Below are positions 1 through 64,000 of a stretch of DNA of 64,000 nt, one piece after another. Source of the stretch: Acidithiobacillus ferrooxidans ATCC 23270 (GTDB lineage: Bacteria > Pseudomonadota > Gammaproteobacteria > Acidithiobacillales > Acidithiobacillaceae); the NCBI RefSeq assembly GCF_000021485.1, contig NC_011761.1, positions 1,704,001 through 1,768,000 on the forward strand, written 5' to 3'. Each line of letters opens with the position of its first letter. Position 1 is the stretch's first letter. The position numbers and the translations under genes were made by a program. The notes beneath the pieces are model-generated. The model did no database searches. It was not told the DNA's origin and was given only the letters and a program-made list of their open reading frames with translations.

Positions 1-167
1 GACCGCCTCCTGGCGAAAAAACGGCGGTTGATCACTGAGAGGCAGGACTCCATTGGAGGAAAGCAAAGGTAAAAATTTCTATAGACAAATTAACAATTCT
101 CAATGCGGTATGGTCCTAGCTGATGTAAAAGAGAATCACTAGCATCCATCAGATAGGGGATATTCCC

Positions 168-1025
168 ATGAACAGCAGAGAAGAATTGAGTACCAAGAGC
201 CGGACCTGTCCCACCTGCGGGGCGGATCTGCCCGGATTTAACAACGTCGGCAACAGTCTGCCCAATAACCAGAACATCCGCGGTGGCCAAGGCAACCGCG
301 GATGCGGCGTCGGCGGAGGTGGTGGGCGCGGGGCAGGCGGCGGGGGCCGTGGCATGGGCGGCGGCGGCAGAGGCTTGGGCGGTGGCGCTTGGCAGAGCGC
401 GTTTCCCGCTCAGGTCGGCAGCGACTTCGTCTATCTCGACCGCACTGCGCACCGCAAGGAGCACCTCGCGCAGATCCGCTCCACCGTTGCAGCGCATCGT
501 CCGGGCGAGCTGAGCGCTGAAGAGCGCGACGACTTGTTGCTGATGCGCGAGGAAGAAAAAATTGCCCGCGATGTCTATCTACGTCTTTATGACCGCTGGG
601 GAATTCGCCCTTTTGACAATATCAGCGGGGCTGAGCAAGCACATATGGACGCCATCCTGGCCTTGCTGAAACATTACGGCCTTTCCGACCCGGCGCAGGG
701 ATTGGAAGTTGGTCGGTTCCGCCGCGATGACCTGCAGGATTTGTACGACCGCCTCGTGCAGCAAGGGCTGCAGAGTCGGGAAAATGCGATCCGTGTTGGC
801 CTGCTGATTGAGGAACTGGACATCGCTGATCTGCAGAATGCGGCGCATCGCACCGTCAAACCGGAGATCCTCGCGGTCTATGCCGAACTCGAACGCGGGT
901 CACGCAACCATTTGCGTGCATTTTATCGCTGGAAGCAGGGCCTCGGAATCGACTACCAACCGACGCATCTTCCCTCCGACGACTTTGAGCGCATCGCCCA
1001 CTCGGCGCAAGAAGACTGTCAGTAA
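168..1025 (+). CDS. DUF2202 ferritin-like protein with zinc-ribbon and Gly-rich head
   Basis: A 285-residue protein in three parts. Residues 14-17 form a CPTC motif resembling half of a zinc ribbon or rubredoxin knuckle. Residues about 38-75 are almost only glycine with arginine and alanine (repeated GRGxGGGG units). Residues about 110-275 match DUF2202, a four-helix ferritin-like domain, seen in the run DLLLMREEEKIARDVYLRLY with its E/E pair and the later EQAHMDAI. DUF2202 proteins are thought to bind a metal pair like ferritins, but the function is not established. The ATG has an AGGGGA ribosome site. The downstream ferredoxin and Irr-like gene suggest an iron or redox role (inference). Confidence 0.8.
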   Translation: MNSREELSTKSRTCPTCGADLPGFNNVGNSLPNNQNIRGGQGNRGCGVGGGGGRGAGGGGRGMGGGGRGLGGGAWQSAFPAQVGSDFVYLDRTAHRKEHLAQIRSTVAAHRPGELSAEERDDLLLMREEEKIARDVYLRLYDRWGIRPFDNISGAEQAHMDAILALLKHYGLSDPAQGLEVGRFRRDDLQDLYDRLVQQGLQSRENAIRVGLLIEELDIADLQNAAHRTVKPEILAVYAELERGSRNHLRAFYRWKQGLGIDYQPTHLPSDDFERIAHSAQEDCQ

Positions 1026-1032
1026 TCTGCAC

Positions 1033-1117
1033 GAGGGTATTTTATGCCATGGCAATGCTCGAAATACCTCCCCGAGTTCCGGCCGCAATCTGGCCGCATT
1101 CCTCGTCGGGAGGTATT
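1033..1117. promoter_or_regulatory. Nested inverted repeats before the ferredoxin gene
   Basis: AATACCTCCC at 1063-1072 is a perfect inverted repeat of GGGAGGTATT at 1108-1117. A small GGCC/GGCC hairpin lies between them. The same left arm can instead pair with GAGGGTATTT at 1033-1042, with one bulged G. The two pairings exclude each other, as in an attenuator or RNA switch. No T-run follows, so it is not a simple terminator. The function is unknown. Confidence 0.45.
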
Positions 1118-1239
1118 GACAGTACCCGCCCAACTCGTTGGACCAGCCCTTCCCACGACCTCTCCGGATCGCCCGGGGAGGCCATGCTTCCCCCATCAGG
1201 GCGGCTCACCTGCATGATGCCAAAGGAGTGCACTCATCC

Positions 1240-1455
1240 ATGGCCTTGTTCATTACCGACGAATGCATCGACTGCGCCATCTGCGTGGCGGAATGCCCCA
1301 ACAATGCCATCTTTTCCGGCGCGAAGCATTGCGAGATCGACCCGGACCGATGCACCAAATGCGAGGGATTTTTCGCCAAGCCCCAATGTCAGGAGGTCTG
1401 CCCGGTGGATTGCATCCTGCCCATTCCACCCAGTTCTCCATGGAGACCAGATTGA
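1240..1455 (+). CDS. 2[4Fe-4S] ferredoxin
   Basis: A 71-residue bacterial-type ferredoxin, a small cytoplasmic electron carrier. The first cluster motif is CIDCAICVAECP (residues 9-20). The second is CTKC, then eight residues, then CQEVCP, the widened spacing of the Allochromatium type. The C-terminal tail after the second cluster is shorter than in most of that group. I start at the ATG at 1240, because AAAGGAG sits 11 bases upstream and homology begins there. An upstream in-frame start at 1138 would add residues without family similarity. The partner enzyme is not visible nearby. Confidence 0.9.
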   Translation: MALFITDECIDCAICVAECPNNAIFSGAKHCEIDPDRCTKCEGFFAKPQCQEVCPVDCILPIPPSSPWRPD

Positions 1456-1505
1456 TATTGTGCGCCGTGGTCAATCTGGACGTTCTTGCAATTACCTGTT
1501 TTATT

Positions 1506-1581
<76 letters not shown>

Positions 1582-1634
1582 GAAGCGCCCCATTATAGGA
1601 ATTTTTGCCAAGAAGGCAAGGGCGACACAGTGTT

Positions 1635-2060
1635 TTAGTGCGTCGCGCGCTGCCGAAGCCGTATCACCACCTCGACTTTCTCCACTTCTGTCTCCGGCGG
1701 CAGGTCAGGGAGTGTGCCGATTTGCAGGGAGGACGCCGGAATATCCACCAGATCTCCCGAATCTACATAGTAGAAATGATGGTGAGGAGACACGTTGGGG
1801 TCATAGAATACCTTACCCGGCTCCACAATCACTTCCCGCACCAGTGCATGTCCGGCGAAGAGGCCCAAGGTGTTGTAAACCGTCGCCTTGGATACTACGG
1901 GATAATCCGCATTGACGCGTTGCATGATCTCTTCGGCGGACAGGTGCGCGCAAGAGGAGAACAACGCGTAACCAATCTCCACACGCTGGCTTGTCGGATT
2001 GACTCCGGCGTCACGGAGCACTTCCAGCACACGTTGTTTGTTCCAGTCATTGTTGTTCAT
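1635..2060 (-). CDS. irr: Fur-family regulator of the Irr type
   Basis: A 141-residue Fur superfamily repressor. The winged helix contains TSQRVEIGYALF and SKATVYNTLGLF. The metal or haem region reads HHHFYYVDSGDLVDIP, and the C-terminus VEKVEVVIRLRQR closely resembles alphaproteobacterial Irr. There is no CxxC zinc motif, which argues against Fur, Zur and classical PerR. Irr proteins sense iron through haem; whether this one does is inference. I use the ATG at 2060; a GTG at 2072 is possible. The dyad just upstream may be an autoregulatory site. Gene symbol is by family resemblance only. Confidence 0.75.
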   Translation of the reverse strand: MNNNDWNKQRVLEVLRDAGVNPTSQRVEIGYALFSSCAHLSAEEIMQRVNADYPVVSKATVYNTLGLFAGHALVREVIVEPGKVFYDPNVSPHHHFYYVDSGDLVDIPASSLQIGTLPDLPPETEVEKVEVVIRLRQRATH

Positions 2061-2087
2061 GGATAGTCTCACTTTACTTCTAAACTA

Positions 2088-2101
2088 GTTATAGTTATAA
2101 C
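2088..2101. promoter_or_regulatory. Operator-like dyad upstream of the Irr-type gene
   Basis: GTTATAgtTATAAC is a perfect 6-2-6 inverted repeat, 28 bases upstream of the ATG at 2060. It resembles AT-rich boxes bound by Fur-family proteins (Zur and PerR boxes have similar half sites). Autoregulation is the natural guess. Confidence 0.5.
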
Positions 2102-2126
2102 GCTTATCTAGCGACAAGAAAAGGCC

Positions 2127-3218
2127 TTAATGTGCTGACCTCGGTGTCAGGACTGCATAGGGGGCAATATCCAACGGCAGCGGTATCCCCGTCAACAGGG
2201 AGACCAGGATATCGGCGGTCGCGGGCGCGTTGGTGAGTCCATAGCGAAAATGGCCAGCAGCGACAAAGAGCCCCTCCCATTCGGGAATGGGGCCGATGTA
2301 CGGGATGCTATCCTGGCTTCCCGGCCGCAATCCGGACCACTGCCTGAGGACCGGAGCCTGCGCCAGATCAGGAAGCATCTTGATAGTAAAGCTCAAAAGT
2401 TCTTCTCGTGCCTTGTTTGTAGTCGACTTATCAAAACCGACATATTCGCTCGTGCTGCCAGCCAGAACCAGTCCGTCCCGCCGCGGCACCAAATAATGAT
2501 TATCGTGCATCAATATCGTATCGAGGACTCCGGGTTTTCCCTGAAACAGGAGGATTTGCCCGCGCACCGGAATGATATCCAGATGACTACCCGTTTCCGC
2601 AAGGATTTTTTCGCTCCAGGCACCGGCCGTCACGACGATCCGTTCTATCGGCATAAATCCGGCGGTGGTTTCTACGCCCTCCAGTCGTTCCCCCCGTCTA
2701 CGGAAACGGGTGACCGCGGTATTTTCATGCAATACGACGCCCAGTTGACGGCAACGTGCGGACATCGCCGCCAGCAGGCGGGGGTTCCGTACCTGGGCGA
2801 CCTCCGGACACCAGAGTGTTTGCGTTTTTTCTGCAGGCCCCAGGCGCCAATCCAGCCCCCACCTCGCCCCCCAAGCCAACACATCATTTGGGATTTTCTC
2901 GTGTTCGCCCTCCAGAATAAGCAAACCGGAGGGTATCCATTCAGGATCGATGCCAGTTTGCTTTGCCAATCTGGAAGTCAGGGAGCAATAGCGCTGCATA
3001 CTATACAGCGCGAGACTCAATAGGGCAGGTGGGTAGCGCCACGGATACAGCGGGCTCAGGATGCCCCCACCAGCCCATGATGCCTCCTGACCAATATGAC
3101 CTTGATCGAGCACCGTAACCCGCAGACCGGCCTCCGCAAGCTTGATCGCACTGAGTAAGCCAATTGCGCCAGCGCCAATGAGCAGAACATCCGTATGCGC
3201 AGAGATTTCAGTCGGCAT
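2127..3218 (-). CDS. thiO: Glycine oxidase ThiO-like FAD oxidoreductase
   Basis: A 363-residue protein of the DAO/GlyOx family. The N-terminal FAD-binding GxGxxG is LLIGAGAIGLLSA (residues about 13-25). The C-terminal FAD motif is GLRPGSQDSIPYIGP, followed by GHFRYGLTNAPATA, typical of ThiO. ThiO oxidises glycine to iminoacetate for the thiazole part of thiamine. Related D-amino acid dehydrogenases are the alternative. No other thiamine gene is adjacent, so the pathway assignment rests on sequence alone. It follows tamB on the same strand after 16 bases. Confidence 0.75.
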   Translation of the reverse strand: MPTEISAHTDVLLIGAGAIGLLSAIKLAEAGLRVTVLDQGHIGQEASWAGGGILSPLYPWRYPPALLSLALYSMQRYCSLTSRLAKQTGIDPEWIPSGLLILEGEHEKIPNDVLAWGARWGLDWRLGPAEKTQTLWCPEVAQVRNPRLLAAMSARCRQLGVVLHENTAVTRFRRRGERLEGVETTAGFMPIERIVVTAGAWSEKILAETGSHLDIIPVRGQILLFQGKPGVLDTILMHDNHYLVPRRDGLVLAGSTSEYVGFDKSTTNKAREELLSFTIKMLPDLAQAPVLRQWSGLRPGSQDSIPYIGPIPEWEGLFVAAGHFRYGLTNAPATADILVSLLTGIPLPLDIAPYAVLTPRSAH

Positions 3219-3234
3219 GTGAGCTTACCACCAC

Positions 3235-6200
3235 TTAAAAGTCGATACGGTAAAAAATGTTGGCGCCATTCTGGGTCCCGCTCTCCGTCTGAACCTCAAT
3301 ATGGCGGGAAATCCGGTAACGCAGTCGTGCTACAGTACCGCTGCCCAGTACGGATTGTCCGACACTGAGATAAAGATCGGGGGTAAGATAATGACCCATG
3401 GTCACCATGGCACCCGCCAGACCCGAGTTACCTTCGGAGCTTACACCTACATCAATGCCACTGCTATCCAGGCTATTGCCGAACAGTGCGGCACGGCTTG
3501 CAGAAAAGAGTGTTCCCGCAGCGGCGGAAAGCAGCGCATTCTGACTGGTGAGACCACTGCTCGGTGTACCCAGCACGAGATAGGAGAGGATATCCGTTTG
3601 CGACATGGAAGGTTTGGAGTAGAGCGCTACCTGGGGCACTTGCAGTGTACCGGTGACTTGTACGCCAGCCTCTACGGGGGTGTTGTCCACGGCGAAGCTA
3701 GAGGAGCCTTTGATGGTGCGTACCGCCAGCACGTCCAGGTTGGCTTGGTTCGCGGCACCGCGGAAAATGATGGAACCACGCTGGAAGGTGAGGGTGTGCC
3801 CATAAATCGCATAATGGCCATCCACCATGCGCAGTGTGCCATTAACCTGCGGACTTTGGCCGTCATGCATGTCTACGGCAAGGTCACCGACCAACCGGGC
3901 ACGCAACCCGCTGATGATAACCCTCGCATCGTCCCCGAGGGTTACATGCACATTGACACCCAGGGCAGGGCCGCTGCTTTTGTGCTCATTTTTCACGAAA
4001 ACGACGTCGCCTGAGGGCTTGGGTCCGCTGAAATCTGTACCCAATATACGCAGACGGTCGGTGTGTATATTGCCCTGCACGTCGATTTTCTTTAGGTTTC
4101 CGGAAACGCTCAGGTCGGGGCTGATCGCAGCTTGTACCTGCGGCAGATTGAGCGCCGTGAAGTTCTTCCCAGTGATGTGGAGCGTAAAATCATTCGCCTG
4201 CTGAAATTGGACGATGCCTGTCCCGGATATTTGGCCAGCGCCGGAGCTGGCTTGCAGTTGATTGATTCGCAACTCTTTTCCATCTCCCACGAGTTGGGCG
4301 CCCACGTCACGAACCTCCAAACCCGCCTGCGGGACGAAAAAGCCCAGACCCTGGAGTTGTGCTGTACCTGTCCACTGCGGATGCGCCCAAGTACCCAGAA
4401 CCTGTGCGTCTATAGTCCCTTTACCTTGCGGCCGAATCCGCAAATTCCCGACGGGGAGGGCGGCAAAAAGTGGTGCACCCACATGCGCCTTTATAGCCCC
4501 TTGTATTGGGACATTGGCGTCCCAATGCCAGGGCAGAACGAGTGTCGCGGGGCTGTGCAGGGTCATCTGGGCATTACCCCAGTCATTGGCAAGACCAAGG
4601 TCAGCAGCAAGCGAGAGGTCTTTTGGCAACCAACGGAGTTGACCGGTAAACCGTTGCAGAGAGAGCGTATGCGACGTGCCTGCCTGCCGCCATTGCAATT
4701 GGGTTTTCTGAAAATTCCAATGTCCTTCCGCCTGGCAAACTCCGTGACACTGCGCTTGCAGGTGTGCATTTAAAAAACCATGGAGCGATGCATCCTCCGC
4801 CTGCGCGAAAAAATCCAGAGGTAGAGATTGCAAATCGAGCCCCAAATCGGCCTGATTGGTGGCGGGATTGTAGTGACCTTGCGTGGTAATCCGAGCCGCA
4901 TGCGCATCGGCGAAAGCCATTTTGCTGAGCGATGCAGCACCATTGACCCATTGCAGAGTGGCTGGGTGGAGTAACTGCCAGTTTCCCAGAGGGATGCTGG
5001 TCAGTATGGTCTTCTCCAATCGCAGTCCCCACGCATTGGCCTGATGAGACACCAACCCCATGACGGAGAGGCGGCTTTGCGGCCATTGCGCGTCCAGTCC
5101 CAGCGTAAAACGTGTTAATGGCCCTTGCGCATGGACCTGCAGATCAATGCGGTGGCCAGCGTATGCCAGTCCCTTTATATTGATCATAGCCTGCAAGGCG
5201 TTCGCGGCCCGGAATTCGGCCCGTGTTTTCAGTGTATTGATCTTTACACCATGATAGGCAAGCCCTTGTCCTGTGCCTTGGATTTCTCCAGTCCACTGCG
5301 CCTGAGGCCGCGCCACCCAACCCTGAAGCAGACTCTTACCTTGGGCACCGGGAAGCAAGCCCTGCCACTGCGCCACGTTGAGGACGAAATGCAGACGTTG
5401 TTGTAAATTACCTTGGGCGCCCAGGCTTACACCCGGACCAAAAAACTGTGCCTTTTGCAGATCCCACGCGCTCCCTGCGAAGTGCACCAACGCCTCGCCC
5501 TGCAAGGTTTGGCGGTAAAGCTGGCTAGGCAGCAATTGCAGCCGCACATCACCCGTGATGACTTTGGAAATTTGAGTGGCGTTGACGCTGAGGTCTCCGG
5601 AAAAATTGCCTGGTATCTGAGCCATAATGTGCTGTGTTTGCAGGCCCCTGACCCGAATTTGCCCGGTGACGGTGAGTTGCGGCCGCCACCGGACGGCCAG
5701 CACCGAAGGCAGCAGATCTGCGCCCAGCAGCTTGCCGGCATAATGGTATTGCAGGTTTTGGCGATTGCCGTTCACATTGCCCTGAATACCGCCGAATCTG
5801 GGATCACCGCGCAGCGCCAGTTGTCCTTGATAACGCTGAGTGTTCCCCCGCAAAGTCAAACTGACGGCCAATGCGCCTACCGGTAACGTGCTGGGCTGCG
5901 CTTTTGCCAGGATCTGCTCGAAGCCGCCACTGATCTGGTAACTCCCTGCAGTATTGTCGGGCAAATCAAGACGCCAATGCCCCTGTGCGGGTTTCTGGAG
6001 CGCAGGATTACTAAGCTGTAGTGACTGGAGCAAAATCTGCTGTGGAGAGATCTGCGTCATACCGCTCAAAGTCGTCAGTTGCTTGTTTTCTTGTACCTGA
6101 ATATCCAGGGGGCCGCCAAATGTCTGGGCCGAAATGCCATGCCAGTGTGTTTCCCAACTTATAGTCAACGGGTTGGTGGCACTGCCTTGTCTCCATACAC

Positions 6201-6789
6201 CCAGGCTTTGCAGCCCGCGCTCTCCCATTTGCAGGTCTGCCGTAAGCTGGAGTCTGCCCTGGGGTATCTGCGCCGACAGGTTTTTGATGTGCAGATTGCC
6301 ACGCCGCCAGGCCAGATCGGAAAATGTCGCCCGGGAGAGGACGAAGGGCTTCTGCGTTCCTTGCCATATGCGCAGGTTCGTACAAGTAACCGGGCTCAGT
6401 TTCAGGTCGATGAGACGGGTCCACAGAGGCAATGCGGGCCAGCGCAAATGAATGGGGCTGGGTTTATCAGAGGGCTCCGGCAGGTGCAAATCGGCTTGGT
6501 GAAGCTGGAGATCGGCAAAGTCGATTTCTCCCCGGAGCAAATGGGCAGGATGCAAGTGCCACTGCAAAGATCGCGCACGAAAGCGCATGTCCGCACCATG
6601 CCAGGAAATACCGGAAAGCCGCATCTTGCCGATAAGCGAGCCTTTTACCTGTTTGACCTGTAAGTTTGGGACCTGCGCTAACGCCCACTGTGCACCGTGG
6701 CTGGTAGTGAGCAGCCAGACTAGGACGGTGGCCAGCGTAATCAGGACCAGCAACACACCGGCAATAATGCCGTGGCGGATGCGTATCAC
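3235..6789 (-). CDS. tamB: Translocation and assembly module protein TamB
   Basis: An 1184-residue protein with one N-terminal membrane anchor (residues about 7-28, GIIAGVLLVLITLATVLVWL). Long beta-rich repeats follow, then a C-terminal DUF490/TamB domain ending in the beta-strand tail IFYRIDF. TamB spans the periplasm and works with TamA in outer-membrane protein insertion and probably phospholipid transport. The length is close to that of E. coli TamB. Its GTG start overlaps the tamA stop by four bases, which indicates translational coupling. Confidence 0.92.
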   Translation of the reverse strand: MIRIRHGIIAGVLLVLITLATVLVWLLTTSHGAQWALAQVPNLQVKQVKGSLIGKMRLSGISWHGADMRFRARSLQWHLHPAHLLRGEIDFADLQLHQADLHLPEPSDKPSPIHLRWPALPLWTRLIDLKLSPVTCTNLRIWQGTQKPFVLSRATFSDLAWRRGNLHIKNLSAQIPQGRLQLTADLQMGERGLQSLGVWRQGSATNPLTISWETHWHGISAQTFGGPLDIQVQENKQLTTLSGMTQISPQQILLQSLQLSNPALQKPAQGHWRLDLPDNTAGSYQISGGFEQILAKAQPSTLPVGALAVSLTLRGNTQRYQGQLALRGDPRFGGIQGNVNGNRQNLQYHYAGKLLGADLLPSVLAVRWRPQLTVTGQIRVRGLQTQHIMAQIPGNFSGDLSVNATQISKVITGDVRLQLLPSQLYRQTLQGEALVHFAGSAWDLQKAQFFGPGVSLGAQGNLQQRLHFVLNVAQWQGLLPGAQGKSLLQGWVARPQAQWTGEIQGTGQGLAYHGVKINTLKTRAEFRAANALQAMINIKGLAYAGHRIDLQVHAQGPLTRFTLGLDAQWPQSRLSVMGLVSHQANAWGLRLEKTILTSIPLGNWQLLHPATLQWVNGAASLSKMAFADAHAARITTQGHYNPATNQADLGLDLQSLPLDFFAQAEDASLHGFLNAHLQAQCHGVCQAEGHWNFQKTQLQWRQAGTSHTLSLQRFTGQLRWLPKDLSLAADLGLANDWGNAQMTLHSPATLVLPWHWDANVPIQGAIKAHVGAPLFAALPVGNLRIRPQGKGTIDAQVLGTWAHPQWTGTAQLQGLGFFVPQAGLEVRDVGAQLVGDGKELRINQLQASSGAGQISGTGIVQFQQANDFTLHITGKNFTALNLPQVQAAISPDLSVSGNLKKIDVQGNIHTDRLRILGTDFSGPKPSGDVVFVKNEHKSSGPALGVNVHVTLGDDARVIISGLRARLVGDLAVDMHDGQSPQVNGTLRMVDGHYAIYGHTLTFQRGSIIFRGAANQANLDVLAVRTIKGSSSFAVDNTPVEAGVQVTGTLQVPQVALYSKPSMSQTDILSYLVLGTPSSGLTSQNALLSAAAGTLFSASRAALFGNSLDSSGIDVGVSSEGNSGLAGAMVTMGHYLTPDLYLSVGQSVLGSGTVARLRYRISRHIEVQTESGTQNGANIFYRIDF

Positions 6790-8660
6790 AAGCTGAACCC
6801 TACCGAGAAGGCGACCCGGACGGCAGGCGTTTGCGGGGCAACCAGTGGGTGCGCCACGTCAAAGCGTATGGGTCCAACGGGGGAATACCAGCGCACGCCT
6901 AGCCCAACATCTTGAAGCGCATGAAAACTGGACCAACTGTTGAATGCATTACCCACATCATAAAATGCGACGACCGCCCAGTTTTTGGCGACAAAGCGCT
7001 GAATATCGAAGCCACCAACGGCAAGAAGACGCCCACCTTCCACTTCACCGTTCACAGCCAATGGCCCCTGCGATTGATAGGCATAACCGGGCAGGCTATT
7101 TTGCCCACCTGCGAAAAATCGCAGATTGGGTGGCAGTTCGCCAATGGACCCAGTTAACCACATTGCCCCCAGTTTGGCATGGGTGCCGAGGACCCAGTCC
7201 TGACCCAAACGCCTGCGCCATTCTCCCTGAGCGCTAAAGCGGATAAAATTTGCATCGCTACCCCATACCTTGCTGGCACCCTCAATCCTGGCCGTCAGTG
7301 TATAGCCGGCTATGGGGCGCAAGATATTGCGGAAGTTTTGTATGCTATATTGTAGCGACGGATAGATATACAAGCTCGTATTAAACTGTCCAGCCACATT
7401 GTAGTTGGCGTCCTCAAAATTAACCAAGGCCTCTATGGTTTCACCTTTACTCAGACTGTTATCGCTGCGCAATGACCACTGCCGACCAGCGCTGGCAAGG
7501 ATCTCGTTAGCATTATAGGCGGTCAGATTTTGATTCTGATAACTGCCTTGCGCAATATATTCGGATCCCAGGCGCGCACCGACCGGCCAGCTATAGGTAA
7601 CACTGGCATTGCGATTCAGTTGCGCCGCCAAAATGGAAACGCGAACATGCTGTGCCTGTTCGAAAGCATTATAATTATCATATATAATTGCTGCATTAGG
7701 ACCGATATCAGTGCTATATCCGGCGCCTATTTTCAGGTGTTGCCCCGGCATGCTTTTCAAGTTAACTGAAACAGGTATCGCATTATTTATCGCTTTTCCC
7801 AAATCGCCATGCACGGAAATATCAGAGAACCGGTCGGCATTGCGCAAATTGCTCTGAGTGACTGCCAGCGCCTTTGGTGAATACCAGTCTCCTGTCTTGA
7901 AAGAAATATAGCGCTGAATGAACCATCGCGGATAGTGCTCCGCACCAGTGATATTAATATCTCCAACTCGGAAGCGTGGTCCGGTATTGAGCCACAAATA
8001 AATATCTGCCCAGAACTGGTCACGATCCACAAGAATCTCATGGCGCGAATAACTGGCCTGCGCATAACCGCGCGCGGTGAGGAGTGAGAGGACATTCCCC
8101 TTCCAGTCCTCATAAATAACCTGATTGAGAACCCCTTCTTTATGAAGCGGAAACTGAGAGAACAGTTTTTGTAAAGCCGGCAGTTTGGATCCATCACCGG
8201 TGGATTTTAGGTCGATTTTGCGGACCAGAACAGGCCGCCCAGGGGTGACGGAGAAGGTTACGAGGACTTTTCCCTTTGCAATGTTTTTACTGCTCTCCGT
8301 CCATGTGGCGCCGTAATAACCATAGGCTTCAAGCGCATCCTTAAGGCGCAAACCGGCCACCATTTCTGCTTCTTCCAAACGGTCCGCCTGGGATCCGATC
8401 ACCGCAGGGGGGAGAGCATGTGCGAGATTCGCTGCCAGGGGTCTGGAGATCCCTTCCACAATGAAAGTTACTTCATCAGCGTTAGCCATTCCACCGTACA
8501 GCAATGAAACACCCAAGCCCGTCAGCCATAGGCCACGGCGCAGGTCACGCAGACGACCGCGTTTCGCGCTTCCATCCTTCCTGACCGAACCCAGAAAACC
8601 TCCTGCCGTTTCATTTGTGGTCCAGGATAACCATAACGCCACAGGGAATACTCGGGTCAA
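6786..8660 (-). CDS. tamA: Outer-membrane assembly protein TamA (Omp85 family)
   Basis: A 624-residue frame. A signal peptide covers about residues 41-60 (GLWLTGLGVSLLYGGMANA). POTRA domains follow, then a C-terminal 16-strand Omp85 barrel containing NLRFFAGGQNSLPGYAYQS, and the last residues VAFSVGFSL form the usual C-terminal strand. Together with TamB it forms the TAM complex. The TTG start at 8660 is uncertain: the first roughly 35 residues look like ordinary cytoplasmic sequence, and no in-frame ATG precedes the signal peptide. Gene order tamA-tamB is the canonical one. Confidence 0.9.
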   Translation of the reverse strand: MTRVFPVALWLSWTTNETAGGFLGSVRKDGSAKRGRLRDLRRGLWLTGLGVSLLYGGMANADEVTFIVEGISRPLAANLAHALPPAVIGSQADRLEEAEMVAGLRLKDALEAYGYYGATWTESSKNIAKGKVLVTFSVTPGRPVLVRKIDLKSTGDGSKLPALQKLFSQFPLHKEGVLNQVIYEDWKGNVLSLLTARGYAQASYSRHEILVDRDQFWADIYLWLNTGPRFRVGDINITGAEHYPRWFIQRYISFKTGDWYSPKALAVTQSNLRNADRFSDISVHGDLGKAINNAIPVSVNLKSMPGQHLKIGAGYSTDIGPNAAIIYDNYNAFEQAQHVRVSILAAQLNRNASVTYSWPVGARLGSEYIAQGSYQNQNLTAYNANEILASAGRQWSLRSDNSLSKGETIEALVNFEDANYNVAGQFNTSLYIYPSLQYSIQNFRNILRPIAGYTLTARIEGASKVWGSDANFIRFSAQGEWRRRLGQDWVLGTHAKLGAMWLTGSIGELPPNLRFFAGGQNSLPGYAYQSQGPLAVNGEVEGGRLLAVGGFDIQRFVAKNWAVVAFYDVGNAFNSWSSFHALQDVGLGVRWYSPVGPIRFDVAHPLVAPQTPAVRVAFSVGFSL

Positions 8661-8822
8661 CGCACCCAGGATTGCTCACAGCGTGACGATTTGCCGAGTT
8701 TAGCACGATTTATGGGGCCAGGATGCGGCGCGCGGAAGGGGAGAAGTGTACATACAGCCCGCAGTGCGTACCTTACTGATCTTCGATTTGGTCAGACTGT
8801 CTCAGGATACTCGAAAAGCTAA

Positions 8823-9086
8823 TCAATGATGGGGGTCATCGAAAGGCGAACGTGGGCGGCGAATCTCCCGATAGTCCGTAACCACGATATCCGTATGCAT
8901 TCCCTTGCGCATTTTTCGCCGCTGCCACCAGAGGAAAAGCATTCCGCTGCCCGCGAGAATGGCAACCGCAATGACAGCGAAGATGGCAAAAAAGAATAGG
9001 CCGACCAGCAGGACCATGCTCACCATCACTGCGAGCAGACGTACCCACCAAGGCCCCCGACTGCTGAACGATTGATAATAAGTCAT
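8823..9086 (-). CDS. Small inner-membrane protein, unknown function
   Basis: An 87-residue protein with two adjoining hydrophobic stretches (about residues 14-33 and 35-53) and then a basic segment QRRKMRKG. It ends in a polar tail. A GGGAG ribosome site lies 5 bases before the ATG, which supports translation. I recognise no family. It lies between dacB and tamA on the same strand. Confidence 0.65.
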   Translation of the reverse strand: MTYYQSFSSRGPWWVRLLAVMVSMVLLVGLFFFAIFAVIAVAILAGSGMLFLWWQRRKMRKGMHTDIVVTDYREIRRPRSPFDDPHH

Positions 9087-9157
9087 TACGCTCCCTTAAG
9101 CTTTTCAGAATACCACCGTATCTTCAGACTTCGAAACGGCCGCGGAAGTTCATTTAA

Positions 9158-9173
9158 CATAATAAGTATTATG
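9158..9173. promoter_or_regulatory. AT-rich perfect dyad
   Basis: CATAATAagTATTATG is a perfect 7-2-7 inverted repeat between the dacB stop and the small membrane protein gene, about 70 bases upstream of the latter's ATG. It could be an operator. Arms are too AT-rich and short to be a good terminator. Confidence 0.35.
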
Positions 9174-9191
9174 CGAACCAGTAAAAACTTT

Positions 9192-10694
9192 CTACATGGG
9201 GCCGCTCAAAGCGACACGCTGCACCAGGGCGTCCATTCGTCTGCGGATACGCTCTTCAGAGCCTCGGAAATGTTCAACCAAAATGGCAAACGCATATTGT
9301 GGGTGGCCGAGGTTATCCCGAATAAAACCAGCAAGAGACAACGCATCGCGCAGAGTACCCGTTTTGGCTTGCACCGTACCCGCAGGCAGAGCGCTCAGAC
9401 GATGCCGGAGCGTTCCATCTTCGGCATTGACCGGCAGCGAATCGCGCCAGGAGCCCCCCCAGGGTTCCTGATAAGAGTGCAACAGCATACGCACCAGATC
9501 TGCGGCGCTGAGGCGATCCTCACGAGATAATCCGCAGCCATCTACCAGTCGAGATTGGGTGTCAAGTATACCGTTCACAGAAAGCCAACGGTGCAAGCCC
9601 TGCATGGTCGATGCACGGCTTCCATCACCGCCGCGAGCCAGATCCGCATCCCGGAGCAGTACTTCTACATGGGTGTTTTCACTCACCTTGTTGGCCACCG
9701 TGATCTCCTCCACCAATGGCGGTGACTCGTGTTTGGCCAATAAGGCATAGTGCGCATATCCCCTGGACTGCTTTGCACCGCGCTTGTTGTTCAATGCTTG
9801 GATAGGATTACCTACAAGAATACCCTTTTCCTCCAAAGCCTGTCGCAATGCTACGGCGGCAAAATAGGCTGGATCAGGCTGCGCCAGCATCGCGGCAAAA
9901 ATACCGCCCTTGGCGGAAATCGCGCCAGTCAATAGATATCCGCTTCCAGATTTTTCCAGGCGTACGGGACGAATGGGATCCTCCGCCGAAACGGTGATCA
10001 CCGTGTTCCGAATGAACCCTCCCGGGTTGGGCATGATCTCGGCGTTGGTGCGTACCCCCGGGGCCCGCCCCGGTCTGATTCGTACCGCGATCATGGCGTC
10101 GTTGAACATGAGTGCATGGATCGGTGCGCCATACCAATAGCGCTGATCCTGTTCCGTCCAACCCGGTAGCGCGCTATCTGCGGGAAAGTACGTGGCATCG
10201 GCCAGAATACCCTCCGGAATTTGGCGAACACCCGCAGCCCATACTTGAGCGGCAAGCATGCGCATAGGGTACATGGGGTCATCTCGTACTGTTCGCCTGA
10301 CAAACGGGAAGCGACGGCTGGAAAGATCGGGGTCGCCACCCCCCAGAAAAATCAAGGGCCCCCGCACTACGCCATCATCGATGGTCCGGGCCAGTATCCG
10401 AGTTTTCTGGTGAGATTCAGGCCCCAGTTCGTGCAGAATATACGCTGTGGTCAGCAGCTTCGCTGTGGACGCAGGCAGTTGTCCATGATCTGCCTGCACA
10501 CTCAGAGTGGGCCTGCCCTTTTGCACATCCTGAATCAGAATACTCCATTGGCCGTCGCCAAACTGGGTGTTTGCGTCCTTCTGGCCGGTAGCGGCGATAG
10601 CGGGCATAAGCCAGAAAAACGGCAATATCCCGACAAAAAAATACCGCCATAACCGGCCTCCATCCCCTTTCCACAGCCTCCCATCCGAACGCAT
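9192..10694 (-). CDS. dacB: D-alanyl-D-alanine carboxypeptidase/endopeptidase (PBP4 type)
   Basis: A 500-residue class C penicillin-binding protein of the peptidase S13 family. A signal sequence spans residues about 14-35. The serine active site is STAK (S76-K79), the second motif SEN is at 338-340, and KTG is at 444-446. PBP4 trims and cleaves peptide cross-links in periplasmic peptidoglycan. The AmpG-like gene lies 33 bases upstream on the same strand. This pairs wall turnover with possible muropeptide uptake. Confidence 0.93.
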   Translation of the reverse strand: MRSDGRLWKGDGGRLWRYFFVGILPFFWLMPAIAATGQKDANTQFGDGQWSILIQDVQKGRPTLSVQADHGQLPASTAKLLTTAYILHELGPESHQKTRILARTIDDGVVRGPLIFLGGGDPDLSSRRFPFVRRTVRDDPMYPMRMLAAQVWAAGVRQIPEGILADATYFPADSALPGWTEQDQRYWYGAPIHALMFNDAMIAVRIRPGRAPGVRTNAEIMPNPGGFIRNTVITVSAEDPIRPVRLEKSGSGYLLTGAISAKGGIFAAMLAQPDPAYFAAVALRQALEEKGILVGNPIQALNNKRGAKQSRGYAHYALLAKHESPPLVEEITVANKVSENTHVEVLLRDADLARGGDGSRASTMQGLHRWLSVNGILDTQSRLVDGCGLSREDRLSAADLVRMLLHSYQEPWGGSWRDSLPVNAEDGTLRHRLSALPAGTVQAKTGTLRDALSLAGFIRDNLGHPQYAFAILVEHFRGSEERIRRRMDALVQRVALSGPM

Positions 10695-10727
10695 CGTTTC
10701 GCTCCGATTTATAATTGTATGATACTA

Positions 10728-11966
10728 TTAGACGTTTTCATCAAAAAGGTCCGATCCCGGCATGGATTCCTGACGATCTGTAAACAGGACCGCCGGCATG
10801 CGCAGCGCCAACCACAAACTAGGTAGTGCCGCCGCAAACGCCAGTAGAAAGAATTCCACAAATCCCACCTGTGCTGCAAGAAAACCGCTAAATCCGCCGA
10901 CAACCGTGGCTGCCACGGACATCAGGGCGGAGCCAATAGCAAAATGCGTGGCCTGGTAATCACCCCGACAACGCTGCATGAGGAAGACCATCAAAACGGC
11001 GGTGCCGAGACCCGCCGCAGCCTGCTCAAAGGCCACTGTGACACCTACCCACCACACAGAGGGCATCACCCAGGCCAGCCACGCATAGGCCGGAATCGCC
11101 AGGGATTGAATCAACGTCAACGGCAGCAATGCATGGCGCAACCCCCAACGGGATATGATGATACCGCCCAGCAAGGCGCCTCCGATAGTCGTCACCGTCC
11201 CTACTGTTCCGGTGAGAATGCCGCGCGCCATCAAGCCGTAGCCCAAATGACTGAGAAACGGAGTCACCATAGCCGCCATCATGGCGTCGCCCGCGCGGAA
11301 AAGCAGGATAAAAGCCAGTGCCCAAAGAATCCCTGGTTGCTGCATGTAGGTGGTGAAAGCTTCGCGCACGGCGTGCCAATGCTGTCCTTTGTGACTCGTG
11401 GACGGGGGCGATGGCGGCAGTGCGCGCTGATGAAAAGCCGCCAATCCCCATAACATCACCGCCGCAGTTAAAAAACAGGCGATCCAGGATATCCACCCGG
11501 CGACAATGACCAGCACGCCGTTTCCCACCAGCATGGCAATCCGATAGGCTGCAACCCGCAATCCGGAAAAAGCCGCCTGATCGGATGGGCTGAGTGTCTG
11601 GATATAATACCCGTCTACGGACATATCATGGGTGGCCGACAGGAAGGCCATTAACATAAAAATTTTGGCGGCGAGGTCCAGATTCAGGTGCTGTGCTGGC
11701 CAGATCAGCAAGGCGGCCACGCCACCCAAGATGATTTCCATCACCACAAGCCAACGCTTTTTGTCCGCGAAAAGGTCGATCAAGGGGCTCCAGAATAGTT
11801 TCAAATTCCAGGGTAGTCCGAAAAACGAGAGTAGTCCGATAACCTGCAAGCTGGCGCCTGCATAGGTAAAAAACTGTACGGACACCTGTTGCACCAGCGA
11901 ATAGGGCAACCCTTCCGCGTAATAGGTGCTGGAAATCCATCTGAATGTCTTAAATTTTTTCCGCAA
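10728..11966 (-). CDS. ampG: AmpG-like MFS permease
   Basis: A 412-residue membrane protein with about 12 hydrophobic segments. The N-terminal block contains YYAEGLPYSL and FFGLPWNLKLFWSPLIDLF, the hallmark of the AmpG/SLC33 branch. AmpG imports anhydro-muropeptides for cell-wall recycling; the neighbouring dacB fits this role. The start is TTG at 11966, where family similarity begins. No in-frame ATG lies before the first conserved block. Other AmpG-like proteins carry different cargo, so the substrate is inferred. Confidence 0.8.
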   Translation of the reverse strand: MRKKFKTFRWISSTYYAEGLPYSLVQQVSVQFFTYAGASLQVIGLLSFFGLPWNLKLFWSPLIDLFADKKRWLVVMEIILGGVAALLIWPAQHLNLDLAAKIFMLMAFLSATHDMSVDGYYIQTLSPSDQAAFSGLRVAAYRIAMLVGNGVLVIVAGWISWIACFLTAAVMLWGLAAFHQRALPPSPPSTSHKGQHWHAVREAFTTYMQQPGILWALAFILLFRAGDAMMAAMVTPFLSHLGYGLMARGILTGTVGTVTTIGGALLGGIIISRWGLRHALLPLTLIQSLAIPAYAWLAWVMPSVWWVGVTVAFEQAAAGLGTAVLMVFLMQRCRGDYQATHFAIGSALMSVAATVVGGFSGFLAAQVGFVEFFLLAFAAALPSLWLALRMPAVLFTDRQESMPGSDLFDENV

Positions 11967-11980
11967 TGTTCATCCAGATA

Positions 11981-12006
11981 TAAAAAACCCCCGCAGAGCG
12001 GGGGTT
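11981..12006 (-). terminator. Rho-independent terminator of the cytochrome c gene
   Basis: AACCCCCGC (11986-11994) pairs perfectly with GCGGGGGTT (11998-12006) around a 3-base loop. On the minus strand the stem is followed by TTTTTTA. It lies 20 bases after the cytochrome gene stop and separates it from ampG. Confidence 0.9.
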
Positions 12007-12025
12007 AGACGACCAAAGAAATCCA

Positions 12026-12526
12026 CTAATCAGATTTTGGGGGAGCGACAGGCTTTTGCGCCAACACCCATGAAACCAATTCCTCGGCTTCCACGGGGGT
12101 CACGCTCTGCGCCGGCATGGGCATGGAGCCCCATACTCCGGACACGCCGTGCTCAATAGCGTACTTTAACGTTGCTATCGCCTTGGGATCGCGCTGATAC
12201 CGGTAGGCGACCCAAGCAAAAGCAGGCCCGAGGACTTTGCTATCTACCTGATGACAGGCGAAACAGCCCTTGGCTTCCGCCAGCGACCGCTCCGTCGTCA
12301 ATACCTCAACCAGGTGCTTATCTCCTTCTCGCTCGCCAAGCCCAGGCGGCGCCACACTTCCACCATGCCCATCACTCCGGGCAGTTCCAGAACTCTGCCT
12401 GCTGTCCGCCACCGGGCTGCCAGTAGAACTACCAACCGGCGCAGTAGCAGATCCGTCCTTCCTGGCACAAGCGGTGGCCAGACTGATGACGCCGACTAGC
12501 ATCAGAAAGCGCACAACTGGCCTCAT
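12026..12526 (-). CDS. Cytochrome c lipoprotein
   Basis: A 166-residue class I c-type cytochrome. The N-terminus is a lipoprotein signal with Cys20 in SLATAC. A linker rich in S, G and T runs to about residue 75. The haem site is CFACH (88-92), with likely axial Met at 135 or 137 in SMPMPAQ. The size of the haem domain is that of the cytochrome c-551/552 group. A membrane-tethered periplasmic electron carrier is the likely role; its partner is unknown. The preceding small lipoprotein has a very similar leader. Confidence 0.88.
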   Translation of the reverse strand: MRPVVRFLMLVGVISLATACARKDGSATAPVGSSTGSPVADSRQSSGTARSDGHGGSVAPPGLGEREGDKHLVEVLTTERSLAEAKGCFACHQVDSKVLGPAFAWVAYRYQRDPKAIATLKYAIEHGVSGVWGSMPMPAQSVTPVEAEELVSWVLAQKPVAPPKSD

Positions 12527-12600
12527 ACCAAACTCACCATTGTAGTGCGCTCCCGATGTCCAGCTCTGAACGAGCCCGTGTAGACCTGTGGAGTGCCGAA

Positions 12601-12858
12601 TCAGCTCGCGGAAGAAGTGTCGCTGCTGGTGGCGCTGGCACTAGGTGCTGCGGATTCCATTGGTGCCATGGCGCTGCTGCCCGTATTGTCGGTGGCCGCC
12701 GGAGCGGCAGACTCGGTGGTGGTGGTCGCCGGGGCAGCGGAGCTGCTGGCAGATGCAGTAGTGGACTCTTCCTTCTTGGCGCAAGCTGAGGCAAGCGCGA
12801 TGGCACCTGCAACAAGAATGATCCGGGCAACAGGCTTGATCTTGGCAATATCCAACAT
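12601..12858 (-). CDS. Small Ala/Ser/Thr-rich lipoprotein
   Basis: An 85-residue protein. The lipobox is in IALASACAKKE (Cys26). The rest is low-complexity A, S, T and P with no folded domain visible. The lipobox region resembles that of the downstream cytochrome (LATACARKD against LASACAKKE), so the leaders may share an origin. An AAGGAGAG ribosome site precedes the ATG. It is probably co-transcribed with the cytochrome gene 74 bases downstream, as no terminator lies between them. Function unknown; it could be a periplasmic spacer. Confidence 0.75.
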   Translation of the reverse strand: MLDIAKIKPVARIILVAGAIALASACAKKEESTTASASSSAAPATTTTESAAPAATDNTGSSAMAPMESAAPSASATSSDTSSAS

Positions 12859-13056
12859 GTTTTAACTCTCCTTACGTAGGTTTTACAAGATGACCGCGTC
12901 AGTAGCTAAATGGTATAGCGCAAATGACTTCATAATGGTAGCACTAATTTCCCTTGTGCCAAACAGTCCCCAGCACTCTACCGGCAGCGGAGGGGGATCA
13001 GCATCGAACACCTCGACGGTACCCGGCAGGTACGGCAGGTTTGCTCCGCCCTCGGG

Positions 13057-13088
13057 TTGTATAATAGGATATGCAGGTATACTATAAT
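13057..13088 (+). promoter_or_regulatory. Possible promoter of the desaturase gene
   Basis: TTGTAT at 13057-13062 and a consensus TATAAT at 13083-13088 lie 20 bases apart, 36 bases before the desaturase ATG. The -10 is strong; the spacing is longer than ideal, so the -35 assignment is weak. Confidence 0.4.
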
Positions 13089-13123
13089 GCCATGAAAACG
13101 GATTTGCCAGGGAGTACATTGCT

Positions 13124-14248
13124 ATGCCACTTACCTCTTCCAATGCTGACTTTGAGGCATTGCGCCCCGTCAAGCTTCAAACCATCCGGGACGTGATTCG
13201 GCCGGAACGCTACCAGCGATCAACAGGCATCGCCCTCGCGTGGTACATGTTTGACGCAATTTTCTACCTCTCCGCCATCACCGGCGCCCTTCTCGCCGGA
13301 CCTTGGTGGCTCAAGCTGTTATTCGGACTGCTTGCGGGGTCGGCGGTGGCCTCTATGTTCGTCTGGGCACACGACGCAGCGCACGGCGCCCTCTTCCAGA
13401 GCAAGCGCACTGCCGAGATCTTGGGCACCATCTTCATGCTGCCGTCGCTGAACATGTACCGCCTCTGGGCCTTTGGGCACAATCGCGTGCATCACGGTTT
13501 TACCAGCCTGAGCACCATCGACTGGGTATGGCGCCCCTGGACTCCCCAGGAGTACAGAAGCAAAACGGTTTGGCAGAAGATGATCTATCGGTTGGAACGT
13601 AGTCCTTATACTTGCGCCCTGCACTACTTGTTGCGTATCTGGTGGCCGGGCATGGTCCGTTTCAAAGTAGACGCCAAAAACAAAGATCGTTGGCCATTCT
13701 TCTACAGCAAGATGGTAACGCTGGTGTTTTTTATAAGTTTTTCCGCGTTGGCATACTGGATCTCCGGTCCGATGGGTATCATTGCGGCCGTTATTCTGCC
13801 TTTCTTGGTGTTCAACTATTACATCGCGCTGTTTGTCTTTCTCCACCACACGCATCCCAATGTGCCATTTTTCTCGGAAAAGGAGGAATGGAGCCAGAGT
13901 ATTGGCCAGCTTTATTGCAGCATAATCGTACGTTGCTCCAAGGTCAGCGAGTACCTGATCCATAACATCCTGATCCATACACCGCACCACGTTGATCCAC
14001 GGATACCCTTCTATCGCCTGAAAGGGGCTTACGAAGATTTACGTGCAGAGTACGGCCAGTACATTCATGAAACGCGCTTCGGCTTTTTTGAGATTCGGCG
14101 TATCTTCAAGGAATGCAAGTTATATGACTACGAGGGAAAATCTTGGTTGAGTTTCCGGTCCGGCCGTAGCTGGATTGAGGAGAAGGCTGCGGACATCGCT
14201 GCCTCCGCTACCTCTTCCGTATATCAGCCCGGCAAGACCGCACACTGA
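13124..14248 (+). CDS. Membrane fatty acid desaturase
   Basis: A 374-residue integral-membrane desaturase. Histidine boxes that bind the di-iron centre are HDAAH (83-87), HNRVHH (119-124) and HTPHH (285-289), with a further HHTHP at 241-245. Hydrophobic hairpins lie between them. The pattern is that of the acyl-lipid omega desaturase (DesA) group, which inserts double bonds into membrane fatty acids. The product's regioselectivity cannot be read from sequence. An AGGGAG ribosome site precedes the ATG. It is transcribed alone. Confidence 0.88.
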   Translation: MPLTSSNADFEALRPVKLQTIRDVIRPERYQRSTGIALAWYMFDAIFYLSAITGALLAGPWWLKLLFGLLAGSAVASMFVWAHDAAHGALFQSKRTAEILGTIFMLPSLNMYRLWAFGHNRVHHGFTSLSTIDWVWRPWTPQEYRSKTVWQKMIYRLERSPYTCALHYLLRIWWPGMVRFKVDAKNKDRWPFFYSKMVTLVFFISFSALAYWISGPMGIIAAVILPFLVFNYYIALFVFLHHTHPNVPFFSEKEEWSQSIGQLYCSIIVRCSKVSEYLIHNILIHTPHHVDPRIPFYRLKGAYEDLRAEYGQYIHETRFGFFEIRRIFKECKLYDYEGKSWLSFRSGRSWIEEKAADIAASATSSVYQPGKTAH

Positions 14249-14306
14249 CTGGGGGCGCCCTTGATGGTGTGCCGTGGTTCTTTGTATGCCGGCCGACACC
14301 TCCCGG

Positions 14307-14711
14307 TTATGACTCGTCTTCCGAGAGTTCCGGGTGGTGTTTTTCCTGTACCGGAGACGGTGTATGAAGTGCCTGGAGGTGCAGGATTTTCATAAGTCGT
14401 TCCACCAATGGGTATAAAAGTACTGCAGATACCGCCAGGTAGACCACCCCTGAGTACAAGGCGTAGGCGCTGGCGAAAAGTTTCGCGCAGGTACCATGCA
14501 AACTGGCAACGGGCCCCATACCGCTCAGAATCATGCTCGCATTGAGCAGGCTATCGATCCAATCGATATGCGCCAACAGATGATAGCCCAGCATGCCCAT
14601 TCCGAGGGAAAGCAGCATCAGACCCAGGGCAGCACCGGCATAGCGTAATTGTCGCCACAGAAACTCCGTCCGGGTGAGCAAGTGCAGTGGTTGATGCGCG
14701 CGTGTATTCAT
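14307..14711 (-). CDS. Conserved inner-membrane protein, unknown function
   Basis: A 134-residue protein with three hydrophobic segments: about 26-47, 60-70 (weak) and 80-107. The conserved-looking stretch is MGPVASLHGTCAKLFASAY, which resembles small proteins of many Proteobacteria with no assigned role. The C-terminal tail is charged and polar (SELEDES-like). I would not call it an ion channel on this evidence. Confidence 0.6.
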   Translation of the reverse strand: MNTRAHQPLHLLTRTEFLWRQLRYAGAALGLMLLSLGMGMLGYHLLAHIDWIDSLLNASMILSGMGPVASLHGTCAKLFASAYALYSGVVYLAVSAVLLYPLVERLMKILHLQALHTPSPVQEKHHPELSEDES

Positions 14712-14745
14712 GGAGCTACCCCGTTTTTCGAAAAATGTCGGGCTG

Positions 14746-15747
14746 TCAGCCGTAGTACTGGCGATACCAGGTCACAAAGCGCTGGAGACCCGTCCGTAAA
14801 GGGGTGTTTGGGGCAAAGCCCACGCTCTGCTGTAACGCGGTAACGTCGGCATAGGTAGCCACCACGTCGCCATCCTGCATGGGAAGCCATTCAATTTGCG
14901 CGGACTTGCCGAGGCACTCCTCCAGAATGCGGATAAAATCCGTGAGTGCAACGGGTGTGTGGTTACCGATATTCTGAATGCAGAAGGGGGCGGCACTGCT
15001 TGCAGGGTCTTCCGGCCAGATATCCTGCGCTTCTGGCGCACGTGGAATGAGTCGCGCCACCCCTTCGATGATGTCATCGATATAAGTGTAATCGCGCTGC
15101 ATCTGGCCGTGGTTGAATACGGGGATGGGATGCCCGGCCAGGATTTTCTGCGTAAAGCTGAAATAGGCCATATCGGGACGCCCCCAAGGGCCATAGACTG
15201 TAAAAAACCGCAATCCAGTACTGGGAATACCATAAAGATGAGCGTAGCTGTGCGCCATGAGCTCACCTGCCCGCTTGGTGGCCGCATAAAGGCTGACTGG
15301 ATGATCTACCGGGTCATGGACACTGTAAGGCAAACGATTGTTGGCACCATATACCGAACTGGAAGAAGCGAAAAGCAGATGATCGACCCCCTGCGCCCGG
15401 CAGCCCTCCAGCACATTCAGAAAACCAACGACATTACTGTCCACGTAGCTGTGCGGTGCTTTCAGGGAGTGCCGCACCCCTGCCTGAGCCGCGAGGTTGA
15501 CGACGGCATCAAAGTGGGGGCCTGCAAAAAGCGTCTGCATACCCTCGCGATCTGCCAGATCCAGAGGTTGGAACTGGAAGGCTGGGTGCCCCTCCAGTTG
15601 CGCCAGACGGCCGCGTTTCAGGCCGGGATCGTAGTAGTCATTGAGGTTGTCTATCCCGCTGACAACCCAGCCATCGGCCAACAGACGACGCGCCAGATGA
15701 AACCCGATAAAACCCGCAGCACCGGTAATAAGTATTCTGCCTTCCAT
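14746..15747 (-). CDS. Nucleotide-sugar epimerase (UDP-glucuronate 4-epimerase type)
   Basis: A 333-residue extended short-chain dehydrogenase. The NAD site is ITGAAGFIG near the N-terminus. The catalytic S-YxxxK is seen as ASSSSVYG with YAATK. The block DNLNDYYDPGLKRGRL and the motif RFFTVYGPWGRPDMA are typical of UDP-glucuronate 4-epimerases used for surface polysaccharide. I choose the ATG at 15747 because it overlaps the hldD stop (TGATG). Homology also begins there, while the open frame extends upstream to 15771. Confidence 0.85.
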   Translation of the reverse strand: MEGRILITGAAGFIGFHLARRLLADGWVVSGIDNLNDYYDPGLKRGRLAQLEGHPAFQFQPLDLADREGMQTLFAGPHFDAVVNLAAQAGVRHSLKAPHSYVDSNVVGFLNVLEGCRAQGVDHLLFASSSSVYGANNRLPYSVHDPVDHPVSLYAATKRAGELMAHSYAHLYGIPSTGLRFFTVYGPWGRPDMAYFSFTQKILAGHPIPVFNHGQMQRDYTYIDDIIEGVARLIPRAPEAQDIWPEDPASSAAPFCIQNIGNHTPVALTDFIRILEECLGKSAQIEWLPMQDGDVVATYADVTALQQSVGFAPNTPLRTGLQRFVTWYRQYYG

Positions 15748-16736
15748 CAGGTCGTCCGTTCCGTGAGCCATTGCACATAGCGATCCACCCCCTGTCCCAC
15801 GGTCAGAAAGGTTCTGTCATATCCTGCACCGCGCAGTTTACTGATTTCCGCCTGGGTGAAGCTCTGGTACTTACCATTCAGGGCTTCGGGCATATTGACG
15901 TAACGAATGGCCTGCGTTTTCTGCAGTGCGGGCAGGGTCAGTGTCGGGCGGTTAGCGCGGTGCTCCAAGCTATTGATGACGGCGACTGCCATCTCGTTGA
16001 AACTCTGCGCCTGTCCTGTGCCTACATTGTAAATTCCGCTGTGCGGGTGATCCAGGAAATGCATGTTGACGGAAACCACATCGTCTATATAAATGAAATC
16101 GCGCCGTTGTTCACCATCGGCATAGCTGCCAGACCCGGCAAACAGGCGAACATGATTGTCCAGCCGATATTGGTTGTAAAAATGCAGCGCTACTGAGGCC
16201 ATGCGGTTTTTGTGAAACTCGCGTGGACCGTAGACGTTAAAATAACGAAAGCCATGTACCGGCGCCCGCAAATCCGTCCAGATCTGCCGGAGATACTGGT
16301 CGAACTGAAACTTGCTGAATCCGTAGACGTTGAGGGGCGATTCGGCGTAGCGCTCCTCGACAAAGATACCAGTCATGCCGTAGACCGAGGCGCTGGAGGC
16401 ATAAAGGAAGGGGACATCATGATGTTGGCACCAATGCAGCAGCACTTTGCTGAAGGTGAAGTTGTTTTCCATGACATAACGGCCATCTGTCGCCATCGTA
16501 TCGGAGCATGCGCCTTCATGGAAAACGGCTTCGACACCCTTCAGATGTTTGTTCTCTATCAGTCGAAGAAAAGCCTCTGCCTCCATGTAGTCGGCAATTT
16601 CCAGATCGGTGAGATTGAGAAACTTGTCGGCGCGGCTCAGATGGTCGACGACGAGAATATCCGTAATGCCCCGTTGATTGAGGGCCTGCACGAGATTGGC
16701 GCCGATAAAACCGGCCCCGCCAGTGACGATATACAT
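15747..16736 (-). CDS. hldD: ADP-L-glycero-D-manno-heptose 6-epimerase
   Basis: A 329-residue NADP-binding epimerase. TGGAGFIGANLV is the Rossmann motif at residues 5-16. Characteristic HldD blocks are DYMEAEAFL, FHEGACSDTMATDG, YASSASVYG and YNVGTGQAQSFNEMA. It makes ADP-heptose for the lipopolysaccharide inner core in the cytoplasm. It is translationally coupled to the downstream sugar epimerase, so both probably serve surface glycans. Confidence 0.95.
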   Translation of the reverse strand: MYIVTGGAGFIGANLVQALNQRGITDILVVDHLSRADKFLNLTDLEIADYMEAEAFLRLIENKHLKGVEAVFHEGACSDTMATDGRYVMENNFTFSKVLLHWCQHHDVPFLYASSASVYGMTGIFVEERYAESPLNVYGFSKFQFDQYLRQIWTDLRAPVHGFRYFNVYGPREFHKNRMASVALHFYNQYRLDNHVRLFAGSGSYADGEQRRDFIYIDDVVSVNMHFLDHPHSGIYNVGTGQAQSFNEMAVAVINSLEHRANRPTLTLPALQKTQAIRYVNMPEALNGKYQSFTQAEISKLRGAGYDRTFLTVGQGVDRYVQWLTERTT

Positions 16737-16894
16737 GCGTACTCCTCCTTTTGCGGCTATGATAACAGAAAGCAGGCACCTTCCTATAAGGTACCATCAC
16801 TCTGCTCTTTCCCCAGGCTCACACCTGCCCTATTCCTGCTGCAAAAATCAGATAGTGCCCTATAGAGGGGGCACTGCCATGTCCGAGGAGGAAC

Positions 16895-18880
16895 ATGCAA
16901 GATCACGGCCTGTTGACGATCATCCTGCTCTTGGCTACCGGAGTGCTGCTGGTTGGCTTTCTGCGTCATCTGCGTCTGCCGGCAGTCTTTGCATATCTTT
17001 TGACAGGTGTCATTCTGGGTCCGCACGCCCTGGCCGTAGTGCCCGATCTTGCCAGCACCCGACAGCTTGCCGCCTTCGGGGTGGTTTTTCTGATGTTTAC
17101 CATTGGTCTGGAATTCAGTCTCGCGCAGTTCCTGAGCATGCGCCGCCTGGTATTTGGCATGGGACTGGCGCAGGTCGTTCTGACCAGTCTGGTCTTTGTC
17201 GGCATCGCGTTGCTCATCCCGCTCTCCTGGAAAACGGGGGTGATCCTCGGTGGAATTTTGGCCATGTCATCCACTGCCATGGTGGTGCGGGCGCTGGCTG
17301 AAAAAATGGAAATACAGACCCGGCATGGGCGTATCGCCGTAAGTGTACTGCTGTTCCAGGATCTCGCCGTAGTCCCCTTACTGATTCTGATCCCTGCGCT
17401 TGCCGGTTCGGCCAACGATCTGGCAGATGATCTGGCCATGGCCGGACTGAAGGCGGTGCTGGTGCTGTTGGTCCTGCTTGTGGTCGGGCGGCCGGTGATG
17501 CGACCCTGGTTTCAGCTCGTGGCCAATCGCAAGTCGACAGAGCTGTTCATGCTCAATGTGTTACTGGTGACCCTCGGACTTGCGTGGATTACCGAACAGG
17601 CCGGATTATCGCTGGCACTGGGTGCTTTTGTAGCAGGAATGCTGATTTCCGAGACGGCTTACCGCTATCAGGTGGAAGCGGATATCGCGCCTTTTCGCGA
17701 TATTTTACTGGGCCTTTTTTTCGTTACCATTGGCATGCTCGTGGATTTGCCGGCATGGTGGGCGAATCTGAGCTGGGTCATCATCGTGCTTGCCATGATT
17801 CTGCTGCTCAAGGGTGCGCTGGTCTGGGGACTCGCACGTCTTTTCGGCTATGAGTCGGGCGTGGCCATGCGCTCAGCCATTGTACTGGCTCAGGCGGGTG
17901 AGTTTGGTTTCGTGCTGCTGGCGTTAGCCAACCAGTATCAATTATTGCCTGCCCATGTGCTGCAACCGGTTCTCGGCGGCATGCTCCTGTCCATGATGCT
18001 CGCACCTGTTCTGGTGGAGCGTAACGGATGGTTGACCCGTCAAATGGTGGGCAGCTATCGCCACCATCGCGATCAGCAACTGGCGGATATCCGTTCGGCA
18101 AATTTGCAGGCGCATGTTGTGCTCTGCGGCTATGGGCGGGTGGGACAGAGTGTGGGGCGGGTTCTGGAAGAAGAGGGTATCCCCTTTGTGGCGCTCGATC
18201 TGGATCCGGTACGGGTGCGCCAGGCGCAGTCCGCGGGCGAGTCCATTTTTTATGGCGACGCCAGTCGTCGCGACGTGTTGCAGGCGGCAGGCATTTTTTC
18301 TGCACGGGCTGTAGTCATTACGTATGCGAATGTCACCTCCAGCCAGAGGGTGCTGTCCATTATCAAGGAACTACGCCCGGACCTGCCAGTCGTCGTGCGG
18401 GCCCACGACGACAGCCAGTTGGAGAGACTGGAGGCCGCCGGCGCTGATGAGGTTGTGCCAGAAGTAACCGAAGGTGCTCTGATGCTGGCCTCGCAGGCCT
18501 TGTTGCTGATCGGTTTTCCGATCAGTACGGTGCTGCGTCGAGTGCGACGTTTCCGGCAAGAGCGTTATCAGTTCTTCCGGGGAGCGTTCTGGGGGAGCTC
18601 GGAACCCGGTGAAGACCAGGGTTCGGCGCGACTGGCTTCCATTGCGCTGGGTGAAACCGCTTTTGCCCTCCATCTCAGCCTGCGCGAGCTGAACCTCACC
18701 AGTTTTGGCGTGGTCGTAGTGGCCGTACGACGCCACGGAATCCGCGGACGTGAGCCGTCTCCCGATACGGTACTGCAACCTGGGGACGTGCTGGTGTTAT
18801 TTGGGACGCCAGCGGCACTTACCCAAGCTGAACTCTACGTGCTCGAAGGCAATAAAGTACAGGAAGCAGCGGCGGTGTAA
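16895..18880 (+). CDS. Kef/CPA2-type cation:proton antiporter with RCK domain
   Basis: A 661-residue protein. About 12 membrane helices occupy residues 1-380. A TrkA-N/RCK nucleotide-binding domain begins at about residue 405 ([19 protein letters not shown]). A TrkA-C domain lies near the end ([15 protein letters not shown]). The architecture is that of YbaL/KefB-type potassium efflux systems. In an acidophile it would help cytoplasmic pH or K+ balance (inference). GAGGAGG precedes the ATG. It is monocistronic by spacing. Confidence 0.88.
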
Positions 18881-18975
18881 GGTGTTGGGCAGGGTGGAGT
18901 GGCAACAATGTGTGTGCGGTGCTATGTTTGCGGACGCCTGTTCAACCGTATGAACCACTTCTCCAGGTACTTTTT

Positions 18976-20943
18976 ATGTCGACATCTATAGACTCTGCCT
19001 TATCCGAAACACGATCCTTCCCTGTTCCCGCGCATTTTGCCAGTCAGGCCAATATGGATGCCGAAACCTTCGCTCGCCTAAACCGGCAGGCGACGGAGGA
19101 TCCCGATGGTTTTTGGGGGGACCTGGCGCGTCAGCATCTGGACTGGGATGTTCCGTTTCAGCGTGTACTGGAGGTGGATCAGGCACCCTTCTATCGCTGG
19201 TTCGGCGGCGGCCAACTCAATGTAGCGTACAACTGCGTGGATCGGCACCTGCGGGGTGCCACACGCCATAAAGCAGCATTGATATGGGAGGGCGAGGATG
19301 GCAGTGTGCGGACCGTGACCTACGCGCAACTGCATCGGGAAATGAGCCTTTTTGCCAATGCCCTCAAACATCAGGGGGTGCAAAAGGGGGATCGGGTCGC
19401 GATCTATATGCCCATGGTGCCGGAAGCGATCATCGCCATGCTTGCCTGCGCACGGATTGGGGCGATCCATACCGTGGTGTTTGGCGGATTCTCGGCGGAG
19501 GCCCTCAAGGATCGTCTGGAGGACACCGATGCCAAGGTGCTGATCACCGCCGATGGTGCCTGGCGTGCAGGAAAGATGGTGCCACTCAAACGCCATGCGG
19601 ATCAGGCCCTGCTGCGCGAGCATGAACATTCCGTACGGCACGTCATTGTCCTGCGCCGTACCGGGGCGGATATCGACATGCAGGAGGGCCGCGATATCTG
19701 GTGGGAGGATGCTGTCGCCGACGTGAATGCTGACTGCCCTGCCCTGTCCATGCAGGCTGAGGATACGCTCTTCATTCTTTACACCTCGGGTAGCACTGGC
19801 AAACCCAAGGGCGTATTCCACAGCAGTGCAGGCTATCTGCTCTGGACTATGCTCACCACTCGCTGGGTATTCGATATCAAGCCGGAAGATGTGTACTGGT
19901 GCACCGCGGACATCGGCTGGATCACCGGCCATAGCTACGTGGTCTACGGTCCGCTGGCCAACGGTGCCACCGTCTTCCTTTATGAAGGGGCGCCCATGCA
20001 CCCGCAACCAGATCGGTTCTGGAAAATGATCGCACGGCACGGCATCAGTATTCTCTATACCGCCCCTACGGCGGTACGCGCCTTCATGAAAATGGGCGAT
20101 GAATGGCCACAGCGTCATGACCTCTCCAGTCTGCGGCTTCTGGGTTCGGTGGGTGAACCTATGAATCCGGAGGCCTGGATGTGGTATTACAAACAGATTG
20201 GCGGTGGGCGCTGCCCCGTAGCCGATACCTGGTGGCAAACGGAAACCGGGGGGCACATGATCGCGCCATTGCCTGGCGTGACAGCCAACAGGCCAGGTTC
20301 ATGCGCCCTACCCCTCCCCGGCATCAGCGCGCGCATCGTGAATGACCAGGGCGCCCCCATCACCGCCCCCAATGCCGGGGGCTACCTGGTCATTGATCGG
20401 CCATGGCCAGGCATGCTGCGTGGCGTCTGGGGGAATCCGGAGCGCTATGTAGAGAGTTACTGGGCCAGGTTTGATAATCGCTACTACATTGCCGGAGATA
20501 GTGCGCGCCGCGACGCGGACGGTTATTTCTGGGTGATGGGGCGTATCGATGACGTACTCAATGTCTCCGGGCACCGTCTGGGTACGGCGGAGGTGGAATC
20601 GGCATTGGTGGCGCACCCTGCGGTCTCGGAGGCAGCGATTGTTGGAATCCCGCACGAAATCAAAGGAGAGGCTATTTGTGCTTTTGTTGTACTGAAGCAT
20701 CAACATCAGGGTGACGATCGTGATGAACTGGGTGCGGCGCTGCGCGCGCAGGTGACTGAACTGATCGGTGCGATCGCCCGACCCGACGATATCCGTTTCA
20801 CCGACGCTCTGCCCAAAACCCGTTCCGGCAAAATCATGCGCCGTCTGTTGCGCTCCATTGCCCGTGGTGAAGAGGTCACCCAAGACATGAGCACGCTGGA
20901 AGATGAGGGCACCTTACAGAACCTGGGTACCGTAAAGCGATAA
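18976..20943 (+). CDS. acsA: Acetyl-CoA synthetase
   Basis: A 655-residue adenylate-forming ligase, full family length. The AMP/ATP loop is [11 protein letters not shown], with the downstream core [10 protein letters not shown]. The C-terminal catalytic lysine lies in [14 protein letters not shown]. It converts acetate, ATP and CoA to acetyl-CoA. I start at the ATG at 18976, where family similarity begins ([10 protein letters not shown]). The open frame reaches up to 18910, but the extra residues are not family-like. In an autotrophic acidophile it may detoxify acetate (inference). Confidence 0.94.
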
Positions 20944-21007
20944 TAAGCAATTCGGCGCGCTGCGTGCGCAGTGTCATTAAGGTGCCATCTTGCGCCGGCA
21001 GAGCAAA

Positions 21008-21037
21008 GAGGTTCCCGGCGCAAAAGCCGGGAACCTC
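21008..21037. terminator. Bidirectional terminator between acsA and clpB
   Basis: GAGGTTCCCGGC (21008-21019) and GCCGGGAACCTC (21026-21037) form a perfect 12-bp stem with a GCAAAA loop. The convergent genes acsA and clpB end on either side. T-runs are short (CTTTG on the plus strand, GCTTTG-like on the minus). Confidence 0.8.
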
Positions 21038-21113
21038 CTTTGATTCCTTACGGGAGCCCGCCTGGCGTATCCTGGTGACCACAGGGGAGTCTGGCGCGCC
21101 CGCCGGCGCACAC

Positions 21114-23714
21114 TCAGTGCACCCGCTGTCCGACAAAGGTAAAGCGGTCTCCTTCAAGAACCACTTCAATAATCTCACCGGGTCCGAAGTCACCACGCAG
21201 GAGTTTTTGGGCAAGGGGATTTTCGATCTCCCGCTGAATCACCCTTTTCAGGGGGCGAGCGCCGTAGACGGGGTCATAACCGACCTCGGCCAGATGGTCC
21301 AGTGCGCCATCACTGAGTACCAGATCCATATCCCGCTCGCGCAGGCGTGACCGCAGGAAGCCCATCTGAATCCCGGTAATCTCACGGAGTTGCACCGCGG
21401 TGAGGGGACGGAAGATGACCAGCTCATCAATGCGGTTGAGGAACTCCGGACGGAAGTGATCCTGCACCACGTCCAGTACCGCCACGCGCATACTGTCATA
21501 CTCCCCTTTGCGACTGAATTCCTGAATTCGGTCGGAGCCGAGATTGGAAGTCATGACGATGACGGTATTGCGGAAATCTACCGTGCGCCCCTGGCCATCG
21601 GTGAGCCGACCGTCATCCAGTACCTGCAGGAGGATATTGAAGACTTCCGGGTGGGCCTTCTCCACCTCGTCCAGCAATACGACCGAATACGGTTTGCGCC
21701 GCACGGCTTCAGTGAGATAGCCTCCTTCTTCATAACCTACGTATCCCGGAGGCGCGCCAATGAGCCGTGCCACCGAATGCTTCTCCATGAATTCGCTCAT
21801 GTCGATGCGCACCAGGTGGTCTTCACTGTCGAAGAGAAATTCGGCAAGGGCCTTGGTCAACTCCGTTTTGCCGACGCCCGTGGGGCCAAGAAAAAGGAAA
21901 GAGCCATTGGGACGCTTGGGGTCAGACAGCCCCGCCCGGGAGCGGCGAATGGCGTTGGATACCGCGGCCACCGCCTCGCTCTGACCCACTACCCGCGCCT
22001 GCAGGCGCTCCTCCATCTTGAGGAGTTTTTCTTTTTCACCCTCCAGCATTTTGGAGACAGGAATGCCGGTCCAGCGGGCCACCACTTCGGCGATTTCCTC
22101 TTCACCCACCTCGGTGCGCAACAACGTGGGTTTAGCGCCTGAACCTGCTGATTGCGCATGGATTTCAGCGGCATGGAGCTGTGCTTCCAATGCCGGAATA
22201 GAGCTGTATTGCAGTTCCGCCATACGCTCCAAGTCGTTGGCACGACGCGCCGTGTCCAGCTCCACGCGCTTGCGATCCAGTTCTTTCTGAATCTGTGAGG
22301 TACCTTCGATAGCCAGCTTTTCGCCTTTCCAAACTTCTTCCAGCTCCTGATATTTTCGATCTGACTCTTTGATTTGGGCCTGCAGAATATCCAGGCGCTT
22401 ACGGCTGGCCTCATCCTTCTCCTTCTCCAGCGCCACGCGCTCGATGTTCAACTGAATGATACGGCGCTCCAGTTCATCCAGTTCCTGAGGTTTGGAATCG
22501 ATTTCCATCTTGATGCGGGAGGCCGCTTCATCCATCAGATCTATGGCTTTGTCAGGCAGATTACGGTCGGTGATATAGCGGTGTGAAAGCTGCACTGCGG
22601 CGACCAGCGCCGGATCGGTAATGCGTACCCCATGATGAGCTTCATAGCGTTCTTTCAGGCCACGCAAAATGGCGATGGCGTCTTCCACACTGGGTTCATC
22701 CACCAGCACCCGCTGGAAACGTCGTTCCAGCGCCGCATCTTTTTCAATATATTTACGATATTCATCCAGTGTGGTGGCACCGATGCAATGTAACTCGCCG
22801 CGCGCCAGCGCCGGCTTGAGCATATTGCCCGCGTCCATGGAGCCCTCGGCCTTGCCAGCCCCCACCAGCGTATGAATTTCATCAATAAAAAGAATGATTT
22901 TACCCTCACTCTTCTCCAGGTCGTTCAATAACGACTTCAGACGTTCCTCGAACTCACCGCGAAACTTGGCACCGGCAATCAGTGCCCCCAAGTCCAAACC
23001 CAGAAGGCGCTTATCGCGCAAAGATTCGGGCACTTCGCCATTAATCAAGCGCAGTGCCAGGCCCTCGACAATAGCGGTTTTGCCCACACCTGGTTCACCG
23101 ATCAACACCGGATTATTTTTGCTGCGCCGCAGCAATACCTGAATGGTCCGGCGGATTTCGTCGTCACGGCCGATCACCGGGTCCAGCTTGCCTTGACTGG
23201 CCCGTTCGGTGTAGTCAATGGTATATTTCTCCAGTGCCTGACGTTGCTCTTCGGCATTGGCATCATTGATTTTTTCCCCGCCGTGCAGATCGTGGACGGC
23301 CTGTTCCAGATCCTTGGTGGTGGCACCCGCCTCTTTCAGGAGGCGCCCCGCCTCGCCCTTGTCGTCCATCAAGGCCAGCAGGAAGTGTTCGGTGGAGATA
23401 TACGTGTCGCCGCGCTTCTGGCCTATCTTGTCTGCCAGATTGAGCATATTGGTAAGATCGCGGCCCACCTGCACCTCGCCCGGATGCCCTTGTACCTTCG
23501 GCATGGACTCCAGCGCGCGGTTCAACTGGTTGCGTAGGGCATCGACCCGCACGCCGGCCTTTGACAGGAGTGGCCGAGCGATACCTCCTTCCTGATCAAG
23601 AAAAGCAGCAAGCAAGTGGATGGGCTCCATCTGCTGGTGATCCTGCGCCAGCGCAAGACTCTGAGCATCCTGAAAAGCCTGTTGGAATTTGGTAGTCAGT
23701 TTGTCGGTACGCAT
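21114..23714 (-). CDS. clpB: Disaggregase ClpB
   Basis: An 866-residue Hsp100 chaperone. The N domain has [18 protein letters not shown]. The first AAA+ module has Walker A GEPGVGKT and the second GPTGVGKT. Between them is the long coiled-coil middle domain (about residues 410-525). It rescues aggregated proteins with DnaK. It is the last gene of the minus-strand run that starts at xseB, 39 bases after the MFS gene, and probably also has its own heat-shock promoter (inference; none was identified). Confidence 0.97.
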
Positions 23715-23753
23715 TGAGTGGCTCCCGTGGGTTGTGTTGCTCAGGAAATGGGA

Positions 23754-24917
23754 TTAATCGGCCTCTTTTTCAAGAGTAGGGGCCGGCCGTAATGCCTGGA
23801 TCAGAAATACCCCCCCAAAAAGCGCCAGCGCCGACGCTGCGGCAAAGGTATTCTGCCCACCCCAGTGAGCCCAGGTCCAGCCCGCCCCCAGGGCTCCCAG
23901 CCCTCCGCCCAGTCCGTAAACAACGCTGGCATAGAGCGCCATACCCCGGGCGCGCAGAGCGCCGGGGAAGCGCCCCGACACCCAGTGTACCGCCGCCAGA
24001 TGGAAGGCTGCATAGCTGGCCGCATGGAGGCTTTGCACGAGTATGATCCACACCAGCCCCGGCCACCAGGCGATCACACCCCAGCGCAGAGCGGTCAGCA
24101 CGAAGGCGCCAGTGAAAACCAGTGATACGCCGAGGCGCCGGATAAGACGATCGCCCCACCAGAAAAAGGCCACCTCACAGAGCACGGCAAAACCCCATAG
24201 CATCCCGATTGCGGCACTGCCCAGGCCATGTTGTTCCGCATAGATAGAATAAAACGCGTAATAGGCGCCATGACTGGCCTGCTCCAGCAAACCCGCCAGC
24301 AGGAAAAACCAGAGACTCACCTGGCGGAGTGTGCCGCTGAGACGGGGGCGCGGCGCATTGGCGTCTGGCAGCGTGCCATAGGGCAGATAACGACTCGCTC
24401 CCCATGCTGCCACCAGAAAAATGGCGATACCGGGCAAAAACGCGGTCATTCCCCAATGGGCAAGCAGCCCGCCCATGCCCAGCGACAAGGCGATAAATCC
24501 AAGGGAGCCCCAGAGTCGAATACGCCCATAGGCGGCGCCACAGCGTTGTGCCCAGTCCATGGTGGTAGCATCCACCAGGGGTAGCGTTGCTGCCCAGAAG
24601 AAGGAAAACGTCAGCGTGATCAGCAGCAAGGCCGAAAAGTTACCATGGGCCAACCCCAGGGCAAGGAAGCCCGCTGCAGTAATCAGCGCCGCCCAGGGGA
24701 CGATCCGCCGACTTCCCCAAAAATGCGCCAGCCAGCCCCAGAGATTGGGCGCCAGCACCTTGCTGAACTGCACGGCCGCGGTGAGAATTCCAATCGCCAG
24801 AGGACTCTGGCCCTGGGCATGCAGCCATGGACCCCAGTAGGGCATGAACGCCCCCAGCGCGCAAAAGTACAGGAAATAGAAGGCGGCGAGCCAGCCCCCT
24901 TCCCGATCTGCCTGCAT
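23754..24917 (-). CDS. MFS transporter of the HcaT/LacY-like group
   Basis: A 387-residue transporter with about 12 membrane helices. The start YFLYFCALGAFMPYWGPWL and the later LVDATTMDWAQR resemble the MFS_1-like family that includes HcaT and YcaD-type sugar or aromatic acid permeases. The substrate cannot be read from sequence. It follows aroC by three bases, so it is in the same transcript. Being next to aromatic biosynthesis does not by itself show the cargo. Confidence 0.75.
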   Translation of the reverse strand: MQADREGGWLAAFYFLYFCALGAFMPYWGPWLHAQGQSPLAIGILTAAVQFSKVLAPNLWGWLAHFWGSRRIVPWAALITAAGFLALGLAHGNFSALLLITLTFSFFWAATLPLVDATTMDWAQRCGAAYGRIRLWGSLGFIALSLGMGGLLAHWGMTAFLPGIAIFLVAAWGASRYLPYGTLPDANAPRPRLSGTLRQVSLWFFLLAGLLEQASHGAYYAFYSIYAEQHGLGSAAIGMLWGFAVLCEVAFFWWGDRLIRRLGVSLVFTGAFVLTALRWGVIAWWPGLVWIILVQSLHAASYAAFHLAAVHWVSGRFPGALRARGMALYASVVYGLGGGLGALGAGWTWAHWGGQNTFAAASALALFGGVFLIQALRPAPTLEKEAD

Positions 24918-24920
24918 AAC

Positions 24921-26012
24921 CTAGGCGGGGATGGGAGGCAGGGGTGCCTGCACGTCGGCGTTCTGGGCGCGGTGACGCATCCAGTGGTCCATGATCACCA
25001 GCGCCAGCATGGCCTCGACGATGGGGACGGCACGAATGCCGACGCAGGGATCATGGCGACCGGTGGTGATCACTTCGGCCGGGCGACCATGCACATCGAT
25101 ACTTTGTCGCGGGATACGAATACTGGAGGTCGGCTTGATGGCCACGGACAGCGTGAGATCCTGCCCGGAAGAAATACCGCCGAGAACGCCACCGGCATGA
25201 TTGCTCTGGAAACCCGTGGCAGCCATGGCATCTCCATGATAGCTGCCCCGCTGCTCCACCACTGCAAAACCGTCACCCACGGCTATCGCCTTGACCGCGT
25301 TGATGCTCATCATCGCCTTGGCGATATCCGCTTCCAGGCGATCAAATACCGGTTCACCGAGCCCAACCGGCATACCGGAAACCCGCGCGTCCACTCGCGC
25401 GCCAATAGAATCGCCCTCTTTACGCAGGCCATCCAGAAAGTCGGCCATCCGGATCGCAGCTCCGGCATCTGGACAAAAGAAGTCATTGTGGGAGATTTCC
25501 GCCGCATCAAAATCCTCGGCGTGGATGGGCCCCATCTGCGCCATCCACGCCTGGATGTTCACGCCAAGACGCTCGCGCAGAAACTTGCGGGCGATGGCCC
25601 CGGCGGCGACCCGCATCGCCGTTTCCCGCGCCGAGGAACGCCCTCCCCCTCTATAGTCGCGCAAGCCGTATTTCTGCAAGTAGGTATAATCCGCATGACC
25701 AGGACGAAACAGATCTTTGATTTTGCTGTAATCCTGCGAGCGTTGGTCCGTGTTGCGAATCAGCAGTCCAATGGGCGTGCCGGTGGTCAGGCCCTCAAAG
25801 ACACCGGAGAGAATCTCGACCTGATCCGCTTCCTGACGCTGGGTGGTATGGCGCGACCGACCGGGACGACGGCGATCCAGTTCGGTCTGAATATCGGCTG
25901 CGCTGAGCGTCATGCCCGGTGGGCAGCCATCGACGATGCAACCGATAGCCGGGCCGTGACTCTCGCCAAAGGTGCTGACCCGGAAACACTCGCCGATGCT
26001 GCTTCCGGCCAT
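24921..26012 (-). CDS. aroC: Chorismate synthase
   Basis: A 363-residue enzyme, the family's usual length. Signatures are [19 protein letters not shown] near the N-terminus and [20 protein letters not shown] with [10 protein letters not shown]. It converts EPSP to chorismate with reduced FMN in the last step of the shikimate pathway. It is packed between folE2 (3 bases) and the MFS gene (3 bases). Confidence 0.97.
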
Positions 26013-26015
26013 AAG

Positions 26016-26810
26016 TTATTTTTCCATTTCAATCATGGCATAAGCCGAATGATTGTGAATCGACTCGAAGTTTTCGGAAGAAACCGAAAACCATTGCACG
26101 CGCCGGTCCTCCTGCAGTCGTAGCGCAACGTCACGCACCAGATCTTCCACAAACTTGGGATGGTCATAAGCGTATTCCGTGACATATTTTTCATCGGGGC
26201 GTTTCAGCAGGCCGTAAAGCTCACAGGAGGCCTCCGCCTCGATCAGGTCAATGATATCCCTGATCCAGACGGTTTCACAGGCACGCACATGGACCCAAAC
26301 ATGAGCCCGCTGATTGTGAGCGCCATATTCCGAAATACTTTTCGAGCAGGGGCAAAGACTGGTAACCGGCACCATGACCCCCATGGTCAGACGATAACCT
26401 GCCGGAGTAATTTCTCCCGCCAGTTTCACCTCATAGTCCAGCATGCTCCTGACACCGGAGACGGGGGCGGTCTTCTCGATAAAGAACGGAAAGCGCATCT
26501 CCAGCCGCGCCGAATCCGCCTCCAGACGTTGCCGCATCTCCTCGACCACAGCGCCGAAGCCTTCGACACTGAAGGAGCCTTCATGGGCATTGAGAATCTC
26601 GATGAAACGAGACATGTGTGTACCCTTTAGATGGGCAGGCAGACTCACGTACATGTTGCACCGGGCGATCGTGGGCTGCACAATCCCGTCACGATCCTGG
26701 ATCTGCAGGGGATGGCGCACGGCGCGGATACCCACCTGCTGGATGGCGATGGCACGTGGGTCGGCACGACCCTGTACATCTTCCAAGATTTCTACCGCGC
26801 AATCTCTCAC
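26016..26810 (-). CDS. folE2: GTP cyclohydrolase FolE2 (type IB)
   Basis: A 264-residue member of the COG1469 family. [19 protein letters not shown] at the N-terminus and [19 protein letters not shown] in the centre hold the metal-binding Cys and His. It makes dihydroneopterin triphosphate for folate and queuosine. FolE2 can use metals other than zinc, which suits metal-rich habitats (general knowledge, not shown here). The start is GTG with GAGGG upstream. Confidence 0.94.
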
Positions 26811-26851
26811 CGGACCCTCGCTTGGGAATAGTGGATCGAATCAGTCAAATA

Positions 26852-28726
26852 CTACGCCCGGACTGGTGACGGGGCAAGCAACGTCAGCAATTCTCTGCCG
26901 GACTTTTCGATTCCTGCGGCATCCAGGCCCAGATCTGCCAGCCATCGGCCGGCATCGCCCTGTTCGATGAAGATGTCGGGTAAACCGAGTAGACGCATGG
27001 GTACCACGACGCCCTCATTGAGCAGGAATTCTGCCACGGCACTACCGGCACCGCCCATACGCGCGCCCTCCTCCACCGTCAAAAATGCGCGATGGGTCTG
27101 TGCTAGGCTGGTCAACAATTCCGTATCCAGCGGCTTGACGAAACGCATGTTGACGACGGTGGCGTCGAGGGTTTCGCCCGCCGCCATGGCCGCTGCCGCC
27201 CGGGTACCGAAGGCGAGAATCGCCAGATCCTTGCCTTTCCGCAGGATCTCGGCCTTGCCGACAGGGATCTGCCGCGATAAATCTCTGTCCAGGGCTACGC
27301 CCAGTCCGTTGTCGCGCGGATAACGCACCAGGGCAGGTCCCTGCCAGGCAAAGCCTGTATTGAGCATGTCGCGCATTTCCTGCTCATCTTTTGGGGCCAT
27401 GATGACCAGATTGGGTATGCAACGGGCATACGCGATGTCGAAGGCGCCCTGATGGGTGGCGCCGTCGGCGCCCACCAATCCGGCACGGTCGATGGCAAAA
27501 AGTACCGGCAGATTCTGGATGGCGACATCATGCAGGAGCTGGTCATAGGCCCGCTGCAAAAAGGTGGAGTAGATGGCGACTACCGGATGTATCCCATCAC
27601 AGGCCAGCCCTGCTGCAAAAGTCACCGCATGCTGCTCGGCAATACCCACATCAAAATAGCGCTCGGGAAACAGTTGCTCAAAGCGCACCAGTCCGGAGCC
27701 CTCCCGCATGGCCGGTGTAATGGCGACCAGGTGTTTTTCCGCCGCGCCTTTTTCGCAGAGCCAGTCGCCGAACACCTGGGTGTAGCTCGGTGCACCGGCG
27801 GATTTCTTCGCCATCCTGCCATCGCTGCGGTTAAAGGGCGTTACTCCATGATAGCCGCAGGGATCCAGCTCGGCGGGACCATAGCCCTTGCCCTTTTTGG
27901 TGATTACATGAAGCAGACGTGGTCCTCTGATTTTTTTCAGGTTCTCGAGAGTCGGGATCAACGCATCCAGATCGTGGCCATCGATGGGACCAAAATAATG
28001 AAATCCCATTTCTTCGAACAGCGCCCCCGGCGTCACCAGCCCCTTCACGCCCTCTTCCGCCTTTCTGGCCAGTTCACGCAATGGCGGTACGAAACTCAAT
28101 GCCTGTCCCGCACCCTCGCGTACGGTGTTATAGAGGCGCCCGGAGAGAATACGCGTCAGATATCGGGATACCGCGCCCACATTGGGTGAAATGGACATCT
28201 CGTTGTCATTGAGGACAACCAGCAGGTCGGCATCCAAAACCCCGCCGTTATTCAGCGCTTCATAGGCGAGACCTGCCGTCATGGCGCCGTCACCAATGAT
28301 CGCCACCACCTGCCGTGATTTATGCTCCAGCCTGGCCGCCACCGCCATCCCCAGACCGGCGCTGATAGAGGTACTGGAGTGTCCGGCGCCGAAGCTGTCA
28401 TAGGGGCTCTCATCCCGCTTGAGAAAGCCGGAGAGACCATCCCTGATGCGCAACTGCGGAAAACGTGCACCACGTCCGGTCAGAATTTTGTGGGGGTATG
28501 CCTGGTGCCCGACATCCCAGACCAGACGATCGTCCGGCGTATTGAATACGGCGTGCAGCGCCACGGTCAGCTCTACAGCTCCCAGACAGGAAGAGAGATG
28601 CCCACCCGTCCGGCTGACCGTTTCCAAGAGGAAGTGGCGCACCGCCTTGGCCACGTTCTTCTGCTCACTGCGCGACATCTGGCGCAGTTCGGCAGGCATG
28701 GGGATACTCTTCAACAAATCACTCAT
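26852..28726 (-). CDS. dxs: 1-deoxy-D-xylulose-5-phosphate synthase
   Basis: A 624-residue thiamine-diphosphate enzyme. [16 protein letters not shown] with [13 protein letters not shown] is the cofactor motif. [17 protein letters not shown] and [19 protein letters not shown] are transketolase-like blocks. It starts the MEP route to isoprenoids from pyruvate and glyceraldehyde 3-phosphate. Its ATG overlaps the ispA stop by four bases. Confidence 0.97.
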
Positions 28727-29643
28727 TTGCTCCGCTCTATTATGAGGCGCGCCAAGGCGCGAAGATGATCTGCTTCTGCTTGCCAGGATTGCAAGGCATC
28801 CAAAGCCTCGTCGAGCAGGCGTCGGGCATAGCTTCGTGCCTCTGCAAGGCCAAGCAGGGTGATGAAACTGGGTTTGTTGCGGCTGCGGTCCGCGCCCTGC
28901 TGCGCTTTTCCGGTTTGCTGCAGATCCCCGATTTCGTCAAGGATATCGTCCTGCACCTGAAAGGCGAGCCCGACACGGTCGGCGTAACGCAGCAGCGCGG
29001 CACCACGGGCCTCCTGCGCATCAATGCCTGCCGCGCAGAGCGCCAACTGGATGGCACAGCGCATGAGCATGCCCGTTTTGTGCAGGTGCATTTGCTCCAA
29101 CGCCGGCAAGGCCAATTCATGCCCCACCGCCGCAAGATCAATGGCCTGTCCTCCCACCATACCCCGCGAACCAGCGGCCTGCGCGAGGCTCGCCAGCATC
29201 TGCACCTGCCGTTCCGCCGCCATCCCCCAACCCGGTTCAGCAAGTACCAGGAAGGCCTGCGCCTGCAAACCGTCGCCGACAAGAATGGCCGTGGCCTCGT
29301 CATAGGCGCGATGACAGGTGGGCAGGCCGCGACGCAGATCATCATTGTCCATGGCGGGGAGATCATCGTGCACTAGAGAATAGGCATGGATCATTTCCAA
29401 TGCCGCTGCAGGGCGGTCCAGAAGCTCCAGCGGCACCCCCAAACAGGCTCCTGCTGCGTATACCAGCAGGGGACGGACGCGCTTGCCGCCACCCAGCGTA
29501 CTATAACGCATGGCGTCATGCAGCCGCGCCGGCAGGAGATGCGCCGGGGGCAGCAGTGTTTCCAGAACGTCCTCAATGCGTCGTACCGAGCGTGACCGGA
29601 ACTGCGCAAAAGTTTCGTTGTTCACCGCAACATCCAGGGTCAT
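28723..29643 (-). CDS. ispA: Farnesyl diphosphate synthase
   Basis: A 306-residue short-chain trans-prenyl synthase. The first Asp-rich motif is [10 protein letters not shown] at about 93-102 and the second is DDILDE. The residues and length match the IspA group, although GGPP synthase cannot be excluded. Four-base overlaps join it to xseB upstream and dxs downstream, the classic xseB-ispA-dxs cluster. Confidence 0.95.
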
Positions 29644-29909
29644 CCGTCTTCTTCCTGAGTAAGCGGAGCAGGAACCGCGTCCTCTCCGAGCAATGTTTCC
29701 ACGATTTGCCGCGCGTTCTGCAACTGCGCCTCGGCACGCCTGGACAACTCGATGCCGCGCTGAAAAAGGGCGACAGAGTCTTCCAGACCCAACTGCCCCC
29801 CTTCCAGGCGGCGAACGGTCTCTTCCAAGGCATCCAGGGTGCTTGCGAAGTCGGCGGGGGCTTCCACGGGGGACGATTCGTCGTTCATATGCTTTTCCAT
29901 GTTCGCCAA
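29640..29909 (-). CDS. xseB: Exodeoxyribonuclease VII small subunit
   Basis: An 89-residue helical protein matching XseB, with the core DALEETVRRLEGGQLGLEDSV. It assembles in several copies with XseA. xseA is not adjacent but lies about 2.8 kb away on the opposite strand (32753-34093). xseB is the first gene of the minus-strand run. Confidence 0.93.
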   Translation of the reverse strand: MANMEKHMNDESSPVEAPADFASTLDALEETVRRLEGGQLGLEDSVALFQRGIELSRRAEAQLQNARQIVETLLGEDAVPAPLTQEEDG

Positions 29910-30019
29910 TTAAACACTAGGCCCAGTCCTCTGGGCAAGGGAAAAACGAAGATTCAGACTGGACGGTACGTTCGTCAACCCCTAAAATCCTGCCGCACAT
30001 CATCTTAAAGGCTTTCGCC

Positions 30020-31231
30020 ATGTCTCTGCAAAAGATCGGGAATCTCCCCAGCGCGGCCACCGACGTCACCCGCTTTGAGGTTTTGGGCGCTATCAGCGTG
30101 TCACATTTTCTCAATGATAGCATCCAGTCGCTGATGCTGGCGGTGTACCCGCTATTCAAAAGCCATTTCGACCTGAGTTTTGGGCAGATCGGGTTGATTA
30201 CGCTCGCCTATCAGGTGACCGCATCCATCGTTCAACCGTTGGTCGGGCGTTTTACCGATGGCCACCCCATGCCCTATTCATTGCCCTTCGGCATGCTGTT
30301 TACGTTTGGTGGGCTGCTGTTGCTATCCGTGGCTCCAAATTATGAGGTGCTCTTGTTGGCAGCAGCGTTAGTGGGCCTGGGTTCTTCAGTATTCCACCCA
30401 GAGTCGTCGCGGGTGGCGCGGATGGCCTCTGGCGGGCGCCACGGACTGGCGCAATCCATCTTTCAGGTGGGTGGAAATGTGGGTACCGCAGCGGGCCCGT
30501 TGCTGGCCGCCTTTGTCGTCATGCCCAACGGTCAGCACAGCCTGTCATGGTTCTCGCTCGCGGCGTTGCTAGCCATTGTGATTCTTTCTTTCGTGGGGCG
30601 CTGGTATCAGCACCAGCACCGTCAGCCCAGAAGGCCAGTGGCAAAGGCCGTGGCGCCCTTGCTACCTGCCAAACTGGTGCGACGCAGCATGATCATACTG
30701 GTCGCACTGATGTTCTCCAAGTTTCTGTATCTGACCAGCATCAGCAGTTACCTGATTTTTTACCTGATGCAGCGCTTTCATATCGGAACCCGGGAAGCGC
30801 AGATGCATCTCTTCGTATTTCTGGCGGCAGTGGCAGCGGGGACATTGGCGGGCGGGCCGATTGGTGACCGGATCGGTCGCAAGAAAGTGATCTGGGTCTC
30901 CCTGCTGGGGATCGCGCCCTTCACCATGGCTCTACCTTACGTGGGCCTGACCCTGAGTGCCATGTTGACCATGGTCATCGGTTTTCTGCTGGCTTCGGCC
31001 TTTCCGGCCATTGTGGTGTATGCGCAGGAATTGGTACCCGGCAAGATCGGGACCGTTTCCGGTCTGTTTTTCGGGCTGGCTTTTGGTCTGGGCGGGGTCG
31101 GTGCCGCATTGCTGGGGGAACTGGCAGACGTCTGGAGTATCCAGGTGGTATATCAGATATGCGCTTTCCTGCCTTTGCTCGGTATACTGGCCGGATTTCT
31201 GCCCCATATCCCCAGTGTGCGAAAGCGTTAG
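30020..31231 (+). CDS. fsr: MFS exporter, fosmidomycin-resistance (Fsr) type
   Basis: A 403-residue transporter with about 12 helices. SHFLNDSIQSLMLAVYPLFK and the segment GLGSSVFHPESSRVARMASGGRHGLAQSIFQ are signatures of the Fsr family. E. coli Fsr exports fosmidomycin, which inhibits Dxr of the MEP pathway. Here the gene is divergent from xseB-ispA-dxs, 110 bases away. Natural cargo is unknown. Confidence 0.82.
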   Translation: MSLQKIGNLPSAATDVTRFEVLGAISVSHFLNDSIQSLMLAVYPLFKSHFDLSFGQIGLITLAYQVTASIVQPLVGRFTDGHPMPYSLPFGMLFTFGGLLLLSVAPNYEVLLLAAALVGLGSSVFHPESSRVARMASGGRHGLAQSIFQVGGNVGTAAGPLLAAFVVMPNGQHSLSWFSLAALLAIVILSFVGRWYQHQHRQPRRPVAKAVAPLLPAKLVRRSMIILVALMFSKFLYLTSISSYLIFYLMQRFHIGTREAQMHLFVFLAAVAAGTLAGGPIGDRIGRKKVIWVSLLGIAPFTMALPYVGLTLSAMLTMVIGFLLASAFPAIVVYAQELVPGKIGTVSGLFFGLAFGLGGVGAALLGELADVWSIQVVYQICAFLPLLGILAGFLPHIPSVRKR

Positions 31232-31351
31232 GCCTGAGTACGGCACGCCACCTTTACTCGGGGCTGTCGATGATTCAAGCTTACGCCCAGTGCCCGCCCA
31301 GCGTGGGCGGGTTGAACTGCGTGGGGCGGCATTGCCGCGAGGTTAGGACGA

Positions 31352-32179
31352 TTGGCCATCGCTGAACACAAGTTTTATTTTCTGGTTCCCGAGGAAAAGC
31401 CCCACTGGAGCGAGAGCCTGCCGCCCTGGTTGCTGCTCTCCGCTCTGCTTATAGCGCTGGGTATTTTTTTTCTGGTACACGTCCAGAAACCGAAAATGGT
31501 GTCATTGCGCAGTCAAACAACCGTCCACAAGACCTTTGAAATCATGCCCAAACCTATCCGGCCCCAGGCGCCCAGCCCAACCATGCCGCGGGTCCTGCCC
31601 CCCAGCAGGCCGTTAGCCGCGCCGCATCGGATCGTACCCGCCGCACGTCCGCAACCTAAACCCAGAGTCGTGCCGCAACCCCGTCGTGCGCCGGCACCAG
31701 CGCATCCTCTGTCGCGGCAGATGACACCAGAGACGACACAGGCCTCTCCCAGTACGCAGCGTCAACCCTTGCCTCATATCAGCATTGGCAGATTGGAAGA
31801 GCAGATGGACCAAGTGGCCCGCGCCGCGACCGCAAGCCCGCCATTACCGAAGTTTGAAAATCCGAAAGGACCAGTGGCGGATTTTTATATTGCCGGATGG
31901 ATACAGAAGCTGGAGCGAATCGGCGATCTCAATTACCCGGGGGAAATGGTCGGGCAACTTAAGGTCAAGGTCGTACTGAATCCGCAGGGGAACCTTCAAC
32001 GCATCATCATGGAGCAGTCATCAGGGAACAAAGCCCTGGATGCGGCAGCGGAACAGATCATCCGGCTCTCCTTCCCGTATATGCCGTTCTCAAAGCAACT
32101 CGCAAAGCAAACCCGTAAAATAGAAATTCCACTGAATATGCATTTCCTGGGGGTGCGGCATGTATCGGCCTGGCATTGA
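31352..32179 (+). CDS. tonB: TonB-family energy transducer
   Basis: A 275-residue protein. A membrane helix lies at about residues 25-43. A long Pro-, Arg- and Gln-rich stretch (60-140) spans the periplasm. The C-terminal TonB fold is at about 185-262 (LNYPGEMVGQLKVKVVLNPQGNL). TonB couples the proton-motive force to outer-membrane receptors. No exbB or exbD is adjacent. The tail after the fold, FLGVRHVSAWH, is unusual. The start is TTG at 31352 with AGGA upstream. Confidence 0.88.
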   Translation: MAIAEHKFYFLVPEEKPHWSESLPPWLLLSALLIALGIFFLVHVQKPKMVSLRSQTTVHKTFEIMPKPIRPQAPSPTMPRVLPPSRPLAAPHRIVPAARPQPKPRVVPQPRRAPAPAHPLSRQMTPETTQASPSTQRQPLPHISIGRLEEQMDQVARAATASPPLPKFENPKGPVADFYIAGWIQKLERIGDLNYPGEMVGQLKVKVVLNPQGNLQRIIMEQSSGNKALDAAAEQIIRLSFPYMPFSKQLAKQTRKIEIPLNMHFLGVRHVSAWH

Positions 32180-32230
32180 TCTCATCGGTGATGACCACGA
32201 AGCGTCCGCTCCTGACCACCGATGTGACAA

Positions 32231-32602
32231 TCAGTGCGTTGTATCCGGCTGAGCGGAGATTTCTTCGCGGACTTTGTCCATATCCAGTGCCCGGGCCTGT
32301 TGAATCACTTCTTCCAGCGCGCTGGCCGGGAGTGAGCCCGCCTGAGAGAAAATACCGATCTGCTGGCGGAAGATGGTCAGGGTGGGAATGGAACGGATCT
32401 GAAAAGAAGTTGCAAGTTCCTGCTCGGTGTCCGTATTCACCTTGGCAAATACCACATCCGGATACTTCTCAGCAGCGGCCTCAAAAATGGGCGCGAAAGC
32501 GCGGCAGGGTGCACACCAGGGCGCCCAGAAATCGATCAGCACCATGTCGTTTCCAGCCACGACGGCGTCGAAATTATCTTGCGTGAGTTCTACTATGGCC
32601 AT
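32231..32602 (-). CDS. trx: Thioredoxin with WCAPC active site
   Basis: A 123-residue thioredoxin fold. The active site WCAPC is at residues 29-33, with Ala in place of the usual Gly. The cis-proline is in RSIPTL. I start at the ATG at 32602 (AAAGGAA upstream), where MAIVELTQDNFD begins the fold. The frame is open to 32659. The C-terminus carries about 15 extra residues. It is divergent from xseA and convergent with tonB. Confidence 0.9.
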   Translation of the reverse strand: MAIVELTQDNFDAVVAGNDMVLIDFWAPWCAPCRAFAPIFEAAAEKYPDVVFAKVNTDTEQELATSFQIRSIPTLTIFRQQIGIFSQAGSLPASALEEVIQQARALDMDKVREEISAQPDTTH

Positions 32603-32752
32603 GATGAATTCCTTTGATGCGGATGTTTGCGCGGCAATGCGCCGGTCATTCAGGACCATCCCGAATGACAGTAAAATATATTATGCTGACCTTAGAACGC
32701 GAAGGGCGACAGGGTCAAGAGTCTCCTGCCCCCTCTACCATGAGAGCATGCC

Positions 32753-34093
32753 ATGACCAGCAATGATTCGCAGATCCCCATACTCACCGTCAGCGCACTG
32801 AACGCTGCCGCCCGCGAGATCATTGAAGGGAATTTTCCGCTGTTGAGGGTGGAGGGTGAACTGTCCAATTTCAGCAGCCCCGGATCGGGGCACTGGTATT
32901 TTTCGCTAAAGGATGCGCGGGCGCAGGTGCGCTGCGCCATGTTCCGCCAGCGCAATACCTATACCCGGGTGGAGCCCCGCAACGGCATGCAGGTGCAGGT
33001 ACTGGCGCAGCCCACCCTGTATGAAGGACGGGGCGATTTTCAGTTGATTGTCGAACAATTACTGGATGCCGGTGTGGGTGATTTACAGGCGCGTTTTGTC
33101 GCCCTGAGGGACAAGCTCGCGGCCGAAGGGCTTTTTGCGCCGGAGCTCAAACGACCCCTCCCCCGCTGGCCGCAGCGGGTCGCCGTGGTCACTTCAGCGA
33201 GCGGTGCGGCGCTGCATGACATCCAGGTGACGCTGGCGCGGCGCTGGCCGATGCTCGCGGTCATGATTTATCCGGTGCTGGTGCAGGGCGATCAGGCTGC
33301 CGCACAGATTTGCACCGCGTTGACCCGCATTGCCAGTCGGCAACAGGAGGATGTGGTGATCTTGGCGCGTGGTGGCGGCAGCGCGGAGGATCTGTGGTGT
33401 TTTAATGAAGAAAGTGTGGCGCGCGCCATTCGTGCCTGCCCGGTGCCGGTGGTGACGGGTATTGGTCATGAAATTGATTTCACCATTGCCGATTTCGCGG
33501 GTGATCTGCGCGCGGCGACTCCCACGGCGGCGGCGGAAGCGGTTAGCCCCGACCGCGCTGAGTGGTTGCCGCGGGTGCAGACACAACGGCGACAACTGGA
33601 ACAGTCCATGCAGCGCACGCTACGGGACGCGACCCAGCGTCTCGACTATTTGCGGCTGCGCCTTCGTCATCCCGGCGAGCGGGTGCGGGATGCTGAGCAC
33701 CGTTTGCGTCTGGCGCGTGAGGCCTTGTGGCAGGCCATGCAACATCAGCAGACCCTATGGGGCGGACGACTGCAGATGCTCCAGGCGCGACGTTTGCGGC
33801 AAGACCCGCGCCAGCGCTTGCAAAGCCTGACTGAGATGCTGAAAACCAGACGCGCAGCGCTGATTCTGGCGATATATAAGGCCTTGTCCAGCGCTGCGGC
33901 GCAACAACAGCAACAGGCAGCAGCCCTACGCCTGCTGGACCCATTAGCCGTGCTGCAACGCGGCTTTGCCGTCCTTCGCGATGAGTCCGGCAAGGTCATT
34001 TTTGGCAGCGCCTCTATCGAGGTGCATGCACGGGTTACCGCCACTCTGGCGCAGGGCACCCTGCTCTGCGAGGTCCTCGAAAAAAGTGATTAG
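32753..34093 (+). CDS. xseA: Exodeoxyribonuclease VII large subunit
   Basis: A 446-residue nuclease. The N-terminal OB fold has FSSPGSGHWYFSLKDARAQV. The catalytic domain has RGGGSAEDLWCFNEE and GIGHEIDFTIADFAGDLRA, followed by coiled coils. The family length is normal. It degrades single-stranded DNA with XseB. Confidence 0.95.
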   Translation: MTSNDSQIPILTVSALNAAAREIIEGNFPLLRVEGELSNFSSPGSGHWYFSLKDARAQVRCAMFRQRNTYTRVEPRNGMQVQVLAQPTLYEGRGDFQLIVEQLLDAGVGDLQARFVALRDKLAAEGLFAPELKRPLPRWPQRVAVVTSASGAALHDIQVTLARRWPMLAVMIYPVLVQGDQAAAQICTALTRIASRQQEDVVILARGGGSAEDLWCFNEESVARAIRACPVPVVTGIGHEIDFTIADFAGDLRAATPTAAAEAVSPDRAEWLPRVQTQRRQLEQSMQRTLRDATQRLDYLRLRLRHPGERVRDAEHRLRLAREALWQAMQHQQTLWGGRLQMLQARRLRQDPRQRLQSLTEMLKTRRAALILAIYKALSSAAAQQQQQAAALRLLDPLAVLQRGFAVLRDESGKVIFGSASIEVHARVTATLAQGTLLCEVLEKSD

Positions 34094-34200
34094 CGCGACA
34101 TGCCATGTGTCTCACCATGACACCGGTTCGGTAAAACCAAGGGAAGTTCTACCCATCATGCGCCTTTATCAGGGTTTCGACATGCCGCACAAATGTCGGC

Positions 34201-35730
34201 TCAGCTTGCGTCTTTTTCTTCACATAGCGAACGAGCTTTGGTACCTAAGTGCAAGAATTTTCCAGGGGTACCAGCGCTTCCATTCAAATGCCCGATAGGC
34301 AGAGAGACCAGGTTCCCGGAGGTGCCTCCCACGACAAAGGCATACGGACTGAGCAGACCATCGGATGGTCCCACCGTGCCGGTTGCGAGTCTTTCGGTAT
34401 ATATCAGTTTGCCCGTTCGCGCATTCAACACATACAATATTCCCCTAGCATTCACCGTATAAAGGGCTCCATGGTATATATTGGGGTTACTGACATCCGC
34501 CCCTGTCCGAAAGGTCCAGAGGATTCTTTCGGTGTGCGCATCCAACGCATATAACCGTTTGGTCAAGCGTGGTTCGACATAAATGATGCGGTGCCACGCG
34601 GTGAGGGGAGGGTCGTAGATTCCGGGGTGCGTCGGATCGTGCCTGCGCATACTGGAAAACAGGGCTGGGAGATGGATGGCGTGGCCCATTTTCCGTAGTG
34701 CTGCTATTGCCCAGTTCTTCCAATATATTTCACTGCTGATGATACGCTCATGAATCCATGCGCGCGGCGAGAGGTAACGGGTATAGATATTTTTTCGATG
34801 GATCAGACGCCCGGTCGCAGCGTCCAGGCTCACCACCTCGAAGGCAAAGTCACGCATCGCGGTGTGCTTCCAGAGATGTACCAGAATGTCCCACAGATCA
34901 TAGGAATCCTTACGCATGAACGCCGTAAACACGGCGTTCCCGCGCCCCACCGGGGATGCTTCCGCAAGATTGACGGCATGCGCGAAATTCCGCGACCAGC
35001 GAATTTTGTGGGTTCGCCAGTCGATATCGTAAAAATCGTTGTGGCGAGTGAAGAGATTGTCCGTTCCGAAATACAGATTCGAACCCACTCTGGCCGGAGA
35101 AGACATCGCCGACCATCCACCGATGTGTATCTGCCAAAGCAGCTTCCCCGTGCGGGCGTCCAGGGCGATGAAACGCCCGCCCCCGGTAGGGGTTAGAACT
35201 TCATGGTGGGCATAGTCAGGCGTCGGCATATCCTGACAGTGCGTGGCGTATTCCCAGACCGGCTTGCCGGTAGCCGCCTGGAGCGCCACGATGGCATGGG
35301 GAAATCGGGAACGGCAGGAATAGCCTGCGTTGACCGCAAACATACGCTTTCCCCCGAGCCCTACTATCACGTCGCGGTCCGCCACGATCGCCTGCGTCAT
35401 GATAATGTTGCTCAACGAGGTTCGCCATACAATGGCGCCTGTCCGTGCATCGACGCGCAGCACCTGCCCCTCCTGGCGGCGTCCCGCCTTCCCCGTCGTT
35501 ACCAACAGGGTCCCTCCATCGACTGATGGTGGAGCAATGATGTGCTGACTGATGAAGGTATCGAAGTTGCCGATCTTATCCGGGGTGAACGCCAAATGTC
35601 GCGCATTCCCCTCGAACTGAGACATGGTGGTGGAAGCCGCAGATACGGTGACGCTCGCCATTCCCAAAAGAACCCACGCGATAGCCGACAATATGCGGCT
35701 ATCGCCAAACGCGTTTTTTAAAATCAACAA
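34201..35730 (-). CDS. Secreted PQQ-type beta-propeller protein
   Basis: A 509-residue protein. A signal peptide covers about residues 12-32. Repeated propeller blades are marked by DARTGAIVWRT, QAATGKPVWEY, DARTGKLLWQI and NARTGKLIY. The motifs are those of PQQ enzymes and BamB, but no quinoprotein active-site set is clear, so a catalytic role cannot be claimed. The start is TTG at 35730, directly abutting the stop of the DUF4168 gene (TAG then TTG), which suggests coupled translation. Confidence 0.78.
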   Translation of the reverse strand: MLILKNAFGDSRILSAIAWVLLGMASVTVSAASTTMSQFEGNARHLAFTPDKIGNFDTFISQHIIAPPSVDGGTLLVTTGKAGRRQEGQVLRVDARTGAIVWRTSLSNIIMTQAIVADRDVIVGLGGKRMFAVNAGYSCRSRFPHAIVALQAATGKPVWEYATHCQDMPTPDYAHHEVLTPTGGGRFIALDARTGKLLWQIHIGGWSAMSSPARVGSNLYFGTDNLFTRHNDFYDIDWRTHKIRWSRNFAHAVNLAEASPVGRGNAVFTAFMRKDSYDLWDILVHLWKHTAMRDFAFEVVSLDAATGRLIHRKNIYTRYLSPRAWIHERIISSEIYWKNWAIAALRKMGHAIHLPALFSSMRRHDPTHPGIYDPPLTAWHRIIYVEPRLTKRLYALDAHTERILWTFRTGADVSNPNIYHGALYTVNARGILYVLNARTGKLIYTERLATGTVGPSDGLLSPYAFVVGGTSGNLVSLPIGHLNGSAGTPGKFLHLGTKARSLCEEKDAS

Positions 35731-36177
35731 CTAACCCATGGACTTCATGACAGCTTCCGTACGCTGAGCAAACGCCGGGTCTGTCTGCGCCTTTTTCAAC
35801 AACATTTCATATTTCACTGGCGTGAGATGGTTCTGAACTAAAACATGCTTTATTTGCGTTCCGTATTTCACGAGCATCTGATGATGTTGCGCGACGGTCA
35901 TTTTTTTCGTGGACATCTCCTGACGCACCTTCTTGTCGATCGGACGAATAGCCACGATGGCCGATGCAAAGTGATGCAACTCCTTGTGACCCACATGAGG
36001 ACCCTGAGCCGGCTGTACCGGCATCATCGGGGCAGCGGTGCCCTGGCCAGGTTGAGCCGTTGTGCCGGCAGGCTGTGGAACAGGCCCTACGGACGACCCC
36101 ATGTCGGCCAGGGCCAAGGTGCTGCCGAAAATAAAAACAGCTAATCCTAACAAGATATTGCGTGAAACATGATACAT
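35731..36177 (-). CDS. Exported DUF4168-like protein
   Basis: A 148-residue protein. A signal peptide ends after ALA at about residue 24. A Pro/Gln/Gly-rich linker runs to about 60. A helical domain then resembles DUF4168 (HHFASAIVAIRPIDKK and the ending LKKAQTDPAFAQRTEAVM). The function of DUF4168 is unknown. Its stop abuts the propeller gene start, so the two are made together in the periplasm. Confidence 0.7.
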   Translation of the reverse strand: MYHVSRNILLGLAVFIFGSTLALADMGSSVGPVPQPAGTTAQPGQGTAAPMMPVQPAQGPHVGHKELHHFASAIVAIRPIDKKVRQEMSTKKMTVAQHHQMLVKYGTQIKHVLVQNHLTPVKYEMLLKKAQTDPAFAQRTEAVMKSMG

Positions 36178-36822
36178 GATTGGCTACTCTCCCTATGACT
36201 TTCGGACCTCCGTAGCGGTCCCGAGTGATACAGATATGGACGACAGATCAAACCCCGTTGGAAGCTGGGGCAGCATTCCCATTCAGAAAATGGGAAATAT
36301 TAAATGCTTAGGATTTGTGAATAACTATTAACAGAATTCCGCTAACATGAGCAAAGATAACGATGTTGTTTCATATCGTACCGACCTTCATATAGACAGT
36401 ATCGTAACATATTTTTTTGGTGGCGCCAACCATGTGTACACCCTGATAAATAGTTGCACCTATGACAATTTGTTGTTGCACCATTTCCACGTAGATGCAC
36501 AAATCCATAGCGCACACCTAATAACTTAATAAAATTAATAACGTTACCGATTGTTTTGACATATGTTTAACGGCATACCGAATCGCAACGATAATTTTGG
36601 TTTATCATATAGTTATCATAGAACTATGTATCCATACTGAATGATTATGTTTTTATTATATCGCATGCCGAAGTGGCGGATGCACAACACTTATAATAGC
36701 GACACCATCATTGATGGCATCGAAAATGACCGCCTGGTTGACATAAGCAACATTCTCCTGTCTTTTATGCCATTACCGGTATCTGGCGGAAAGGAAGATG
36801 GTCCGCAATGAGGTGACAGTAT
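36178..36822. other. AT-rich gap of about 645 bp without a convincing gene
   Basis: This stretch is clearly more AT-rich than its surroundings. Short frames exist, including a 60-codon one at 36347-36529, but none has a ribosome site or family likeness. A weak dyad ATAGTT/AACTAT is at 36609-36627. It holds the upstream region of the DUF4168 gene and perhaps promoters for both directions. Confidence 0.5.
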
Positions 36823-37096
36823 ATGTGGTGGATTATTCCCTATTTTCTGAGCTTGTGGGGAATCAGCTGGCTGAGCCCGACGGCTCTGAGCGGAACGGGC
36901 ATGCTCCGATTTTCCCGGCATGGCGGCAGTGGCCGCTTTGAGCCCGCTGATATTTTATGTGGCCATTCATCAGGCGGTGGCGGACAGCACCATGAGAGCC
37001 TACATAGCTTCACTTTGGCAAACGAGGTTCCAGCGTACCGTGAACAAGGCATTTTTCGCGGTTGCCGCGGTGGTGCAGGCTTATAGTCTTTTCTGA
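36823..37096 (+). pseudogene. Small membrane protein gene with apparent frameshift
   Basis: An ATG at 36823 has a near-ideal GAGGTGA ribosome site. It starts a hydrophobic peptide (MWWIIPYFLSLWGISWL), but after about 33 residues this frame becomes Gly/His-rich and unlikely. The +1 frame opens at the same place. From an ATG at 36920 to a TGA at 37094-37096 it encodes 58 residues of good membrane-protein character (ALSPLIFYVAIHQAV, then FFAVAAVVQAYSLF). Read together they make one protein of about 90 residues. It may be a frameshifted gene, two overlapping small genes, or a programmed shift at TTTTCCC (36910-36916). Confidence 0.5.
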
Positions 37097-37237
37097 ACGA
37101 CAAGGCTAGCCGTCGAGCAGGAGCCCGGGTATCGACAAGGGCCGCTCTGTCGCTTTACTCTTGGCTCTCGTCGCCGCTGGCCTGAGTGGTGAATTTTTCT
37201 AGCAGGGCGCTGGTGCCCTGAATTCTGAGGAGTGTTC

Positions 37238-37750
37238 ATGGCAAATCCGCAAGTAGTGCTGCACAGCAACAAGGGCGATATCGTCATTGAGCTGGACGTC
37301 GACAAGGCGCCCAACACCGTCGAGAATTTTCTGAGGTATGTCGATGAGGGCTTTTTTGACGGTACCATCTTTCATCGCGTGATACCTGGCTTCATGATTC
37401 AGGGCGGGGGTTTTACGGCGGACATGCAGCAGAAAGCCGTCCATGCGCCCATCGCCAACGAGGCGGAGAATGGTCTGAAAAATGCGCGGGGCACTCTCGC
37501 CATGGCGCGGACCAATGATCCCCACTCCGCCACCGCGCAGTTTTTCATCAATCTGACAGACAATGATTTCCTTAACTTCAAGTCTGCCTCAGGATCGGGC
37601 TGGGGGTATGCCGTTTTTGGTACGGTCATCAGCGGGATGGATGTGGTGGATGATATCGCCAAGACCCCGACCGGTAATAAGGGCATGCACCAGGACGTGC
37701 CCAAGGAAACCATCTCCATCGACAAGGGCGAGCGTCGGCCTGCGGCCTGA
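37238..37750 (+). CDS. ppiB: Peptidyl-prolyl cis-trans isomerase, cyclophilin type
   Basis: A 170-residue cyclophilin without a signal peptide, so it is cytoplasmic. Key blocks are [15 protein letters not shown] (with the catalytic Arg) and [17 protein letters not shown] start at the ATG at 37238, six bases after GAGGAG; a GTG at 37232 is in frame but overlaps the ribosome site. lpxH follows after four bases. Confidence 0.94.
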
Positions 37751-37754
37751 GTCT

Positions 37755-38528
37755 ATGGTGGTGCAAGGTGCAGACCTTGGTGATGGCCCCGTGCTGTTTA
37801 TCTCCGACCTGCACCTCTGCTCCGCACAGCCCGCGCTGACCGCCCTGTTCCGCCATTTTTGTTGGCACGAAGGCCGGGCTGCACGGGCGGTTTTCATTCT
37901 GGGCGATCTGTTTGACTACTGGGTGCATCGGGATCAGGCGGCGGAAACACCTTATACGGAAATCCTTGCCCTGCTCCATGGGTTGCATAAGCAGGGGACC
38001 ACGGTGTATCTCATGGTCGGTAACCGGGACTTTGCCCTGGAAGCCGACTTTCTGGCGCAGTTCGGGATTATCGCTCTGCCCGACCCGGCGCTGCTGCAAC
38101 TGGGCGATCAGCGTATCCTCCTGACCCATGGTGATTTGCTGTGCAGCGATGATCATCGTTACCAGCGCTTTCGCCGGGTGATTCGTCATCCGCTGACTCG
38201 ACTGACGCTGGGACGCCTGCCTTATGCCTGGCTCCAGCGTATCGCCCGCGGATTGCGTCGCGGCAGTAGCCGGGAAGTGCGGACCAAGGCACCAGCCATA
38301 ACGGATGCCAATCCGCAGACCATCGTTGCCGCCCTCCACGGGGAGGGTGCTTTCACGCTGGATGGTGCCACTTATGATATTTTGATTCACGGCCATACCC
38401 ATCGCCCCGTTTGGGAGCAGGGTCCGGAGGGACGGCGCATGGTGCTGGGTGCCTGGGGTGCTGATGGCGCACAAATCGGGCGTTGGGAAAATGGCCAATG
38501 GTCCTTGCAGCTACTGAGTCCACCGTAA
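37755..38528 (+). CDS. lpxH: UDP-2,3-diacylglucosamine diphosphatase
   Basis: A 257-residue calcineurin-like phosphoesterase. Metal-binding motifs are FISDLHL, GDLFDYW, GNRD, THGDLL and HGHTHRP, in the LpxH order. It makes lipid X in lipid A synthesis. The frame is open far upstream (to 37563), but that part is in the ppiB shadow. The ATG at 37755 is the right start. Confidence 0.93.
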   Translation: MVVQGADLGDGPVLFISDLHLCSAQPALTALFRHFCWHEGRAARAVFILGDLFDYWVHRDQAAETPYTEILALLHGLHKQGTTVYLMVGNRDFALEADFLAQFGIIALPDPALLQLGDQRILLTHGDLLCSDDHRYQRFRRVIRHPLTRLTLGRLPYAWLQRIARGLRRGSSREVRTKAPAITDANPQTIVAALHGEGAFTLDGATYDILIHGHTHRPVWEQGPEGRRMVLGAWGADGAQIGRWENGQWSLQLLSPP

Positions 38529-38559
38529 TTTTTGCTTTTGCGCGACCGGAGGGATCAAC

Positions 38560-41043
38560 ATGGACGCCACGGAGCATGATCCGGTGGCATGCGGTCTGAG
38601 CAGCGCCGCCGCCTCGTCGTTGCAGCAACAGTACGGGCTCAATCGTCTGCCCACGGCGCATGCGCCGCGCTGGTGGCAACAACTGCTGGCGCAGTTTCGT
38701 AACACCCTCATCGCGATTCTGCTGGCCGCTGCACTCTTATCGCTGGTACTCGGACATCTGGTAGACGGCGCGGTCATCGGCGCGGTGATCCTGATCAACA
38801 CCCTGCTCGGCTTTGTTCAGGAGAACCGCGCGGAGAAAGCCGTGCAGGCACTGCAATCTTTTCTCGCCCCACAGGTGTTGGTCTGTCGCGATGGCGCCTG
38901 GCAACATCTGCCCGCTGAAGCACTGGTGCCCGGCGACTGGGTACGGGTGGAAAATGGTGCACGTATCAGCGCGGACATGCGCTTGCTGGAGGCGCATGCC
39001 CTGCGGGTGGACGAATCCCTGCTGACGGGGGAGTCCGTCCCGGTGGATAAAACCACTTCTGGCGACGAGGGCGAGTTACTGCTGCGAGCCGGAACGCTGG
39101 TAACCGGGGGAGATGGTGTTGGCCAGGTGACCGCCACCGGCAGCGCCACCGAAATAGGCCGAATCCACCAGCTCATGGGAGGCACCCTGACCATGCGCTC
39201 GCCGCTGCTGGAGCGCATCAGCCGTTTGTCCCGGACTCTCGCCTTCACCGTCGTTCTTCTGGCAGCCATCGCGACGGGTATCGCCTGGTGGCGGGGCGAG
39301 GCGCTGGAATTTGCCCTGCTCGCCGCCATCAGTCTGGCGGTAGCCATTATTCCCGAAGGATTACCAGCGGTCATCAGTGTGACCCTGGCGCTGGGCGTGC
39401 AGCGTATGGCGCAACGGGGTGCCATTGTCCGCCAGTTACCGGCGGTGGAAACCCTGGGCACGGTTACCGTCATTTGCACCGATAAAACGGGCACCCTGAC
39501 AGAAAATCGTATGACCGTGCAGGACCTGACCCTCGCCGATGACTCCCCTGCCCTGCTGCAACGTGCCCTGCGGGTCATGATTTTGTGTAATGACGCCCAA
39601 CTACGCAACGACAAGAGCGGTATTGGTGACCCTCTGGAACAGGCTCTGCTCCGCTATGCGGGCACGCATGGTGCGGACGTCGAGGTGTCGCGGATGGCAT
39701 CTCCGCGGGTGGATGCCCGGCCTTTCAGCCACGAGCAGCCCTTCATGGCGACGCGCCACAGCGACGGCATCGCCATTAAAGGTGCCCCGGAATGGGTCCT
39801 GCAACGCTGTCAGCGGATGGCGACCGCAAGCGGGGTGGCGGAAATCGATCCGGCCTATTGGCACAAAGTCATTGGGGACATGGCGATGGCCGGCATGCGT
39901 ACCCTTGCCCTGGCCAGCGCGGTAGATGGGCAGTGGGAGGCTCTGGACGATGGTGGCTGGACCTGGTTGGGTGTTGTCGCGTTGCTGGATCCCCCGCGTG
40001 CCGCCGTACCGGCCGCCATTGCTGCCTGCCGCAGTGCGGGTATCCGGGTGATCATGGTTACCGGCGATCATCCGCAGACGGCGGCCACTATCGCCCGTCA
40101 GGTCGGCATTCTGGAGGATGGTCCGGCGGCGGTGGTCGATCATGCCCAGTGGGCCAGCGCGGATGCCGAGAAACGGCAGGCCCTGGCCCGCGACGCGGTG
40201 GTCTTCGCCAGAGTACAGCCCGCCGATAAGCTGGAACTGGTGCAGACCCTGCAGGCCAGCGGCGAGGTGGTCGCCATGACCGGTGACGGCGTCAACGATG
40301 CACCCGCCTTGCGCCGGGCGCAGATTGGTGTGGCCATGGGGAAATCGGGGAGCGACGTGGCTCGTGAGGCGGCGGCCATGGTGCTGAGTGACGACAACTT
40401 TACCCATATCGCCACCGCCGTAGCGGAGGGGCGCCACATCTATGACAATATCCGGCGCACGACTTTCTTTATGCTGCCGACTAATTTTGCGCAAGGGCTG
40501 GTGATTTTTTTCGCGGTGCTGTCGGGAATGACCCTGCCTATTACGCCATTGCAAATACTTTGGGTGAATACGATTACCGCCAGTACGCTGACCCTGGCGT
40601 TGGCATTCATGGGGGCGGATAAAGGCGTGATGGAGCGCAAACCGCGTCCGGCCCGGGAGGCGCTCATTCCAGGGACTTTATGGTGGCGTATCGTCGGATT
40701 GAGTACCTTTCTGGTTATAACCGTCTTTGCGGTGTTTTTTGGCGATGCGACTCTGCACAGCGACAGCCATGCGCATACCCTGGCGGTGAATGCCATGGTG
40801 GGCATGGAGGCCGGAATACTGCTGGCCATGTATGGGCGCCGGCGTCATGACCGGGGGGATGTCGTCCTGGTGGTAGCGATGTTGGCTGCTTTGGTTGCCC
40901 AGGGGCTTTTCTCCTGGCTGCCATTTTTTCAGCGGGTATTCGCGACAACGGCCATGGGGGGGGCGGATATGGGGATCATTGCCGTCTGCGCGGCGTTGGC
41001 GTGGCTGGCTGGCAAGCTTGCGGCGCCGCCGCAGGCTGCTTGA
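38560..41043 (+). CDS. P2A-type cation-transporting P-type ATPase
   Basis: An 827-residue pump. The N-terminal cation ATPase domain is followed by TGES (about residue 155). The M4 motif is IPEGLPAVISVTLALGVQRM, the phosphorylation site is DKTGTLTENRMT (Asp near 308) and the hinge is GDGVNDAPAL. PEGL in M4 fits the Ca2+/Mn2+ (PacL) or Na+/K+ groups and not proton pumps. It is somewhat shorter than most PacL proteins. The ion cannot be fixed by eye. Confidence 0.85.
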   Translation: MDATEHDPVACGLSSAAASSLQQQYGLNRLPTAHAPRWWQQLLAQFRNTLIAILLAAALLSLVLGHLVDGAVIGAVILINTLLGFVQENRAEKAVQALQSFLAPQVLVCRDGAWQHLPAEALVPGDWVRVENGARISADMRLLEAHALRVDESLLTGESVPVDKTTSGDEGELLLRAGTLVTGGDGVGQVTATGSATEIGRIHQLMGGTLTMRSPLLERISRLSRTLAFTVVLLAAIATGIAWWRGEALEFALLAAISLAVAIIPEGLPAVISVTLALGVQRMAQRGAIVRQLPAVETLGTVTVICTDKTGTLTENRMTVQDLTLADDSPALLQRALRVMILCNDAQLRNDKSGIGDPLEQALLRYAGTHGADVEVSRMASPRVDARPFSHEQPFMATRHSDGIAIKGAPEWVLQRCQRMATASGVAEIDPAYWHKVIGDMAMAGMRTLALASAVDGQWEALDDGGWTWLGVVALLDPPRAAVPAAIAACRSAGIRVIMVTGDHPQTAATIARQVGILEDGPAAVVDHAQWASADAEKRQALARDAVVFARVQPADKLELVQTLQASGEVVAMTGDGVNDAPALRRAQIGVAMGKSGSDVAREAAAMVLSDDNFTHIATAVAEGRHIYDNIRRTTFFMLPTNFAQGLVIFFAVLSGMTLPITPLQILWVNTITASTLTLALAFMGADKGVMERKPRPAREALIPGTLWWRIVGLSTFLVITVFAVFFGDATLHSDSHAHTLAVNAMVGMEAGILLAMYGRRRHDRGDVVLVVAMLAALVAQGLFSWLPFFQRVFATTAMGGADMGIIAVCAALAWLAGKLAAPPQAA

Positions 41044-41132
41044 GGCGCACCGCTACGCTCGTGTTCATGCCAGAATAGAAACGTGTCGTCATCGCCTGAG
41101 CGGCGAAGACCTGCGAGGGCATAACGCGGCAG

Positions 41133-42836
41133 TCAGCGCACTTGCCGTCCTGCCGATGCGCTCCATGCGTCGTTTTTTGCAATGGACCGGCCAACAGCAC
41201 TGAGTACCGCCTGCAAAGCGGCCTCAGTGGTATCCTCGCCAAAAGCCACCGCAGACCTCGCCTGACCATGATCCACCCTGACCCGGACGCAGGCCATGGC
41301 GCGGGCGCCGGTGCCGCTACCGAGGGCATGCTGGTCGAACTGTTCCACCTCGGCACGAACGCCCCGACTCTGGATCAGCGCATCGACCAAGGCGCCTACG
41401 GCGCCACTCCCCTTGCCCTGTAAAATGTGCGGCTGTGCCTCCGGGCCAACCACCACGGTCCCTGCGACCTGCTCCCCTTCCCGGCTGAGACGGTAGCGTC
41501 GCAGGTGCCAATCCTCCGTGGTATGGCAGTAATGGCTCTCGAACAGGGCGAAAATCTGCGCTGAGCTGACTTCACCCGTCTCCTGCTCGGAAGTCGCCTG
41601 CACTACGGCGCTGAAGTCCTGCGCCAACCAGCGCGGCAAGGAAATACCGTGGTCGCGCTCCAGCACATGGGCGACACCGCCCTTCCCGGACTGGCTGTTG
41701 ATGCGCACCACCTCCTCGTACCTGCGCCCCAGATCGGCGGGATCGATGGGCAGATAGGGCACCTCCCAGACAGCATCTTCCCGTCCCCGCCGATGGTGCA
41801 TGCCCTTGCGAATGGCGTCCTGATGACTGCCGGAAAACGCCGTGTAGACCAGTTCGCCAAACCAGGGATGACGCGGCGGCACGACCATACCCGTACACGT
41901 GGTATAGATCTCCGCGATTTCCGTGCCCATGGACATATCCAGTTGCGGATCAATGCCCTGAGAGTAAAGATTCATGGCCATGGTGAGGATATCCATGTTG
42001 CCGGTCCGCTCGCCGTTGCCGAAGAGGGTGCCCTCTACCCGGTCGGCGCCGGCCAACACCGCCAGTTCCGCCGCCGCCACCGCGCAACCGCGGTCATTGT
42101 GGTTGTGCACACTGATTTTCACGTGCTCCCGTCCGCGCAAGTGGTCGCAGAACCATTCAATCTGGTCCGCGAAGACATTGGGCATGGACGATTCGACGGT
42201 GGCAGGCAGGTTGAGGATCACCGCCTGCCCCTGGTCGGGCCGCCAGACCGCGTTGACTGCCTCGCAGATCTCCACTGCGTAGTCCGGCTCGGTGGCGCTG
42301 AAGCTCTCCGGCGAATACTGAAAGACCCATTCCGTCTCTGGACAGCGTGCGGCCCCGTCCTTCACCCACTCCGCGCCTCGCACGGCAATGTCCTGGATGC
42401 CCTCCCGATCCAGGCCAAACACCTGTTCGCGCTGAGCCGGGTTGGTGGAGTTGTAGACATGGACAATCGCCCGCCGTACCCCTTTCAAGGCCTCGTATGT
42501 GCGGTCAATCAGGGCTTCCCGCGCCTGGGTGAGCACCTGGATGGTCACCTGCTCGGGGATACGATCTTCTTCAATGATGCGCCGCACAAAGTCAAAATCT
42601 GGTTGGGAGGCGGCGGGAAAACCGACCTCGATCTCCCGAAAGCCCATACGTACGAGCAAGTCGAACATCCGGAGCTTTTGCTCGACGCTCATGGGGGAGA
42701 GCAGCGCCTGATTGCCATCGCGCAGATCGACGCTGCTCCAAACGGGCGCGTGGTGCATACGGCGGTTAGGCCAGCGCCGGTTCGGTTTGTGAACGGGCGC
42801 GAAGGCGCGGTAACGGCGGTGGTTGAAGGTCCCCAT
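41133..42836 (-). CDS. leuA: 2-isopropylmalate synthase (long, type 2)
   Basis: A 567-residue enzyme. The HMGL-like barrel begins with SSVDLRDGNQAL, with HNHNDRGCAVA as the metal site. The C-terminal LeuA dimer regulatory domain is present (about 430-560). It joins acetyl-CoA and 2-oxoisovalerate, the first step of leucine synthesis. I start at the ATG at 42836, eight bases after CAGGAGA; the frame is open to 42947. It is divergent from an Lrp-family gene that may control it (inference). Confidence 0.94.
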   Translation of the reverse strand: MGTFNHRRYRAFAPVHKPNRRWPNRRMHHAPVWSSVDLRDGNQALLSPMSVEQKLRMFDLLVRMGFREIEVGFPAASQPDFDFVRRIIEEDRIPEQVTIQVLTQAREALIDRTYEALKGVRRAIVHVYNSTNPAQREQVFGLDREGIQDIAVRGAEWVKDGAARCPETEWVFQYSPESFSATEPDYAVEICEAVNAVWRPDQGQAVILNLPATVESSMPNVFADQIEWFCDHLRGREHVKISVHNHNDRGCAVAAAELAVLAGADRVEGTLFGNGERTGNMDILTMAMNLYSQGIDPQLDMSMGTEIAEIYTTCTGMVVPPRHPWFGELVYTAFSGSHQDAIRKGMHHRRGREDAVWEVPYLPIDPADLGRRYEEVVRINSQSGKGGVAHVLERDHGISLPRWLAQDFSAVVQATSEQETGEVSSAQIFALFESHYCHTTEDWHLRRYRLSREGEQVAGTVVVGPEAQPHILQGKGSGAVGALVDALIQSRGVRAEVEQFDQHALGSGTGARAMACVRVRVDHGQARSAVAFGEDTTEAALQAVLSAVGRSIAKNDAWSASAGRQVR

Positions 42837-42977
42837 GATCCAATCTCCTGCGGCAAGTGACGATGGACGCAGTATAGGGAAGAAGTCGCAACAGGTGCTT
42901 GCGAATTGGGGCCGAAAAAGAGAGTATGTCGCATGATTATTGCGCACTAACCCCCATTCACGGAGTAATATTGTGCT

Positions 42978-43463
42978 ATGAAGTCGAAATCCCCTGCCAG
43001 CGAATTAGATCGCTACGACCGCCGCATTCTGGAGGAACTACAGCGCGACGGCGGACTCAGCAATCAGCGTCTCGCCGAGCGTATCGCTTTGTCCCCCTCC
43101 CCCTGCCTGCGCCGGGTGCAGGCGTTGGAAGAAGCCGGGATCATCCGCAAGCGTGTGGCTCTGCTGGACCCGCAACGTCTGGGCCTGGCGCTGATGGTGC
43201 TGATGCACATCAGCATGGACCGCCATACCCCCGAGCGCTTTGAGCATTTTGAGGCAGAAATCAGCAACTCGCCGGAGGTGCTGGAGTGCTACCTCATCAC
43301 GGGCCATGATGCGGATTACCAGATCAAGGTCGCCGTGCGCGATATGGCGCATTTCCAGGATTTTCTGCTCCATCGCCTGACACGCATCGAGGGGGTGACC
43401 GGCGTGCATTCCAGCTTTGTGCTGCGCAGGGTGGTGGATACGACAGAGTTGCCGGTGTATTGA
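42978..43463 (+). CDS. Lrp/AsnC-family transcriptional regulator
   Basis: A 161-residue protein. The N-terminal HTH is LDRYDRRILEELQRDGGLSNQRLAERIALSPSPCLRRVQALE. The RAM ligand domain has HDADYQIKVAVRDMAHF and the ending GVHSSFVLRRVVDT. Typical Lrp length. The divergent position from leuA suggests control by leucine or a related amino acid (inference). Confidence 0.92.
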   Translation: MKSKSPASELDRYDRRILEELQRDGGLSNQRLAERIALSPSPCLRRVQALEEAGIIRKRVALLDPQRLGLALMVLMHISMDRHTPERFEHFEAEISNSPEVLECYLITGHDADYQIKVAVRDMAHFQDFLLHRLTRIEGVTGVHSSFVLRRVVDTTELPVY

Positions 43464-43510
43464 TCACCACGGCGAGGGGCAATGGCCAGGACAGCCCCAG
43501 CCTCTATCCA

Positions 43511-43570
43511 TCTTTGCGGCCACCCGAATCCTGTCTGGGCCAAGGCCCGGCAAGATGCCATCGGCCGCCT
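43511..43570 (+). repeat. Imperfect direct repeat, left copy
   Basis: About 60 bp that match 47311-47368 in the same orientation at roughly 80% (hand count), including GGCCACCCGAAT and ATGCCATCGGC. The copies lie 3.8 kb apart and bracket the porin, TDT transporter and LysR genes. Confidence 0.7.
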
Positions 43571-43595
43571 GGCAGCCACCGAAGCGGTATTCCTC

Positions 43596-44882
43596 TCACG
43601 AAAAGCGGTATTGCAGCATCAAGCGATCATCGATGAAGGTACCGTGATAGCCCCCATAGGGATTGCTGTGATCGAGGGCGAGGCGGTTACGCAGGGATAG
43701 GCCTTTCCAGAAGCCGCCCGGGCTGTAGGTCACATCCAGGTAATTGGCGTCCACATTGGGCAGATAGGGCGCGGTATCATACATGCTGTACGAATATTTG
43801 ATGCGCACCTGGCGGAGGGGATGCAGCAAGAAACCGAATTTCCAGGCGTGGCCCGAGGCGGACGCGTCCACCAGACCGTAATCCATGATGCTGGTGTACA
43901 GAGGGTCGGCGCTGTATTGCTGGGTATAGGGTGAGATGAAGCCCCCGTTGTACAAGGTCTGGCCGTTGGCCAAGGTGACGGCGCGGGAGGGAATCTGGTC
44001 ATAAGCGGCGAAGATCTGCCCCGTCACACCGTCGAAATCTCCCTGAATCCCCGCCATACCGCCGTAGACCGTGGAATTCACCGGCCCCGCCAGTTGCGCG
44101 CCGTTGGCCCATTCCCGGTCATACTGAAAATCGGCGAAGGGCCGGAAATGCCCCACCAGGGTTGGAGTGGTGTAACCCAGAGTGCCATAGAACATGTTCG
44201 TGAGACCGTAAAAGCGATAGAACCAGGCGGTCGCGTGGACACCCATGAGACGCCCTTTGAGGCCAAAGGCCAGGGTGCCGATGCTATTGTCGGGTAGATA
44301 GCTGTAATGATCGTTGAAATTCAGCAGGGTCTGGCGGTGATAGTCGGCCTGAATGCGGTTTTTGAAGCGGAATTCACGGATACCGATGATCTGGAGATTT
44401 TTGATGGGGGTCACCCGTATCGCTACCGCCTGAAAGGTACTGGGGATCATGAAGGCGTCCGAGGGGTTCATCCACGGGGTATTGAGGAGTAGGTTCCCCA
44501 CCCGCAACTGCACCCACGGGTCTTGGTACTGTAGATAAGCCTGCCCCAGAACGTTGAGGGAGGTGCGGTCACCCATAAGCAGGGGGTCCAGATGACTCTG
44601 CCCGCCGCCGGTGTCGTTCGCCCCCAGGTCGTTGGCCGTGTAGAAGGCCACTGCCGCGCTTATCCCGTAGACGGGAGCCGTCTGCACCCTGAGCATGCCG
44701 CCCAGGGAATAGGCATACTTATCGGGCAGCGACGAGCCGCCATAGAGCTGATTGAAATAATAGGATCGAATGTTGCCGCTCACTTGGCTCTGCATGAGCC
44801 AATCCTTGAGGGTTTCCGCATGGGACAAAGCGGGAGCCGCCAGAGTAGCGGAAAGAATCGCGGCCAAAATCGGTTTTTTCAT
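43596..44882 (-). CDS. Outer-membrane porin-like beta-barrel
   Basis: A 428-residue protein. The signal peptide is KKPILAAILSATLAAPALSHA (residues 2-22). The rest alternates hydrophobic and polar residues rich in Y, W, G and N. It ends with a barrel closing strand, LMLQYRFS. It resembles OprD-like porins of other Proteobacteria, but the substrate is unknown. I start at the ATG at 44882 with CGGAGA upstream. It lies 78 bases after the TDT gene on the same strand and is likely co-transcribed. Confidence 0.78.
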   Translation of the reverse strand: MKKPILAAILSATLAAPALSHAETLKDWLMQSQVSGNIRSYYFNQLYGGSSLPDKYAYSLGGMLRVQTAPVYGISAAVAFYTANDLGANDTGGGQSHLDPLLMGDRTSLNVLGQAYLQYQDPWVQLRVGNLLLNTPWMNPSDAFMIPSTFQAVAIRVTPIKNLQIIGIREFRFKNRIQADYHRQTLLNFNDHYSYLPDNSIGTLAFGLKGRLMGVHATAWFYRFYGLTNMFYGTLGYTTPTLVGHFRPFADFQYDREWANGAQLAGPVNSTVYGGMAGIQGDFDGVTGQIFAAYDQIPSRAVTLANGQTLYNGGFISPYTQQYSADPLYTSIMDYGLVDASASGHAWKFGFLLHPLRQVRIKYSYSMYDTAPYLPNVDANYLDVTYSPGGFWKGLSLRNRLALDHSNPYGGYHGTFIDDRLMLQYRFS

Positions 44883-44960
44883 GACTATCTCCGTTCTTTC
44901 GTGCCTCGTTGATAAAAATGCCGGCATCTTGGGCACTGTCGATGGCCCGGCGGATCGCTT

Positions 44961-46175
44961 TTATCTCAAGCGGTCCATGAGGGACTCCTTGTTGGATCCA
45001 GGAGAATGATGTGGGTTGGCCTCTGGTGGACACTCGGGTTCCAGCATCCCGGTCTCTTCCGACAAACAGGGGGCGCGGAACAAGGAACCGGTCCACATGC
45101 CCACGAGGCTACGCTGGGTCACCAACCCCCAGAAGGCGGCCAGCATTACCGTGAACACGGCGCCCAGCACCAGGAAAGGCAGGTAATGGGTATCTTTGAA
45201 CAACAGATAGGTAGACGAATCGTAGACGCCCAGCGGGAAGGTGAAGCCCCACCAACCCATGTTGTAGGGTAGCCCCTCACCGAGATACCGCAGGGTAAAA
45301 AAGACTGCCATGCACAGCCACCAGGTGCCGAAACCCCAGAGCAGCAGCGCTACCATGAGTCCCGCCATGTGGTCAAACTGGGCCATGGGTATCAAGGAGG
45401 TCCCTGTGAACACATGCCCATCTGCATCGCCCAGGGTGATCATGGCCATGGCGCCGGTGCCGATTGGTCCTAGGGGCAACCAGGAGGACACGGCCATGTC
45501 CCGGTGGGGCAGGCGATGCAGGGTCAGGCGCAGGAACAAGATAGTCAAAATTCCCAGAGACAGCGGTACCGAAACGGCCCAGAACACATAACTCACGTAG
45601 AGGACAGGCACTCCTAGCCAGGGCGCCACGTGCTGGGCCACCAAGCCACCGCTGGCCGCAGCCACCTCCGGCGGCACGATGGGCAGCAGCCAAGCGGCGG
45701 TCATCCGCTCCAGGCTGTGAACTTGGCTGGTAAACATGAAAAATGGCACCAGAAGGACCGAGATGACGGCCAGGACGGCATCCACCCACCACCAGCCATA
45801 GGCCCAGAGAGCAGAGTTGGCGGTCACCGGCCGTATCAGGATCATGCCATTGACGATGGTAGCGAAGCCCATGGGAATGCAACCGATGAACAAAGACTGC
45901 ACCGGATGGTCGAACAAGCGGCGAAAACTGTCTGGGAAGACCAGCGCCCGGCCCAGGAATAGAGCCGAAAACAGCACGAAAAAGAAAACGTTGGCGCACC
46001 AAAGGGCCTGTGCCGCCGGGTGGAGTAGGCCGTGGGCCAGGGGAAAATCTTCCAGCATCAGCGCCAGGATGCCCGTTCCCATGGTGGCGGCAAACCAGTT
46101 GGGTGTGAAATGGCGGATGATTTCACCGGGATCGTTGTTGGGCACAGCGGAAAACAAATTCATGAGAATATTCAT
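44961..46175 (-). CDS. TDT-family transporter (Mae1/TehA/Ssu1/SLAC1 fold)
   Basis: A 404-residue protein with about ten membrane helices. Features are FTPNWFAATMGTGILAL at the N-terminus and GWWGFTFPLGVY near the C-terminus, both typical of the family. Members move malate, tellurite-related anions, sulfite or chloride. A sulfite role is attractive in a sulfur oxidiser but is only inference. The neighbouring porin and divergent LysR regulator make a plausible uptake or efflux unit. Confidence 0.82.
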   Translation of the reverse strand: MNILMNLFSAVPNNDPGEIIRHFTPNWFAATMGTGILALMLEDFPLAHGLLHPAAQALWCANVFFFVLFSALFLGRALVFPDSFRRLFDHPVQSLFIGCIPMGFATIVNGMILIRPVTANSALWAYGWWWVDAVLAVISVLLVPFFMFTSQVHSLERMTAAWLLPIVPPEVAAASGGLVAQHVAPWLGVPVLYVSYVFWAVSVPLSLGILTILFLRLTLHRLPHRDMAVSSWLPLGPIGTGAMAMITLGDADGHVFTGTSLIPMAQFDHMAGLMVALLLWGFGTWWLCMAVFFTLRYLGEGLPYNMGWWGFTFPLGVYDSSTYLLFKDTHYLPFLVLGAVFTVMLAAFWGLVTQRSLVGMWTGSLFRAPCLSEETGMLEPECPPEANPHHSPGSNKESLMDRLR

Positions 46176-46234
46176 CCAGACTAAAATCTTGAGTTGTAGT
46201 TTGTATTTGGATCAAAGTGTCATCCAATGCTATT

Positions 46235-46250
46235 TTCTAATTGAAGAAAT
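46235..46250. promoter_or_regulatory. Possible LysR operator
   Basis: TTTCTaattgaAGAAA is a 5-6-5 inverted repeat of T-N-A type in the 110-base divergent promoter region between the TDT and LysR genes. LysR proteins usually bind such dyads. Confidence 0.45.
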
Positions 46251-46285
46251 AAGCACAGATAATTTCTTGAAAAGATAGAAAACGG

Positions 46286-47191
46286 ATGAATTCGGAAAAA
46301 CCAGACCCGGCCCTGCTGTTGATCTGGGCGCAAGCGGCCCGCTCAGGAAATCTGCACGCCGCCGCCGATTTGCTTTTCATGACCCAACCGGCCGTGTCCC
46401 ATCGCCTCAAACAGTTGCAGGAATGGGTAGGGGAACCTTTGTATCGACGCAATCGTCGCGGTATCGAGCCGAGTGAGACCGGGCTATGGCTCTTGCGGAT
46501 CGCAGAGCAGATCGAAGCGGCTTTGGCGGAAGCTCGGGCGTTGCGAGGGGATACCCGGGAGTTGTTGCGGGGATCTCTTGCCCTGGTGGCTAGCCACAGC
46601 AATGCCGAGACCCTCCTGCCACGGGCCATCGCCGATTTTCGTGCCCGCTATCCTGGGGTTGCCTTGCGCCTGGTCACCACCAACAGTCGTCGGGCCATAT
46701 CCATGCGTGACCAAGCGGATCTGATTTTTGTGGAAGACGACGCAGCATTATCCGGCGCCACCGACTGGACGCAGGAAACACTAGTGGAAACGGAGATCGT
46801 GGCGCTGGTCCCCGATCGACATCCATGGCTGGGACGATCCGAGCCTCTTTCCCTTTCATCCCTTGCCGAGGAAACCCTGGTTTGGCGGGAAGAAGGTTCG
46901 GGCATTCGTAACCATGTGATGCAAGCTTTTCAGAAACAGGGGATTTATCCTGAGATCCGGTATGAATTGAGCGGTCTTGCTGCCGTCCGCGACGCGGTGC
47001 GATGCGGGCTGGGGGTCGGTTTTGTCTCCGCACTCAACAGCGCCGGCCAACGGCCTGGCATTGCGACACTGACTACTACGCCCGTTATCCGCCACAAACT
47101 TTCGGTGCTGCACCGGCGTGCGCCAAGTCATAGCGCCAAGGCGTTCCTCGCGCTACTACAGCATATGGTGACGAGAGAAAATGCCGGGTAA
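46286..47191 (+). CDS. LysR-family transcriptional regulator
   Basis: A 301-residue protein. The N-terminal winged helix has AARSGNLHAAADLLFMTQPAVSHRLKQLQ. The co-inducer domain has LRGSLALVASHSNAETLLPRAI and the ending AFLALLQHM. It is divergent from the TDT-porin pair, the standard arrangement for a LysR regulator and its targets. The inducer is unknown. Confidence 0.92.
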   Translation: MNSEKPDPALLLIWAQAARSGNLHAAADLLFMTQPAVSHRLKQLQEWVGEPLYRRNRRGIEPSETGLWLLRIAEQIEAALAEARALRGDTRELLRGSLALVASHSNAETLLPRAIADFRARYPGVALRLVTTNSRRAISMRDQADLIFVEDDAALSGATDWTQETLVETEIVALVPDRHPWLGRSEPLSLSSLAEETLVWREEGSGIRNHVMQAFQKQGIYPEIRYELSGLAAVRDAVRCGLGVGFVSALNSAGQRPGIATLTTTPVIRHKLSVLHRRAPSHSAKAFLALLQHMVTRENAG

Positions 47192-47310
47192 ACAGAGCGC
47201 TCGACAGATACACACCATCCCGTTCTCACCTACTCCTACACCATCGGCCTGCCGTCGCTGTCATTTCCACGCCGTTGCTTGGCCCCGTGCCTTTACCAGG
47301 CTGACGGTCG

Positions 47311-47368
47311 TCTTCAGGGCCACCCGAATGCTGTCTGGACAAGGCCGACAAAATGCCATCGGCAGCAT
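47311..47368 (+). repeat. Imperfect direct repeat, right copy
   Basis: It matches 43511-43570 in the same orientation, with short indels. It lies in the gap between the LysR gene and ribB. No coding function is apparent. Confidence 0.7.
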
Positions 47369-47388
47369 AGTCGTCCCCCCCTATGCAC

Positions 47389-48060
47389 TCACAACAAAAT
47401 CGGGGTTTTTTTCTCTTGCAGGCGCAATGCCACTATATCCTCTATGGTAATGACCGGCAGGTCGTGCCGGACTGCGAAACGGACAATATCGTCTCCCTTG
47501 GCCATGCTGCCGTCCGGATTCATCAACTCGCAGAGCACCGCTGCAGGTTCCAGGCCCGCCAGTCGCGCCAGATCAACGGAACCTTCCGTATGCCCGCGCC
47601 TGCCTAATACCCCCTCCGGATGCGCACACAACGGAAAGATATGGCCGGGACGGGCGATATCCCAGGGCCGGGCGCCGGACGCGATAGCCGCCCGAATGGT
47701 AGTCACACGATCCGCTGCCGATACCCCGGTGGTCACCCCTTCCCGAGCCTCTATGGAAACCGTGAAGGCAGTACCGAAGCGGCTTTCGTTCTGTTGCACC
47801 ATGGGCGGCAAATCCAAGCGGGCCACATGCTCCGGGGTAAGGCACAAGCACACGATTCCGCTGCACTCACGGATCAACATCGCCATGGTCGCCACGGTCA
47901 GACGTTCGGCAGCGACAATAAGGTCACCTTCGTTTTCCCGATCGGAATCATCCAGGAGAATAACCGGGCGGCCGGCACGAATGGCCTCGAGTGCCCGCTG
48001 CCACTCCGGGCGGGCTACAGCAACATCACTCTTCAACAACATGGTAGTTTGAACAGACAT
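47389..48060 (-). CDS. ribB: 3,4-dihydroxy-2-butanone 4-phosphate synthase
   Basis: A 223-residue monofunctional RibB, with no fused RibA domain. Key motifs are [45 protein letters not shown] and [14 protein letters not shown]. It makes the four-carbon precursor of riboflavin from ribulose 5-phosphate. I start at the ATG at 48060, since GAGGAG precedes it. The frame is open to 48165 within the leader. Control by the FMN riboswitch upstream is clear. Confidence 0.95.
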
Positions 48061-48162
48061 GAAACGCTCCTCGCAGGTAGAAAAGGCGAAAAACATTTCA
48101 GGGCAAACGCGAACACACGGCGCTTTGTCGCGTGAAAACGCAACAAGCGTACCGTGCATCAA

Positions 48163-48304
48163 CATCTTCTTCCATCCGGACTGTGACCGTCGGCCCTGGA
48201 ATTACACCAGATCTGCTGACCTCGCGTGAACGCGAGCGCTCGCGGGCTTGCCCGACAACAAACAGGCTTACCGCCGGTGGGGAGTTTCGCCCCGCCCTGA
48301 AGAT
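48163..48304 (-). promoter_or_regulatory. FMN riboswitch (RFN element)
   Basis: On the minus strand the conserved RFN blocks appear in order: TTCAGGGCGGGGCGAAACT, CCCCACCGGCGGTA, AGCCCGCGAGC, GTCAGCAGATCTGGTG, AATTCCAGGGCCGACGGT and ACAGTCCGGATGGAAGA. A further imperfect hairpin at 48121-48149 lies between aptamer and ribB and may be part of the expression platform. FMN binding should lower ribB expression. Confidence 0.96.
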
Positions 48305-48354
48305 GAGTCCGGAATCTAGCACGACAAGGGCCCGATAGCCAACGGCCCATCACG

Positions 48355-48450
48355 CTACCTGAAACAATCCTCCAGCTGAATGTTCGGAAACATCATGAAA
48401 ATTACGGTAGTCGTCATCCGGGATGGCCCATTTTTGCCATTTTTGCGGCT
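48355..48450 (-). pseudogene. Decayed copy of the paiB end / pfpI start
   Basis: On the minus strand an ATG at 48417 opens MTTTVIFMMFPNIQLED and soon stops at 48355-48357. It matches the start of the intact DJ-1/PfpI protein (MTITVGFLVFPGLQLLD, ending its gene at 53550) at 10 of 17 positions. Just upstream, codons ending AKMGHPG and TGA match the PaiB end (GGKKDHPG). The DNA matches over about 80 bases, including GTCATCCGGGATGG. The rest of both genes is missing. The remaining sequence of 48451-48619 holds nothing I can identify. Confidence 0.65.
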
Positions 48451-48619
48451 GGTCATGCCCCTCGAAGGGCGCACCAGATCCGACATCGGGAAAATGCGTC
48501 ACGTCAGCGTGTGGACAAGGCCCCGGCCATTGGTTATCTCACGGCGAGTGCACTGGTCGCCACCATTGGCGACGCGAGGAACTTTTCATGGCCAGGGGAA
48601 ACTCCGCCTGCCAGAGCGA

Positions 48620-49333
48620 TCACGACAGCAACCCGAGCATCGCCGCCTGCAATACGGCGGCGGTCTTGTTGACGGCGTTCAGCTTGGCCATGGCCTTGCT
48701 GATGTGAAAATTGACCGTGCGCTCCGTAATATTAAGGATATTGGCGATTTCACCGGAGGTCTTGCCCTCGCCGGTCCAGCGCAGCACTTCCACCTCCCGG
48801 CAAGATAACTGTACGGCGATCTCCGGCTGGAGTTTGGGCGCGATAACGCGGATCATGCTGAGATGGACAGCTTGGACCAACCACAGGATATGGCAGGCCT
48901 TTGCTTGCCATTCTGCCGTGGTCACGGTTTCTCCAGCACGCGCCAAGGTCAACATGCCGCCCATCCCCCCGGCGTCGCGGCAGGTGTGGGCCAACCCGGC
49001 CCGCAGCCCAAATGAACGGGCCTCTTCCCACAGTTCGCGTGCAGGCGCAAACAAGTCATCGGACCAGACGACGGGAGACGGCGAACGCATGGCGTGCCGT
49101 ACCGTGGGATCGATGGCCTGGTATTCCTGCGCTTGATATCTGGCCTGCCAGACCGCAGGGTAGTTGCTGAACAGGACGGTTTTGGGACGCACAAGCGGAA
49201 GCGGCATGCGTAAGCCATAGGCGCAGTAATCGAATTCCAGCTTACGCGCCATTTCGGACGCCATCGCCAGCACCTGCCGTTCGCATTCGATGGACTGGAA
49301 TGTCTGCAGGAGATCTTCCTTCCAAGGATCCAA
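48620..49333 (-). CDS. afeR: LuxR-family quorum-sensing regulator AfeR
   Basis: A 237-residue protein. The N-terminal autoinducer-binding domain holds the usual W-x-Y, D-P and W positions (AVWQARYQAQEYQAIDPTV, then VVWSDD). The C-terminal LuxR HTH is LSCREVEVLRWTGEGKTSGEIANIL followed by ERTVNFHISKAMAKL. It should bind an acyl-homoserine lactone and activate lux-box promoters. The start is TTG at 49333, six bases after AAGGAGG. Gene order with the RsaM-like gene and luxI matches the afe locus of A. ferrooxidans. Confidence 0.92.
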   Translation of the reverse strand: MDPWKEDLLQTFQSIECERQVLAMASEMARKLEFDYCAYGLRMPLPLVRPKTVLFSNYPAVWQARYQAQEYQAIDPTVRHAMRSPSPVVWSDDLFAPARELWEEARSFGLRAGLAHTCRDAGGMGGMLTLARAGETVTTAEWQAKACHILWLVQAVHLSMIRVIAPKLQPEIAVQLSCREVEVLRWTGEGKTSGEIANILNITERTVNFHISKAMAKLNAVNKTAAVLQAAMLGLLS

Positions 49334-49417
49334 ATGTCCCTCCTTCCCGGGCGGGGTGAGATCGTGGAGGAGAAAGCATCGCCAACCAAGTCTCGCCGTG
49401 GATATCGCTTAATCAAC

Positions 49418-49433
49418 CTGTCAGGGTTGACAC
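49418..49433. promoter_or_regulatory. Second lux-type box, imperfect
   Basis: CTGTCAgggTTGACAC repeats the core of the afeI palindrome (CTGTCAaccTTGACAG), differing at four positions. It lies in the divergent gap between afeR and the RsaM-like gene, 61 bases before the latter's ATG. It could let AfeR control one or both. Confidence 0.6.
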
Positions 49434-49494
49434 TACCGCATCATGGGGTGATTCGGTAGCCTGTTCTTATCCGAATTTTCCTGGCAGGTGATCC

Positions 49495-49926
49495 ATGACA
49501 GTGCAGAACGGAATCGCGGTAAAACCGCAAGGATATGGATTCATGAGGTTGTCTCCCGATGGTTATGTGCGCCTGACACTGGAACAGTTTCAATGGATTC
49601 CTCTGGTGCATCTTTTGTCCGGCCTGGACCATGATGAATACCCTCCTCTTCACGAAGGGGCCAGTCAAACCCACATTTCCGGTTATACCGAATGGGTCAG
49701 CGAGACGGCGCCCGTCATCACCCTGGGGTGGGACTGGCGGATGGATGGGGCGTCAGGACAGGCCCGTTATCTCCGGACGGGATTCCCACGAAGCAACATC
49801 ATGCTGGTGGATGACCAGCGGCAGGATCTGGGTCCCGCCATTACAGCCAAACTACTGGAAGCAGCCATCGACAAGACGGCCTGGCCGGCTGTGATTCAGC
49901 GCCATATCATGGATAGATATGTTTGA
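49495..49926 (+). CDS. RsaM/DUF4902-like quorum-sensing modulator
   Basis: A 143-residue protein, equivalent by position to orf3 of the afe locus. Conserved-looking blocks are SGYTEWVSETAPVITLGWDW, FPRSNIMLVDDQRQDLGPAI and TAKLLEAAI. These resemble the RsaM family (DUF4902) found between luxI and luxR genes in Burkholderia, Pseudomonas and Acinetobacter. There it restrains signal synthesis. The family assignment is from memory of those sequences, not a search. AGGTGA precedes the ATG. It ends one base into the afeI palindrome region. Confidence 0.72.
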   Translation: MTVQNGIAVKPQGYGFMRLSPDGYVRLTLEQFQWIPLVHLLSGLDHDEYPPLHEGASQTHISGYTEWVSETAPVITLGWDWRMDGASGQARYLRTGFPRSNIMLVDDQRQDLGPAITAKLLEAAIDKTAWPAVIQRHIMDRYV

Positions 49927-49975
49927 CAAGCTGTCAACCTTGACAGCTTGTCAGAAACGGCGGGGCTGGTAGATT
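49925..49975 (+). promoter_or_regulatory. lux-type box and afeI promoter
   Basis: GACAAGCTGTCAA at 49925-49937 and its exact complement at 49940-49952 form a perfect 13-2-13 palindrome. Its 20-bp centre AGCTGTCAACCTTGACAGCT fits the LuxR-box pattern CTGT-N-ACAG. The right end overlaps a -35-like TTGTCA (49948-49953), 16 bases before a -10-like TAGATT (49970-49975). This is a class II LuxR activator layout. The box also overlaps the last codon of the RsaM-like gene. Confidence 0.85.
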
Positions 49976-50009
49976 CGCTTTCATAGACAAACTCTATGAG
50001 GATGACGAG

Positions 50010-50561
50010 ATGCAGGTTATAACCGGGCCAGCTGAAGTTTTACCGAATAATCTGTATGCGAAGGTGGCCGGCTACCGACATCAAGTCTTTGTCGAGCAGC
50101 TTGGGTGGGCATTGCACACGGAGAACGGGATGGAGTCGGACCAGTTCGATCGGGCGGACACCGTGTACGTGGTAGCGCAAGATGACAACGGCCATATATC
50201 CGGTTGCGCTCGCCTCCTCCCCACCTCGCGCCCCTATCTGTTGGGCGAGATCTTTCCCCAGTTACTCAACGGACTGGCACCACCATGTTCTCCCGAAGTT
50301 TGGGAACTGTCGCGCTTTGCGGCCGTGGATCTGAATGGCCAAGCCAAGATGCCAGGGCAGTTTTCATCCTCGGGTGCGCGAAAACTGCTGGAGGAATCCG
50401 TCGCCTGCGCCGTTTCGCACGGGGCAAAACGGCTGATCACGGTGTCGCCGATCGGCGTGGAGCGGCTATTGTCTCGATCTGAATATCACGCACATCGAGC
50501 GGGCCCGCCGATGATCATCGGCGGGCACCCGATATTTGCATGCTGGATAGATCTGGACTAA
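50010..50561 (+). CDS. afeI: LuxI-family acyl-homoserine lactone synthase AfeI
   Basis: A 183-residue autoinducer synthase. Family-invariant residues are visible: R23 and F27 in YRHQVFVEQLGW, W33, D44 and D47 in ESDQFDRAD, the GCARLLPT block and ELSRFAAVD. It joins S-adenosylmethionine and an acyl-ACP; A. ferrooxidans AfeI makes mainly long-chain signals. GAGGA precedes the ATG. The palindromic box upstream predicts autoinduction by AfeR. Confidence 0.94.
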   Translation: MQVITGPAEVLPNNLYAKVAGYRHQVFVEQLGWALHTENGMESDQFDRADTVYVVAQDDNGHISGCARLLPTSRPYLLGEIFPQLLNGLAPPCSPEVWELSRFAAVDLNGQAKMPGQFSSSGARKLLEESVACAVSHGAKRLITVSPIGVERLLSRSEYHAHRAGPPMIIGGHPIFACWIDLD

Positions 50562-50673
50562 CCGAAATTTCCGAATTCTGAAAGGACCATTTTAGATCTG
50601 GGTAACCTGCCCAGTGATGCTGTTTGAGTCAGGACGGCGAAGACCATTTGAAGGGCTGCTCGCAGTAAATCAT

Positions 50674-50692
50674 GTTATGAATTTATCATAAC
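50674..50692. promoter_or_regulatory. Perfect dyad upstream of a small gene
   Basis: GTTATGAatttaTCATAAC is a 7-5-7 inverted repeat in an AT-rich stretch, 60 bases before the ATG at 50753. Its half site resembles the dyad before the Irr-type gene (GTTATA/TATAAC). Confidence 0.4.
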
Positions 50693-50752
50693 GATAGGTT
50701 TATAATATTTATATATGTTAGTTATAGATTATCTACTTATGGAGAAAACGCC

Positions 50753-50911
50753 ATGGATACGGATATGGATCTTGAGATTGAGATGATTGCATTGGTACAT
50801 AAACTGGAAGAAGCCGGATATTGCTTTGCTGAAGTTACGGATGAAGACATCCGTAACGCCTTTCTAAAAAATCAGGACCTGAGGGATCTGGCGGTTATCC
50901 GTCTTTCCTGA
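50753..50911 (+). CDS. Small acidic protein, unknown function
   Basis: A 52-residue open frame preceded by GGAG at a good distance. The product is acidic and probably helical (LEIEMIALVHKLEEAGY, then DEDIRNAFLKNQDLRDLAV). There is no family I recognise. It follows afeI after 190 AT-rich bases and just precedes the gene remnants. Good codon-like composition and the ribosome site favour a real gene. Confidence 0.5.
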   Translation: MDTDMDLEIEMIALVHKLEEAGYCFAEVTDEDIRNAFLKNQDLRDLAVIRLS

Positions 50912-51030
50912 ACAATTGCTAATCGACAATCATCTTGTCCAGCGCATTACCTCACCGTTTTTGTTACCCAAAGGAGGGTCGTTGCCTCAAGAAAAATATT
51001 ACCCAGAATATCGGTGGATACTTGCCAGGG

Positions 51031-51165
51031 CAATTGCACGGGCTACAGGCCGACATTTGCCGAGCGATTGCGCTGGCAAAGTTTTTAGAGGATTGATCAT
51101 GACCAAGAGGATCAAGGTTTCTGAATTTCCCGAGTTTGATCTGTCACTCCGGTATCTATCGGGCG
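51031..51165 (+). pseudogene. Remnant of a HigBA-like toxin-antitoxin pair
   Basis: Codons up to a TGA at 51094-51096 read LQADICRAIALAKFLED, resembling the end of addiction-module killer (HigB/RelE-like) proteins. Two bases later an ATG at 51099, with GAGGA upstream, starts MTKRIKVSEFPEFDLSLRYL. This resembles the start of the paired antidote. After about 20 residues the likeness ends where the EVE remnant begins. Toxin front and antitoxin body are gone. The short matches make this tentative. Confidence 0.42.
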
Positions 51166-51453
51166 AAAGACGAAAATCCCAAAGCGGAATTGGTAGCCCC
51201 AGTTTTGTTTTCCGGCTGAGAACTCCAGCATCCCAAGAATGGGCCGAATAGAGGCTGCTTCGGCCGGGAGCCAGCACACGTCCCGTCGATAGGGTTGGAA
51301 TCCCCCGCCCAGTGTCACCTGGTAGGGCTCACCCTGCTCTACAATGCCAATTGCCGTGAAGGCCTGGAATTTATTCTTACCACCGAATTCAACGGTTGGC
51401 GAATAGTAGGCAACACGATCTGCGGATGCCACGGCAACCCAATTGCGACTCAT
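51112..51453 (-). pseudogene. EVE-domain protein with internal deletion and altered end
   Basis: A 113-residue frame matching the EVE (UPF0310/PUA-like) family: SRNWVAVASADRV, YYSPTVEFGGKNKFQAFTAI, GGGFQPYRRDVCWLPAEA and FSAGKQNWGYQFRFGIF. Normal proteins have about 28 residues between the first two blocks, including GGFMQVCHGK; here they are joined directly. The last 15 residues run antisense through the antitoxin scrap and are not family-like. EVE domains bind modified bases in RNA or DNA; this copy is probably dead. Its ATG overlaps the VOC gene stop. Confidence 0.72.
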
Positions 51454-51833
51454 GGCGCCGTGAGCGCGAACACGCGAAACCGACGTCCATCAGGGTCAAG
51501 TGCCACGAAAGTATGACCAAAATCCATATCCGTCGGTTATTGTTCAATGACCAGTCCACGCCGTGTCCAATCAGTGAACAGATTACCAACAACATCGCGA
51601 CTCGATACCGAAAACGCGATTTCCCCGCCACCGCCTGCTGCGGTTGCGGCAGGCTCCACGACATGTTTCGACCACAAGCCCAGCATCACTCCAGAATCCA
51701 GTGCGAACATGGCAAAATTCTGCGATGACTGAACAGGAGATTTTGTCAGTAGGCGGGTATAGAAATCGGCGCTGCGCAAAGGATTGTCCACATACAAAAT
51801 GATAAAATTCGGATCTGGCATGGTCTTCTCCAT
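51450..51833 (-). pseudogene. VOC/glyoxalase-fold gene broken by an in-frame stop
   Basis: The first 98 residues (DPNFIILYVDNPLRSADFYTRLL to RRGLVIEQ) are a VOC-family protein like phenazine or bleomycin-type resistance proteins. A TAA at 51537-51539 interrupts it. In the same frame the sequence continues PTDMDFGHTFVALDPDGRRF and RVFALTAP to a TGA at 51450-51452, exactly the missing conserved C-terminus. That final stop overlaps the EVE ATG (ATGA), so the two were once coupled. The shortened protein lacks a metal ligand region. Confidence 0.8.
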
Positions 51834-51947
51834 AATGTTGGTAGATATCCGAGAAATTTCCTTTCTGCGGGAGTCCAGAGAATACCCACCACAGCTGTCA
51901 GATTCTGTCAGTAGTATTTACTTACTGATGTCGGCGCAAAATTTGGA

Positions 51948-52290
51948 TCAGGGCAAGGAGACGTTGTGCGCGTGACACGAGGGAGTTTCCTGTAATTGCG
52001 CACTGATAAGACGCATTATGCCCGGTGATCCTCTCGAATCCACCTCTAACACGGGACAATGCAGAGAAGATTCCAGGTGGTCCATCCGCAAGATATTGGC
52101 CCCGCAAGCCTCCACGAACGCAGCGTCATGGCTCGCAAACAGCGCCAAACCCTCCAGACCACGTAACCTGATGCGCTGGGCTAGGATTTCTCGGGCATGG
52201 TTGTCCAGCCCATTGCTCGGCTCATCCAGCAGCATCACCTGCGGGTCGCCGATCCAGGCCGTGTTCAAGCGCTGTCTCGCTGATGCCATG
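51948..52290 (-). pseudogene. C-terminal remnant of an ABC transporter ATPase
   Basis: The minus strand encodes a degenerate signature region (ARQRLNTAWIGD), then Walker B PQVMLLDEPSNGLD and the switch FASHDAAFVEA. There is no Walker A: the sequence upstream of about 52290 is unrelated and soon meets the GNAT gene's downstream region. The frame is open to 52481, but that part is not family-like. Confidence 0.7.
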
Positions 52291-52380
52291 GCCATGCCCC
52301 TGTTGGCATGCGATGGCCGGAAAATCATAGTGCAACTCAAGCGGCCAAACCACCCCCTACGTGACCGTTGGCTTCGTGGG

Positions 52381-52842
52381 TCATCCGGTGGACCGCAACG
52401 ATTTGACGAAGTGATGGCCGACGATCTGATAACCGTTGCGCTGATAGAACTTGTGCGCCGGATGGTTGGTGACGTAGGCATCCAGCACCATGACTTCGCA
52501 GCCCTCCCGGTGCGCGTAGCTCTCTACCCAGTCCATAAGCTGTTGACCGATACCGGCACCGCGATACGTCGGGCCGACGATCACGTTGTCGACGTCCAGA
52601 TAGCGCCCACACCAGAAACGCGTTCCCAGCCAGATCCCCGCCACACCGATACAGCAATCATCCGAAAAAGCGGCAGCACATTGATATCCTTGTGCGGTCA
52701 TATCCTGAAGTCTTTGCGCGAGCACATCCGGCGGCACGCCAGGATTGAGCTCCTGTACCAGCGGTAAGATCATTGCCAGTTCATTTTTCTCCAACAGTCG
52801 AATCACCATCTCGGGTAGCAACTGTCCACGCTCCACAATCAT
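52381..52842 (-). CDS. GNAT-family N-acetyltransferase
   Basis: A 153-residue acetyltransferase. The acetyl-CoA site is VGPTYRGAGIGQQLMDWV; the C-terminal motif is LDAYVTNHPAHKFYQRNGYQ. It is a distant paralogue of the GNAT at 58196-58681 (shared QGY, VDD/VDN-VI and LDA-N-H-FY pattern). It is the last gene of the operon starting at 55372, 21 bases after the PfpI gene. Substrate unknown; a PaiA-like polyamine role is possible because of the paiB neighbour. Confidence 0.85.
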   Translation of the reverse strand: MIVERGQLLPEMVIRLLEKNELAMILPLVQELNPGVPPDVLAQRLQDMTAQGYQCAAAFSDDCCIGVAGIWLGTRFWCGRYLDVDNVIVGPTYRGAGIGQQLMDWVESYAHREGCEVMVLDAYVTNHPAHKFYQRNGYQIVGHHFVKSLRSTG

Positions 52843-52863
52843 CCCCCTCGTCTTGCCCTTGAT

Positions 52864-53550
52864 TCATTCTGCTGGAGAACGTGTTGTCCATTGCCCAGTA
52901 ACCCGCTCGCGTTCGGCGTGCAATGTTTCGGTACGACGCAGGACGACCTCCACGATATCCTTGGGGGCATCCTCCGGCCTGCCGGCCTGGAAAGGCGGCT
53001 CCGGCGCATATTCCAGGGCAAGCTGAATTTCTTCCGCTGCGGCTTGGCCGCGCAGCGCTGCTACCAGCACGAGACCAAAGTCTATCCCGGCAGTAACACC
53101 GCCACCGGTGATCAGATTGCCGTCCCGAACCACACGCTCCCTGACGGGTATGGCGCCGAATTCGGCGAGGAGATCATGATAACGCCAATGTGTCGTCGCG
53201 TGCCGCGCTTTGAGCAATCCTGCGGCTCCGAGAAGCAATGCGCCGGTGCAGACAGAGGTGACAAACTGCGCTGTCGACGCCTGGCGCTGCACCCATGCCT
53301 GTACTTCTTCATCGCATAGCAAGGGGTTGATGCCGACGCCACCGGGAATGCAAAGCACATCCACCAGCGGCCCATCGCCCAGTGTCGTCGTCGGATAAAA
53401 GCGCATCCCCGCCGAACAGGCCACCGGTTCCCGGGTTTTCCAGAAAAGATGTATCTCGCCATCCGGCAAGGCCGAAAAAATCTCATAGGGACCCGCCAGA
53501 TCCAGCAGTTGAAGACCCGGGAACACCAGAAAACCCACGGTAATCGTCAT
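52864..53550 (-). CDS. DJ-1/PfpI-family protein (isonitrile hydratase-like)
   Basis: A 228-residue glutamine amidotransferase-like protein. The nucleophile elbow is SVCTGALLLGAAGLL, and other conserved blocks are GFLVFPGLQLLDLAGPYE and LCIPGGVGINPLL. This subgroup includes isonitrile hydratase InhA and many stress proteins of unknown activity. Its ATG overlaps the paiB stop by four bases. A decayed copy of its start is found at 48355-48417. Confidence 0.87.
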   Translation of the reverse strand: MTITVGFLVFPGLQLLDLAGPYEIFSALPDGEIHLFWKTREPVACSAGMRFYPTTTLGDGPLVDVLCIPGGVGINPLLCDEEVQAWVQRQASTAQFVTSVCTGALLLGAAGLLKARHATTHWRYHDLLAEFGAIPVRERVVRDGNLITGGGVTAGIDFGLVLVAALRGQAAAEEIQLALEYAPEPPFQAGRPEDAPKDIVEVVLRRTETLHAERERVTGQWTTRSPAE

Positions 53551-54206
53551 CCGGGATGGTCCTTCTTGCCGCCTTTCAGGCTGGCCAGAATATATTCAGC
53601 CATGGCCTCAGAGCCAGCTTGGTTTTGCTGCTCCAGGTGCGCGACGACACTGTCACGGTTGCCAACCGGCTGGTTCTGGCTGACCTTCCACTTGCCCACC
53701 CAGCGGGAGATGGGGATTTCTATGCCCACTACCTGCTGGATGAGACGATCCGTAAAATCCCGAGGCGCATCACCCACCTCCCAGGGCGGGGTGAAACTGT
53801 TCTCCTGCTGCGCGGTCAGGGCGACCATCTGTTGCCGTACCCAATAGGGATCGTCCCTGACCTGCAGCGGCCCGTGGGCATGGACGACGGCATAGTTCCA
53901 AGTAGGCACCACCTCGCCGGTTTCCGCCTTGGTCGCATACCAGGAAGGGCTGATGTAGTGTTGCGGCCCCTGAAAGATGACCAGCACCTCATCGTCCGGG
54001 GGCGCCTCTCGCCACAGGGGATTGGCGCGTGCCACATGGCCTTGCAGCACCGGTTGCGGTCCTTCACCAGGTACGAGGTACAAGGGAATATGATTCGCCT
54101 CCAGACCATTACCGCCCATGCTGACCAATGTTGCGAGGGGATAACACTGAATCAGTGCCCGCAGGATTTCCGGGCGGTTTTCTGCAAATGACTTAGGACA
54201 ATACAA
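53547..54206 (-). CDS. paiB: PaiB-type FMN-binding regulator
   Basis: A 219-residue split-barrel protein. LYCPKSFAENRPEILRALI starts the family fold; YISPSWYATKAETGEVVPTWNY is its hallmark. Bacillus PaiB represses sporulation and degradative enzymes, but many members are annotated as FMN-binding repressors without proof. I start at TTG at 54206: AGGAGG lies six bases before, and homology begins there. The frame is open to 54248, overlapping the transglutaminase gene. Confidence 0.85.
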   Translation of the reverse strand: MYCPKSFAENRPEILRALIQCYPLATLVSMGGNGLEANHIPLYLVPGEGPQPVLQGHVARANPLWREAPPDDEVLVIFQGPQHYISPSWYATKAETGEVVPTWNYAVVHAHGPLQVRDDPYWVRQQMVALTAQQENSFTPPWEVGDAPRDFTDRLIQQVVGIEIPISRWVGKWKVSQNQPVGNRDSVVAHLEQQNQAGSEAMAEYILASLKGGKKDHPG

Positions 54207-54219
54207 GTTCGGCCTCCTG

Positions 54220-54867
54220 TCATTCCATGTTCGGCGCTGCAGACTCACTTACGCACAAATCTGCGGCGGGTGGGCGGGCATCAATGGGATGGCTCCGATA
54301 CTGCGATATGTTTTGCAGTTTTTCCATGGCGGTGAGCAAATCTGGCCAGGGCTCTGCCCAAACCTCCGGATAGGTCCGCTCGCCGTCATACCTCGACGAG
54401 AAAGCAAGATTTTCTTGGCCGGGCGTGAATTCGCAGTGGATCCCGGGTTTGCTGTTGCCGCGCGCATCACAGCGATACCAGCCCCGGTCATCCAGCCAGA
54501 CCGCGGTGAAGCCGTGTGTACAGTAGGGCGGATTGGGGCCATCCAGCGTCAGCCGTTGATAACAGAATCCCGCAGGGATTTGGTTGGCGCGCCATAAGGC
54601 CACGAGCAGATGACTTTTCGCGGTGCATAGGCCAGTGCCTTGCTGCAACACATCCGAGGCTACGCAGGTCACTTCTTCTCGGTGAAAATCCATGCTGTGC
54701 TCGATGTGATCGCGTACCCATTCGAAGCAATGCCTGGCGGTTGCCGTTGGATCGTCAGAGGATAAGGCGGCCGCCAACTTGCGGATATCGGCATGCGCAT
54801 AATCTACGGTGGCGCTTTCCATCAGGAAGTGCGGCGACGGCGGGGTATCGAATTTTGCGAGCTTCAT
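54220..54867 (-). CDS. Transglutaminase-like cysteine protease-fold protein
   Basis: A 215-residue protein with the catalytic triad of the transglutaminase-like superfamily: Cys in GTGLCTAKSHLL, His in CTHGFTAVW and Asp in RCDARGN. No signal peptide, so it is cytoplasmic. Most bacterial members are hydrolases of unknown substrate. I start at the ATG at 54867 (CAGGAAA upstream). The gene ends inside the ribosome-site region of paiB. Confidence 0.82.
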   Translation of the reverse strand: MKLAKFDTPPSPHFLMESATVDYAHADIRKLAAALSSDDPTATARHCFEWVRDHIEHSMDFHREEVTCVASDVLQQGTGLCTAKSHLLVALWRANQIPAGFCYQRLTLDGPNPPYCTHGFTAVWLDDRGWYRCDARGNSKPGIHCEFTPGQENLAFSSRYDGERTYPEVWAEPWPDLLTAMEKLQNISQYRSHPIDARPPAADLCVSESAAPNME

Positions 54868-54877
54868 AAATTTCCTG

Positions 54878-55372
54878 TTATTTCTGCGTGGGTTCGCGCA
54901 ACACACGGATATCCGCCATATCCACCAGATTCCATTCTCCATTCGCCTCCGCGCGATTCTTCAATGCCTGATTCATTGCATGAAAACCCGCTTTTGTCGC
55001 CGCTGCCATGCTGGATATGAAGATGCCTACCAAAATGCCTGAAAATTGCTCTCCCTGGGTGAACCGCGTGTACCCATTGCTGAGCGCGGCGAGCTGAAAG
55101 TAGTGCTGTCCATCGAATAAGCCCGGAAATCCCAAGCGGCCCAGCCAGCGTAATTCTTGTTGATCTGTTGCCGTCAGCACCCTCGGGCGGAAGGTCATGG
55201 CCCGGCGTTCCTCGGGTTGAATGGTCGCACGCAGCTTCTCTCCCGGCTTCGCCACTCCCGAAAGCGAGCGAATGAAGGGATTCCATTGCGGATAGGCGGG
55301 GAAATCCATAAGGATGGACCACACGTGCTCCGGTGATGCCGCAATATCAATCTGTGTCACGATCTGATGCAT
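54878..55372 (-). CDS. SRPBCC-domain protein
   Basis: A 164-residue START-like fold. IVTQIDIAASPEHVWSILMDFPAYPQWNPFI is the typical start of the SRPBCC/polyketide cyclase group, and GYTRFTQGEQFSGIL lines the cavity strand. It probably binds a small hydrophobic molecule. Of two nearby ATGs I prefer that at 55372, six bases after AAGGA; the other is at 55378. It is the first gene of the operon, 10 bases before the transglutaminase gene. Confidence 0.82.
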   Translation of the reverse strand: MHQIVTQIDIAASPEHVWSILMDFPAYPQWNPFIRSLSGVAKPGEKLRATIQPEERRAMTFRPRVLTATDQQELRWLGRLGFPGLFDGQHYFQLAALSNGYTRFTQGEQFSGILVGIFISSMAAATKAGFHAMNQALKNRAEANGEWNLVDMADIRVLREPTQK

Positions 55373-55465
55373 GGTCATCCTTCGTCGTTGTGAAATAATC
55401 CTTTACGTTCATCGCGATGCGCCATAAAGTGCGAAATCACAATTCATTTGTTCTGCGTATGACAA

Positions 55466-55996
55466 TTATGTGGAATCACTCTGTAATTGACTTCCCATAG
55501 GGACGTATACACATACTCCATCTGCTTTCAGATGATGGGCAGGATCTGGTAGATTGCCGGAAATCGCCACCCAACGTTCCATCGGCGTACGATCAAGTCC
55601 TGTTGCCCATAAATGCAGCACCTGAAAACCGAGCGCTTTTAATGCGTCACCACTTTCATTGCTAATTAACACTCGCTGATCATTTGTGACATTTGCGAAC
55701 AGATCGACTCCTCCATAAATATTCCTATGCCAAGCTGTGATCATGGGTTGCCATTTTGCAAAATTGCCGCCACCATTTTGATGATAATCAGCGCTTTCAA
55801 GAATCCCCTCATTGGAAATAGTGTGAATAGCGAGATAAGTTGGCGCAGAAGGTATTCCACCGGACAACCTAAATCTTTGGGATGTGAGAAACCCCCTAAC
55901 GGAAATTAACGCGGGCAACTTTTCATTGCTGTAAAAAGCATTCCATTCATTCTCTGCGGCCGGGTCGGTAAAGCTGCATTCAACTGTGTAAATCAT
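55466..55996 (-). CDS. Conserved hypothetical, possible dimeric alpha/beta-barrel
   Basis: A 176-residue protein. The first half (IYTVECSFTDPAAENEWNAF, then KLPALISVRGFLTSQRF) has the look of EthD-like dimeric alpha/beta-barrels. The second half contains HLWATGLDRTPMERWVAI. I know no assigned function. I start at the ATG at 55996 (AGGTG upstream); the frame is open to 56044. It lies downstream of the TetR gene on the same strand, so the regulator may control it. Confidence 0.65.
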   Translation of the reverse strand: MIYTVECSFTDPAAENEWNAFYSNEKLPALISVRGFLTSQRFRLSGGIPSAPTYLAIHTISNEGILESADYHQNGGGNFAKWQPMITAWHRNIYGGVDLFANVTNDQRVLISNESGDALKALGFQVLHLWATGLDRTPMERWVAISGNLPDPAHHLKADGVCVYVPMGSQLQSDST

Positions 55997-56131
55997 ACGC
56001 ACCTCGTTTAGCCGCGTTTTCATCGATTGGGGTAAATTAACCAAAATTCTTCACTTATTCTACCACAAATCCATTTCCCGTCAGAAAAACCGATTCCTTC
56101 AGCGTGGGGACTCCCGGCGACACCGCTATTT

Positions 56132-56743
56132 TCAAGCGATTCCGTGCCTAATGGCCACTGGATATTCCAGATATCCCAGTGCTGCACGGCATACCCGATC
56201 AACGAGTACGCGCTGGTCTGATTCGCCAGCAATACCTGCGGCGTCAATCATGCCCTTTGCAAGAGCGACCAGATCATGTGCCGCCTCCATAACCTTTGAA
56301 ACACCATGTCGTTCCAGTAACGTCGCCATATACCGCACAAGCTCATTCGTCAGTTTGCCTGTTTCAGGTCCCAGGGGCAGTGTGGCTTCCCCATACTCCA
56401 GCGCCCGAGCCAACGCTGGCCGGAGCAACTGGTGGGCCACCGCGATCCGGATGAGTGAACATACGTCGTCTTTTAGCGAGTCGCCGGGGGCATGCGCTAT
56501 GCGGTCAATACCTGCCAGCAATATAAGGCGTTCCCGCCGAATCAGCCCGGCCAGAATCGCTGCCTTGCCTGGAAAGTATTGATAGAGCGATCCGATGCTG
56601 ACACCCGCGAGTTCTGCGACCGCATTGGTGGTCAGCGCATCCAGCCCCTTGCGCTCCAGAATACGAGCCGCCGCCTCCAGGATGGCATCCACCGTGGCGG
56701 CAGAACGTTGTTGATGAGGGCGCTTGCGGGGTTCGAGTAGCAT
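56132..56743 (-). CDS. TetR-family transcriptional regulator
   Basis: A 203-residue protein. The HTH is ATVDAILEAAARILERKGLD with TTNAVAELAGVSIGSLYQYFPGKAAILAGL. The C-terminal ligand domain resembles that of AcrR-like repressors. It is divergent from the darcynin gene with 74 bases between starts, so it probably represses that gene and itself. Confidence 0.9.
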   Translation of the reverse strand: MLLEPRKRPHQQRSAATVDAILEAAARILERKGLDALTTNAVAELAGVSIGSLYQYFPGKAAILAGLIRRERLILLAGIDRIAHAPGDSLKDDVCSLIRIAVAHQLLRPALARALEYGEATLPLGPETGKLTNELVRYMATLLERHGVSKVMEAAHDLVALAKGMIDAAGIAGESDQRVLVDRVCRAALGYLEYPVAIRHGIA

Positions 56744-56817
56744 AGTTCAAACACGAGTAGAAAATGTGAGTATCTGCTCGCAAAATATTTCCTGTCAATT
56801 CAACCAGGAGATTTCCC

Positions 56818-57174
56818 ATGACGACGCAAACCTACACCCTGTTTATGCTGCTCAAAACCACCCGCCAATGGTTAGACCTGGAGCCAGAAGTCCGCTTTGC
56901 ATTTATCAAAGAGAACGTTAACCCCATCCTCGAAGCCCATCCGACCGTCAGCATGCGTTTTTTCGACACGGAATCCTACACCGCGCGCATCAGCGATATC
57001 GTGGTGTGGAAAACCTCTGATCTTATTGCCTATCAGAGCGTCATAAAGGGATTGCGCGACACCATTTTCTGGGACCATTATTTTGAGGTGCTGGAGATCA
57101 TTCCCGCAGTGGAAGATGGCTACGCCGCCTATTATGCGATGACTCCGCTGACTGGCAGTGCGCAAGCGGAGTAG
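56818..57174 (+). CDS. Darcynin-family protein
   Basis: A 118-residue protein, a single domain. The start TQTYTLFMLLKTTRQWLDLEP and the middle RFFDTESYTARISDIVVWKT match the darcynin family as I remember it; its function is unknown, and a ferredoxin-like small-molecule-binding fold is likely. CAGGAGA precedes the ATG. Divergent from the TetR gene. Confidence 0.72.
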   Translation: MTTQTYTLFMLLKTTRQWLDLEPEVRFAFIKENVNPILEAHPTVSMRFFDTESYTARISDIVVWKTSDLIAYQSVIKGLRDTIFWDHYFEVLEIIPAVEDGYAAYYAMTPLTGSAQAE

Positions 57175-57178
57175 GCAA

Positions 57179-57652
57179 CTACCGTGGAGCTGACGTGGCA
57201 ACGCGAACCAGCCATTTTCGAAGTGCCGATTCCTCTTCACGGGAAAGCCCATCAGCCAGATGGCGCTCAATACCCTGCACCCGCTCACGGCAGGCCGCCA
57301 ATAACGACTTGCCTGTCTCGCTGAGATCAATCTGCTGGATACGGCCATGGTATTGATGCGGCTGGCGCACGATGGCCCCGGCGCGCTCCAGGTTGGCGAC
57401 AATGGTGCTGACCGTTTGCGGGGTGAGGAGAGCCAGCCGCGCCAGATCGGCATTGGAAATGCCGGGATAGGCGGCCAGCATGGTGAGCACGGAAAATTGT
57501 GGAGGCGTTACACGCAGGTCGGCGAGCGCCCGTTCCACTCGGTGCCGGTACGCCCCCGCAGCCTGCCGCAGCAGGTAGCCCAGATAACCATTTTCCCCGC
57601 GTTTGCCCTCTCCCACTGGAGGGATGAGGGGTCTTGGCGCTGCGTCGTCCAT
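57179..57652 (-). CDS. MarR-family transcriptional regulator
   Basis: A 157-residue winged-helix protein. YLLRQAAGAYRHRVERAL leads into RVTPPQFSVLTMLAAYPG and ISNADLARLALLTPQTVSTIVANLE. The wing has DLSETGKSLL. It is divergent from the AhpD-like gene, with an operator-like tandem repeat between them. It is convergent with the darcynin gene. Confidence 0.92.
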   Translation of the reverse strand: MDDAAPRPLIPPVGEGKRGENGYLGYLLRQAAGAYRHRVERALADLRVTPPQFSVLTMLAAYPGISNADLARLALLTPQTVSTIVANLERAGAIVRQPHQYHGRIQQIDLSETGKSLLAACRERVQGIERHLADGLSREEESALRKWLVRVATSAPR

Positions 57653-57653
57653 A

Positions 57654-57691
57654 TTGTAAGCACCCTGATATATTGTTAGAGTCCTGATACT
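57654..57691. promoter_or_regulatory. Tandem 19-bp repeats in the MarR promoter region
   Basis: TTGTAAGCACCCTGATATA (from 57654) is followed directly by TTGTTAGAGTCCTGATACT (from 57673), about 13 of 19 positions the same. They fill the gap between the MarR and AhpD-like genes and start two bases before the MarR gene. Possible MarR binding sites. Confidence 0.45.
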
Positions 57692-57719
57692 ACCCGAGTC
57701 ACCTCATGAGGAACAAGCC

Positions 57720-58199
57720 ATGTCCACCGAGCATGCCCGTATTGCCTACCTCTCCTTCACCAAGACCGCGCCCGAAGTGTACGCCGCACTCCTGGCGATG
57801 GGGAAAGCGGTCGATGATTCCGGCCTCGAAAAACCCCTGACGGAACTGATCAAGGTGCGGGTATCGCAAATCAACGGCTGTGCGTTCTGCATTCAGTATC
57901 ATCTGAATGTCGCCCGTCAAATCGGTATGGAACCGGTCAAGCTGGATCTGGTCGCGGGCTGGAGGGATGCCGGTGTTTTTTCTGCACGGGAGCAGGCCGC
58001 TTTGGCGTGGGCGGAATGCCTGACGGCGCTCGCGACCCAGGGGGCGCCCGACGCCGTCTATGAGACACTGCAGTCTCAGTTCACGGAAACAGAAGTGACG
58101 TTCCTGACGGTGGCCATCGGCGCCATCAATCACTGGAATCGACTGGGTGTTGGTCTGCGATTTTCGCCGCCGCCCCCTCGCACGGGGAGTCACGTATGA
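57720..58199 (+). CDS. AhpD/carboxymuconolactone decarboxylase-like protein
   Basis: A 159-residue all-helical protein. The redox motif is CAFCIQYHL (CxxC with the following His), as in AhpD-like alkylhydroperoxidases. LIKVRVSQINGC is the lead-in. It probably reduces peroxides or guards against electrophiles. Its stop overlaps the GNAT start (ATGA), so the two form an operon under MarR control (inference). Confidence 0.87.
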   Translation: MSTEHARIAYLSFTKTAPEVYAALLAMGKAVDDSGLEKPLTELIKVRVSQINGCAFCIQYHLNVARQIGMEPVKLDLVAGWRDAGVFSAREQAALAWAECLTALATQGAPDAVYETLQSQFTETEVTFLTVAIGAINHWNRLGVGLRFSPPPPRTGSHV

Positions 58200-58681
58200 T
58201 TTCGGCAAAGGGCGATCCGGAAAACAGCGGGAATATCCCCGCTGCGGTCGAACTGCGTTATGTCGATCAGGAGGACGACATCTGGACCTGCTACCCTCTG
58301 ATCCGGCAACTGCGGCCGCACCTGGATTCTGAACAGGAGTTTCTGCGACGTTGGCAGCACCAGACGAGCCAAGGCTACCGCCTGCTGGCCCTGTGGCACA
58401 AAACACAGCCCGTGGGTCTCGCCGGATTCCGCGTGCAAGACAACTTGGTGCATGGCCCGTTTATCTATGTGGATGATCTCGTTATTGATGAGTCCTGCCG
58501 CAGTCGGGGGTACGGGAAGATTCTCATCGAGCAACTAAAAGCAGAGGCCAAGCTTCTGGGCTGTTCCCGACTGTTGTTGGACGCAGCCATGAGTAATCCG
58601 CTCGGCCACCGTTTTTATTACCGCCAAGGGCTGTTGGCTACGGCTTTACGCTTCAGTATGACGCTGCCAGACCAAAGATAG
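58196..58681 (+). CDS. GNAT-family N-acetyltransferase
   Basis: A 161-residue acetyltransferase. The acetyl-CoA loop is DESCRSRGYGKILIEQLKAEA, preceded by the VDDLVI strand. The C-terminal block is LLLDAAMSNPLGHRFYYRQG. It is translationally coupled to the AhpD-like gene and related to the GNAT at 52381-52842. Confidence 0.87.
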   Translation: MISAKGDPENSGNIPAAVELRYVDQEDDIWTCYPLIRQLRPHLDSEQEFLRRWQHQTSQGYRLLALWHKTQPVGLAGFRVQDNLVHGPFIYVDDLVIDESCRSRGYGKILIEQLKAEAKLLGCSRLLLDAAMSNPLGHRFYYRQGLLATALRFSMTLPDQR

Positions 58682-58761
58682 TTCGCCACACAGTGAATCA
58701 TCATGGTCCGTCCAGCAGAGATACACTGCCGGTTAGCTCTGAGTTAACCCAGAAAAAATGA

Positions 58762-58790
58762 AGGCACCTAGCAATGTTCGCTAAGTGCCT
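58762..58790 (-). terminator. Terminator after tRNA-Arg, probably bidirectional
   Basis: AGGCACCTAGC (58762-58772) pairs with GCTAAGTGCCT (58780-58790) with one mismatch. On the minus strand it is followed by TTCATTTTTTC, on the plus strand by GTTTT. It can end both the tRNA-Arg and the AhpD-GNAT transcripts. Confidence 0.7.
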
Positions 58791-58798
58791 GTTTTACA

Positions 58799-58875
58799 TG
58801 GTGCGCTCGGACGGAGTCGAACCGCCGACCTACTGGTTCGTAGCCAGTTGCTCTATCCAGCTGAGCTACGAGCGC
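58799..58875 (-). tRNA. tRNA-Arg (ACG)
   Basis: A 77-nt cloverleaf with encoded CCA. The acceptor stem is GCGCTCG/CGAGCGC, the anticodon loop CTACGAA has anticodon ACG, and the T-loop is GGTTCGACTCC. The first anticodon A is normally converted to inosine. Confidence 0.97.
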
Positions 58876-58943
58876 GTGGAGGGCGTAATATACTCACAGG
58901 AGAGAGTTTGGTCAATCCTTCGTCGCATCCGCCCCAACCCATT

Positions 58944-59678
58944 TCAAGCGCCGTCAGCGCCGCTTCCCGGTGTGCCTTTCTCCTTCGCCATTTCCGCCTT
59001 GAGCCGAGCAAGGTCGTCATCCACACCACTCGTAGCGCGCACCTCGTCCAGTTCTTTTTCGGTCTGGCTGCGGCTATCCAAGGGGTCACTCAACGCGCCG
59101 GACGCCATCAGGCCATCCATGGCCACTGCCTTGGCCTCCATTTGCCGGGTGCGATCCTGGGCGCGGCGCATGGCGTCGCCGGCGTCGTTCATGCCGTTGC
59201 CAATGCCCGTGAGCGACTCGCTGACCTTGACTTCCGCCTGCGCCGCGGCCATCTCGCTCTTGGTCACTTCCTTTTGGGTTCTGAACTGCTCTATGTGGTC
59301 CTGCAGCTTGCTTTCGTAGTCCGTCAGCTTCTGCGCCTGGGCCGCGACGGTATCATGGGCTTCCTTGAGGGAGGCGATCTTCTGCAACTCCGACTGCTTC
59401 TGGGCCAGCTCGGCACGCGCCAGATCTTCGCGGTTGGCGCCCAGTGCCACTCGGGCGTCGGCGTCGGCTTTATCCGCCGCCTTTTGGGCCTGGGCCATCT
59501 GGTTTTCCAGAGAAATCCGTTCCGTCACCACATCGGCAAGATGCCTTTTGGTATCCTGCAGATTGGCAATCATTTTCTCGTAGGACAAATCCAGGGTTTC
59601 TGCCGGGTCCTCCGCATTATCGAGAAAATGGTTTACCTTGCTTTCCAGTATTTCTGCGGCATGTTTGAATATCGACAT
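58944..59678 (-). CDS. pspA: PspA/IM30-family membrane-stress protein
   Basis: A 244-residue, nearly all coiled-coil protein. The start SIFKHAAEILESKVNHFLDNAEDP is the usual PspA amphipathic opening, and EDPAETLDLSYEKMIANLQD is family-typical. ESCRT-III-like PspA rings protect the inner membrane. No pspF, pspB or pspC is adjacent. Here it is the last gene of a four-gene operon with two YbjQ-like proteins, 39 bases after the second. Confidence 0.92.
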   Translation of the reverse strand: MSIFKHAAEILESKVNHFLDNAEDPAETLDLSYEKMIANLQDTKRHLADVVTERISLENQMAQAQKAADKADADARVALGANREDLARAELAQKQSELQKIASLKEAHDTVAAQAQKLTDYESKLQDHIEQFRTQKEVTKSEMAAAQAEVKVSESLTGIGNGMNDAGDAMRRAQDRTRQMEAKAVAMDGLMASGALSDPLDSRSQTEKELDEVRATSGVDDDLARLKAEMAKEKGTPGSGADGA

Positions 59679-59717
59679 CAGATCACTCCTTGGGACGGCA
59701 TCGTGCCGTTCGTTGCA

Positions 59718-60542
59718 TCAATCATTCACCGGAATCACCAGTTGCGGACTCAGGGCATCAACCAGCGCATCGGCATTTTCCATGGCCTTCACTGCCGTGC
59801 CCACCGCAAAAAACTCGATGATATGCGGCTTCCAGTTATGACTGCCTTCATGCAGTTGTACGCCGGTAATGCCGTCCGCCTGTGCCTCCTGGGCCTCATG
59901 TTGCATCCGTTCCATCGCCAATTCACGGGCGTCATACATGGCCTGGGTAAATTGCTCCATTTCCGTATTGCGTCCGACATTGCCCAGGGATTTCAACATC
60001 CCCTGGTGGGCGACATGGTACACACAGGAACCCATCACCATTTCCATCGGCCGGTAACCCGCCTGCAGCAGCATCCAGAAATCCTGCCCACTGAGATCGC
60101 TGGTAAAGGGTTTGCCCCCCACCCCCTTGAAACCGGAGGCGCCGCTGCGATGCGCGATGGCTGTACCAATCGCCATGAATTCGAGAATTTCCTGATCCCA
60201 TTCCATGCGTTTGACTTCCAGGCGCACACCGACGATACCATCCGCCTGTAGCAGGATGGCCTCCTGTTCCATGCGGCTCATGGCCAGCTCACGCGCTTGA
60301 TACATCGCCTGAGAAAGAACGTCCATCTCCATGTTCTGGTTCCAGTTTCCATACTGAATACCCATGTGGTAAATACACGAGCCTACTACCAGCCCCAATG
60401 GCTCAAAATTGGCCTTGCGGACCATGACGAACTCATTGACGGAGAGATCAGAGGTAAAAATGCCCTCATGGCTGCCCTGCGAGCGTAAACCCTTCAGACG
60501 TTCGACGGCATGAGGAGCCAGTTGTTCAGCGGTATCGGTCAT
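59718..60542 (-). CDS. Tandem YbjQ-like (heavy-metal-binding domain) protein
   Basis: A 274-residue protein made of two related halves. Each has a TSDLS start, then [13 protein letters not shown] or [11 protein letters not shown], then [14 protein letters not shown] or [14 protein letters not shown], then [10 protein letters not shown] or [10 protein letters not shown]. These are YbjQ/DUF74 features; the family forms pentameric barrels, and the heavy-metal name rests on weak evidence. Its start overlaps the stop of the upstream paralogue by four bases. Soluble and probably cytoplasmic. Confidence 0.85.
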
Positions 60543-61516
60543 ATGAGATCCTTTCGTGCAGTGGCAGCACTTTTCAATGGGTGATCAACAAGAGAAATCA
60601 TGGGAATCAACTCGTGCTGGGGGGCGTTTTGCGGCAGATAGCTGACGGCCGTACCAATACTGATGTGACGGCAGAGAAAGCGTTCCGGATTGTCCTGATC
60701 TCCGGCCACATGAAACATCTGGGTGTAACTGGTGTGGGCCAGTACCGCAGCCGCCATCCGCCGCCCGTCTTCGCGTAAATCATAGAGGGCACGACGGCGG
60801 ACATTTTCCTGGAATGCCGACAGGTCAGTGATTTCCATATTCCAGTAACGTGCGGCAAAAGGGGCGGACTGGGCAGCCTGCGCAGCAACGGTCCCCATCC
60901 ACGGGCTGTACCAGTCAAAATTGGCCCCTATGGCAATGCCCACGGGTACCACTCCGTCTTCCAGCAGGCGTACGAACTCCAGTGCCGAAACCGTGGCTAC
61001 GACGGGCTCCGCAGACGGCGGCAAACCGCGAATGCGAATGGCCGTACCGGTAACACCATAGTCCATATCTTCGCGTTCGCCGCGGTGTACCTGCATCCGC
61101 ACATCGACGATAGCATTGGCACCCAGCGCCAGGGCCTCCAGGCGCATGCGCTCCACTGCCGTGTGCCAGCCGTCATAGTGCCCCTGGGTCCAGGAATAAC
61201 CGAAATGGTACCAGCAATTGCCGGTCACCATGCCGATGGGCTGCACGCCGTGACTGCGCTGCAGTAACAGCTCCGAGGCCTTCGCCGTACTGATCCAGGG
61301 CAATCGCCCCTGGCTGGTCTGGAACATGCGGCTTTGAACGAAGGAAGGGAGGCGGTGCTGGCGCAACGCCTGCTCCCATTCGGAGTAGCGCTGCATTTCT
61401 TCAGGGGTTTGTGAGCGGATGCCTTTGCTGGCATTCTGACTGATATTTTCTGCGGCGTGCCGGGCATCGAGAGCAACCTCTTCGATACCCTGTTTGATTT
61501 TGTCCCAAATGGACAT
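60539..61516 (-). CDS. Second YbjQ-like protein with extended N-terminus
   Basis: A 325-residue protein. Residues 1-60 are helical and amphipathic ([20 protein letters not shown]), recalling a membrane-surface helix. Two YbjQ-like modules follow: [14 protein letters not shown] with [16 protein letters not shown], and [14 protein letters not shown] with the altered [15 protein letters not shown]. The second module is diverged. It is coupled to the downstream tandem YbjQ gene by overlap. Confidence 0.8.
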
Positions 61517-61531
61517 AAGCCCTCCTTGAGA

Positions 61532-61912
61532 TTACCCCATGAGAAAGTCGTGCAGGGTATTACTCGCACCCTGCATTGCGCCGGAAAGATCCGCCAGATC
61601 GGCGACCAGACTTTCCAGCCAAACGGACAGCGGCAGGTCCTCATGCTTGAGGACGACCCCGCGCACCGTTTTTGCGCGCACCGTGCTGACGTGCACGCCG
61701 TTCTGCTTCAGGAAATAGTCGTTGTTGTCCGTATGAATCGTGATGGCTTCGATGTGGCTGGTTTTGGCAAAAAGCCCGTCCCTCTTGCGCTCCACTTCGA
61801 CGAACCCCGGCATATCGCCTTCAAGGCGCGACGCCAGCCCCTCCACAAAAGCCTTCATATCGGTTTGTGCCCGCCTGATCCAGGCAGTATTTTGGTCGAA
61901 ATCCGTGCTCAT
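61532..61912 (-). CDS. Conserved hypothetical, first gene of the pspA operon
   Basis: A 126-residue protein. It starts with a helix, then has beta-rich blocks (GFVEVERKRDGLFAKTSHIEAITIHTD is the strand region), and ends LPLSVWLESLVADLADLSGA with a last helix. I recall similar proteins near PspA and YbjQ genes in other bacteria, but cannot name the family. It lies 15 bases before the YbjQ-like gene and heads the operon. Confidence 0.72.
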   Translation of the reverse strand: MSTDFDQNTAWIRRAQTDMKAFVEGLASRLEGDMPGFVEVERKRDGLFAKTSHIEAITIHTDNNDYFLKQNGVHVSTVRAKTVRGVVLKHEDLPLSVWLESLVADLADLSGAMQGASNTLHDFLMG

Positions 61913-62063
61913 ACAAGGCCTCCCACCCTCGATTGCCGAAAATATACAGGCATACGATGACTCCCTAGCGGATAAAAATCCTTTTCACCACCCGTTTTGA
62001 GACCCCGCATGCCAACTATAGTTCGCTATTTCCGGTCATGCGCGAAATTCATCCGCCTGGCGC

Positions 62064-64000
62064 TCAGGGTGCTGCCGCCCAGGGCTGTAAACGTTTCAGC
62101 CGCAAACTGTTGCTGAGGACGAAAACCGAAGACAGGCCCATGGCCACGCCGGCGAGCATCGGATTGAGCTGAATCCCCAGAGGGATAGCCACACCGGCCG
62201 CCACCGGTATCAGCAGTATGTTGTAAAAAAAAGCCCAGAACAGATTCCCGCGAATGGTCCGCATGCTTTGGCGCGCTGCCTGAATGGCGGTAATCACCCC
62301 GCCCAGATCGCCATGGGTGAGGGTGATATCCGCCGCTTCCATCGCGATATCCGTGCCCGAGGCCAGAGCCATACCCACATCCGCCTGCGCCAGCGCCGGC
62401 GAATCGTTGATGCCCTCGCCGACAAAAACCACCTTGTGGCCCTCTGCCTGCAGTCGACGCACGATCTCCGCCTTATCCTGCGGCAATACCTGCGCATAGA
62501 TATCGTCAATTCCCAACCGGCCGGCGATCACCCTGGCCGCGGCCTCCGCATCGCCCGTCACCATCGCCACCCGCAAGCCAAGGGTCCCGAGCGCCCGTAC
62601 CACCTGAGCGGACTCCGGCCGAGCCACATCACTGATCTCCAGCAGCCCCAGCAGGCGGCCGTCCCTCGCCACACAGACGTTGGTCCCGCCGGTCTGCTGC
62701 AAATCGCCAGTGGAGAACCCCGCCATAACGACGCCCTGCTCTTCCATCCACGCCGGCGTGCCGGCCAGCACCGTCACCCCGTCGACCCTGCCCCGCACAC
62801 CCTTCCCCGGAAATGCCGTAAAATCACCCACTGCCGGGATATCCAGATGACGCTCCCCGGCGGCCGCCAGCACCGCTTGGGCCAAGGGGTGTTCGGAGGC
62901 GCTCTCCACGGCGGCGGCCATCTGCAATAAATACGCCGGGTCCGCGGCATCGATCCGGGTCACCGCCGGACGCCCGTAAGTCAGGGTCCCGGTCTTGTCC
63001 AGACAAACCGTATCCACCGCCGCCAGGGCCTCCAGTGCTGCTCCCTTGCGAAACAGCACACCCAGCTCCGCGGCACGCCCCGTACCGACCATCACTGCTG
63101 CCGGAGTGGCCAGCCCCATCGCACAGGGACAGGCCACCACCAGCACCGCGACTGCCGAGAGCATGGCGAGGGTGATCGCAGGCGGTGGCCCGAACAGCAG
63201 CCAGAAGAAGAAACTCAGCAAAGCGATCAGGATCACCAGCGGTGTGAAAATCCGCACCACCCGGTCTGCCAGACCCTGGATCGGCAGCTTGCCCGTTTGT
63301 GCCTGCTCCACCAGCCGGATGATCTGCGCCAGCACCGTACCCTGGCCTACCGAGGTTGCCCTGATCAGCAGGCGCCCTTCGCGGTTCACCGTGCCGCCCA
63401 CCACCGGATCACCCTGTTTTTTGCGCTCCGGCAGTGGCTCACCGGTGAGCATGGCCGTATCCACATGGGAGTCGCCATCCACGACCACGCCATCCACAGG
63501 CAGACGTTCCCCCGGCCTGACCACCACCTGGTCGCCCGGAACGACGGCGCCGATCGCGACCTGCAGCTCGGTGCCGTCGCGCAGTACATGGGCCTCCTTC
63601 GCCTGCAGACCCAGCAACTGTTTGATCGCTGCGGAAGTCCTCCCCTTCGCCAGTTCTTCCAGATATTTACCGAAGAGCACTGCGGCAATCACTACCGCCG
63701 CGGAGTCGAAATAAACATGCCGGGCGCTGGCGGGAAACCAGTCCGGCGCGACAAGGACCAGCATGCTATACAGCCAGGCTGCGCCGGTCCCCGTCGCCAC
63801 CAGGGAATTCATGTCCGGCGACAGGTGGCGGTAGGCCAGGAAGCCAGGCCGGAAAAATCGTCGGCCTGGGCCGGCCAGCACGATCGTCGCCAATACCGCC
63901 TGCACCCAGGCCCAGAACTGCGGGAAAGGCTCCAGGCCACTCAGCAGCCGATCCACTGCCGGAACCAGAGCCATGCCCATGGAGAGCAGTAGAATGGGGA
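62064..64000 (-). CDS. copA: Copper-type P1B ATPase CopA, N-terminus beyond the window
   Basis: The visible 640 or so residues include TGEP, the M6 motif [22 protein letters not shown], the HP motif SEHPLAQ, the M7 pair YNILLIPV and the M8 block [18 protein letters not shown] with YN and MxxSS fits the Cu+ (P1B-1) group. The frame stays open to the window edge ([13 protein letters not shown]), so any N-terminal metal-binding domain is not seen. It exports copper to the periplasm, a likely need in metal-rich acid. Only the 3' part is present here. Confidence 0.93.

Follow-up and report, generated by a model that had tools for sequence, protein, structure and literature searches.

The region at 48620-50561 of the window, as we term the whole 64,000-nucleotide stretch of Acidithiobacillus ferrooxidans ATCC 23270 DNA analyzed here, carries three genes, each with an open, full-length frame in the ORF check. 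These are a luxR-type afeR (48620-49333, minus strand; 237 aa, TTG start), orf3 (49495-49926, plus strand; 143 aa) and a luxI-type afeI (50010-50561, plus strand; 183 aa). The predicted acyl-homoserine lactone (AHL) receptor and activator encoded by afeR exceeds the Pfam cut-offs for both LuxR-receptor domains, namely Autoind_bind (PF03472; E 1.6e-42, 144.9 bits versus a cut-off of 23) and GerE (PF00196; E 4.8e-18, 65 bits versus 23.5). The predicted AHL synthase AfeI likewise matches Autoind_synth (PF00765; E 3.9e-24, 85.6 bits versus 24). Hence, the sequence-only reading of this stretch as a complete AHL circuit with all three genes intact is confirmed. The arrangement agrees with the published afeR-orf3-afeI locus. 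In the excerpted text of PMC5021923, AFE_1997 is afeR and AFE_1999 is afeI; by gene order, AFE_1998 between them is orf3. The same order is "type 1" in the classification of RsaM loci excerpted from PMC10710839. The start of afeR is a choice, since its frame is open upstream as far as 49405; the stretch AAGGAGGG, read from the sequence immediately 5' of the TTG at 49333, has a similar counterpart in genome G012, a related carrier of the trio.

Regulatory sites

Near-identical lux/afe-type boxes precede orf3 and afeI. Box A (CTGTCAGGGTTGACAC; 49418-49433, plus strand) stops 61 bp short of the orf3 start. Box B (CTGTCAACCTTGACAG; 49931-49946, plus strand), the core of the published afe-box, stops 63 bp short of that of afeI and lies within a 30-bp palindrome (49924-49953, plus strand) with 14 of 15 dyad matches. 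As read from the sequence, the distance from TTGACA to GGTAG is 22 bp in each. Box A is the weaker, with one mismatch to the symmetric consensus. Its score was reached by 4 of 200 dinucleotide shuffles of its gap and that of box B by none of 200, the shuffled gaps containing some coding bases because they were taken between domain matches. The motif common to the two boxes, CTGTCANNNTTGACA, has no exact copy in the 2.98-Mb genome outside these two boxes; as it was derived from the boxes themselves, the informative part of this result is the absence of further sites. Box B matches it on both strands, and a reversed control motif has no match in the genome. With one mismatch allowed, the symmetric motif has six occurrences genome-wide, this locus accounting for two, and a one-mismatch match of CTGTCANNNTTGACA is also seen at 53650-53664 within the window. 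Both sites are conserved in the two other carriers (G003 and G012), so that paired boxes precede orf3 and afeI in all three; G003 has one extra site elsewhere.

A sigma-70 consensus scan points to a possible afeI promoter, TTGTCA-16-TAGATT, at 49948-49975 (plus strand). This was its one promoter-like site, against a shuffle mean of 1.6, which alone is at chance level; with no excess over the shuffles, the promoter calls are tentative. A putative -10 hexamer for orf3, TAGCCT (49457-49462, plus strand), missed by the scan, was tentatively read from the sequence, and its spacing from box A equals that of the afeI -10 from box B. The scan of the locus detected no terminator-like site between orf3 and afeI; read-through from one into the other is thus possible. 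A perfect palindrome of 20 bp lies at 50505-50524, towards the end of afeI; it was reported in the window and not in the two other carriers, and was set aside as a chance occurrence.

Family membership and distribution of orf3

The middle gene had been likened, from its sequence, to the RsaM/DUF4902 proteins, and the profile search named there as its check, run as hmmscan against Pfam, bears this out: orf3 matches PF16245 (DUF4902) with an E value of 1.4e-52 and 177 bits (cut-off 25), the match covering all 118 positions of the profile (1-118). The only other Pfam match up to E 1 is a sub-threshold one to IPU_b_solenoid (E 0.075; 13.5 bits versus 30.2). On these grounds, we rejected identification of orf3 as RsaL, a LuxR solo or an AHL-degrading enzyme. 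Pfam gave no helix-turn-helix match, and NCBIfam gave no match up to E 1. A phmmer search of PDB up to E 10 recovered a single distinct sequence, 4o2h_A (BCAM1869; E 4.5e-18), the crystallized Burkholderia RsaM homologue; a 26-row profile found it at 2.1e-38, with one further, chance-level match at 0.19. An AlphaFold2 model of orf3, built from 24 sequences (mean pLDDT 83.1; residues 1-13 below 50), retrieved both chains of 4o2h in Foldseek (chain A, E 3.0e-07, TM 0.71, rmsd 4.2; chain B, E 1.1e-06, TM 0.70), the best non-RsaM match being at E 1.0. As modeled, orf3 shares the fold of this solved homologue.

Further, W67, W79, W81 and W130 of orf3 constitute the tryptophan quartet of the family, whose columns are W in 56 of 56 aligned domains, two of the four having been selected for by a scan pattern that included GWDW. 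The fifth tryptophan, W34, is not conserved, and the residues invariant across the RsaM family are retained. At 143 aa, orf3 also falls inside the RsaM size range of about 140-170 aa given in the available text of PMC10710839, and it adjoins both luxI and luxR homologues, as is typical of RsaM genes. Taking these findings together, the membership of orf3 in the RsaM/DUF4902 family is fully supported.

This membership is already known. The excerpt of PMC8088503 (2021), with reference to a paper of 2014, states that A. ferrooxidans has an RsaM orthologue, and that of the 2023 review PMC10710839 lists Acidithiobacillus under type 1 RsaM loci; the finding is not new in kind, and the novelty implied by the sequence-only reading was overstated. 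PMC3759942, PMC7984328 and PMC10972369, which deal with quorum sensing in A. ferrooxidans or acidophiles (2013, 2020 and 2024), contain no mention of RsaM and, in their available text, assign orf3 no function; the first describes the 30-bp afe-box, predicts a box before orf3 and afeR, and calls the function of orf3 unknown. These two bodies of work, one assigning orf3 no role and the other with the species or genus as a carrier, can now be joined.

The genome of the window was searched as a single contig of 2,982,397 bases, and DUF4902, Autoind_synth and Autoind_bind have one match each in it. Among 31 genomes of the order, DUF4902 is found in three and Autoind_synth in the identical three. 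Autoind_bind is found in eight: strongly in the three rsaM/luxI carriers, as a partial version with a stop in G019, and weakly, in long frames, in four. Within the genus, PF00765 and PF16245 each occur in 3 of 17 genomes, that of the window included. This count is at odds with the distribution in the excerpt of PMC7984328. There, A. thiooxidans ATCC 19377 is reported to have AfeI and Orf3 of low identity, other strains of A. thiooxidans to have a conserved trio, and A. ferrivorans to have afeI and afeR lying apart; the two strain sets need not coincide.

Of 56 candidates from a pattern scan of genome contigs for rsaM, 49 proved to be relatives; a single-sequence scan of genome contigs confirmed none. 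Homologues of luxR and luxI flank rsaM in 48 of the 49 within the flanks examined, the exception being a second rsaM copy on a Burkholderia dolosa contig (L066), whose flanks have no such pair. The gene order and strands of the window recur in 40 of 49, counting one locus with luxR split across two frames (L046) and the contig of G012 (L021). When 44 loci of luxR-rsaM-luxI order were scored for lux-like boxes with 200 shuffles each, a box (reached by at most 10 of 200 shuffles) preceded rsaM in 34 and luxI in 16; these counts are not independent, 27 of the 44 loci being from Burkholderia, and the consensus used gives a low score to the usual Burkholderia box before luxI.

Several of the relatives occur in unusual settings. 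Three Oxalobacteraceae loci (L028, L029 and L035) possess two different rsaM genes within one quorum-sensing locus, the arrangement classed as type 5 in the excerpt of PMC10710839. A luxR-rsaM-luxI trio is also present at 1270-3314 of a short, low-coverage contig (L025) binned as Acidobacteria bacterium; the contig either comes from a carrier that does not belong to Pseudomonadota or was binned wrongly. Two records of Acinetobacter phage MD-2021a (CAKLQH020000009.1 and CAKLQF020000013.1) encode an RsaM-like protein with 36.1% identity to orf3; both records could be host DNA.

Genomic setting and origin of the cassette

The trio adjoins a ribB-like gene (47389-48165, minus strand) preceded by an FMN riboswitch (RF00050; 48160-48308, minus strand; 115.6 bits). 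The ribB-like gene is found at 92-100% identity in 5 of the 17 genomes of the genus (G000, G002, G003, G007 and G011), and in G000 and G003 it is accompanied by the trio. The other three match the window through the ribB-like gene and the riboswitch up to 48448-48482; beyond this point, the stretches compared hold nothing matching the trio, and other sequence occupies the slot. In G012, the trio is followed by a putative HlyD-like frame, identified by reading. AfeI is 69% identical to a plasmid-encoded protein of a betaproteobacterium. This identity, the slot devoid of the trio and the distinct context in G012 together suggest movement of the cassette from one lineage to another.

The RsaM tree is too weak to prove such movement. 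It comprises 37 of the 56 domains, 19 having been dropped beforehand (18 Burkholderia rows and L021), and the third carrier, G012, is absent from it because L021 is its contig. The tree pairs G000 with G003 (98/98) and leaves 15 of 33 inner branches open, and the nearest outside relative of this pair was not settled by it. A megablast of the locus against plasmids gave no match. At the protein level, the trio on the Sulfuriferula nivalis plasmid SGTM_pl1 has the order and strands of the window, with identities of 69% for LuxI, 56% for LuxR and 45% for RsaM. Unlike the locus in the window, it is carried by a plasmid (45 kb), next to a cluster of the ATP-grasp/PhzF type, and a good box is lacking ahead of its rsaM (37 of 200 shuffles). 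This trio (L017, 5876-7839; also L107) adjoins the long ATP-grasp/PhzF/MFS gene cluster along with type VI secretion genes.

Downstream of afeI, at 51000-55300, homology to G003 is confined to short blocks with missing stretches, as in regions of gene loss or rearrangement. The intact frames there include those for a GNAT acetyltransferase, a DJ-1/PfpI protein, an FMN-binding protein and a transglutaminase-like protein.

A candidate self-limiting circuit

All three genes are under purifying selection. Nei-Gojobori dN/dS values for the three genome pairs drawn from the three related carriers are 0.196, 0.268 and 0.347 for orf3, 0.144, 0.115 and 0.093 for afeI, and 0.107, 0.121 and 0.106 for afeR. 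They bear on two alternatives, neither of which grants the Orf3 protein a part in signaling. The first holds that orf3 acts in cis, as a spacer or insulator of the afeI promoter or as a source of read-through into afeI. The lack of a detected terminator-like site between the two genes is compatible with it, and the excerpt of PMC10710839 also raises a possible cis role; however, selection acts on the amino acid sequence of orf3 and the family-invariant residues are kept, neither of which a spacer would need, and we regard this as very unlikely. The second, that Orf3 is a decaying remnant without function, might draw on its higher dN/dS (0.20-0.35, against 0.09-0.14 in its neighbors), but the ratio is well under 1, the frame is open in all three carriers and the box is conserved, making it scarcely credible.

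The published work on this species bears on how the three genes might be connected. In the excerpted text of PMC5021923, AfeR binds the afeI region in a gel shift, an agonist induces afeI while afeR is constitutive, and AFE_1998 is one of only three agonist-responsive genes (up or down) with a predicted AfeR site. The responsiveness of AFE_1998, along with the constitutive expression of afeR, indicates that box A points at orf3 and not at afeR. As the near-identical boxes precede orf3 and afeI, and their exact motif is found nowhere else in the genome, the signal probably induces its own limiter, as has been proposed for AbaM of Acinetobacter.

What such a limiter might do is suggested by orthologues. 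According to the available text of PMC10710839, an abaM knockout makes 100-800-fold more AHL, and mutants of P. fuscovaginae and B. thailandensis show strong AHL rises; the Burkholderia homologue is a dimer that binds neither DNA nor AHL, and in Massilia, RsaM is fused to LuxR. The excerpt of PMC8088503 describes abaM as quorum-sensing-induced and self-repressed, with an incoherent feed-forward loop proposed. The abaR-abaM-abaI locus of A. baumannii offers a close parallel: in the same excerpt, it has the gene order and strands of our locus, an RsaM-family middle gene with its own promoter, and lux-type boxes before both abaM and abaI. It differs in that the RsaM proteins are about 36% identical and the box before abaM is positioned differently; moreover, the effect of AbaM was measured in A. 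baumannii, whereas that of Orf3 is predicted. Burkholderia RsaM loci (that of 4o2h, BcRsaM, and rsaM1 and rsaM2 of B. thailandensis) share with ours the family, the fold, the tryptophan quartet and, in most loci seen, the gene order. Their proteins are 36-39% identical to orf3 in the B. cenocepacia and B. latens rows, and their two boxes differ in sequence from the afe boxes. Loci of the lasR-rsaL-lasI type similarly place a small negative regulator between the receptor and synthase genes (excerpt of PMC8088503), but RsaL is an unrelated DNA-binding protein (excerpt of PMC10710839), unlike orf3 with its lack of a helix-turn-helix match.

Taking these lines together, we consider it likely that the LuxR/RsaM/LuxI cassette forms a self-limiting loop of the incoherent feed-forward kind. 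AfeR with AHL would activate afeI through box B, for which AfeR binding and the response of afeI to an agonist are in print (PMC5021923); box A, near-identical in sequence, would very likely serve orf3 in the same way. Orf3 would then lower afeI output and thereby cap AHL, probably by a route other than DNA binding, such as contact with AfeR or a post-transcriptional effect on AfeI. A markerless deletion of afeI is reported in the excerpt of PMC7984328. In the open-licence literature, as far as its excerpts extend, we found no study in which orf3 by itself had been deleted or overexpressed; the "brake" in A. ferrooxidans is accordingly deduced from orthologues, and on that analogy we view a limiting effect of orf3 on the signal as a sound inference.

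Orthologues also supply the strongest competing explanation, under which Orf3 is indeed an RsaM-family protein, one whose main action is on target genes, either positive or AHL-independent, and which changes the AHL level little. TofM has a positive effect on toxoflavin despite lowering AHL (excerpts of PMC10710839 and PMC8088503), so not every RsaM effect need be a brake, and for the P. fuscovaginae RsaM, effects on genes that do not depend on quorum sensing have been reported (excerpt of PMC8088503). Against this, the RsaM protein lowers AHL in P. fuscovaginae, A. baumannii, B. thailandensis and B. cenocepacia, as does TofM itself, in the available text of the same two papers. Hence, we hold a role confined mainly to target genes to be unlikely.

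If orf3 does act as a brake, constructs with the whole trio would bring along their own limiter, which is relevant to attempts at raising bioleaching via quorum sensing. A more speculative extension, which we put forward as doubtful, is that quorum sensing owes its substrate dependence to the RsaM brake, which would hold AfeI low on ferrous iron. Were it true, deletion of orf3 on iron would resemble afeI overexpression; forced expression of afeI, according to the excerpt of PMC7984328, slows iron oxidation, with cell density at about 70% of the control.
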